A stretch of 40,027 nt of DNA, taken from assembly GCA_902782945.1 (NCBI GenBank), contig CACZOU010000076.1, forward strand, positions 1 to 40,027, given 5' to 3'. Position 1 is the first letter of the stretch. Each line of letters opens with the position of its first letter. A program made the translations under genes and the position numbers. Positions 1 through 40,027 of this stretch are shown here, piece by piece. Below the pieces are notes generated by a model. The model was not told where the DNA came from. It was given only the letters and a program-made list of their open reading frames with translations, and did no database searches. This DNA is from an uncultured Methanobacteriaceae archaeon (GTDB lineage: Archaea; Methanobacteriota; Methanobacteria; Methanobacteriales; Methanobacteriaceae).

Positions 1-201
1 CCATGTAATCACTGTACACCTAAATGTAAAGAAGTCTACAGTGAATGTAAACATCCTGAAATAAGAAGATATTCCCTAGCATCCTTAGGTATTGATAGTA
101 AAAAGATACTGAAAGATTTATTTGATATTGATTTAATCTTGATTAATGGTAAATTACCTAAATATATGAATAATATATCCTCAATTTTATATACAAAATA
201 A
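1..201 (+). CDS. DUF2284 predicted metal-binding protein (C-terminal fragment)
   Basis: The frame is open from base 1 to a TAA at 199-201 and gives the last 66 residues of a protein whose start lies outside the window. It opens with a cysteine cluster (PCNHCTPKCKEVYSEC) followed by a His-Pro-Glu, Arg and 'SLASLGID' stretch. This is the pattern I associate with the C-terminal part of DUF2284 proteins, small predicted metal-binding proteins common in methanogens and other anaerobes. Four Cys within 16 residues suggest an Fe-S or zinc site, but the function is not known. It converges on the ABM-domain gene on the other strand. The family call comes from the motif alone, on a fragment. Confidence 0.6.
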   Translation, partial: PCNHCTPKCKEVYSECKHPEIRRYSLASLGIDSKKILKDLFDIDLILINGKLPKYMNNISSILYTK

Positions 202-267
202 GTTTATAATGATTTAATAAAAATAATAAGAAGTAATATTTAATTTAGTAAAAGTTTTTTGATTAAA

Positions 268-600
268 TTATTTATCAAGAAACTTCTGATCTTTTTTAGG
301 AATTCCTGTATCATCAGATACATAGCGTTCAGCTGTAACAGTTAAATCATATTTATCTCTAAGTTTAAGAATAGTACCCATAGTTTCTGATGAGTGATGT
401 TTATCAAGTGCACTTTGATTTTTCCAACTATCAATTAGAAGAACCGTTTCAGGATTATTAATTGATGTAAAATATTCATAACGAAGATTTCCTGAATTAG
501 AACGTATTTTATCCACAGTACCAGAGGATATCATTTCTTTTGCAAATTTTACTGCATTTTCACCACTACCAGTATAATAAAGATTCATTGTTATACTCAT
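268..600 (-). CDS. ABM-domain protein, putative quinol monooxygenase (YgiN-like)
   Basis: A 110-residue protein whose whole length fits a single antibiotic-biosynthesis-monooxygenase (ABM) domain, a dimeric alpha+beta ferredoxin-like fold. Typical features are the N-terminal strand 'MSITMNLYYTGSG', a central 'VLLIDSWKNQSALDKHHSS' stretch (W and the D-K-H-H region are usual in the family) and a C-terminal strand 'LTVTAERYV'. Family members include quinol oxidases, heme-degrading proteins and many of unknown role; in an anaerobe a redox-protective role is possible but unproven. The ATG at 598-600 is preceded by a GGAGG Shine-Dalgarno sequence, so the start is secure. It is a single gene with its own promoter. 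Confidence 0.75.
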   Translation of the reverse strand: MSITMNLYYTGSGENAVKFAKEMISSGTVDKIRSNSGNLRYEYFTSINNPETVLLIDSWKNQSALDKHHSSETMGTILKLRDKYDLTVTAERYVSDDTGIPKKDQKFLDK

Positions 601-650
601 AATTAGCCTCCGATTTTCTAAAAAGATTTATTTCATTAATGTACCTTTGT

Positions 651-656
651 TATATA
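651..656 (-). promoter_or_regulatory. TATA box of the ABM-domain gene
   Basis: On the minus strand the sequence GCTATATAAC is centred near 653. A start of transcription about 26 bases on, near 627, would leave a leader of about 26 bases carrying the GGAGG ribosome site in front of the ATG at 600. Position and spacing fit an archaeal promoter; this is inferred from sequence only. Confidence 0.45.
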
Positions 657-777
657 GCTTTTTGAATAGAAAAGGTCTAATTAAAAAAAGCACTATATGT
701 AATATAAGTTTATAATTATTTTAATAAAAAAAATAGTGTTGTATAAATAAAAAAGAATAAAAAATTGAAAGATGTAT

Positions 778-2484
778 TTATTCAATAACCATTAATACAT
801 CATCTTTTTCAACTATGTCTCCCTCATCTATTAATATATCAGTTACTTTTCCTGATTTATCTGCTTTTACATCATTTTCCATTTTCATAGCTTCAAGAAC
901 TGCAACTGTATCTCCAGCTTCTACATTATCTCCAACTTTTACTTTAAGTTTTACAATCATACCCTGCATTGCAGATCTTAAACCGTCTTTGATAGATGTT
1001 TTTATTTGTTTAGATGATGGTTCCATTTCCATGTATCCAGTAGGTAATATTTTAACATTGAATGTTTCACCATCTACTTCTACATCATAAGAGTTAGGTA
1101 TACTTGATGCAGCATATTCTCTTTTAGGTTCTGGTATTTCTTCTTCTACAGCTTCACCTTTGAGGAATTTTTCTCCAACTGTAGGATATAATGCATAGGT
1201 TAAAACATCTTCTTCTTTAGTGTATAAGTCTTCGTCTTTAAGTTTTTGTCTGATGCAGTCTAGTTCTGGTTTTAATAAATCAGCTGGTCTGCAAGTAATT
1301 GGTTCTTCATCACCATTAGCTTTTTTATAGACTTCCTGATTTATTTCTGCAGGTGGCCTACCATAGAATCCTTTAAGGTAATCTTTTACTTCTTTGGTAA
1401 TGTTTTTATATCTTTCACCTGTTAGAACGTTCATTACTGATTGTACACCTACTATTTGACTAGTTGGAGTTACGAGTGGTGGATATCCAAGGTCTTTTCT
1501 TACGAGTGGTATTTCTTTAAGTACATCAGGATATCTGTCTATAGCACTTTGTTGTTTTAATTGTGATACTAGGTTAGATAACATTCCACCTGGAACTTGA
1601 TATCGTAATACGTCAGTATCTACTTTTGATGCTAATGGATCAAATAATGCAGCGTATTTGTCTGTTAAATCTGCAAAGTATTCTTTGATTTTTGTTAGTA
1701 AATCTAAATCAATACCTGTATCGTACTTAGTTCCTCTTAATGCTGCTACTACACTTTCGGTAGGTGGCTGTGCGGTTCCTCCTGCAAATGGTGATATAGC
1801 TGTATCTACTATGTCTACTCCTGCTTCAATTGCTGCTTCATAACTCATTAAAGTCATTCCACTAGTACAGTGACTGTGTAAGTTAATTTCTAAGTCCACT
1901 TCATCTTTTAATGCTGTTACTAACTCTTTAGCAACTACTGGAGTTATTAATCCTGCCATATCTTTTATAGTTATAGCATCACAATCCATTGCAGCTAATT
2001 CTTTTGCAAATTCAACGTATTTATCAATTGTATGTACTGGACTTATAGTATAACTTATTGTTCCTTGAACATAAGCTCCCTGTTCTTTTGCTGTTTTAAT
2101 AGACATTTCCATGTTTCTAGAATCATTTAATGCATCAAATATTCTGAAAACATCTACTCCATTTTCATAGGATTTCTCCACAAATTCTTTTACAATATCA
2201 TCAGGATAATGTTTGTATCCAACAAGATTTTGTCCCCTTAATAACATCTGAATAGGAGTTTTGGTTACGTGTTCTTTGATAGTTCTTAGTCTTTCCCATG
2301 GATCTTCATTTAAGAACCGTATACATGTATCAAAAGTTGCTCCACCCCATGCTTCTAAAGAGAAATAGCCCACGTTATCAAGATCTTCTAATATAGGAAC
2401 CATATCAGAGGTTCTCATTCTTGTAGCTATTAGCGATTGGTGAGCATCACGTAACACAGTTTCTATAATTTTAACTTTTGCCAT
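778..2484 (-). CDS. pycB: Pyruvate carboxylase subunit B (carboxyltransferase + biotin carrier)
   Basis: A 568-residue protein with the order expected for archaeal PycB / oxaloacetate decarboxylase alpha: an HMG-CoA-lyase-like TIM barrel from about residue 5 ('ETVLRDAHQSLIATRMRT', then 'DALND' and the metal-site 'NLHSHCTSGMT'), a conserved carboxylase domain in the middle, and a C-terminal biotinyl domain with 'VLEAMKMEND', where the biotinylated lysine is about residue 534. It carries the carboxyl group from biotin to pyruvate to make oxaloacetate, which feeds the incomplete reductive TCA branch in methanogens. The partner biotin carboxylase (PycA) is not in this window. A sodium-pump decarboxylase role is less likely because no membrane subunits are nearby. 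The ATG is preceded by AGGTG. Confidence 0.92.
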   Translation of the reverse strand: MAKVKIIETVLRDAHQSLIATRMRTSDMVPILEDLDNVGYFSLEAWGGATFDTCIRFLNEDPWERLRTIKEHVTKTPIQMLLRGQNLVGYKHYPDDIVKEFVEKSYENGVDVFRIFDALNDSRNMEMSIKTAKEQGAYVQGTISYTISPVHTIDKYVEFAKELAAMDCDAITIKDMAGLITPVVAKELVTALKDEVDLEINLHSHCTSGMTLMSYEAAIEAGVDIVDTAISPFAGGTAQPPTESVVAALRGTKYDTGIDLDLLTKIKEYFADLTDKYAALFDPLASKVDTDVLRYQVPGGMLSNLVSQLKQQSAIDRYPDVLKEIPLVRKDLGYPPLVTPTSQIVGVQSVMNVLTGERYKNITKEVKDYLKGFYGRPPAEINQEVYKKANGDEEPITCRPADLLKPELDCIRQKLKDEDLYTKEEDVLTYALYPTVGEKFLKGEAVEEEIPEPKREYAASSIPNSYDVEVDGETFNVKILPTGYMEMEPSSKQIKTSIKDGLRSAMQGMIVKLKVKVGDNVEAGDTVAVLEAMKMENDVKADKSGKVTDILIDEGDIVEKDDVLMVIE

Positions 2485-2756
2485 TTATGACACCTGCCTT
2501 TGTTATATAATTGTTATGATCATGTAATATTATTGTGTAAATTTTTATTATAATATTATTAAGTTAATGTATTAATTAATGAGTAAAATGAAATTATATA
2601 AAATTCCACTAATCTAACTTCTATTGTTAATATATGTTTAAACTAATATACCTATTTTACTATAGATTTACCAAAAGAAATTAAATTAAAATAAAAAATA
2701 TCAAAAAATAGTTTATATTATAAAGATAATATGAAAAAAATAGATTCATAATTAAT

Positions 2757-2942
2757 CTATTTTAATCTTTTACCAGTTACTGGTTTTTTATTTTGCCAAC
2801 TGTATCTTCTTAGTCTTTTAGATCTACCGAAACCACATGAAGCACAGTATTTTTTAGTTGGATTGTATGCGTTTTTACCACATCTGCGACATCTGATATG
2901 GTTATTTTTATTACGCTTACCAAATGATGGCGTTCCTTTCAT
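2757..2942 (-). CDS. rpl37e: 50S ribosomal protein L37e
   Basis: A 61-residue basic protein that matches L37e along its length: the start '[12 protein letters not shown]', a zinc ribbon with two CxxC pairs ('[10 protein letters not shown]' and 'YCASCGFG') and a basic tail rich in Arg and Lys. It is a component of the large ribosomal subunit in archaea and eukaryotes and binds rRNA around its single zinc. The ATG at 2940-2942 has a GGAGGGGA Shine-Dalgarno sequence about eight bases upstream. It lies 201 bases downstream of the Sm-like gene on the same strand, a gene pair that is common in archaea. Confidence 0.95.
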
Positions 2943-3015
2943 GCTAATGTCCCCTCCGAATAAATTTTTTTTTAAAATAAATGTAATAAACCTTTTAAAA
3001 AAGGTAAAAAAGAGA

Positions 3016-3063
3016 GAATAGAACTAAAATTCTATTCCATTCAGATATACGATCGCTATATCT
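3016..3063. repeat. Two adjacent inverted repeats between the LSm and L37e genes
   Basis: The first is a perfect 8-base inverted repeat, GAATAGAA (3016-3023) and TTCTATTC (3030-3037), with a 6-base loop. Five bases on, a second has arms AGATATA (3043-3049) and TATATCT (3057-3063) around CGATCGC. Both lie in the intergenic space between two co-oriented genes. They could form RNA hairpins that end or protect the LSm transcript or mark a processing site. No C/D box motif was found in them. Confidence 0.4.
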
Positions 3064-3143
3064 CCATATTTAATATTTGTAAAATTTTATAATAAGGACG
3101 ATTAATATTAATAGATTTAAACTACTAAGGTGTCCTTTACTAA

Positions 3144-3395
<252 letters not shown>

Positions 3396-3432
3396 TCACC
3401 TTATCAATAATATATGTTTTTATTTGTTTAGA

Positions 3433-3443
3433 ATTATATTTAA
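3433..3443 (-). promoter_or_regulatory. TATA-like element for the LSm gene
   Basis: On the minus strand TTTAAATATAATT is centred about 50 bases upstream of the GTG start, placing the likely transcript start near 3412 and giving a leader of about 22 bases with the ribosome site. The call rests on spacing and composition in very AT-rich DNA, so chance is a real alternative. Confidence 0.3.
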
Positions 3444-3677
3444 ATGTATTGTATTGTGATACAAAAAATCAAACAAATAATTATCCATAAATAATTATAT
3501 ATTATAATATTACTATATGTTAAAACTTTCTTTAATATTTATACTGAATAAGACATGTGTATATATAAATAAAATAATTATATAGTTAAAATTGAAGAAA
3601 ATAATTATTTTTAATATTAAAGTAGTGTAAATAAATAAGATTAAAAACAATTGAAAAATAATTAGAAAGGTGAAAAA

Positions 3678-4157
3678 TTGAAAATTAAAAAAAGAAATTT
3701 CCTTAAAAATAAGAAAATCAAAGAGATAAAAAAAGAATTAGGTAATTATGATAACATAATACCAAAAAAATCAAATGTAGAACTAATTCAAGTAGAAGAT
3801 TTACCTGACGTACTTCTAGTAGATGGCGAACCATTACTTATGCAGACAGAGGATAGAATTATACCAACACTAAAAGCAGCATTAAAAATGGATATCACAG
3901 AAAAATATGCTACAGTTGACATGGGTGCAATAAATTTTGTTATTAAAGGTGCAGATATAATGTCACCAGGCATAGTTGATGCTGATAAAACAATAGAACC
4001 TGGAGAAACAATTATTGTAATAGAAGAAGGTCATAAAAAACCGTTAGCTATTGGTATTAGTCTAATAAGTGGAGAAGAGATGATTGAAAACGATAAAGGT
4101 AAAGCAATAAAAAACCTACATTATGTAGGAGATCCAATATGGGAACTTGAAATATAG
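3678..4157 (+). CDS. PUA-domain RNA-binding protein (MCT-1/Tma20-like archaeal family)
   Basis: A 159-residue protein with a Lys-rich N-terminal part and a PUA domain over roughly residues 70-155, recognisable from 'KYATVDMGAINFVIKGADIM', 'SPGIVDADKTIEPGE' and 'GHKKPLAIGIS'. PUA domains bind structured RNA. This stand-alone archaeal type resembles the eukaryotic translation factors MCT-1/Tma20, but its own role is uncertain. The start is a TTG at 3678-3680, chosen because AAGGTGA ends four bases upstream and no ATG lies near the N-terminus. arfB begins 12 bases after the stop, so the two are probably cotranscribed. Confidence 0.8.
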   Translation: MKIKKRNFLKNKKIKEIKKELGNYDNIIPKKSNVELIQVEDLPDVLLVDGEPLLMQTEDRIIPTLKAALKMDITEKYATVDMGAINFVIKGADIMSPGIVDADKTIEPGETIIVIEEGHKKPLAIGISLISGEEMIENDKGKAIKNLHYVGDPIWELEI

Positions 4158-4169
4158 AGGAAACAATAT

Positions 4170-4871
4170 ATGAACCATGATAACTTCAAATTAAAGTATT
4201 CTTCAGGAAATATATTATCAGAAAATATACATGAAATTGGAATAATTGCTCTCGGGTCACACTTAGAAAATCATGGCTCTGCACTACCAATAGATACTGA
4301 TTCCAAAATAGCAGCTAATGTAGCAGTTAATGTTGCAACAAAGACAGGTGCTATGTTTTTAGGAATATTCTATGCTGCAACTGAATATGATTATGTTAAA
4401 CATGGTATACACTTAAAAAAAGATGACTTAATATACAAACAAATAATACCTCAACTAATAAATATTCGAAAACAGCTGGGAATAAAAAAAGTAATTATTG
4501 TAAATGGACATGGTGGAAATAATCAAATAATAGATGATATACCGACAATATCCGGGAAGACAGACCTGGAAATAGTATTCAATAATTCAATAATTGAACA
4601 TGAAGGGCCTCATGCATGTACTGGTGAATTATCCATGGGTAAAGTTCTAGGAATTACTGATGAAGATTCTATAAATGAACATGGAGATTTCAATAAAAAC
4701 CCTGAAGTAGGTATGGTCGGCCTAAAACTAGCAAGAGAAACCGAACCTATAATAGATGAAGAAGCAAAAACAATAGAAAAAGAAGGATTTGAAGTTAATG
4801 AAGAATTTGGAAGAAAACTATTAATTAACGCTGAAAAAAGTATAATAGAAGATATTAAAAAACTATTATAA
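4170..4871 (+). CDS. arfB: FAPy deformylase of archaeal riboflavin/F420 synthesis (creatininase family)
   Basis: A 233-residue creatininase-family protein. It closely follows the archaeal ArfB pattern: 'LKYSSGNIL', 'EIGIIALGSHLENHGSALPIDTD' (metal-binding Glu/His/Asp), 'TEYDYVKHGIH' and 'VNGHGGNNQ'. ArfB removes formate from the formylamino-pyrimidine nucleotide made by ArfA, the second step toward riboflavin and the deazaflavin of F420. The next-step reductase gene is also in this window at 12321. The ATG is preceded by GAGGAAA. The stop codon ends at 4871 and abuts the stop codon of the convergent helicase gene with no base between them. Confidence 0.87.
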   Translation: MNHDNFKLKYSSGNILSENIHEIGIIALGSHLENHGSALPIDTDSKIAANVAVNVATKTGAMFLGIFYAATEYDYVKHGIHLKKDDLIYKQIIPQLINIRKQLGIKKVIIVNGHGGNNQIIDDIPTISGKTDLEIVFNNSIIEHEGPHACTGELSMGKVLGITDEDSINEHGDFNKNPEVGMVGLKLARETEPIIDEEAKTIEKEGFEVNEEFGRKLLINAEKSIIEDIKKLL

Positions 4872-7376
4872 TTATTTACCTAATTCTATCTTTTTAATTA
4901 GTTTTTTACATCTATTACTTGTTTTTTTATTATTAAATGCTAGACTTATTCTTGAAATTGATTCTAATGTCCTTATTATTTGGTCTAGCCAACTGAATAT
5001 ATCCCCAGGATATATATGTATATCATAATTTGTCATGAAGAATTTACTTATTCTATTTGGACTCCAACCATGAATTCTCTGTCGTATTATTTTATCAGAT
5101 ATATTATTTTCAAAACATTTACAGAATGGTCTTTCCTCACAGGTACATGATAAGAAATCAACTTGTAATGTTATAAGTTTATCAGCATATTGTGGGTCTA
5201 ATTTAGAGATTACATCACCTGATGTTATAATATCTCTTGTTGAATCTGCAAAAAGTCTTGAACTAACATTTGTTTTTAATGCAGAAGATAATCTGTTTAT
5301 CAACCTATTACTTAAATATGCACTATCGAATGGTTCTATATTTTCTGCTGTTAGTAATGGATCCTGTTTTAAATGTTTTTTAATGTATTCTGCTTTATAT
5401 ATTTTTAGAAATGATATTGAAACTGCTCGTCCATACTTTGTTGGTATATATATGAATCGTTCGCCTTTTTTTGGTTTAATGAGTTTTTTATCATATAATA
5501 GATTCATAACTTCTTCAAAGAGAACAGGGGATTCTATTTTATTATATCTTTTCTTTATTTTTCGAATATCTGCATTTTTAATTGCTGATATATCAGCTAA
5601 TACTTCTTCATATGCATCATCTTCCTCGAATTCCACTGTTATACTGTCCACATCACTATCTAATAGTTCTATAGCTTTTTGTTCTTCTGATTCATTGTCA
5701 AATTCTTTTCCTAACTCCGGTAGTAAATATACTTTTCCAATATCGTGGAATGTCGGTCTTCCTGCACGTCCTAACATCTGTGAAAATTCATTATTTGTTA
5801 GCCATTTATTTCCCATACGTAATGTTTCAAATAATACTTGGGAAGCTGGGAAATCCACACCTGCCGCTAGTGCTGCTGTTGTAACTACTGTTGATATTTC
5901 CTGATTTGCAAATCCTTTTTCTATCTTTACTTTCTTGGAATAAGATAATCCTGCATGATAAGCTGCTGTTGTTATACCTTTTTTCTCAATTTGCTGTGCT
6001 ATCTGATGTGTTTTACGTCTTGAATTTGTAAACACAATTGTTTGACCACGATAACCCTTAGATGATTTAGATTCAAATTCTTTCTTAGATAGTTTTCCGA
6101 GCAAGTCCTTTTTCTCAAATTCACTCTTTGTGAAGATTAAATGTCTTTCAAGAGGTACTGGTCTCTCCTTATATTCAACTAATTTCATGTTGAAATCATT
6201 AGCAATCTGTTTAGAATTTTTCACAGTTGCTGAAAGTCCAATTAATTGAGCTTTAGGAAAGATTGTCATTAATCTGCGAACTAATCCGTTGAGTCTTGGT
6301 CCTCTTTCTTCTTCATCAAGCATGTGAATTTCATCAATTACAACCGTGCCCATATTAGATAACTGGCCATAGTTTCCGGACCTTAATAGGAAATCTAATC
6401 CTTCATAAGTAGCTACAATAATATCTGCTTTTTTAACAGATTTATTAGCAATTCTTAATTCACCTTTAGCTTTCACACGATTAGATCCTACTTTTATAGC
6501 TACTTTCATACCTAATGGTTCATATTGTTTTTTAAAATCCCTGTATTTCTGGTTAGCTAGTGCGACTAGTGGTGTTAAATATATTAATTTCTTATGCTTC
6601 ATTGCTTTAGGTATACCTGCAAGTTCACCAACTAATGTTTTTCCTGATGCTGTAGCTGACACAACTAGTAAATTTTTATCTTCCAGTAATCCTGCTTTAA
6701 GTGCTAATATTTGTACTGGGAGTAATCGTTTAACTTTTTTTGATAAAAGTCTTTTGAATGATTTAGGTATCTTCAAGTCATTTACAGTTATTTTTGGATA
6801 TTTTGTTTTTTTAACCTTAATTTTATCATATAATGTTAAATCATCGTGTTTTATAGGATTAAATTTAGGGTCAAATACTTGTAAAACTTTTTCTAAATTA
6901 TGTGTCTTATTTAATAATTTTTTAAAACTTGGATATGATGCTTTATCATATCCTTTTAATTCCATAACCCTTTTTACTTCCTTTTCAGCACATTTTTTAC
7001 AGATATATTCTCCATACAATTTATATGATTCTGATTTTTTTAGTATTGTAATATAACCCTCAAATGTGCAATGTCTACATATGTCAATGTATTTGTATGG
7101 AATATTAAGGGAATTTAACATGGACTCAATTTCTTCATCCTTTGTAGCAAGAAAAACATTTTGTTTTCTTAGTGTTCGTATTACATCTTTTGGTGATTTT
7201 AATGTCTCTATATTATTTTGTTGTATAATGAAACGTTGAGGTCTTATTTTACCATCAACTTCATGAAGTTTAAAATAACTATAAAATAAGGGTTCTCTCT
7301 GTGTGTTTAATGCTCCCTTTGCTGATCCTATAGGATATAATTCAACTATTTTCTTGTTACGTCTTAATATTATCAT
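4872..7376 (-). CDS. Archaea-specific superfamily II helicase (COG1202 type)
   Basis: Counting from a possible TTG at 7412, the protein has 846 residues; the likelier ATG at 7374-7376 gives 834. Order of features on the long numbering: a N-terminal zinc-binding segment (C112xxC115 and C138xxC141), helicase motif I 'TASGKT' at 254-259, DEIH near 361-364, 'GLSATV', and the C-terminal helicase domain ending in 'QMLGRAGRPTFHDIG'. Near the C-terminus is a second cysteine cluster, 'CTCEERPFCKC'. This matches the Ski2/Hel308-like archaeal family COG1202, thought to act in DNA repair or RNA metabolism, with no settled substrate. The start is set by the promoter at about 7424: its predicted transcript start near 7398 falls between the two candidate starts, so the upstream TTG would not be transcribed. 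Confidence 0.88.
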   Translation of the reverse strand: MIILRRNKKIVELYPIGSAKGALNTQREPLFYSYFKLHEVDGKIRPQRFIIQQNNIETLKSPKDVIRTLRKQNVFLATKDEEIESMLNSLNIPYKYIDICRHCTFEGYITILKKSESYKLYGEYICKKCAEKEVKRVMELKGYDKASYPSFKKLLNKTHNLEKVLQVFDPKFNPIKHDDLTLYDKIKVKKTKYPKITVNDLKIPKSFKRLLSKKVKRLLPVQILALKAGLLEDKNLLVVSATASGKTLVGELAGIPKAMKHKKLIYLTPLVALANQKYRDFKKQYEPLGMKVAIKVGSNRVKAKGELRIANKSVKKADIIVATYEGLDFLLRSGNYGQLSNMGTVVIDEIHMLDEEERGPRLNGLVRRLMTIFPKAQLIGLSATVKNSKQIANDFNMKLVEYKERPVPLERHLIFTKSEFEKKDLLGKLSKKEFESKSSKGYRGQTIVFTNSRRKTHQIAQQIEKKGITTAAYHAGLSYSKKVKIEKGFANQEISTVVTTAALAAGVDFPASQVLFETLRMGNKWLTNNEFSQMLGRAGRPTFHDIGKVYLLPELGKEFDNESEEQKAIELLDSDVDSITVEFEEDDAYEEVLADISAIKNADIRKIKKRYNKIESPVLFEEVMNLLYDKKLIKPKKGERFIYIPTKYGRAVSISFLKIYKAEYIKKHLKQDPLLTAENIEPFDSAYLSNRLINRLSSALKTNVSSRLFADSTRDIITSGDVISKLDPQYADKLITLQVDFLSCTCEERPFCKCFENNISDKIIRQRIHGWSPNRISKFFMTNYDIHIYPGDIFSWLDQIIRTLESISRISLAFNNKKTSNRCKKLIKKIELGK

Positions 7377-7420
7377 ATTATCAAAAAATAAATTTTTATA
7401 AGAAATATTCAAAAATCGTT

Positions 7421-7430
7421 ATATAAATTT
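7421..7430 (-). promoter_or_regulatory. BRE/TATA promoter of the helicase gene
   Basis: The minus strand reads AGAAATTTATATAAC, an excellent match to the BRE plus TATA pattern of methanogens. Centred near 7424, it predicts transcription from about 7398, some 22 bases upstream of the ATG at 7376. Confidence 0.55.
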
Positions 7431-7569
7431 CTAAGGTAGTTTAGTTCTTGTATTATTTTTTTATTTAGTATATTATATTATTATATTATTTAATACATAT
7501 CTTATAATATAATAATGAAATTATATACAATTCAAAAAGAATTTATAAATATTAAATGGATGTGAAAAC

Positions 7570-8196
7570 ATGTACAATATGGGAGCATCAACTAAACCAG
7601 GGTATGATATTGCTAATAAGAGTAGAGAAATTATTAAATCTTTAATTGATGATGATACTAAATATTTATCATATGAAGAACGTGACATAGTAGAAAGAGT
7701 AGTACATTCAACAGCAGATCCTGAATATGCTAAACTAGTAAAAATATCACCAACATTTGTAGAAACAGCACTACAATGTTTTGATAATAAGGAAGACATA
7801 TTAACTGATATTAATATGGTAAAATCAGGAATTACACGTTATGAAGGTAATGTATTATGTTATATCCGTGATGAAAAAGCTAGAAAATTAGCTAAAAAAG
7901 AAGAAATAACACGATCTGCAGCAGCAATGAGAGTTGCAGCTGAAAATGGATTTAAAGGAGTAGTTGCTATAGGAAATGCCCCAACAGCATTATTCGAAGT
8001 AATAAAATTAGTAGAAGAAGGACAAATGGATGCTAAAGCAGTTGTAGGAGTTCCAGTAGGATTTGTAGGCGCTGCTGATTCTAAAGAAGCATTATCTAAA
8101 ACAGATATACCATACACTATTACAACAGGTCCAAAAGGTGGAACACCTATTGCTGTAGCTGTAGTAAACTCTTTATTAAATATAAGAAAAAACTAA
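7570..8196 (+). CDS. cbiC: Cobalt-precorrin-8 methylmutase
   Basis: A 208-residue protein of the CbiC/CobH family. The catalytic histidine is visible in '[13 protein letters not shown]' (H46), followed by 'DINMVKSGI', '[12 protein letters not shown]', '[13 protein letters not shown]', '[16 protein letters not shown]' and '[16 protein letters not shown]'. It moves the methyl group from C-11 to C-12 of cobalt-precorrin-8 to give cobyrinate in the anaerobic cobalamin route. Methanogens need corrinoids for methyl transfer, particularly for growth on methanol. The length is normal for the family. hemL starts 13 bases after the stop, so two tetrapyrrole steps are probably cotranscribed. The gene is divergent from the helicase. 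Confidence 0.93.
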
Positions 8197-8209
8197 AAAA
8201 GGAGATAGA

Positions 8210-9475
8210 ATGAATCAACAAAAATCAAAAGAATTATACGAGGAAGCTGTAAATTACTTACCTGGAGGAGTAAATTCACCAGTACGTGCATATAAACCAT
8301 ATCCTTTTTTTGCCCAAAAAGCTAAGGGATCAAAAATATATGATGTTGATGGTAATGAATACATAGACTACTGTTTAGGATATGGTCCAATAGTATTTGG
8401 TCATGCTAATGACTATATTGTAGAACAATCAATTAACCAATTAAAACTTGGTACTGATTATGGTGTACCTTCTGAAAAAGAAATAGCTCTTGCAAAAGAA
8501 GTTATTAACAGAGTCCCTTGTGCTGAAATGGTAAGATTCACAAATTCAGGAACAGAAGCAACAATGAGTGCAATTAGATTAGCTCGTGGAGTCACAGGAA
8601 AAAATAAAATAATAAAATTTGAAGGAGCATACCATGGTGCTCACGATGCTGTACTAGTAAAATCTGGTTCAGGAGCAGCAGGTAAACCAGACTCACCCGG
8701 AATCCCAGAAGAAGCTACAAGAAACACGATACTTGCACCATTCAATGATGAAAATGCAATAACAAAAATCATAAATGAAAACAAAGATGAAATAGCATGT
8801 ATAATTGCAGAGCCCGTTATGGGAAACATTGGATGTGTACCACCTAAAGAGGGTTACCTACAATTTTTAAGAGAAATAACAGAAGAAAATAATATTCTAT
8901 TAATTATTGATGAAGTAATCACAGGATTCAGAATAAGTAAAGGTGGATCACAGGAATATTATGATATTACACCAGACCTTGCAACATTCGGTAAAATTGT
9001 TGGTGGAGGATTCCCAATAGGAGCAATAGCAGGTAAAAAAGAATACATGGAACAATTCACACCTAGTGGAAACATATACCAGGCAGGTACATTTAGTGGA
9101 AATCCAATGTCAATAAATGGTGGACTTGCAGCATTTGACATATTAACAGATAAACGCTACAAAGAACTACATGACAAAGGAGATTACCTACGTAATGGTA
9201 TTCAAGATATACTCAGTAACCTAAATCTAGATTATCAAATTAATGGTGTTGAATCAATGACACAGGTGTACTTCACAAATAATGAAGTATATGATTATGA
9301 AACAGCACAAAAATCAGACACAAAAGGATTTCTTAAATACTTCCATAATTTATTAGAAAATGGAGTATTCATAGCACCATCCCAGTATGAATGTACATTT
9401 ATATCAACAGAGCATTCAAAAGAAGACCTTGATAAAACATTAGAAGCTATTGAAATATCTTTAAAAGAATTATAA
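8210..9475 (+). CDS. hemL: Glutamate-1-semialdehyde 2,1-aminomutase
   Basis: A 421-residue PLP-dependent class III aminotransferase. Seen are '[12 protein letters not shown]' near the start (diagnostic of HemL), '[17 protein letters not shown]', 'EGAYHGAHD', the cofactor Asp in '[10 protein letters not shown]' (D234) and the Schiff-base lysine in '[13 protein letters not shown]' (K262). It converts glutamate-1-semialdehyde to 5-aminolevulinate, the committed precursor of siroheme, cobalamin and F430. The ATG is preceded by AGGAGAT at ideal spacing. It is placed directly downstream of cbiC, and after the stop a T-rich stretch around 9499-9508 could end transcription. Confidence 0.96.
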
Positions 9476-9584
9476 ATAAACATTAACCATCTTATCTTTC
9501 CTTTTTTAACTAACAATTTTTACACTGAAAATTAAAACCTATTTAAAAATGAAAATACATATTAACTATATAAAAAAATAGGTT

Positions 9585-10289
9585 ATGATTATGAAAATCG
9601 CAATAGGACTCGGAGAAAATAAGAATGTATTAGAAGCTATTAAACAATTTTCAGATGTGGATATTGAAATAGCTACATCCAATGAAGAATTAATTAAATA
9701 CATTCATGATCCAGAAATCGATGGAGTAATTCGTGGATCATTACAATCAAACATTATTCAAGACATACGAAAAGAATATCCTCACATATTCCGTGCGTCT
9801 ATACTGGAAATTAATGGACATAAATTCATGTTAACACCAGTCGGCATAGATGAATGTGACACTAAAAAAGCTAAAGAAATGATAATTAAAGAATGCTCCG
9901 AAGTCATAACTAGTACAGGACATACTCCTAAGATTGCTTTAATATCCGGTGGAAGAAAACAAGATAAAGGACGAAGCACAAAAATAGACAGAAGTATTGA
10001 AGAATGTGAACAAATTGTTGAAGAACTTAAAGAAGAATACAATATTAAACATTATTACATACTCATAGAAGAAGCAATAAAAGATCATGCAAATGTAATT
10101 ATAGCTCCTGATGGTATTATAGGTAATATAATTTTTAGAAGTTTAGTATTAGTAGCTGGAATGAAGAGTTATGGAGCATTAACATTAAAACAGCCAAATT
10201 TATTTATAGATACTTCACGTTCACAAACAGTGCAAGGATATGTTAATTCAATACATCTAATTTCTAATATCATTAATTCTAGAAAATAA
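9585..10289 (+). CDS. mtxX: Methanogenesis marker protein 4 (MtxX family)
   Basis: A 234-residue protein of the family called methanogen marker protein 4 or MtxX, distantly related to phosphotransacetylases. Recognisable stretches are 'MKIAIGLGENKNVLEAI', 'DPEIDGVIRGSLQSN', 'RASILEINGHKFMLTPVGID', 'ISGGRKQDKGRS' and 'APDGIIGNIIFRSLVLV'. It occurs in essentially all methanogens; a methyltransferase link was proposed early, but the biochemical function remains unsettled. Two in-frame ATG codons (9585 and 9591) are possible. AGGTTAT at 9580-9586 would favour the second, which shortens the protein by two residues. It is separated from hemL by 109 bases and followed by uppS. Confidence 0.83.
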   Translation: MIMKIAIGLGENKNVLEAIKQFSDVDIEIATSNEELIKYIHDPEIDGVIRGSLQSNIIQDIRKEYPHIFRASILEINGHKFMLTPVGIDECDTKKAKEMIIKECSEVITSTGHTPKIALISGGRKQDKGRSTKIDRSIEECEQIVEELKEEYNIKHYYILIEEAIKDHANVIIAPDGIIGNIIFRSLVLVAGMKSYGALTLKQPNLFIDTSRSQTVQGYVNSIHLISNIINSRK

Positions 10290-10353
10290 AAAAAGATATT
10301 AAACTTATTAAATATAGAAATAATAATATGAAAAATTAAAGAAGGATAAATTA

Positions 10354-11121
10354 ATGATGTTACTACAACCATTATACTCAATATATGAATGGTATATTTC
10401 CCATAATCTAGATAAAAGTAAAATGCCAAAACACGTGGCAATAATCATGGATGGAAACAGAAGATACTCAAAAATACAGGGAAACATGCCAGTTATAGAA
10501 GGTCATAAACGGGGAGTTGACACCTTAGAAAATGTACTTGAATGGTGTATCGACCTTGATATTAAAATAGTAACAGTATATGCATTTTCAACAGAAAATT
10601 TCAATCGTAGTGACAAAGAAGTTTCTGATTTAATGGATTTATTCGTACAAAGTTTTCTAAGTATCAGTACTAATAAAAAAATTCATAAGAATAAAGTACG
10701 TCTTAAAGCTGTAGGAAAATTAGATTTATTCCCACAGAAAGTAAGAGATGCTATAGCTGATGCAGAAAAATCAACAGAAAATTATCATGATAGATTAATC
10801 AATATAGCAATGGGTTATGATGGAAGAGCAGAAATAGTAGATGCTTTCCGAAAGATAGCAAAAGAAGTAAAAGCTGGAAAAATAGAACCTGAAGATATTG
10901 ATGAAGATATGATAAATAAAAACCTATATACTGCCGGACTTGAAGACCCTAATCTTATCATACGTACGAGTGGTGAAGAACGATTAAGTGGATTTCTATT
11001 ATGGCAATCATCTTATTCAGAATTATACTTCACAGATAGTTTATGGCCAGAACTTAGAAAAGTAGACTTTTTAAGAGCAATACGTTCATACACTCAAAGA
11101 CAAAGACGTTTTGGAAGATGA
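10354..11121 (+). CDS. uppS: Cis-prenyltransferase (undecaprenyl-diphosphate synthase family)
   Basis: A 255-residue cis-prenyltransferase. The signature '[14 protein letters not shown]' holds the catalytic Asp (D33), followed by '[16 protein letters not shown]', '[13 protein letters not shown]' and the C-terminal '[26 protein letters not shown]'. It extends an allylic diphosphate with cis double bonds to make the long polyprenyl carrier lipid. In this organism the carrier would serve pseudomurein assembly and protein N-glycosylation, which fits the sequon-rich exported proteins elsewhere in the window. The archaeal form has a short N-terminal extension before the signature. The tatD-like gene starts 25 bases after its stop. 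Confidence 0.93.
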
Positions 11122-11146
11122 AAGAAAAAAAATAATAGGTGATTAT

Positions 11147-11905
11147 ATGATTGATTCACATTGTCATCTTAGTTTTTCAGATTTCGATGACACTAGAGAT
11201 GAAATAATAGAGAATACTAAAAAAGAATTTAAATATATTATAGATTCAGGAGCAAGCATTGAAAGTAATGAAAGATCATTGAAAATAAGCTCAGAATACA
11301 ATGATTTTATGAAAACAACAATGGGTTATCATCCAAAATACGCTGGAGTAGATGATAAAGAAACCATAAATAAAACATTAAATCAAATAATTGATAATCT
11401 TGATAACATCCAAGCTATTGGAGAAATAGGTCTTGATTTCTCTGAGAATTTACCTGAAAATGAAAATAAAAGACAACACACTGTTTTTGAAAAACTTTTA
11501 AATATAGCTACTGAATATGACATGCCAATTGTTTTACATGTACGTAATGCTGAGCAACATGCATTAGATATAGTAAAGAAATATACAGAAATTCCAAATG
11601 TTATATTCCACTGTTTCACAGGTACCAATGAAACAGCATTAGAGGCTGTGGATTATGGATACTACTTGTCTTTTGCTACAAATTCTTTGTTTTCAAAAAA
11701 ACAGAAAAAAATAATGAAACAGGTTCCTCTGGAAAACATGTTAACAGAAACAGACAGTCCTTACTTATCACCAGTGAAAGGAGAACCTAATCAACCATTA
11801 AATATACGTAAAATAATAGAAAGAGTTTCAAGAGCTAAAAAAATTGATTTTGAAGATATTGAAAGAGCTACAGAGCGAAATGCTATGAATGTTTATAACT
11901 TATAA
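11147..11905 (+). CDS. TatD family metal-dependent hydrolase
   Basis: With the ATG at 11147 the protein has 252 residues and starts 'MIDSHCHLSFSDF', the usual opening of TatD proteins. Metal ligands are visible in H-x-H near the start, 'IGEIGLDF', 'IVLHVRNA', 'IFHCFTG' and 'TETDSPYL'. TatD enzymes are Mg-dependent DNases or phosphoesterases implicated in DNA repair and quality control; the substrate here is not known. The frame is open upstream to a TTG at 11111 that would overlap uppS. I prefer 11147 because AGGTGAT lies just before it and the family starts there. It is followed by a small unknown gene in the same direction. Confidence 0.88.
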   Translation: MIDSHCHLSFSDFDDTRDEIIENTKKEFKYIIDSGASIESNERSLKISSEYNDFMKTTMGYHPKYAGVDDKETINKTLNQIIDNLDNIQAIGEIGLDFSENLPENENKRQHTVFEKLLNIATEYDMPIVLHVRNAEQHALDIVKKYTEIPNVIFHCFTGTNETALEAVDYGYYLSFATNSLFSKKQKKIMKQVPLENMLTETDSPYLSPVKGEPNQPLNIRKIIERVSRAKKIDFEDIERATERNAMNVYNL

Positions 11906-11931
11906 CTTATAACTTAGAAGAGGGAATTAAT

Positions 11932-12321
11932 ATGGAAATGGATGATATGTTAAAAATTTATGTTGAGAAAAGACATCAATATGAGGATAAGATTCAGAAA
12001 AATTTATTAGAAATAGAAGAGTCTGTTAGTGGTATTGCTGAAGTTGGAGATTATTTTAGTATCAAAAATGATGATTTGTTAATAACAATAAAGTTAGTTG
12101 AAATTAATGGTGAAAAACATGTTGCAGTATCTACTGATTCTAATAAGGAAGAAATACCATTTAATGAACTTACATTAACTGAGCATCCTGATTTAATCTT
12201 ATGGATTATTCAAAATGATGCTTTAATTAAAGAAGGATTCCAGGAAGTACTGATAAATGCTGTTAGAAATGGTGAAAATATTATTAACACATTAAAACAG
12301 TTAAAAGTTAACTATGAGTGA
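11932..12321 (+). CDS. Conserved-looking protein of unknown function
   Basis: A 129-residue acidic protein I do not recognise. It has no signal peptide or membrane segment and no cysteines. The N-terminal third looks helical and charged ('YVEKRHQYEDKIQKNLLEIEES'), followed by beta-rich and then helical parts ending in 'IINTLKQLKVNYE'. The ATG is preceded by GAGGGAATT. Its stop overlaps the start of the RibD-like reductase in a TGATG arrangement, so translation of the two is probably coupled. This suggests a shared physiological role, but nothing in the sequence shows one. Confidence 0.7.
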   Translation: MEMDDMLKIYVEKRHQYEDKIQKNLLEIEESVSGIAEVGDYFSIKNDDLLITIKLVEINGEKHVAVSTDSNKEEIPFNELTLTEHPDLILWIIQNDALIKEGFQEVLINAVRNGENIINTLKQLKVNYE

Positions 12322-12974
12322 TGAAGTTGAAACCATTTATTCACTTGAATTCTGCCATGACTGTTGATGGAAAAATTGCAACTGAAAAAAGTTCTATGAA
12401 GATATCTGGAAAAAATGATGCAATACGTGTACATCAATTACGTAAAAAATATGATGGTATAATGGTTGGAATAAATACTGTGATTGTTGACAATCCTAAA
12501 CTAACAATTCATAAAATACCATCAAAAATAGAAGAGAATCCTGTAAGAATTATTATAGATAGTAATGCAAGAACACCCTTAAATTCTAAAGTACTAAACA
12601 ATAATGCAAAAACAATTATTGTAGTTTCAAATAATGCACCTCAAGATAAAATAGAACAATTAGAGAAACATTGTGAAATAATAAAAACAGGCGATAAGAG
12701 AGTAGATTTAAAAGATGCAATGGAAAAACTATACAACAAAGGTATAAAAAGTATACTACTAGAAGGTGGTTCAACACTAAATTTTTCCATGTTTCAAGAA
12801 CAATTAATTGATAAACTAACAATATGTATTGGCTCTGAGATTCTTGGTGGAAAAAAATCAAAAACATTAGTTGATGGTAGGGGATTTAAAAAAGACAATT
12901 GTGTTAACTTAAAACTGGAATCAATCAATAAAATAGATGAAGATGTACTACTTGAATACTCTGTAGTCTATTAA
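12321..12974 (+). CDS. 2,5-diamino-6-ribosylamino-pyrimidinone 5'-phosphate reductase (archaeal RibD-C)
   Basis: A 217-residue protein equal to the reductase half of RibD, with no deaminase domain. Diagnostic parts are 'FIHLNSAMTVDGKIAT', 'IRVHQLRKKYDGIMVGINTVIVDNPKLT', 'VRIIIDSNARTP', 'ILLEGGSTLNFSMF' and 'EILGGKKSKTLVDGRGF'. The archaeal enzyme reduces the ribosyl side chain with NAD(P)H in riboflavin synthesis, the step after ArfB (gene at 4170). The ATG at 12321 overlaps the stop of the preceding gene by one base (TGATG). A GTG at 12318 is possible but less likely. Confidence 0.88.
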   Translation: MKLKPFIHLNSAMTVDGKIATEKSSMKISGKNDAIRVHQLRKKYDGIMVGINTVIVDNPKLTIHKIPSKIEENPVRIIIDSNARTPLNSKVLNNNAKTIIVVSNNAPQDKIEQLEKHCEIIKTGDKRVDLKDAMEKLYNKGIKSILLEGGSTLNFSMFQEQLIDKLTICIGSEILGGKKSKTLVDGRGFKKDNCVNLKLESINKIDEDVLLEYSVVY

Positions 12975-13002
12975 AAAAAAATAGTTAAGTGATGGATTAA
13001 AT

Positions 13003-13671
13003 TTATAATCCATGCTTTTTAAGAATTTTTTCAGGATTATCCTGTAATATTTTAGGAATCTCTTCCTCAGGAATCTCGGCTCCTCTTGCAATTCTTTCAG
13101 CTAATTCATAAGTTACAAGGTCACCTGGAGCATGAGTATCACTATCTAGAACAAGATTTGCACCTAAGTCTAAACCTAATTTTGCTACGTGTCCATTACC
13201 TAGACAATGACCAGCACGTGAACTAATTTCTAATGAAACATCATTATCAATAGCTATTTGAACTTCTTCTGGAGTTATAAGACCTGGATGTCCTATAATA
13301 TCAACAGATGGAGATTCAGCTGCCATCCTGTTAGTTCCCGGTTTAACAGGTTCAACTATTGTTTCTCCATGTACAACTACTATCTCAGCACCATACTCTC
13401 TTGCTTGATTAGCTAATTTATCTATCACTTCTATTGGTGTATGTGTAATTTCTACTCCGGGAATGGCTTTAATATCCCAATTATCTCTAATATCATTTAC
13501 GGCATCAGCTATTTTTTCAGCAATTTGAATATTTGATGCATCCACATGGTCTGTGATTGCTATTACTTTATGTCCTAATACATCTGCTCTTCGAATTAAT
13601 TCTGATGGTAATAATTCCCCATCACTGAATAGACTATGTGTATGTAAATCTATCCTCTTATTTTCAGACAT
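13003..13671 (-). CDS. PHP-domain phosphoesterase (histidinol-phosphatase-like)
   Basis: A 222-residue PHP-domain protein. Metal ligands are visible in '[13 protein letters not shown]', 'IAITDHVD', 'PGVEITHTP', 'VVHGETI', 'IIGHPGLI', '[14 protein letters not shown]' and '[12 protein letters not shown]', the full set for a trinuclear metal site. Family members hydrolyse phosphoesters. This short archaeal type is often labelled histidinol-phosphatase-like, but no his genes are nearby, so the substrate is open. A role as the RNase P subunit Rpp30 is unlikely because the conserved segments differ. The ATG is preceded by AGGATGA. It converges with the reductase gene and diverges from pantoate kinase. 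Confidence 0.82.
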
Positions 13672-13769
13672 TTTTTCATCCTTCCTATGAGTATATACTT
13701 AAATATTCTTATTAATTTAAATTATTTCTATAATCTTATTTATAGATGTGAAACGATATAAATAATTAT

Positions 13770-14663
13770 ATGATTAAAGAACTTAAAGTATTTGTACCTG
13801 CACATATTACTGGTTTTTTTGAAATAATAGGAAATAATAATCCAGCTTTAAAAGGATCAAAGGGTGCTGGTATTACATTAGATGAAGGTGTTGTTACAAG
13901 CACCAGTATTAGTGACGGAACTGGAAATATTAGTATTACAGTTAATGGAGAAATTGATGAATTAAATACTATTAGTCTAAAGACTGTAGAAATTATAAAA
14001 GAAAAGTATAATCTTGTATTAGATGATTATGATATAACTATTAATCATGAATTAAATTTACCTATTGGTGCTGGTTTTGGTACTAGTGCTAGTTTTGCTT
14101 TAGGTATTAGTTTTACTTTACCTGCATTGTTTAACATTAGTATTACATACAAGGAAGCTGGTGAGATAGCACATCTTGCTGAGATTTCCCAGTCAAGCGG
14201 TTTAGGTGATGTAATTTCAGAATTATATGGTGGATGTGTTATTCGATTAAAAGAAGGTTCCCCTCTAAATGGTGTTATTGATAAAATTTCAATAACTAGA
14301 CCCATATATGTTATTACAAAAACTCTTGGAATACTTGAGACTAGTGAAATAATTGATAATCCTCTTCATCAAAAACGCATAAATGAAAATGGTAGTATTT
14401 TACTTAGACAGTTAATGAATAATCCTACTATGGATAACTTTATTAAATTATCAAGAGAATTTGCAATTAACACTCAATTAATAAATGAGGAATTACAAGA
14501 AATACTGGAAATATTTGATGATGAAACAATTGGTTCTTCAATGGCAATGTTAGGAAATACTGCCTTCGCCTTATCTTATACTCCAGATACATCGGTAGAA
14601 AAATGTAACATTACAAAAATTAATACAACTGGAGTACAATACATAGAAAAATTAGAAAATTAA
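13770..14663 (+). CDS. Pantoate kinase (GHMP kinase family)
   Basis: A 297-residue GHMP-type kinase matching the archaeal pantoate kinase family: the start 'LKVFVPAHITGFFEII', 'KGSKGAGITLDEGV', and the ATP-binding 'LPIGAGFGTSASFALG' at about residues 98-113, followed by 'SSGLGDVISELYGGCVIRL'. Pantoate kinase and phosphopantothenate synthetase replace the bacterial PanC/PanK route to coenzyme A in most archaea. The synthetase is not in this window. The ATG has no strong Shine-Dalgarno sequence, and a leaderless or short-leader transcript is possible. It converges with the winged-helix regulator gene. Confidence 0.88.
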   Translation: MIKELKVFVPAHITGFFEIIGNNNPALKGSKGAGITLDEGVVTSTSISDGTGNISITVNGEIDELNTISLKTVEIIKEKYNLVLDDYDITINHELNLPIGAGFGTSASFALGISFTLPALFNISITYKEAGEIAHLAEISQSSGLGDVISELYGGCVIRLKEGSPLNGVIDKISITRPIYVITKTLGILETSEIIDNPLHQKRINENGSILLRQLMNNPTMDNFIKLSREFAINTQLINEELQEILEIFDDETIGSSMAMLGNTAFALSYTPDTSVEKCNITKINTTGVQYIEKLEN

Positions 14664-14694
14664 TTATTTAAATAAAAAAAAAGATTATTGAAGA

Positions 14695-15486
14695 TTATAA
14701 TTTTTTAACATCTTCAATACAATAGACTATACCCTTTTCTTCTAAACGAGATGTTATTCTGTTAGTCATTTTACCTACTGCAAATACTAATACACGTAAA
14801 CCTTTTTCAGCAGCACTACAAGTTGCTTCTGCAGTAGCAAATTCAAAATCTGGATATACATTTAATTGGTTTGTGATTGCTCTTGCACTTGTTCCAAGTA
14901 CTCCTATTCTATCAAAATCTTGTGCATATATTTCATTGATTTTATCCATGTCACAAGCTCTAGATCCACCTTCTGCTATTGGTGGTATTTTTACTATAAC
15001 TACATCTTTAGGAACTAAATCTATCTCTCCTCCAAGATTTATAAGAGTTACATCTTCTCCTTCTAATGCATCACTAAATACTTCTGCATATGCTCCTGAT
15101 TTATCCTCAGTATCTGCATATAATATTCCATCATCCATATTTAACCATACTTGTTCACCTTGATGTAAATCTTCTGCAGCTATTGCAGGCCATATTGATT
15201 TATAACCATTCATTACTGTTAATACCATGTCAGAATAAGATTTAAGATTAATAGCGTCTGTTTTTACTTTGTCAATACCATATTTTGTTATTTTGTATCT
15301 GAAATTAGAAGTACCTGTTTCTACATAGCCATCCTTAACTAATGATTTAATATTTTCGGATACTGCTTGAACAGTTATTCCTAATTCATCAGCTATATCT
15401 TTTTGTTTGAGGTGAGGTTCTTGCTGTGCAATTTTAGCTAGAATTTGGAATTTAGTAAATTCCCCTTTATTTTTAAATATTCTCAT
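14695..15486 (-). CDS. Winged-helix transcriptional regulator with a C-terminal sensor-like domain
   Basis: A 263-residue protein. Residues 10-70 form a winged helix-turn-helix ('[31 protein letters not shown]'), resembling the MarR/Lrp-type DNA-binding domain. The rest, about 190 residues, is a mixed alpha/beta domain with '[24 protein letters not shown]', '[12 protein letters not shown]' and '[14 protein letters not shown]', which could bind a small molecule. I know of similar conserved methanogen proteins but cannot name a ligand or target. The ATG is preceded by AGGGGTA. It is transcribed alone, with 185 bases upstream of it. Confidence 0.75.
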
Positions 15487-15671
15487 CGTGCTACCCCTTT
15501 AATGATTATCTTATAATACCAATCATTGTTTTTTTAATTCTTAATAATAATATATAAGAGTTACTTTATTTAAATTTTTATAATTATTGCATATCTTAAG
15601 AAAAAATATAAAATGTTTGGTAGTTATTAATATAATGTATTATATGTTGTTAAAATGGGTGGATGTATAAC

Positions 15672-17093
15672 TTATAGTTTTACAGCATTATTTAGTAAAT
15701 CTATAAATTGTCCTATGTTATCTTCTGGAATATATGCTCCACATGCAACACTATGTCCTCCACCTGATCCACCACATTTCTCAGATATTTTTCTAACAAT
15801 GTTACCATAATGTATTCCATCATAGCCTAGAAGTTTAGAGCATCTTAATGAAACTTTATATCCCTCGTTTTCACCGTTAACATGAGTATATCCTACAATT
15901 GGTTTTTGCCAATCATAATTATTTAAAAGCATGCCTGCTATTGTTCCAACAACACTTGGCTTTATTCCATCACCATCAAAGTATTGAATATTATCTAATA
16001 TTTCAACAGAACCCTCTTCTAATACTCTTGACATATTTTGTGCTAGATATCTTTTATGTTGTTTAACTAGTGATTGTAATTCATCCTCTATTAGATGCCT
16101 ATTACCTTTTATTACTTCCATTCCTAGCTCATGACGATTATTTCTTCCACATGCATTAATAACTGTACTGTATTCACTAGCATCTTTAAAAGAAGTGTAA
16201 TCCTGTTCAAATGTGAATTCATAGGATTCACCCGATATTAATTTAGGAAGATATTTGATATATCTATCGGGAACTTCTCTTGTCATCATCTTTAAGAGTT
16301 CACTAAACAATCGTGATTTTTCATCCATAGATAAATCACATAGATATCTTACTGTTCCAAGTTCATTTTTTACAGGAATATCTAAACCTTCAAGGAAATG
16401 AATACATTCATTACGATTATTTGTTAAAGGTAGATGAATATCTCCAAAGTAGGATAATGCTACAAATAGCGGTCGTGTATTACGCCCATACAATAATAAA
16501 TCATTAATATAATCAACACAGCCTACTTCTGTACTATCATGTAATATCTCCTTATTTAATCCCCTTAGTTTACCAGTCATACTATTTTGCATGTCACCAA
16601 CAGCACTAAGAATACCCATCCAACTTAAATCGTAGAAATGAAATGATTTAGCTAACAGATAGGATAGACCTCCACCAGAAATTGTGTATGACCCATCTAA
16701 TCCATAATAATTAGGATTAATTTCAATCAAATCACCTTTTAATTGTGTGCCTAATCTTCTTATAGGTGGATGATGGTCTAAAACAATGACTGATTTATTA
16801 GAATTATTAGCTAGATTAGAAATATCTTGACCTGCACCTAAGTCAGATACAATAGTCAAATCAGTATCACTAGTAAGAGTATCTACTTGATTAATTTCAA
16901 CGAAATTTACTTCATGGTCTATTTCTAGTTTATCTAATATTGATGAAAGTATACTTCCAGCTGTAATACCATCACAATCAGTATGTGTGTAAATAGTTAC
17001 GTCCTCTGCACCTAAAATCTTATCTTTTGCTTTATTAAATAATAAATCCATTTGATTACGTGATTCTGTTATATTTCCATCTTCTAAGTTCAT
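15672..17093 (-). CDS. RecJ-like DHH-family phosphoesterase / single-strand exonuclease
   Basis: A 473-residue DHH/DHHA1 protein. The N-terminal catalytic domain has 'THTDCDGITAGSIL' (D39, D41), 'IVSDLGAG' (D84) and the DHH triad at 106-108 ('VLDHHPPI'). The C-terminal DHHA1 domain ends with 'CGGSGGGHSVACGAYIP', where the glycine-rich motif binds substrate. Archaeal RecJ homologues degrade single-stranded DNA or RNA, and one type (GAN) associates with the GINS replication complex; which type this is cannot be decided here. The ATG is preceded by AAGGCGAT. It lies 53 bases downstream of srp19, so it may be the last gene of a cobA-hemD-srp19-recJ transcript. Confidence 0.85.
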   Translation of the reverse strand: MNLEDGNITESRNQMDLLFNKAKDKILGAEDVTIYTHTDCDGITAGSILSSILDKLEIDHEVNFVEINQVDTLTSDTDLTIVSDLGAGQDISNLANNSNKSVIVLDHHPPIRRLGTQLKGDLIEINPNYYGLDGSYTISGGGLSYLLAKSFHFYDLSWMGILSAVGDMQNSMTGKLRGLNKEILHDSTEVGCVDYINDLLLYGRNTRPLFVALSYFGDIHLPLTNNRNECIHFLEGLDIPVKNELGTVRYLCDLSMDEKSRLFSELLKMMTREVPDRYIKYLPKLISGESYEFTFEQDYTSFKDASEYSTVINACGRNNRHELGMEVIKGNRHLIEDELQSLVKQHKRYLAQNMSRVLEEGSVEILDNIQYFDGDGIKPSVVGTIAGMLLNNYDWQKPIVGYTHVNGENEGYKVSLRCSKLLGYDGIHYGNIVRKISEKCGGSGGGHSVACGAYIPEDNIGQFIDLLNNAVKL

Positions 17094-17146
17094 TTAACAT
17101 CGCCTTATAAAAAATATATAAAAAAAGAAAAGTTAATGGTGGTTAA

Positions 17147-17440
17147 TTAATTATCATGATTACGTGACAATCTAATTTGAGTTGAAATTGCACGTAATAA
17201 TTCGATTTTTGTTTTTTCGTCCTGTTCTACTACAACCCGGCCTGAGTTTTCCCACCAAGATCCAGGATAAGATTTACTGTGGTCCACTATGTGTTGAATT
17301 TTCAGTTTTCTTAAAGCTTGACTTATTTCTCGAATTTTCGGATTACTAACTGATTCATCTAGAGATAATTTACGGCCTTCGCCTCTAGTGTGCTCTGAGT
17401 TTAAATATACTGGCCAAATAATAGTTTTCATTAAATTCAA
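17147..17440 (-). CDS. srp19: Signal recognition particle 19 kDa protein
   Basis: A 97-residue protein matching SRP19: 'IIWPVYLNSEHTRGEGRKL', 'AVSNPKIREI'-like 'SVSNPKIREISQAL', 'HIVDHSKSYPGSWWENSGRVVV', and a short basic tail. SRP19 binds helices 6 and 8 of 7S RNA and helps SRP54 assemble for targeting proteins to the membrane. The size fits archaeal members. The ATG at 17438-17440 is preceded by AGGAG, which overlaps the stop region of hemD, only 3 bases away. The placement behind tetrapyrrole genes probably reflects operon packing rather than function. Confidence 0.95.
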   Translation of the reverse strand: MNLMKTIIWPVYLNSEHTRGEGRKLSLDESVSNPKIREISQALRKLKIQHIVDHSKSYPGSWWENSGRVVVEQDEKTKIELLRAISTQIRLSRNHDN

Positions 17441-17443
17441 CTC

Positions 17444-18226
17444 CTAATTAACTGCATCTATTATAGCATCAATCATGTTTTTCACAGTGTACCTTTGAGG
17501 TTCTACTGTATCTATATTATATTCCTTACATACTTTACCCGTGATTGGTCCTATTGATCCTACAATCACATTGTTTTTTAATGCATCGACAAGAATATTA
17601 AATTCATCAGGTTTTTCTGTTTTAACAACTTCAAATAAATTTTTTATTGTTAAAGGACTTGTGAATGTTACAATATCTATATCACTATTAATAATCATAT
17701 TTGATAATTCTAATATTCCTGATGTGTCCCTTGGAATTCCTGATGTATATGCCTCCGCAATTAACACATCTGCACCATGAACCTCAAGACCTTCTGGTAA
17801 TACTTTTCTAGCACTTAATGTTCTAGGTAATGCTATTTTTTTATTATTTAAATCTATTGATTCAAATGATTTAAGTAATCCTTCTGCCGTGAATTTTTCA
17901 GGTATTAAATCTGGATGATTATTATGTTTTTCTAATTCTTCCTCTGTTTTAACTCCTATAACCGCAATTTTACATGGAATACTTTTTTCTCCATATAATT
18001 TAAAGAATGAAGTTACACCTGCTGGTGAAGTAAAGATTATCCAGTCAAAATCATTTATATTATCTACAATGTAATGTAATTCATCAGATTCTACTAACTG
18101 TAATTCTAATGTTGGAATTATAATAGGTTGTCCACCCTTATCTTTTATAATATCTGCTAATGCATCTGCTCTTTCAATTGGACGTGTAATAACAACTTTT
18201 TTATTGTTTAGATTACGATCTGTCAT
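17444..18226 (-). CDS. hemD: Uroporphyrinogen-III synthase
   Basis: A 260-residue HemD-family protein, a fold with two alpha/beta domains and low sequence conservation. Recognisable parts are 'KKVVITRPIERADALADII' at the start, 'DFDWIIFTSPAGVTSFFKLY', 'DIVTFTSPLTIKNLFEVV' and 'IVGSIGPITGKVCKEYNI'. It closes and inverts ring D of hydroxymethylbilane to make uroporphyrinogen III. Its ATG overlaps the stop of the methyltransferase gene upstream (TAATG), showing tight coupling with the next enzyme in the pathway. The length is normal. Confidence 0.92.
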   Translation of the reverse strand: MTDRNLNNKKVVITRPIERADALADIIKDKGGQPIIIPTLELQLVESDELHYIVDNINDFDWIIFTSPAGVTSFFKLYGEKSIPCKIAVIGVKTEEELEKHNNHPDLIPEKFTAEGLLKSFESIDLNNKKIALPRTLSARKVLPEGLEVHGADVLIAEAYTSGIPRDTSGILELSNMIINSDIDIVTFTSPLTIKNLFEVVKTEKPDEFNILVDALKNNVIVGSIGPITGKVCKEYNIDTVEPQRYTVKNMIDAIIDAVN

Positions 18227-18951
18227 TATTCCATTTTACTCCTTAATTCTTCACATTCTTTGTAAATATTTACTACATCTCCAATAATAATTAATGCAGG
18301 TGGTCTGATTTTCTTTTCTGTTATATCTGCTAGTGTTCCAGTTATTATTCTTTGGTCAGGTAATGTACCTTTTTCTATTGCACATACTGGTGTATCTGGA
18401 GATCTGTATTGTAGTATTTTAGGAACATATTTTTTAAGTAATCCAACTCCCATGAATACAACCAATGTATCTGCAGTGTAATCCCAATTTACTTGTTTTT
18501 CTGATTTTTCAGGATCTTCGTGACCTGTTACTAATGTTAAACTTGTTGCAACTGCTCTGTGTGTTAGTGGTAAACCTATTGATGTTGCTGCTCCTATAGC
18601 AGAGTTTATACCGGGTACAAATTCAACATCTATTCCTTCTTTTAGTAATGCTAATTCTTCTTCGCCACCACGGCCAAATATGAATGGATCTCCACCTTTT
18701 AATCTTACTACATTATCATGTTTTTTTCCTTGTTCAATTAATAATTGATTTATTTCAGGTTGTTTTCGATAGTGTTCACCTGCTCTTTTACCCACATATA
18801 TTAATTCAACATCGTCTGGAGCATATTCAAGTAAGGAATCATTTGCTAAATTATCATATAATATTACTTCTGCTTTTTTAAGAATTTTTATTGCTTTTAG
18901 TGTTATTAAATCAGGGTCTCCTGGTCCTGCACCTAACATGTATACTGTCAT
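18226..18951 (-). CDS. cobA: Uroporphyrinogen-III C-methyltransferase (SUMT)
   Basis: A 241-residue stand-alone SUMT. The family motifs are clear: '[18 protein letters not shown]' at the start, 'YDNLAN', '[17 protein letters not shown]', '[23 protein letters not shown]', 'VTGHED' and '[11 protein letters not shown]'. It uses SAM to methylate C-2 and C-7 of uroporphyrinogen III, giving precorrin-2 (dihydrosirohydrochlorin precursor), the branch point to siroheme, F430 and cobalamin. There is no fused CysG or HemD domain. The ATG is preceded by GAGGAGAT. It is the first gene of a unit with hemD and srp19. Confidence 0.95.
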
Positions 18952-19110
18952 TAATATCTCCTCTATACTCGATTAATTAGTATTATTTATAATAATTCTA
19001 TATATTAAATATGCATTATAAAATAATTGAGTTTTTATTAAAAAATATAAATTTTATTAATAAATTAAAAAAATAGTTGATAAAAAAAAGAATTATTAAA
19101 AAAAAAGTAT

Positions 19111-19776
19111 CTAGTCAAGAATACCTTTAAAGAATTTTAATCCGTCTTCTGAACGTAATAGTTTTTCAACAGCTCTTTCTGGATGAGGCATTACTGCAAC
19201 AACATTTCCTTCATTATTACATACACCTGTTATATTATCTAATGAACCATTAGGATTTTCATCTTCAAAAGTTAGAACTATTTGATCATTATCATATAAT
19301 TCTTCAAGGTTATCAGTATAATATCTTCCTTCTTTGTGAGCTATAGGTAGATTTACTAGTTCATCTTTTTTGTATAATTTTGTAAATGGTGTTCTTGTAG
19401 TATTAATTTTGAGTTTTTCATTTTTACATATGAATCTAGCATTTTCATTCTCAATAAAAACTCCAGGAACTAAATCAATTTCACCTAGAATTTGAGCACC
19501 ATTACAAATACCTAAAACTGGTTTATTTTCTTTTGCAAATTCTTTTATAGCTGTAATTATTGGTGTTATACCTGCAATTGATCCAGCTCTAAGGTAATCA
19601 CCATAAGAAAATCCACCAGGTATTATAACTACATCCATGTTTGATAAATCTTTTTTATTCCAATCTATGTAATGTGGCTTAGCACCTACTATATTAACTG
19701 CATATTCTATGTCTCTATCACAGTTAGTTCCAGGAAATCTAATAATACCTAGATTAACATCAGTTACATCTGTCAA
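19111..19776 (-). CDS. purQ: Phosphoribosylformylglycinamidine synthase, glutaminase subunit
   Basis: A 221-residue class I glutamine amidotransferase of PurQ type. Seen are '[13 protein letters not shown]', '[15 protein letters not shown]', the nucleophile in '[11 protein letters not shown]' (C91) and the His-Glu pair in '[13 protein letters not shown]'. It supplies ammonia from glutamine to PurL for FGAM synthesis and works in a complex with PurS and PurL; purL is not in this window. The start is a TTG at 19774-19776, supported by GAGGAAT inside the 3' end of purS. The two genes are separated by only two bases. Confidence 0.94.
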
Positions 19777-19778
19777 TA

Positions 19779-20027
19779 TTATTCCTCACTAATTGTTATT
19801 TCATAATCATGAATCACAGGATTACATAATAATTTTTGACACATTTCATCTACTTCTTTGTATGCTTCATCTTCATTGGTTGCATCAATTGTGAACTTAA
19901 TTATGTCTATAGTTTGTGTATTACTTACTTCATAATTTAGTAATGCTAATGCTTTTTCAATAGTAGATGCTTCTGGGTTTAACATACCTTTCTTTAAACT
20001 TATTTTAACTTCCACATCAAAATTCAT
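19779..20027 (-). CDS. purS: Phosphoribosylformylglycinamidine synthase subunit PurS
   Basis: An 82-residue protein that fits PurS: '[26 protein letters not shown]', then an alternating pattern to '[15 protein letters not shown]', which is the typical end of the family. PurS bridges PurQ and the small form of PurL in the FGAM synthase complex. The ATG is at 20025-20027 with AGGAAG upstream. It sits between purC and purQ on the same strand, an arrangement common in archaea and Gram-positives. The 40-base gap before it contains a 10-base palindrome (ACTAATTAGT, 20044-20053) followed on the plus strand by a T run. Confidence 0.92.
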
Positions 20028-20067
20028 AATAAAATACTTCCTGACTAATTAGTTTTTTTAATTATTC

Positions 20068-20820
20068 TTAAATCTTTTCTACATTCCATTTATCTTTTTC
20101 TTCATCAGTTAACACTAAATTAACTACTTTATGGTATGCGTCAACAACACCTTCTTCTCCTTTTCTGAAGATATCTTTGTCAAAATTATCTAATGTTTCT
20201 GCATCCCATAATCTTGTTGTATCTGGGCTTATTTCATCACCTAATACTAGTTTTCCATCTTTGTCAAATCCAAATTCTATTTTAAAGTCAACTAATATTA
20301 ATCCTTTATCTATTAAGAATTTAGATAATACTTTATTTATTACATGGGTAATTTCTCGTATTTTATCTAATTGTTCTTGTGTAGCTATTTCTAATGCGGT
20401 TATGATACTATCATTTAACATTGGATCATGATAAACATCATTTTTGTAGTCAAATTGCATTACTGGAGGTTCTAATTTTTGGTTTTTGTGAAATGGATAT
20501 TTCCTAAGAAGACTTCCGGTAGCGATATTACGACAAATAACCTCTAATGGTATCATGTCAAGAGATTTTGAAAGCATTTGGTCAGGTTCTACTAATTTAA
20601 TATATTGAGTAGCTACACCATGCTCTTCTAATACTTCAAATAGTTTTGCAGAAATTAAAGCATTATATGCTCCTTTTTTACTTAAAGTATCTTTTCTACC
20701 ACCATCGAGTGCAGTAATATCATCTCTGAATTTAATGATTACTTTATCATCTTCGCCATCTACTTTATATACATCTTTTGCCTTTCCTGTGTATAGTAAT
20801 TCTTTTTTTATTTCAGTCAT
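20068..20820 (-). CDS. purC: SAICAR synthetase
   Basis: A protein of 250 residues from the ATG at 20818-20820. SAICAR synthetase motifs are '[13 protein letters not shown]', '[13 protein letters not shown]', '[20 protein letters not shown]', '[11 protein letters not shown]' and '[14 protein letters not shown]'. It joins CAIR and aspartate with ATP in purine synthesis. An in-frame GTG at 20830-20832 would add four residues, but that codon lies in the weak ribosome-binding region (GTGGAAT) that fits the ATG. It leads the purC-purS-purQ unit. The region upstream has overlapping inverted repeats near the predicted transcript start. Confidence 0.95.
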
Positions 20821-20848
20821 TTTTAATTCCACAATATTTTTTAAAATA

Positions 20849-20888
20849 GTCTAATAATCGTAAACAATTAGACCTGTTATTCTAATTG
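20849..20888. promoter_or_regulatory. Overlapping inverted repeats at the purC promoter / glmS intergenic region
   Basis: Helix A is a perfect 8-base inverted repeat, CAATTAGA (20865-20872) and TCTAATTG (20881-20888), with an 8-base spacer. Helix B is a 7-base repeat, GTCTAAT (20849-20855) and ATTAGAC (20867-20873), sharing the middle arm with A. A TATA-like element for purC at about 20890-20900 puts its transcript start near 20870. A therefore overlaps the start site, like an operator, while B would lie in the first bases of the mRNA. The regulator is unknown. Confidence 0.45.
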
Positions 20889-20962
20889 ATATTATAATAT
20901 ATGTCAATGATAAGTATTATAATATATGAATTAAATAGTTTAATACATAAAGATAGAAAATA

Positions 20963-20972
20963 ATATATAAAT
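20963..20972 (+). promoter_or_regulatory. TATA box of glmS
   Basis: ATATATAAAT in a T/A-rich context lies about 43 bases upstream of the glmS ATG. It predicts a transcript start near 20993, leaving a leader of about 18 bases that contains AGGAG at 20998-21002. Inferred from spacing only. Confidence 0.4.
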
Positions 20973-21010
20973 AATTTAGATTAACTTTAAGCTAATCAGG
21001 AGATTATAAT

Positions 21011-22783
21011 ATGTGTGGAATAGTAGGATGTGTATTAAATAAAAAAGCTGCTCCAACAATAATTGACTCAATAAAGAAATTGGAATATAGAGGCTATGAT
21101 TCCGTAGGAATCGCAACAGTAACCGATAAAATAAACGTGAAAAAAGGTAGCGGAAAAATAGATGAAGTTGACTCAAAAATAAATCTTAAAGACATAGATG
21201 GAAACATAGGAATTGCTCATGTAAGATGGGCAACACATGGTAATCCCACAACAGAAAATGCACATCCACATTGTGATTGTAAAAATAAAATAAGTGTAGT
21301 ACACAATGGTATAATAGAAAACTATAAAGAATTATATCAAGAACTTAAAAACGAGGGACATGTATTTAAATCAGAGACTGATACGGAGGTAATACCTCAT
21401 TTAATAGAAAAATACATGGATGAAGGACAAGATTTGTTAACTGCAACACAATCAACAGTTAAACGTCTAATTGGTTCATATGCACTAGCAATAATATCTT
21501 CAGATGAACCTGATAAAATTATAGGAGCTAGAAATGAAAGTCCTCTAATAGCAGGAATATCTGAAAATGGTAACTACTTAGCTTCTGACGTACCAGCAAT
21601 ACTAAGTGAAACAAACCAAATAATCTACTTAGAAGACAAAGAAATTATACAAGTAGACAAAAATGGCATTAAAATCATGGATTTAGACCTAAATCCAATA
21701 GAAAAAGAAGTAACAACAATAACATGGGATCCTGAAATGGCTGAAAAAGGTGGATTTGACCATTTCATGATTAAAGAAATCTACGAAGAACCACAAATAA
21801 TAAAAGACACATTATCCGAAGAAAATAAAATTAAAGAAATTGTGAAGAGATTCAAAAACTTTAACAGAATATGCTTCGTAGCATGTGGAACCTCATATCA
21901 TGCATCATTAATCGGAGAATATCTCATAGAATCAAAGATAGGTATACCAACAGAAGTAATATTAGCATCTGAATTTGAATACTTCAAGAAAACTCTTGAT
22001 GACCACACACTAGTAATTTTCGTAACACAATCAGGAGAAACAGCAGACACTATAAAAGCACTTAAAATAGCAAAGAAAAAATCTGAAACATTAGCAATTG
22101 TTAATGTAGTGGGTAGTTCAATAACAAGAGAGGCAGACCATGTTATATACACAAGAGCAGGACCTGAAATAGGTGTAGCAGCTACAAAGACATACATTAG
22201 TCAATTAATATGTATATACTTATTAGTTGCATACTTAGATGAAAACCAGGAATTACTCGATAAGCTACATTCATTATCAGGTTTAACAGAAGAGTTACTA
22301 ACAAAGGAAAAACAAATACAAACGATAGCTAAAAAATATAGTAAAGCAAAAGATTTCTTCTACATTGGAAGAGGATTTAATTATCCTACTGCATTAGAAG
22401 GAGCTTTAAAACTTAAAGAAATAACCTATATCCATGGTGAAGGTTATCCTGCAGGTGAATTAAAACATGGTCCATTAGCATTAATTGATGATAATATTCC
22501 AGTTGTAGGAATACTACCACCAGGTCCAAGTTATAATAAAACATATAATAACTTGCAAGAAATAAGAGCTCGTGGAGCAGATGTTATTATCCTTGGTGCA
22601 AATAATGATACTCAAATAAGTGATTTTGAAGATAAACTCTTATTTAATCCAATAATTGATGAAGAGTTAGCACCATTACTGTATATAATTGATTTACAAT
22701 TACTAGCATATTATATAAGTATAGAAAAGAATATAGATCCTGATAAACCAAAAAATTTAGCTAAATCAGTGACAGTTGAATAA
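21011..22783 (+). CDS. glmS: Glutamine--fructose-6-phosphate aminotransferase
   Basis: A 590-residue GlmS. The N-terminal glutaminase domain starts 'MCGIVGCV' with the nucleophile Cys2, and has '[11 protein letters not shown]', '[10 protein letters not shown]' and 'VHNGIIENY'. Two SIS sugar isomerase domains follow: '[19 protein letters not shown]', '[13 protein letters not shown]', then '[20 protein letters not shown]' and '[18 protein letters not shown]'. The C-terminal '[11 protein letters not shown]' is conserved. It makes glucosamine-6-phosphate, the entry to UDP-GlcNAc and its derivatives for pseudomurein and glycans. The ATG has AGGAGAT upstream. A small exported protein follows 33 bases on. 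Confidence 0.96.
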
Positions 22784-22816
22784 AAAATAGATAATATAAA
22801 TAATATAGGTGATATT

Positions 22817-23266
22817 ATGAATGATAGTACTAAAGGTGGATTCATTGTAGTATTATTAATTGCCATAATAGCATTTGGTTCTGGAGCAGTATTCGGAATG
22901 AATAATATTGGTGAAGATATGTGCAAACAGATATTACCAACTTCTATTAGTACATCACCTGACAATATAAACACTATAAATGAAGATTCATTTACTGTAC
23001 AAAATATATCTTTACAGAAAGATGATAGTAATTATACTAATACCGTAGACCCTGTTAACACTACAGACAATATAAATAATACAAATAACATTACTAACAA
23101 TACCAACACAGCTAATAATAAGACTACAAATACAACAAATAATACAACAGTTGCAAATAACACAGCCAATACCGACAATAACACTGTATCCGAGGAACTT
23201 GATTATAATACAAAAAACATGGAAACATTAGAAGGTATTACAAATAACTTTATTCAAGAATTATAA
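22817..23266 (+). CDS. Small membrane-anchored Asn/Thr-rich surface protein, unknown function
   Basis: A 149-residue protein with one hydrophobic segment at about residues 8-29 ('GGFIVVLLIAIIAFGSGAVF') that can be a signal or anchor. The exported remainder is a low-complexity stretch rich in Asn and Thr, with more than ten NxT/S sequons ('NTTNNTTVANNT'), and a short acidic C-terminal segment. The most likely picture is a heavily N-glycosylated wall-spanning tether. No known family is recognised. The ATG is preceded by a perfect AGGTGAT. A run of eight C lies 7 bases after the stop. Confidence 0.7.
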   Translation: MNDSTKGGFIVVLLIAIIAFGSGAVFGMNNIGEDMCKQILPTSISTSPDNINTINEDSFTVQNISLQKDDSNYTNTVDPVNTTDNINNTNNITNNTNTANNKTTNTTNNTTVANNTANTDNNTVSEELDYNTKNMETLEGITNNFIQEL

Positions 23267-23272
23267 TCTTAT

Positions 23273-23302
23273 CCCCCCCCACTTTTATACTTTTTTTCAG
23301 AT
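23273..23302 (+). terminator. C8 tract and T-rich terminator after the Asn/Thr-rich gene
   Basis: After the stop come eight consecutive C (23273-23280), then ACTTTTATACTTTTTTTC. The T run is a plausible archaeal terminator. The C8 homopolymer is unusual in such AT-rich DNA and lies outside the reading frame, so it would not shift the protein. Confidence 0.4.
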
Positions 23303-23372
23303 AATAAATTTTTAGATAAAAATAATTAATTAAGAAAAATATTATAATAAGAAAATTATAGGAAGAATTTGA

Positions 23373-23858
23373 ATGTTTACTACAACAATAACCCCACGTA
23401 TAGGCGATACTGATGGATTAAGACATATAAATAACAATGTAGTACCGATATGGTTCGAAACTGCAAGAAATCCAATATTTAGAATATTTGTACCAAATTT
23501 AGAATTAACATATAAGAAATGGAATTTAATTTTAGCTCATACTGAAACTAATTACATTAAACAAATATATTTTGGATATGACGTTGAAATTAGAACATAT
23601 GTTTCAAGAATAGGTAATAGTTCATTTACAATAATACAAGAAGTATGGCAAAATGGACAGTTAAGATGCAGTGGTCTTGCTACAATGGTACATTTTAACT
23701 TTATAAAACAAAAAAGTGAAAGAATACCTGATGATGTTCGTAAAGAATTAGAAAAACATTTAATAACAGAAAAAGAACTCAAAATAAAAAATGATAAAGA
23801 AATGAAAGAAAATAAAAAACATATAGAAGAATTTGATTATATTGAATCAGATATGTAA
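23373..23858 (+). CDS. Hotdog-fold acyl-CoA thioesterase family protein (4HBT-like)
   Basis: A 161-residue single hotdog domain with a charged C-terminal tail. The family start 'TPRIGDTDGLRHINNNVVPIWFETAR' contains the D-x-D-x-x-x-H-x-N pattern of YbgC/4-hydroxybenzoyl-CoA thioesterases, where the catalytic Asp and helix N-terminus sit. Later 'YIKQIYFGYDVEIRTYV' and 'SGLATMVHFNF' are typical strands. It probably hydrolyses an acyl-CoA or similar thioester; the natural substrate is not known. The ATG has AGGAAGAA upstream. It converges with the amidohydrolase gene, with only 18 pyrimidine-rich bases between the stops. Confidence 0.8.
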   Translation: MFTTTITPRIGDTDGLRHINNNVVPIWFETARNPIFRIFVPNLELTYKKWNLILAHTETNYIKQIYFGYDVEIRTYVSRIGNSSFTIIQEVWQNGQLRCSGLATMVHFNFIKQKSERIPDDVRKELEKHLITEKELKIKNDKEMKENKKHIEEFDYIESDM

Positions 23859-23876
23859 CTCATCTTCTCCTTCTTC

Positions 23877-25019
23877 TTACATTTGATTACCCATAATAAA
23901 ACTAATTATATCATCCGGTGATGATCTATTTACTATAGATAAATAGGGATCCTCTGATTTTTGTTTTATTACTAAAATATCTGAAATATTACCTTCTTGA
24001 ATACTTATATCCTTACCTAATATTTTAAAACCGTTTATTGTAGCCATTTTAAGAATATCATGTGCTGTTATTTTATTTTTATATGATCCACGTACTGCTT
24101 TTAGTGTATATTCCATTTCTCTGAACATGTCTGGCTTATTAAACATGACATTATCAGTTCCTAATGCTACGTCTATCTGTTGTTCTGCATATGCTGATAT
24201 TGGCGGTACTCCTACTGATAACATACCGTTAGACCTAGGACAAGATATAATAAAGGGACTTGATGAAGATAATAAATCTAAATCCTGCATTATAGGATAA
24301 GTTACATGTACTAGATTTGTGTAACCTGCACGTAATGCTCGTTCTACTTCTGTTTGATTTGTTAATTGAACTGATTGTTCCTGTAATTCATAGTATTCTG
24401 CTACATGAACCATTGCTATTTTATCCTCTGCATTACATACTTCAGCTATTTGAAGCATTATCTCAGGGTCAACATCTTGCACACCACTTAATCCTATTCC
24501 ATCACAATGCTGTATTAATTCTCTTGTTATTAATCTTGCTTCTTCTGGTGTTGTGTTTGGGTCATAGTATTTATCACTTCGTCCTAATATACATGCATTT
24601 ATTGGAAGGTCATATATTGCTTTTTTTAGTAATTCAATACCTTTTAATCCACCTTCTCTGAAATCTATAAATGTTGAAGTTCCTGAATATAACATTTCTT
24701 TTGCTGCTTCATGCATTGATTCAATTATCTCTTGATCAGATGCTTGATTTAATTTTTGATGTTTAAGTCCATTTGGTGGTTCAACTAATTCTTTTATAGA
24801 TAAACCATCTCCTACATCCTTTGCTATAGAGTCTCCTATATGAGTATGTGCATTTATAAAGGCAGGTGTAACAATACAGCCTGTAGCATCAATTATTTCA
24901 CCTTCTTCATAATAACGTGATAATTTAATAATACGTCCTTCATCATTTATTACAACATTAGTGTGAACAGGATCTAAGTTAAATCCTGTGAGTACTAAAC
25001 CATTTTTAATAGTCATCAT
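23877..25019 (-). CDS. Amidohydrolase family protein (cytosine-deaminase-like)
   Basis: An amidohydrolase-superfamily protein of about 380 residues. Seen are the metal motif 'FINAHTHIGDS', 'DFREGGLKG', 'MVHVAEYYELQEQ' (metal His), 'LVHVTYP' and 'VALGTDNVMFNKPDMFREME' (catalytic Asp). Such proteins deaminate or hydrolyse purine- or pyrimidine-like rings or guanidine groups; the substrate is not clear. The longest frame starts at 25028, but GAGATGAT there looks like the ribosome site for the ATG at 25017-25019 or the next ATG at 25014-25016, so I use 25019. It lies 3' of carB on the same strand, 86 bases away, and may be cotranscribed. Confidence 0.8.
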   Translation of the reverse strand: MMTIKNGLVLTGFNLDPVHTNVVINDEGRIIKLSRYYEEGEIIDATGCIVTPAFINAHTHIGDSIAKDVGDGLSIKELVEPPNGLKHQKLNQASDQEIIESMHEAAKEMLYSGTSTFIDFREGGLKGIELLKKAIYDLPINACILGRSDKYYDPNTTPEEARLITRELIQHCDGIGLSGVQDVDPEIMLQIAEVCNAEDKIAMVHVAEYYELQEQSVQLTNQTEVERALRAGYTNLVHVTYPIMQDLDLLSSSSPFIISCPRSNGMLSVGVPPISAYAEQQIDVALGTDNVMFNKPDMFREMEYTLKAVRGSYKNKITAHDILKMATINGFKILGKDISIQEGNISDILVIKQKSEDPYLSIVNRSSPDDIISFIMGNQM

Positions 25020-25113
25020 AAAAATCATCTCGAGAAAAATTTGTTAAAAAAAATGAAAATTTAATAAAAAAAATAATAAAAAGAGTATGGATGTTAATTT
25101 AATTCAATTAATG

Positions 25114-28100
25114 TTATAACTCACCATATTCATTAAGTGATTTTACATTAAGGTCTCCAGAACCTGCTTCTTCAATTGCTTTAAGAACTGCATTTGCACC
25201 AGCAATAGTGGTTACGTATGGAATTCCTAACTCAATAGCTAATCTTCTTATAATATATCCATCATCAGCTGATTGTTTACCTGATGGTGTGTTAACTACA
25301 AATGCTACTTCACCATTAAACATTGCATCACGTATATTTGGTGAACCTTGACTAACTTTTCGTATAATGTCAATATCAACATCAGGTGCTGCATTAGCTG
25401 TACCTCTTGTTGCTATTAAATCAAATCCTAATTCTTTTGCTTTTTTAGCTATTGGTGCTATTTTTGGTTTATCTGAATCACGTACACTTAAGAAGAATTT
25501 ACCTTCTGTTGGTAATTTCATATTAGCTGCTAGTTGTGCTTTATAATATGCTAATCCAAAGTTTTTATCAATACCCATACTTTCTCCAGTTGATTTCATT
25601 TCCGGTCCTAACACTGTGTCTGCATCAGGTATTTTTAAGAATGGGAATACTGATTCTTTTACTGATACGTGTTTTATATCAGAATAATTTACTAAATCAA
25701 AGTCAGTTAATTTAGCTCCTAACATTAGTTTGGATGCTATTTTAGCTATTGGTATACCAATAGATTTACTTACAAATGGTACTGTACGACTAGCTCTTGG
25801 ATTTGCTTCAATTATGTATAATTTTGGTTCAGGATCCATTTTTATAGCATATTGTATGTTAATTAAACCAATTACTCCTAGTTTTAATGCTAGTTTTGTA
25901 GTGTAGTCTTCTACTTGTTCAATTATTTTTTCTGGTATTGTTTGTGGTGGAATTACACATGCTGAATCACCTGAGTGTATACCTGCCTCTTCTATGTGTT
26001 CCATTATTCCACATACATATACATTTTCTCCATCTGCTAGTGCATCTACATCTAATTCTATTGAATCTTCTAGGAATTTATCTATAAGTATAGGATGTTC
26101 TTTTGATACTTTTACAGCTTCTTTCATATAATCTTCTAGTTCATCATCATCATATACTATTTCCATTGCACGTCCACCAAGTACGTATGATGGTCTTACT
26201 AGTACAGGGAATCCTATTGAATGAGCTGCTTCTCTTGCATCATCTAATGAGTTTGCTATTCCATAGTCTGCTTGTGGTATTTTCAATTCATTTAAAACTT
26301 CTGTGAATTGTTCCCTATCTTCTACCATATCTATACTTTCGAATGGTGTTCCTATTATATTATATCCTGCTTTACTAATAGCTTCTGCAAGGTTTATTGA
26401 GGTTTGTCCACCAAACTGTACTATTACTCCATCAGGTTGTTCTTGATTTAAAACTGCTAGTACATCCTCTTTTGTTAATGGTTCAAAGTATAGTCTGTCT
26501 GATATATCATAATCAGTACTTACTGTTTCGGGGTTGTTGTTTATAAGTATTGTTTCAACATTTTCATCTTTTAATGCTAATGCTGCATGTACACAACAGT
26601 AATCAAATTCTATACCTTGTCCTATTCTTATTGGCCCTGCACCTAGTACTACTATTTTCTTTTTATCATCTTTTATTATTTCTGGTGCTGAATCATATGT
26701 TCCATAGTAGTATGGTGTTTTAGCTTCAAACTCAGCTGCACATGTATCTACCATCTTATATTCAGGTTGTAGATTAAGTTCAAGTCGTGCATTTGTTACA
26801 CTATCTTCATCTAAACCAATTAATTCACCAATTCTCTTATCACTGAATCCATATTGTTTGATTTCTCTGAATAATTTTGTATTATATAATACACTGCTTC
26901 CCTGCATTTCAATTCTTTCTTCCATGTCAACAATGTTCTTTATTTTATGTATGAAGAATGGACTAATATTTGTAATCTTTGCTAATTCATCTATTGATCT
27001 TCCATCTTTTAATGCTGAATATAATTGGAATATTCTTTGATCAGTAGCATGTTCTAAGTCATAATCTGTATATTCTGTGTACTCAAATGCTTCTTGATCT
27101 ATATCTAATGAACGTATAGCTTTCTGTAATGCTTCCTCGATTGTTCTACCTATTGCCATTACTTCTCCTGTAGACTGCATTTGTACTCCTAATTCTCCAG
27201 TATTACCTTTGAATTTATCAAATGGCCATCTAGGTATTTTTGCTATTACATAGTCTATTGCTGGTTCAAATGAGGCTGGTGTTTCCTTAGTTATGTCATT
27301 ACTTATTTCATCTAAGGTCATACCTAAAGCTATTTTTGAGGATACTTTAGCTATTGAATATCCTGTAGCTTTTGATGCTAATGCACTACTTCTACTTACC
27401 CTAGGATTTACCTCGATAACTTTGTACTCCTTTGTTATAGGATGTACTGCGAATTGTATGTTACATCCACCACATATTCCTAATGCTCTGATAATTTTTA
27501 TTGATGCATCTCTTAATCTTTGATTATCCTCATCAGATAATGTTTGTGTTGGAGCTACAACTATACTTTCACCTGTATGAATACCCATAGGATCAATATT
27601 TTCCATGTTACATACTATGATACATGAATCATTTTTATCTCTCATTACCTCATACTCGAATTCTTCCCATCCAAGTACTGATTCATCAATTAATACTTGG
27701 TTGATAAAACTCATTTCTAATCCATGGTTTACAATTTCTTCGAATTCTTTCTTATTATGAGCTATTCCTCCACCAGTTCCACCAAGTGTAAATGCTGGTC
27801 TTACAATTGCAGGATATCCAATGTCTTCTACTGCTTTATATGCTTCTTCTAATGAATTTACAGCATGACATTTAGGTATAGGTTCATTTAGTTTTTCCAT
27901 GAATTCAGCAAATAAATCACGGTCTTCTACATTATTAATTGTTTCTATTGGTGAACCTAATACACGTACTCCTTCAAGTGCACCCATCTTCTCCAAGTCT
28001 ATTGCAATATTTAAACCAGTTTGTCCACCCATGGTTGGTAAAATTGCGTCAACTTGTTCTTTTTCAATTATTTTTGCTACTACTTCTGCTGTTAGTGGTT

Positions 28101-28299
28101 CTACATATACTCTATCCGCAGAATCAATATCTGTTTGTATTGTAGCTGGATTACTATTTACCAAGACTGTTTCAACGTTTTCTTCTCTTAATGATTTACA
28201 TGCTTGTGATCCAGAATAATCGAATTCTGCAGCTTGTCCTATTTGTATAGGTCCTGATCCAATAATTAATACTTTTTTAATATCTTTATCCTTTGGCAT
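25114..28299 (-). CDS. carB: Carbamoyl-phosphate synthase large subunit
   Basis: A 1061-residue full-length CarB. Two homologous halves each begin with a phosphate-handling motif ('VLIIGSGPIQIGQAAEFDYSG' and 'VVLGAGPIRIGQGIEFDY') and contain ATP-grasp domains ('RPAFTLGGTGGGIA', 'RPSYVLGGRAMEIVYDD', 'VIEVNPRVSRSSALASKATG', 'IIEANPRASRTVPFVSKS'). The C-terminal 130 residues are the MGS-like regulatory domain ('FFLSVRDSDKPK'). It makes carbamoyl phosphate from bicarbonate, ammonia and two ATP for arginine and pyrimidines. It is a single gene here, unlike the split carB of Methanocaldococcus. The ATG has AGGAG upstream and is 44 bases from carA. Confidence 0.97.
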   Translation of the reverse strand: MPKDKDIKKVLIIGSGPIQIGQAAEFDYSGSQACKSLREENVETVLVNSNPATIQTDIDSADRVYVEPLTAEVVAKIIEKEQVDAILPTMGGQTGLNIAIDLEKMGALEGVRVLGSPIETINNVEDRDLFAEFMEKLNEPIPKCHAVNSLEEAYKAVEDIGYPAIVRPAFTLGGTGGGIAHNKKEFEEIVNHGLEMSFINQVLIDESVLGWEEFEYEVMRDKNDSCIIVCNMENIDPMGIHTGESIVVAPTQTLSDEDNQRLRDASIKIIRALGICGGCNIQFAVHPITKEYKVIEVNPRVSRSSALASKATGYSIAKVSSKIALGMTLDEISNDITKETPASFEPAIDYVIAKIPRWPFDKFKGNTGELGVQMQSTGEVMAIGRTIEEALQKAIRSLDIDQEAFEYTEYTDYDLEHATDQRIFQLYSALKDGRSIDELAKITNISPFFIHKIKNIVDMEERIEMQGSSVLYNTKLFREIKQYGFSDKRIGELIGLDEDSVTNARLELNLQPEYKMVDTCAAEFEAKTPYYYGTYDSAPEIIKDDKKKIVVLGAGPIRIGQGIEFDYCCVHAALALKDENVETILINNNPETVSTDYDISDRLYFEPLTKEDVLAVLNQEQPDGVIVQFGGQTSINLAEAISKAGYNIIGTPFESIDMVEDREQFTEVLNELKIPQADYGIANSLDDAREAAHSIGFPVLVRPSYVLGGRAMEIVYDDDELEDYMKEAVKVSKEHPILIDKFLEDSIELDVDALADGENVYVCGIMEHIEEAGIHSGDSACVIPPQTIPEKIIEQVEDYTTKLALKLGVIGLINIQYAIKMDPEPKLYIIEANPRASRTVPFVSKSIGIPIAKIASKLMLGAKLTDFDLVNYSDIKHVSVKESVFPFLKIPDADTVLGPEMKSTGESMGIDKNFGLAYYKAQLAANMKLPTEGKFFLSVRDSDKPKIAPIAKKAKELGFDLIATRGTANAAPDVDIDIIRKVSQGSPNIRDAMFNGEVAFVVNTPSGKQSADDGYIIRRLAIELGIPYVTTIAGANAVLKAIEEAGSGDLNVKSLNEYGEL

Positions 28300-28343
28300 A
28301 TCGACTAACTCCTAAAAAAAATTTATAAAATTTAATAGTCCAC

Positions 28344-29426
28344 CTAGTAATTCTTTATTGTTTCTACAAACTCTTCAAAGAATTGTTTTGAATCATGAGG
28401 TCCCGGTCCAGCTTCTGGATGGTATTGAATACATGATATTGGTAATTCTTTGTGTTTAATTGCTTCAGGTGTTCCATCATTTAAGTTTATTTGAGTTATT
28501 TCTAAATCAGTACCTTTGATTGATTCTTCATCAACTGTGAAGCTATGATTTTGTGATGTCATGTAAACTTGACCAGATTCTAAATCTTTAACTGGCTGAT
28601 TTGATCCTCTATGTCCAAATTTCATCTTATAAATCTTAGCACCATATGTTAGAGCTATGATTTGTTGTCCAAGACAGATACCTGCTACTGGAAGTTTCTG
28701 TGCTACTTCCCTGATAGTGTCCTGTATATTATCTACATTTTCTGGATTTCCAGGTCCACTTGATACGAGTACACCATCCACGTCCAAGTCAAATATTTCC
28801 TGTGCACTTGTTGATGAAGGTACTAATGTTATTCCTACTCCTTGTTTTGCTAGATTTTTTAGAATATTTTTCTTTACACCACAGTCTATTACTGCTACAT
28901 TGTATTCTTGTCTTTCTTTGATTATTTTAGGTTCTTTGACTGTGACCTTATCAACTAACTTCATATCTTCTATACGTGGTTGTTCTTCAACTATTTTCAT
29001 TAATTCTTCATCACTAATATCTATATTAGCTACAGCTGCTTTCATTGAACCACGTTCTCTGATTTTTAGTGTTAATGCTCTTGTATCAATATTACTGATA
29101 CCTGGTACATTAAATTCTTCTAAGAATTCAGATAATGTTTTTTCAGACTTTGGATGAAAAGGATCTTTACATACTTGTCTTACAATATACGCTTCTACTT
29201 TAATATCATCTGATTGATACCAATCAGAGGATACTCCATAATTTCCTTCTAAGGGATAAGTTGACATTAATATTTGTCCCTTGAATGAGGGATCAGTTAA
29301 TGATTCAACATATCCTGTCATTGCAGTTGAAAATACAATTTCTCCGGATTTAACGGTTTCAGCACCAAAACCTTCTCCTTTTAATATTGTACCATCTTCT
29401 AATGCTAATTTTGCAGTTTTTACCAC
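28344..29426 (-). CDS. carA: Carbamoyl-phosphate synthase small subunit
   Basis: A 360-residue CarA. The N-terminal domain has '[13 protein letters not shown]', '[18 protein letters not shown]', 'YPLEGNYGV' and '[12 protein letters not shown]'. The C-terminal glutaminase has 'SSGPGNPEN', the nucleophile in '[12 protein letters not shown]' (C251) and '[13 protein letters not shown]' with the catalytic His. It delivers ammonia from glutamine to CarB. The start is a GTG at 29424-29426. A clear strong Shine-Dalgarno sequence is not seen, and a TATA-like ATTAATATAAAA lies about 40 bases upstream on the minus strand. carA leads the carA-carB unit. Confidence 0.97.
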
Positions 29427-29849
29427 TTTAAAACCCCAATTTTATGATTATGATATTTTTTTTATATTAATTATGATTTACACTAATTTTAGTTAATATC
29501 ATAAATTTCATTTTATTGCTTTAGTGAATTGATAAATGAACATGAAAATACTTAAAAAATATAATTATTTACCCCAAAAAATAATTCTTTAAAATAGAAA
29601 AGTTTTCTATTAACAGATAATATTTTATATTAAAATTCATGACATATATAAAGTCATTTTTCTAAAATAATATGTTATTACACTCTTATTTTTATAATAA
29701 AAATATATCCTATGTTAATAGTTCCGTTAAAAGAAAATATCTTATTTTTAATTATTAATTTTCAAAAAATCTTTACATGCCCATTCCTAATATTAATATA
29801 TATGATTTAATAGTAAAAAAAAGTAACGGTAAAAATAGTGGAAACATGA
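29427..29849. other. 423-base intergenic region between carA and rimI
   Basis: This is strongly AT-rich DNA with no convincing reading frame, tRNA or C/D box. The carA promoter probably lies in the left part (TATA-like element around 29461-29475, minus strand). A small inverted repeat ATGAC/GTCAT lies around 29639-29655. The right end holds the terminator of rimI. I see nothing else that can be supported. Confidence 0.4.
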
Positions 29850-29864
29850 TTAAGTTTCATGTTT
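29842..29864 (-). terminator. Hairpin across the rimI stop codon
   Basis: A perfect 7-base inverted repeat, AAACATG (29842-29848) and CATGTTT (29858-29864), spans the last codons and stop of rimI. Read on the minus strand it is followed within about 25 bases by a run of T. The position suits a transcription terminator; many archaeal terminators need only the T run. Confidence 0.4.
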
Positions 29865-30287
29865 AGAATATTCCATAATTATTGCTGCTTCTCCATCATT
29901 ATAATAATTATCTTCTTCATCTACCTGTACAAATCCTCTTCTACAATAGAATTTCCTTGCACGAATATTAGATTTACGAACTTCTAATCTGATTTTGAAA
30001 ATATTATTCCTATGGAATATGTATATAGCTTTTTCAAGTAATAAAGACCCTACATGCATATCCTGATATTTAGAATCCACCCCTATTGCAATGATATGAC
30101 CAAATCCTTCTTTAATCCAGAAAATAACATAGCCTATAACCATGCCACTAATTTCTGCAACTAAAAATCCACAGCCAACATTATACAATTGAACTAATAC
30201 ATCAATAGGATATGGATCATCAAACACATCAAATTCAATTCGAACTACATCGTCTAAATCGGATAATATAAAGTCACGTATAATCAT
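29850..30287 (-). CDS. rimI: GNAT family N-acetyltransferase (archaeal RimI / Ard1-like)
   Basis: A 145-residue single GNAT domain: 'MIIRDFILSDLDDVVRIE' at the start, 'CGFLVAEISGMVIGYVIFWI', the acetyl-CoA loop 'SKYQDMHVGSLLLEKAI', and 'IRLEVRKSNIRARKFYCRRGF', which is the usual end of RimI/Ard1 proteins (N-x-x-A-x-x-x-Y). It most likely acetylates protein N-termini. Archaeal members act broadly, unlike bacterial RimI specific for S18. The pyrophosphate loop has MHVG where Q/R-x-x-G is usual, a small departure. It is divergent from the UPF0146 gene. Confidence 0.87.
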   Translation of the reverse strand: MIIRDFILSDLDDVVRIEFDVFDDPYPIDVLVQLYNVGCGFLVAEISGMVIGYVIFWIKEGFGHIIAIGVDSKYQDMHVGSLLLEKAIYIFHRNNIFKIRLEVRKSNIRARKFYCRRGFVQVDEEDNYYNDGEAAIIMEYSKHET

Positions 30288-30364
30288 TAAATAATCACTC
30301 GAAAATACTTTCCTTAATTATAATATATATGTTTATTAATTAATTAAAGTCATATTATATTTAT

Positions 30365-30769
30365 ATGATGAAACTATGGGAAAACTTTACAGAATATATT
30401 ATAAATAATTACAGTGATAGTAATAAAATTATTGAAGTTGGAGTAGGTAAGATATTACAGCCTAGCCAAATATTAAAAGAACAATTAAAAGATACCGAAA
30501 TAAAACTAGTAGACATTAATCCCTGTAATGATACAGTAATTTACGATGATATAACAAAACCGACTGATGAAATCTATGAAGATGCTGACTTAATCTATTC
30601 TATAAGACCGCCCGAAGAGTTACAATATGATTTATTCAAGTTATCAGAGAAATATGGTGCTGATTTATTAATAAAACCATTATTTACAGAAGAAGTAAAT
30701 TACAAACTTCAAAACAAATTAAAACTTGTTAATTACAAAAAAATAGCATTTTATGTTATGAAAAAATGA
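30365..30769 (+). CDS. UPF0146 family protein
   Basis: A 134-residue protein of the archaeal UPF0146 family. It has 'IIEVGVGK' and 'VDINPCNDTVIYDDITKP' followed by 'ADLIYSIRPPEELQYDLFKLSEKYGADLLIKPL'. The first part resembles the SAM-binding glycine loop of class I methyltransferases, but the protein is too short for a complete enzyme, so SAM binding is only a possibility. There are two adjacent ATG codons (30365 and 30368) and no clear ribosome site. The cation ATPase frame begins directly at the stop codon, so the two genes are probably cotranscribed. Confidence 0.8.
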   Translation: MMKLWENFTEYIINNYSDSNKIIEVGVGKILQPSQILKEQLKDTEIKLVDINPCNDTVIYDDITKPTDEIYEDADLIYSIRPPEELQYDLFKLSEKYGADLLIKPLFTEEVNYKLQNKLKLVNYKKIAFYVMKK

Positions 30770-30781
30770 GTGGTAAAAACA

Positions 30782-33298
30782 ATGGAATGGGAAAAATTAA
30801 CTATACCTGAAGTTATTACTGAATTAAACACTACACAGGATGGATTATCGAGTAGTGATGCAGAAGAAAGACTAGAAAAACATGGAAAGAATGTACTTAA
30901 AGAAAAAAAGAAAGAAAGTGAATTAAAAAAATTTCTATTACAATTCACAGAACCATTGATGATACTATTAATCTTAGCAGGAATAGTTTCAGCATTGATA
31001 AATGATTTTCTGGATTCAGCTGTAATATTCTTTGTAGTAATATTAAATGCAGTTTTAGGATATAGACAGGAAAGAAAAGCTCAGAATGCCATGGAAAAAC
31101 TAAAATCCATGACTACGATAACAACTGTCGTACTGAGAGATAATCAGAAACAAGAGATTAATGTTGAAGATATTACAGTAGGTGATGCTGTAATACTTGA
31201 AGAGGGAGATAATGTACCTGCAGATGTAAGATTAATTGAAACATATGATCTTAAGGTTGATGAATCATTATTAACTGGAGAATCATTAGCAGTTACTAAA
31301 ACAGCCACAGATGAAAATGATAATCATGAAAACATTGTTTACATGAACACTGGAATAACTCGTGGAAGAGCTAAAGGACTTGTAATAGCAACAGGTATGA
31401 ATACAGAGATTGGTAAAATAGCTTCCATGATTCAGGAAGAAGAAGGAAGTGAAACTCCCCTAGAAATTAAAATTGATAAATTAGGAAAGACATTAGGATT
31501 ATTCTCAATAATAATTTGTATTCTTATATTTATACTTCAATTATTCCATGGATTTGACATAGCAACTACATTCATGACTGGAGTATCTTTAGCAGTTGCT
31601 GCTATACCTGAAGGATTACCTGCAGTGTTAACATTAACACTAGCTCTTGGTATGCAGAAAATGGCTAAAAATAATGTTATTATTAGAAAATTATTAGCTG
31701 TTGAAACACTTGGGTCATGTTCTGTTATTTGTACTGATAAGACAGGTACATTAACTCAGAATAAACTAACAGTAACTGATTCCTATATTACAGATAAAAA
31801 TAAGGCCATTCTAGTCTCAGGGTTATGTAACAATGCTAAGGTTAATAAAAGTAAAGATGTTAAGATTGGTGATTCTACTGATATATCAATACTAGAATTT
31901 GCTCTTGATAATGGTTTTGATGATGATATTTCATATGAGCGTATTGATGAAATTCCTTTAGATAGTAATCGTAAGAGAATGACCACTATAAATAAAATAG
32001 GTGGTGAGGAATTTGTACTGATTAAGGGAGCACCTGAAATTCTTATAGATAAATGTAAATTTATTGAAGAAAATGGTGAAATTAGTAAATTATCATCAGA
32101 ACAGGTTCAGCATATCAAAGATAAAATAACAGAATATACAGATAATGCTCTTAGAGTAATATTATTAGCATATAAGAATATTGATAATTATGAGAATTAC
32201 GCTATTAATAGTCTGGAAGAAGACCTTATATTTGTAGGTCTTGTAGGTATGATGGATCCACCAAGAAAAAACGTGGAAAATTCAATAAAAATCTGTGCTA
32301 AAGCAGGAATCAATGTTAAAATGATAACAGGTGACCATAAAAATACTGCAGTAGCAGTAGCTAAAATGGTTGGAATTAATCATCCAGATAAAGTATTAAC
32401 AGGTGACGAAATTAATAAAATGTCTGATGATGAATTCAGGGACGTTGTTAAAGATGTGAATGTTTTTGCAAGAGTATTTCCAGAACAAAAAGTTAAAATT
32501 GTTAAAGCATTGAAGAGTATCGGTGAAATTGTTTCAATGACTGGTGATGGAGTTAATGATGCACCAGCACTTACAAGTGCAAATATAGGTGTTGCAATGG
32601 GTTCTGGTACTGATGTTGCTAAAGAATCTAGTGATATGATTTTACAGGATGATGATTTCTCTACCATCACTTATGCTGTTAAAGAAGGTCGTACAATTTA
32701 TTCAAATATTAAGAGATTCCTCAAATATCAATTATCAACCAATATTGCAGCAATAATTACTATATTAATTTCATCAATAATGTCATTAACATTACCATTT
32801 AATGCTGTGGAACTTTTATGGATAAATATAATAATGGATGGACCACCAGCACAGTCATTAGGTGTAGAGCCATCAGATGAAGACATTATGAATGTTCCAC
32901 CTAGTGATGAAAACATTGTATCAAAAAATAATTTAATACATATTATCCTAGTAGGATTAGTAATGGCTGCTGGTACACTTGGATTATATTTATATGAGCT
33001 TTCAATAGGTACAGAACAAAGACTAGCAGGTACAATAGCATTCACAGTATTTGTAATATATCAATTAGTAAACGTATTTAACTGCAGATCTAACAGTAAA
33101 GAAACAAATAGAACATTAATTATATCTATTATAATATCATTCCTATTACAGTTATGTGTGATTTACATTCCAGTGCTACAAGAGATATTTAGAACAACAA
33201 GTATTCCTTTAATATCATGGATTCCAATTATTATCGTAGCACTCACAATATTAGTAGCTGAAAGAATAATTAGATTATTTGAAAATGAGATAATCTAA
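30782..33298 (+). CDS. P-type cation-transporting ATPase (Ca2+/Mn2+, PMR1-like)
   Basis: An 838-residue P2-type ATPase. Motifs are 'LLTGESLAV', 'AVAAIPEGLPAVLTLTLALG' in M4, the phosphorylated Asp in 'ICTDKTGTLTQN' (D319), 'MITGDHKNTA' and 'TGDGVNDAPAL', with about ten membrane segments. In M6 'NIIMDGPPAQSLG' keeps the Asn and Asp of calcium site II. In M5 'QLSTNIAAI' lacks the acidic residue of site I, as in the one-site PMR1 pumps. Export of Ca2+ or Mn2+ is therefore likely. A GTG at 30770 adjoins the previous stop. I prefer the ATG at 30782 because 'MEWEKLTIPEV' is the normal family start. A T-rich terminator follows at 33313-33319. Confidence 0.9.
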   Translation: MEWEKLTIPEVITELNTTQDGLSSSDAEERLEKHGKNVLKEKKKESELKKFLLQFTEPLMILLILAGIVSALINDFLDSAVIFFVVILNAVLGYRQERKAQNAMEKLKSMTTITTVVLRDNQKQEINVEDITVGDAVILEEGDNVPADVRLIETYDLKVDESLLTGESLAVTKTATDENDNHENIVYMNTGITRGRAKGLVIATGMNTEIGKIASMIQEEEGSETPLEIKIDKLGKTLGLFSIIICILIFILQLFHGFDIATTFMTGVSLAVAAIPEGLPAVLTLTLALGMQKMAKNNVIIRKLLAVETLGSCSVICTDKTGTLTQNKLTVTDSYITDKNKAILVSGLCNNAKVNKSKDVKIGDSTDISILEFALDNGFDDDISYERIDEIPLDSNRKRMTTINKIGGEEFVLIKGAPEILIDKCKFIEENGEISKLSSEQVQHIKDKITEYTDNALRVILLAYKNIDNYENYAINSLEEDLIFVGLVGMMDPPRKNVENSIKICAKAGINVKMITGDHKNTAVAVAKMVGINHPDKVLTGDEINKMSDDEFRDVVKDVNVFARVFPEQKVKIVKALKSIGEIVSMTGDGVNDAPALTSANIGVAMGSGTDVAKESSDMILQDDDFSTITYAVKEGRTIYSNIKRFLKYQLSTNIAAIITILISSIMSLTLPFNAVELLWINIIMDGPPAQSLGVEPSDEDIMNVPPSDENIVSKNNLIHIILVGLVMAAGTLGLYLYELSIGTEQRLAGTIAFTVFVIYQLVNVFNCRSNSKETNRTLIISIIISFLLQLCVIYIPVLQEIFRTTSIPLISWIPIIIVALTILVAERIIRLFENEII

Positions 33299-33464
33299 TA
33301 CTCACATCCTCTTTTTTTATATAAAATTTATTTTAATTTTGTGAAGCATAAATTAACATAACAAGTATTAGTTATTATTTAAAAAAATAATCATAACAAA
33401 AATGATTTTAAAAAATACAATAATTAATGAAATAATTAATTTAAATATATTGGAGGCATGCTAA

Positions 33465-34235
33465 ATGAGATATATTGTAATGTCTGGTACATCTGATTCA
33501 AGTAAAGTTATAAATTTTCTAAGTGAAGATGAAAATAATTATATCCTCGCCACAACAGTTACTGATTATGGATCAAAAATAGCAAAATCTGCAGGAGCAA
33601 CTGAAGTTATATCAAAAGCATTACGAAAAGAAGATTTTATTAACGTAATAAAAGAAAAAAATATAGACACACTCATTGATGCTACTCACCCTTTTGCAGC
33701 AGTAGCAACTGAAACCGCTATTGAAAGTGCTGAAGAAACAGGAATAAACTATATTAGATATGAAAGAGCATCAACAATTCTACCAGAGTCTGATTTAATA
33801 AAAAAAGTTTCAACATTCCCTGAAGGAGCTTTAAAAGCAAAAGAATTATTAGGTGATAATGAAAAACTTATGCATCTAGCAGGAGTTATGACCTTACCAG
33901 AAATAGTCAAAGAAGTAGACCCAAAACAAATAATTGTAAGAGTACTTCCAAACACGTTCAGTATTTCAAAAACCCAGAAAACAGGTATTCCTGCAAGTAA
34001 TATAGTTGCTATGCAAGGAACATTTTCCAAAGAATTTAACATGAGTTTAATGAAAGAATTCAATGTTAAAGCTGTAATTACTAAAGAAAGTGGTGAAAGT
34101 GGTGGTTCTGAGGAAAAAATTAATGCTGCAATAGAATTAGGACTTCCTGTAATACTAGTTACAAGACCTGTAGTTGAGCAAATAAAGAACCATACAGTGG
34201 TTAGATCAATTGATGAATTAAAAGAAGTTATTTAA
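33465..34235 (+). CDS. cbiJ: Cobalt-precorrin-6A reductase
   Basis: A 256-residue CbiJ/CobK protein: 'IVMSGTSDSSKVINFL' (nucleotide loop), 'VTDYGSKIAKSAGA', the signature 'LIDATHPFAAVATETAIESA', 'INYIRYERAS', 'VRVLPNTFSI' and 'ITKESGESGGSEEKINAAIELGLPVILVTRP'. It reduces cobalt-precorrin-6A with NAD(P)H in the anaerobic cobalamin route. cbiC of the same pathway lies 25 kb away at 7570. The ATG is preceded by GGAGG. It is transcribed alone, ending in a T-rich stretch at 34254-34262. Confidence 0.93.
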   Translation: MRYIVMSGTSDSSKVINFLSEDENNYILATTVTDYGSKIAKSAGATEVISKALRKEDFINVIKEKNIDTLIDATHPFAAVATETAIESAEETGINYIRYERASTILPESDLIKKVSTFPEGALKAKELLGDNEKLMHLAGVMTLPEIVKEVDPKQIIVRVLPNTFSISKTQKTGIPASNIVAMQGTFSKEFNMSLMKEFNVKAVITKESGESGGSEEKINAAIELGLPVILVTRPVVEQIKNHTVVRSIDELKEVI

Positions 34236-34311
34236 CTATTTTAATTTAATTATTCTTTTTTTAAAAATTAGTAATTTTTTTTTCATTATTTTAAGGGTGG
34301 TTAAATAAAGT

Positions 34312-34372
34312 TAGCCTCAGATCGCCCATCATTCATCATCATATCAGAGCTCATAGGGTTCATCATAGGCTA
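34312..34372 (-). ncRNA. Archaeal C/D box guide sRNA
   Basis: Reading the minus strand: the stem arm UAGCC, box C AUGAUGA (34366-34360), a 12-base guide ACCCUAUGAGCU, box D' CUGA (34347-34344), spacer UAUG, box C' AUGAUGA (34339-34333), a 12-base guide AUGAUGGGCGAU, box D CUGA (34320-34317), and the stem arm GGCUA. All four boxes are perfect and both C-D spacings are 12 bases, the spacing set by the Nop5-fibrillarin particle. The terminal 5-base stem is fully paired. The element is also less AT-rich than its surroundings. By the N+5 rule both guides would direct 2'-O-methylation of a C. It lies just downstream of PAN on the same strand. A TATATAA element near 34407-34413 could drive it, or it may be processed from PAN mRNA. 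Confidence 0.85.
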
Positions 34373-34419
34373 TTTTTTTAAGTTAAAAAGAAAAGATTAA
34401 AGAGTATTATATAACATGA

Positions 34420-35646
34420 TTAGTTATACATTACTCCTGCTTCTTTAGATAACTCATTTCTGTTTTTATTTTTGTTCATCACTTTATCTAATGCATCTTC
34501 AAAGTTTTTAGATGATACACTGTGATGATTTTCTCTTATTGCGAACATACCTGCTTCTGTACATATTGATTTAAGGTCTGCTCCTGATGCCGTTTTTGCT
34601 TCAGTTGCAATTTTATTAAGATCAACATCAGAATCTAAGGACATGTTTTTGGTGTGTATTTTAAGAATTTCAAGTTTTCCTTCTTCATCAGGAACTGGAA
34701 CTTCTATAATACGATCAAATCTTCCAGGTCTTACTAATGCTGGGTCTAATATATCAGGCCTATTAGTTGCTGCAATTATACCAACATTTCCACGGGATTC
34801 AAATCCATCCATTTCTGCTAGTAATTGCATGAGTGTTCTTTGAACTTCACGATCTCCACTTGTAGATCCTTGTAATCTTTTAGCTGCTATAGCATCAATT
34901 TCATCTATAAATATTATGGCTGGTGCTTTTTCTTTAGCTAATTCAAATACTCCTCTTACTAGACGTGATCCTTCTCCTATGTATTTTTTTACAAATTCAG
35001 ATGCTACAATTTTTATGAAAGTTGCATTTGTTTCATGTGCGACTGCTTTTGCTAGGAGAGTTTTTCCTGTACCTGGTGGACCATAGAATAATACACCTTT
35101 AGGTGGTGTAATACCAACTTCTTTGAATATTTCTGGATTTTTTAATGGTAGTTCTACTGTTTCAACAGTTTCACGTATTTGTTTTTTTAATCCACCAATG
35201 TCATCATAGCTTATATTTGGTTTTTCATCTATTTCCATTCCAGATACTAATGGATCTTTTTCGGAAGTTATAATATCAACTATGCTGAATGTTTGTTGAT
35301 TTAGTGCTACTCTTGAACCAATTTCTACTTTATCACTGTCTTTATCAGAGTATCTTAGTAAAAATGATGGTCCTGTGCTACTTTTTACTACTACTTGGTT
35401 GTTATCTAGTATTTCAGAGACAGTTGCTAGTACTAATGGTGGTGTTCTGAAACGATTTATTTCATTTTTTAATGATTTAACTTCACGGTCTAACCTGAGA
35501 TTCTCGTTTTCTAGTAATACTTTGTCTTTTTCTAATTTTCTTACTTCCCATGTTAGATTACGTTCGATTGCCTCATGTTTATCTAATATGTTTGTTATTT
35601 CACGGTCTTCTTCTTCAACTGTGTTTAAAGGTGATGATTCTTCCAT
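34420..35646 (-). CDS. pan: Proteasome-activating nucleotidase
   Basis: A 408-residue AAA+ ATPase. In order: an N-terminal coiled coil (about residues 10-65), an OB domain (about 70-130), Walker A 'GPPGTGKT' at 189-196, the pore loop 'KYIGEG', Walker B '[14 protein letters not shown]', the arginine-finger region 'LVRPGRFDR', and the C-terminal 'MYN'. That last tripeptide fits the hydrophobic-Tyr-X motif that docks into the 20S proteasome and opens its gate. It unfolds proteins for degradation. The ATG has AGGAGGT upstream. The downstream guide RNA lies 48 bases past the stop. Confidence 0.96.
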
Positions 35647-35962
35647 AATTATACCTCCTATTAGGTATCATTAATTTTATTATTTTTTTTCTACATTGAT
35701 TTTGTTTTATTTTATTTTTCTTTAATCAATATAATTATATATTTATGTTTTTAAATCTTTTTTCTACTACTACAGTATATTTTTTTAAACTTTCTTATTA
35801 TTATACTATTGGATTTATGGATAAATAATATTCTAATAATATTACAGTAAAATCAAAAAAGTAATAATAAAAGGGTTATACTAGTTTAAATACTAGAAAA
35901 AACTATAACTATTATAATTAAGAAAAAAATATTTATATAAAAATTAGATTCAAGTGAATAAA
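35647..35962. other. 316-base divergent intergenic region, pan and MBF1 promoters
   Basis: No reading frame or RNA gene is evident. The left side holds the pan leader with AGGAGGT and a TATA-like AATATATAATT on the minus strand around 35735. The right side holds the promoter of the MBF1 gene. A small inverted repeat CTAGT/ACTAG is centred near 35888. I see nothing else to report. Confidence 0.4.
35931..35940 (+). promoter_or_regulatory. Promoter of the MBF1-like gene, probably leaderless
   Basis: AAATATTTATATAA is a strong BRE/TATA match centred near 35936. Twenty-six bases on is 35962, one base before the ATG at 35963. No Shine-Dalgarno sequence of note precedes this ATG, so the transcript may begin at the start codon. 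Confidence 0.5.
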
Positions 35963-36460
35963 ATGAATTGTGAAATATGTGGAACAGAAATTAAAGGACA
36001 ACCTTATAAAACAAAAATAGACAATTCCGTAATGATTACATGTAAAGAATGTTCAAAATATGGTAAAGTTCAACACCAACCACAAAAACAGAGAAATAAT
36101 AGAAACAAAAAACATAATAATAATCATTATAGAAGTCGACGCCCACAGAAATCCTATAATAAAAGATCAGAGGATGAATTTGAGTTAGTAGATAATTATC
36201 AAAAAATAATTAGAAAAGCAAGAGAGAAAAAAAATCTTACACAGAAAAAACTCGGAGAAAAAATATATGAACGAGAATCTGTTATTGCTCATATTGAAAC
36301 AGGAAAAATGGTTCCTACACCTCAACTAGCTCGTAAAATAGAAAAAATACTTAATATTAAAATTATAGAAAAAATAGAATCTGATGAAAGAGAATATCAG
36401 GATGTTAGACGCTTCCATGAAGCTACCATTGGAGATATTGCTCGTATAAAAAGAAATTAA
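35963..36460 (+). CDS. Archaeal MBF1-like regulator (zinc ribbon + HTH)
   Basis: A 165-residue protein with the two-part layout of archaeal multiprotein bridging factor 1. The N-terminal zinc ribbon has two C-x-x-C pairs ('MNCEICGTEI', then 'ITCKECSKYG'), then a basic Asn/Arg/Lys-rich linker, then a Cro/XRE-type helix-turn-helix at about residues 85-140 ('LTQKKLGEKIYERESVIAHIETGKMVPTPQLARKIEKIL'). It is thought to link to the transcription or translation machinery; deletion phenotypes are mild in the archaea tested. A GTG at 35954 would add three residues, but the promoter position favours the ATG. Confidence 0.9.
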   Translation: MNCEICGTEIKGQPYKTKIDNSVMITCKECSKYGKVQHQPQKQRNNRNKKHNNNHYRSRRPQKSYNKRSEDEFELVDNYQKIIRKAREKKNLTQKKLGEKIYERESVIAHIETGKMVPTPQLARKIEKILNIKIIEKIESDEREYQDVRRFHEATIGDIARIKRN

Positions 36461-36466
36461 AATGAA

Positions 36467-36484
36467 TAAGAGGATTACCTCTTA
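36467..36484. terminator. Hairpin between convergent MBF1 and DUF356 genes
   Basis: A perfect 7-base stem, TAAGAGG (36467-36473) and CCTCTTA (36478-36484), with the loop ATTA begins six bases after the MBF1 stop and is followed by ATTTTATA on the plus strand. It lies in the short gap between two convergent genes and could serve as a bidirectional terminator. Confidence 0.5.
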
Positions 36485-36505
36485 CATTTTATATAATTAT
36501 ACTTT

Positions 36506-36877
36506 TTATTTATCTTGTTTTTTAGACTTATTTTTAGCAGAATAATATCCATCAAATACTTTTGCATTATAATACTCATTATTTAATGTTTTGTATTCGG
36601 GATACTCTTCACTAATAACAATTACATGAACCGGTGGATGTATTTTTCTTAAGTTCATTATACTTACTGTTGTATCCTCTTCTACTTTAACAAGAACTGC
36701 TACTTTAATGTCATTGCGAGGTTCTTGTTTAATTACTCTTTTAGTGACATCGTGAATTTTATCTAAAGAAATACTCTTTGGTTTTCCAACTATTGTTAAA
36801 TTTGCATGTCTTTCTAAATCTGCTAAGCCATTTAATGCTTTTTTTCTATTCATTGCTCTTATTAATATTAATGCCAT
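36506..36877 (-). CDS. DUF356 family protein, methanogen-conserved
   Basis: A 123-residue protein starting 'MALILIRAMNRKKALNGLADLERHANLTI', the pattern I associate with DUF356, a family found in methanogens and of unknown function. Other stretches are 'KVAVLVKVEEDTTVSIMNLRKIHPPVHVIVISEEYPEY' and a Lys-rich tail. It looks like a compact alpha/beta cytoplasmic protein without membrane segments or obvious catalytic motifs. It is the last gene of a leftward run after two exported proteins, 85 bases from the nearest, and may not share their transcript. Confidence 0.65.
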   Translation of the reverse strand: MALILIRAMNRKKALNGLADLERHANLTIVGKPKSISLDKIHDVTKRVIKQEPRNDIKVAVLVKVEEDTTVSIMNLRKIHPPVHVIVISEEYPEYKTLNNEYYNAKVFDGYYSAKNKSKKQDK

Positions 36878-36961
36878 TATAATCTCCTAGAAAAAATTTT
36901 ATACCCTAATAAAAACTGAAAAAAATTATTTTAATATCCAAAAAAGAAAATGGTAGAAGAC

Positions 36962-38227
36962 TTATCGTCTTCTGAAGAATGATTTGATTAATGTACTACG
37001 GAATAAAGCTAATAATATTAATAAAATACCAATTAAGCTTTCAATATTACCTAACACGTCAAATACATTTGAATCTATAGGTAAGTTCCATACAGGAGCA
37101 CTTCTACCATTTGGTGCAGGAGTATAATATACACCTACAGCTTTAATGTTCTCCCTTACATTTATATCAGAGGAATCAACATATTCCACTCCAACAATAC
37201 TACCACTATCAATTGCTTTGTTAATTGATTGAGCTATTTTAACTGGATCATATCCATTTTTTTCAACAGAAGCATCTACAACACTAGTTGTTGCTTCAGA
37301 TATTCCTTTTTCATCTGATCCATATGTTGATACTGATGGATTATCATCGGATACTGTTATTGTATTTCCTAATGCTTGGTAAGCATATACTGTTGTTAGT
37401 GGACTTCCATCTACTGGAGATACTTGATAGTTATCTGCTTCAGGATAACCTACACTCCATCCAGAACTACTAACTTTACTGTATGGTTTTTCCATTTCAT
37501 AACCTGTATCATTTAATTGATCAGGAGTAAACATGTCTCCGGTTGTAACACCTGATACGAGGTTAATTGCACCTCCACCATGGTCTTCTCCAGAATCTCT
37601 AGCAACTTCACCAAATGCTTCGGATACAATTTTTGTTGCAGGATAACCATCACGAATCATTTTACCTATATTCATAGCAGTTTGTAATCTTACTGTTTCT
37701 GCTGTTCCTGATTTAGGGTTTCCTTCAGAGTTACGAAGGTGTATTATTGCGCCTTTTGTACCTGCTGGTACTGTTGCAACTCCTCCACTAGCTGCTTGAA
37801 CTTTAATAGTACTATTGTTATCTACCGTAACAACATATACATCAAAGTCTCCACCTACAGCAATACCTTCAGTAGGATTTACAGCCATTAAACGAATACC
37901 CTGATAATTTTGTGCGACACTTACCACTTGAGCAGGTGTTCCATTTTTTTGTAGCTGAGTTAATGCATTGATAATTGCAGCTACACGAACATCAGATGTA
38001 CCTTCTCCTCCTGATAGCAATGCCATTTTATGTTCTTGTGAAAAGATAAAAGTTGACTGGAACATGTTAGCAGCAAATGATTGACTTCCTGCAGCACATC
38101 CATTAGGATCTTTACCTGTTGGGTCGGTTATTACTGCAACGTTCATTGTTGCTGAGGCAGTTGTCGAAAATACCATTACAATGATTAGGAATAAGGCTAA
38201 TTTTGATAATGTAGATCTATTTACCAT
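36962..38227 (-). CDS. Exported, C-terminally anchored protein of unknown function
   Basis: A 421-residue protein from the ATG at 38225-38227, which GGGTGAT precedes; an earlier ATG at 38242 overlaps the upstream stop. A signal peptide is clear ('SKLALFLIIVMVFSTTASA'). The large exterior domain has a lone conserved-looking Cys in 'NGCAAGSQSFAANMF' and segments such as 'GIRLMAVNPTEGIAVGGDFDVYVV' and 'RLQTAMNIGKMIRDGYPATKI'. A C-terminal membrane helix follows ('LIGILLILLALF') and then the basic end 'SFFRRR', so the protein faces outward and is tail-anchored. I do not recognise the family. It is tightly coupled to the POTRA-like gene upstream and lies in a wall-gene context. Confidence 0.8.
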   Translation of the reverse strand: MVNRSTLSKLALFLIIVMVFSTTASATMNVAVITDPTGKDPNGCAAGSQSFAANMFQSTFIFSQEHKMALLSGGEGTSDVRVAAIINALTQLQKNGTPAQVVSVAQNYQGIRLMAVNPTEGIAVGGDFDVYVVTVDNNSTIKVQAASGGVATVPAGTKGAIIHLRNSEGNPKSGTAETVRLQTAMNIGKMIRDGYPATKIVSEAFGEVARDSGEDHGGGAINLVSGVTTGDMFTPDQLNDTGYEMEKPYSKVSSSGWSVGYPEADNYQVSPVDGSPLTTVYAYQALGNTITVSDDNPSVSTYGSDEKGISEATTSVVDASVEKNGYDPVKIAQSINKAIDSGSIVGVEYVDSSDINVRENIKAVGVYYTPAPNGRSAPVWNLPIDSNVFDVLGNIESLIGILLILLALFRSTLIKSFFRRR

Positions 38228-38238
38228 AGTATCACCCA

Positions 38239-38754
38239 TCATCCTGTCTCAGAAGTTCCTTGATAATCTAAGGAACTGCCTGTTCCATTTGTACCGTTTG
38301 TTCCATTTGTACCATTTGTACTATTTGTTGTTCCATTGGTTTGTAATATTGAAAAGTCTTCTACTACTGTAACAACAACATTTCCTGTAGTTGAATCAAC
38401 TTGAACATCTACCGAACTTATAGGAGCTATTGAAGTACCTGGTATTGTCGATTTTTTAACCATTTGCTCTGCATTGTTAATAGCATCACTAAGAAGTAAT
38501 TGTCTTTGTGACGTAATCAAAGTACTTCCATTAATATAACTTCCATCTCTAAATCCTGCAGCTTCTACATTGGATTTGATAGTTGATGTAGGTATTATAT
38601 CATTTCCTTTGACCATTATACCTGCAATTGGAACTCCATCATCAGTAGAATTAGATGATGCGAATGCTACATAACTCATTGCACGTCCAGACAAAATTAA
38701 TATAAATGCCAAGATTAAAATGATTAAAGTATCTCTCCTAACTTTTATAAACAA
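38239..38754 (-). CDS. Single-pass exported protein with a POTRA-like domain
   Basis: From a TTG at 38752-38754 the protein has 171 residues. AGAGGTGA directly upstream supports this start over the ATG at 38826, which would add 24 residues before the anchor. A membrane segment follows ('LIILILAFILILSG'), then an outer domain beginning 'IAGIMVKGNDIIPTSTI', 'VEAAGFRDGSYI', a helix 'LLLSDAINNAEQMV' and a strand pair 'VDVQVDSTTGNVVVTVVED'. This order of V-x-GN, helix, G-x-x-x-G, helix and strands resembles a POTRA fold, as in FtsQ. The C-terminal tail is a run of Asn-Gly-Thr sequons. Its stop lies 12 bases before the start of the next gene. Confidence 0.72.
   Translation of the reverse strand: MFIKVRRDTLIILILAFILILSGRAMSYVAFASSNSTDDGVPIAGIMVKGNDIIPTSTIKSNVEAAGFRDGSYINGSTLITSQRQLLLSDAINNAEQMVKKSTIPGTSIAPISSVDVQVDSTTGNVVVTVVEDFSILQTNGTTNSTNGTNGTNGTNGTGSSLDYQGTSETG
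38285..38335 (-). repeat. Short tandem repeat encoding Asn-Gly-Thr units
   Basis: A degenerate 9-base unit (ACAAATGGT or ACAAATGGA on the minus strand) is repeated about five times and encodes 'TNGTNGTNGTNGT' near the C-terminus of the POTRA-like protein. Each unit is an N-glycosylation sequon. Such repeats can change copy number by slippage without breaking the frame. Confidence 0.6.
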
Positions 38755-38986
38755 AATTTCACCTCTAATTTTCGAGAATTCTATATATCTATGATATTTA
38801 ACTAGAAAGCTCGAAAGTACAATCATAATAAAATATATACATTATATAATAATAAAGTAAATTTTTATATTGAATTAATCTATTATATATTTTTGATTTT
38901 ATACTATTTAATAATAACAACAATTAAAAAAGTGTTTTTAAATGGGTGGTGATAGTTAAAAATAATAATAAAGGAAAATTTATTGT

Positions 38987-40027
38987 TTATTCCCTTATCA
39001 ATTCATTTTTATATTTGAATGCTGCTTCTCCTGTACATACCACTAGATTAACATCAATTTCTAATGCTTTATTAAAGCCTGCTAATACTTGTTCTATTGT
39101 TGCTCCAAGAGTACCTTCTTTATCTCCCTTAGGCATAGTATCAGGTAAAACTATTTTATCCGTGTATAATCCTTTTTGTAATGCTTTTTTAGCACATATG
39201 TATGAGTTATGTGATGCTGGTACAATATAATCAGCATATTCCGCTGCACATTTTAGTATTTCTTTATCTCCATCCATTCCTGATTCTGAGGATGTTGTTA
39301 TAACATTTACTAGAGTACTATATGAATTTTTTAATTCTTTTAATACTGTTGTTATACCTGCAGGGTTATGTGCATAATCTACCATGATTTGCTTACCATC
39401 AATAGTACCTATTTTTTCCATACGTCCTTTAACACCTTTAAACGAGTATACTGCTTCGGCTATTACATTATAGGATATGTTAAGTATTTCATGTGCTACA
39501 ATTATAGAACCTACTGCATTATAGATGTTATGTATTCCGTTGATACTTAGTTTAAATACGTGTTCTTCGTTGTTTGGAGTGATTAATGTGAATTTATTAT
39601 GTTGGTCGTTTATGTTTGTTGCTATGTAATCTGGTTTTTTGTATTCTATTCCACAATCACACTTATATGTTCCTACTCCAGCTATAAATTCCTCTACCTT
39701 AATTTCCTTTCCACAGAAACATTTTTTTGTAGATGTACGTACTGGTTCAGTATCTACTCCAAATGATATTATATTTCCATGATAATTTAATTCTTTTAAT
39801 AATCCTTGTATTGTAGGGTCATCATTATTGATTATTAATGTTTTTTGGTCTAAAAGTTCTACAAGTTCACCTTTTACTCTTGCATAATCTATGAAATTAG
39901 AATTTTCAGACAGATGGTCTGGTGTTATGTTAGTTATTACTCCAACATCTGGTTTACATTCTTTTGCTAAATTATATAAACTTCCTTTATATCCAAAGGT
40001 TCCTGTTTCAAGGATATTAACATCACC
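38987..40027 (-). CDS. Mur-type peptide ligase, probably pseudomurein synthesis (5' part outside window)
   Basis: The frame is open from the right edge, giving 346 residues without the N-terminus and P-loop. The central domain has 'LETGTFGYKGSLYNLAKE', 'VGVITNITPDHLSENSNF', a zinc-ribbon-like insertion with CFCG and CDCG about 15 residues apart, and 'INGIHNIYNAVGS'. The C-terminal domain has 'FKGVKGRMEKIGTIDGKQ' and 'MVDYAHNPAG', as in MurE-type ligases. Zinc-ribbon insertions of this kind are known from MurT. Such archaeal ligases are proposed to add amino acids to the pseudomurein peptide. An ATG at 39421 lies inside the conserved domain and is not the start. Two exported proteins follow on the same strand. 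Confidence 0.85.
   Translation of the reverse strand, partial: GDVNILETGTFGYKGSLYNLAKECKPDVGVITNITPDHLSENSNFIDYARVKGELVELLDQKTLIINNDDPTIQGLLKELNYHGNIISFGVDTEPVRTSTKKCFCGKEIKVEEFIAGVGTYKCDCGIEYKKPDYIATNINDQHNKFTLITPNNEEHVFKLSINGIHNIYNAVGSIIVAHEILNISYNVIAEAVYSFKGVKGRMEKIGTIDGKQIMVDYAHNPAGITTVLKELKNSYSTLVNVITTSSESGMDGDKEILKCAAEYADYIVPASHNSYICAKKALQKGLYTDKIVLPDTMPKGDKEGTLGATIEQVLAGFNKALEIDVNLVVCTGEAAFKYKNELIRE

Follow-up and report, generated by a model that had tools for sequence, protein, structure and literature searches.

We studied a 61-base element on the minus strand of a 40,027-nucleotide stretch of DNA from an uncultured Methanobacteriaceae archaeon (the whole stretch is called the window here), located at positions 34312..34372, which is almost certainly an archaeal box C/D guide RNA. 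Judging from sequence comparisons, it is very probably a guide RNA with a tRNA-Met target plus some rRNA target. The guiding of tRNA-Met C34 is an already known task of archaeal C/D RNAs; what looks new is the strictly kept pair of guides and its reversed order in other archaea. Boxes C, D', C' and D were read in that order along the element: a 5' stem arm TAGCC (34368..34372) followed by one T, the C box ATGATGA (34360..34366), guide 1 or D' guide ACCCTATGAGCT (34348..34359), the D' box CTGA (34344..34347), a D'-C' spacer TATG (34340..34343), the C' box ATGATGA (34333..34339), guide 2 or D guide ATGATGGGCGAT (34321..34332), the D box CTGA (34317..34320) and a 3' stem arm GGCTA (34312..34316), all on the minus strand. 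A previous sequence-only reading of this DNA had described four boxes on this strand together with two guides of 12 bases, a spacer of 4 and a closing stem of 5 bp, and all these numbers hold. The element has the features of archaeal box C/D sRNAs, i.e., the boxes, two guides next to D and D', a short spacer and a target base opposite guide position 5, a position for which guide 2 has two competing sites (23S C2558 and 16S C1402). C/D sRNAs as a class contain two kink-turn motifs bound by L7Ae, Nop5 and fibrillarin, and these proteins would bind the two motifs of the present RNA.

The element lies between the stop codon (34420) of an open reading frame that we take to encode PAN, the proteasome-activating ATPase (34420..35646, minus strand), and a convergent reading frame whose 3' end faces it (33465-34235), presumably cobalt-precorrin reductase-like. 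Its GC content was 44.3%, against 14.9% and 13.2% in the flanking intergenic DNA and 29.6% in the window, in agreement with the enrichment in G and C noticed earlier. The sequence-only reading had also judged the combination of boxes very unlikely by chance, and this was borne out: the pattern RTGATGA-N9-15-CTGA-N2-12-RTGATGA-N9-15-CTGA, searched on both strands, had a single match in the whole window, at 34312..34372, and none of 300 dinucleotide-preserving shuffles of the window yielded it. That the boxes came together fortuitously in the 3' region of PAN, with no gene behind them, is scarcely conceivable in view of this result, of the conservation of the element throughout the window's class and beyond, and of a reversed-pattern control that matched only 1 of 395 genomes. 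In a covariance search, as proposed in the sequence-only reading, no Rfam family reached its gathering score on the element; at a relaxed threshold the top seven matches were archaeal C/D families and eukaryotic ones came next, the best being sR1 (E 5.6e-8, 35.5 bits versus a gathering score of 45), followed by sR2 (E 1.1e-6). ARAGORN found zero tRNA genes in the window.

Homology search with an 85-base query showed the element in 48 of 60 genomes, its own included; 47 of the 48 were from the window's genus, family, order or class, and the remaining one (G049) shares only the domain. The boxes and guides of these copies were nearly constant, with positions 2-11 of guide 1 identical in all 48 genomes, and variation was found in the flanks, the D'-C' spacer and the guide base adjoining each box. 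Boxes and at least one guide had been expected to persist in related Methanobacteriales, and both were kept in the 48 copies; the loss of boxes in close relatives, proposed as a ground for rejecting the gene, was not seen, the boxes being kept while the flanks varied. A scan of 395 genomes for positions 2-11 of guide 1 between GATGA and CTGA (the guide-1 pattern) matched 155 of them: 138 of the 150 from the window's class (families f1-f4) and 17 of the 245 others. Eleven of the 12 class genomes without a match were less than 90% complete, the exception being G028. A total of 118 copies were parsed, none failing, and removal of 10 duplicate loci left 108 (16 from outside the class and 92 from it, these retrieved from the 138 class matches), with guide 2 in 107. 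The constancy of guide 1 in this set is partly built in, as the pattern specified positions 2-11, and the 48 homology copies are free of that bias. Among the 92 class copies both the D' and D boxes read CTGA without exception, the C box was ATGATGA in 65 and GTGATGA in 27, the C' box GTGATGA in 70 and ATGATGA in 22, the D'-C' spacer had 3-7 bases, and terminal stems of at least 3 pairs (G-U allowed, one base skipped) were present in 91. Guide 2 was constant at positions 4-11 in 107 of 107 copies and at positions 2 and 3 in 106 each; positions 1 and 12 varied.

The location downstream of PAN, already pointed out in the sequence-only reading, was confirmed in the class: all 52 class loci with at least 2 kb of sequence have PAN immediately upstream in the same orientation, as do 30 of 40 with short sequence, and the gap from the PAN stop to the C box ranged from 12 to 262 bases. 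In 26 rows of non-class copies, some of them short loci, PAN appeared once (L151), encoded on the opposite strand at a distance of over 4 kb; the neighbors of two reversed copies inspected for it (L152, L153; see below) were not PAN. A TATA-like sequence, TTATATAAT, starts 48 bases ahead of the C box and was considered as part of an own promoter, but 17 same-genus copies compared by eye had no shared element at that place, and 14-16 bases separate the C box from the preceding PAN stop in eight f2 genomes. Therefore, co-transcription with PAN, the likely host transcript, is preferred. Since most archaeal C/D genes need no promoter of their own, being within longer transcripts (PMC7994747, section 8), we infer that the sRNA is processed from the PAN transcript, from whose 3' part it would be released; no link with the proteasome is claimed.

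The complement of guide 1, with one G for A, is GGCTCATAGGGT, a sequence present in five genomes (G000, G003, G014, G037 and G042) and placed inside a 109-base Rfam tRNA match with an insert in all four that were scanned (G000, G003, G014 and G042). The tRNA copy of the window genome reads ...CACGGCTCATA-GGGTATT...GGGATACCGTG..., in our reading an elongator tRNA-Met with a CAU anticodon and a putative intron after A37. The duplex of guide 1 with GGCTCATAGGGT has 11 Watson-Crick pairs and one G-U and spans the exon-intron junction, with guide position 5 (base 34352) opposite the wobble base C34, as the box+5 rule demands. Its pairing score was 11.4 of 12; when 30 tRNAs of the genome were scored along with the rRNA of G049, the runner-up site had 7.8. 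The duplex energy was -20.3 kcal/mol on the pre-tRNA versus -10.4 on the intronless CAU sequence. Because four of the pairs fall in the intron, the substrate should be the precursor tRNA. Outside the class, G252 and G356 have an intron-bearing tRNA-Met with the same site in the same register; the first guide base is G in G252, where the tRNA has C, and T in the window, where the tRNA has G, and the last base of the G252 guide is unpaired. Pairing over the exon-intron junction with C34 at position 5 was thus found in G000, G003, G014, G042, G252 and G356, and it is highly probable that elongator tRNA-Met C34 is the target of guide 1. In the predicted mechanism, guide 1 would pair with the unspliced elongator pre-tRNA-Met over its 5' splice junction and fibrillarin would methylate the 2'-O of C34 before splicing, the intron letters GGGT serving to distinguish this precursor from other tRNAs with a CAU anticodon.

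No elongator tRNA-Met was found for G048, G049, G212 and G339. In G212, 36 of 47 tRNA genes were examined and two contain CTCAT; neither was taken as elongator tRNA-Met, as they look to us like Ile2 and the initiator. The single long tRNA examined in G049 (L241) lacks CTCAT, and among the three examined in G339, L244 has the sequence GGCTCATAACAA and resembles Ile2. Pattern matches close to the guide in G049, G304, G390, G322, G172 and G288 (L176, L177, L181, L185, L194, L195) could not be recognized as tRNAs. In two copies, L087 (G048) and L016 (G024), position 12 of guide 1 is T and not A, which predicts a pre-tRNA-Met intron beginning with GGGA.

The sR-tMet RNA of Haloferax volcanii was reportedly described by Joardar et al. 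in 2011 as the C/D guide RNA for C34 of elongator pre-tRNA-Met, the same target as predicted here; in contrast to it, the present element is a standard double guide whose second, rRNA-type guide is strictly conserved. A C/D RNP is responsible for Cm34 in archaeal tRNA-Met (PMC6601510, PMC4033218), and the tRNA-Met guides treated in PMC2584109 pair partly with the intron and hence act before splicing. The 18 archaeal candidates of that paper, including Pyrococcus sR49, share the tRNA target and the partial pairing with the intron; the passages devoted to them leave partner guides and their order undiscussed, and Methanobacteriales may already be listed. The Rfam family sR41 (RF01126) has in its consensus GAGCCCUAUGAGcg ahead of CUGA, i.e., the same guide in the same register, whereas its other guide is unrelated and the window element scores 22.8 bits against its gathering score of 54. 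Although the tRNA-Met guide is in the Rfam sR41 consensus, PMC2584109 assigns tRNA-Met to sR49 (Rfam RF01303) and 23S G1950 to sR41; apparently the two sources number these RNAs differently. Human SNORD97 / SCARNA97 also guides 2'-O-methylation of elongator tRNA-Met C34 (PMC6601510); it is eukaryotic and intron-encoded, unlike the archaeal element, and the likeness is one of function. The element provides a tRNA-Met wobble guide candidate for a whole methanogen class, at a locus unmarked by any Rfam model.

The 16S and 23S genes of the window genome were not found, and the targets of guide 2 were assessed on the rRNA of relatives; 16S was not found in G000, G014, G037, G042 and G048 (four of them single-contig genomes), where rRNA seems to be withheld or missing. 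In G049, G172 and G212 the best 16S/23S site was in the 23S A-loop hairpin, on its 3' side (UUCGCCCAUU/CA), with guide position 5 (base 34325) opposite C2558 (E. coli numbers) in the A-loop stem. Guide positions 2-11 pair with it by 10 of 10 Watson-Crick pairs in G172 and G212, a 10-base length in line with what Yang et al. 2016 announce in their title. Four members of the window's class were read at this site. The fit was intact in two of the window's genus (G003, G008), whose A-loop letters give nine Watson-Crick pairs and one G-U, and broken in two of one other genus (G070, G076; L213, L214), where the closing pair is U-A (UUCACCC) and guide position 4 is mismatched, guide 2 being unchanged despite the broken pair. 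The A-loop also reads UUCACCC in G052, G175 and G195 of family f8, presumably Thermococcaceae, and that of G252 reads N. Shuffled guide 2 cores attained the 23S score in 4 of 400 trials in G212, 4 of 400 in G172 and 10 of 400 in G049, a rate of 1-2.5% that is suggestive only, and the A-loop letters are common also in archaea without the guide RNA, so that they lend no support by covariation. In section 7 of PMC4644070, where U2552 and C2556 served to anchor our 23S numbering, these two are the A-loop predictions and C2558 is absent.

A second site was found in 16S rRNA, where guide positions 3-11 pair with one G-U and position 2 is mismatched. It is identical in the six relatives' 16S read, those of G304 and G288 directly from the sequence since the site is outside their scored 16S ends, and the duplex energy was -17.4 versus -16.8 on 23S. 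The target base there, which we number C1402, carries a 2'-O-methyl group in E. coli, yeast, human and plants. This opens the alternative that guide 2 acts on C1402 at the P-site and not on 23S: besides the energy and the constancy just given, this is the sole good site in G070 and G076, and Pyrococcus abyssi has Cm1369 as the counterpart of C1402 (PMC11542601). The letters of the guide argue otherwise. Position 2, A in 106 of 107 copies, faces a C of 16S, a mismatch in all six, and position 8, U in 107 of 107, faces a G for which C would suit better, while both A2 and U8 fit 23S; the conserved G10 fits 16S better, being no more than a G-U on most 23S read. In addition, the main text of PMC4644070 names A1408 and G1494 as helix 44 sites and does not contain "1402", and the sites reported as detected in Haloarcula are all in 23S (PMC11542601). 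Because the conserved letters A2 and U8 make 23S the better fit, it is preferred over 16S, and a guide 2 directed to 16S instead of 23S seems unlikely. U8 and G10 are letters able to pair at both rRNA sites (with A or G, and with U or C, respectively). We thus predict that guide 2 would direct 2'-O-methylation of rRNA, most likely at 23S C2558, a target held with moderate confidence, and perhaps also at 16S C1402, which is compatible with the former and tentatively proposed. With two plausible ribosomal sites for one guide, methylation mapping would provide a direct test.

Guide 2 could instead be an orphan or a chaperone, the tRNA guide alone being of importance. Such a state has a precedent in Pyrobaculum, where PMC7994747 describes the second guide of tRNA-targeting sRNAs as having no target, and it agrees with the shuffled cores that attain the 23S score and with the broken 23S pair of G070 and G076. 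An orphan should drift, however, and positions 2-11 have hardly changed in the 107 copies, which makes this explanation very unlikely. The predicted rRNA-directed guide, if active, would be an exception to that Pyrobaculum statement. Of the 33 tRNA genes detected, 30 were scored against guide 2 and offered no target, the best score being 6.2. In G339, position 3 of guide 2 is changed and neither the 23S nor the 16S site gives a good fit.

The same two guides were found in opposite order, i.e., with the rRNA-type guide first, in 15 genomes outside the window's class; in all 92 class copies parsed the tRNA guide is first. Twelve of these genomes were found by guide 1 alone and three (L155, L158, L161) only by a scan naming both guides, whose 12 stretches correspond to Hydrothermarchaeota archaeon (4), Hydrothermarchaeum (1), Pyrohabitans (2), Euryarchaeota archaeon (3) and archaeon (2). 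The 17 outside genomes with the guide-1 pattern comprised the 12 with the reversed pair, G356 with another partner, G332 (L121) with a single half and no second C/D half seen, and G175, G195 and G325, which were left out. In three reversed copies (L130, L131 and L132, families f87 and f79) the D'-C' linker, usually a short spacer, has about 20 bases and by eye can fold as a hairpin, so that both RNA ends resemble closed stems. Opening a ring at one or the other of these stems would give the two guide orders, and we regard circular permutation of one ancestral gene as the probable origin of both; the same two orders would also result if the gene had been duplicated in tandem and the outer halves lost. 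Archaeal C/D RNAs occur as circles (PMC3695527, PMC7994747), and a ligase of M. thermautotrophicus circularizes C/D RNAs in vitro (PMC9014305).

The two orders might also have arisen by separate fusion of guide modules. Guide modules are recombined or mobilized between sRNA genes (PMC4644070), G356 (L134) retains guide 1 joined to an unrelated AT-rich guide, which shows that the partnership can be broken, and the genomic neighbors differ, PAN adjoining none of the reversed copies seen. Against this, 13 outside genomes were picked up with guide 1 alone and parsed, and 12 of them have the same partner; the linker of L130, L131 and L132 can fold like a joined terminal stem. We consider separate fusion rather improbable. 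The two gene orders can serve as a natural test of the idea that permuted genes are left behind by circular C/D RNAs or by tandem copies. The fullest version of the proposal is that one 61-base RNA serves three bases, tRNA-Met C34, 23S C2558 (A-loop) and 16S C1402 (P-site), a single guide covering both rRNA bases, and that the pair predates the split of Methanobacteria and Hydrothermarchaeota and was kept through circular permutation; as a whole it is speculative and seems unlikely. A literature search gave no report of these two guides as a pair or of an order that is reversed from one phylum to another, a prior listing being possible. A parallel is that of Methanopyrus sR39/sR119/sR88, for which the authors of PMC4644070 propose a circular rearrangement, giving sR88, that moved the two guides: that case is within one species and one guide has decayed, whereas here the orders differ between lineages and both guides are intact.
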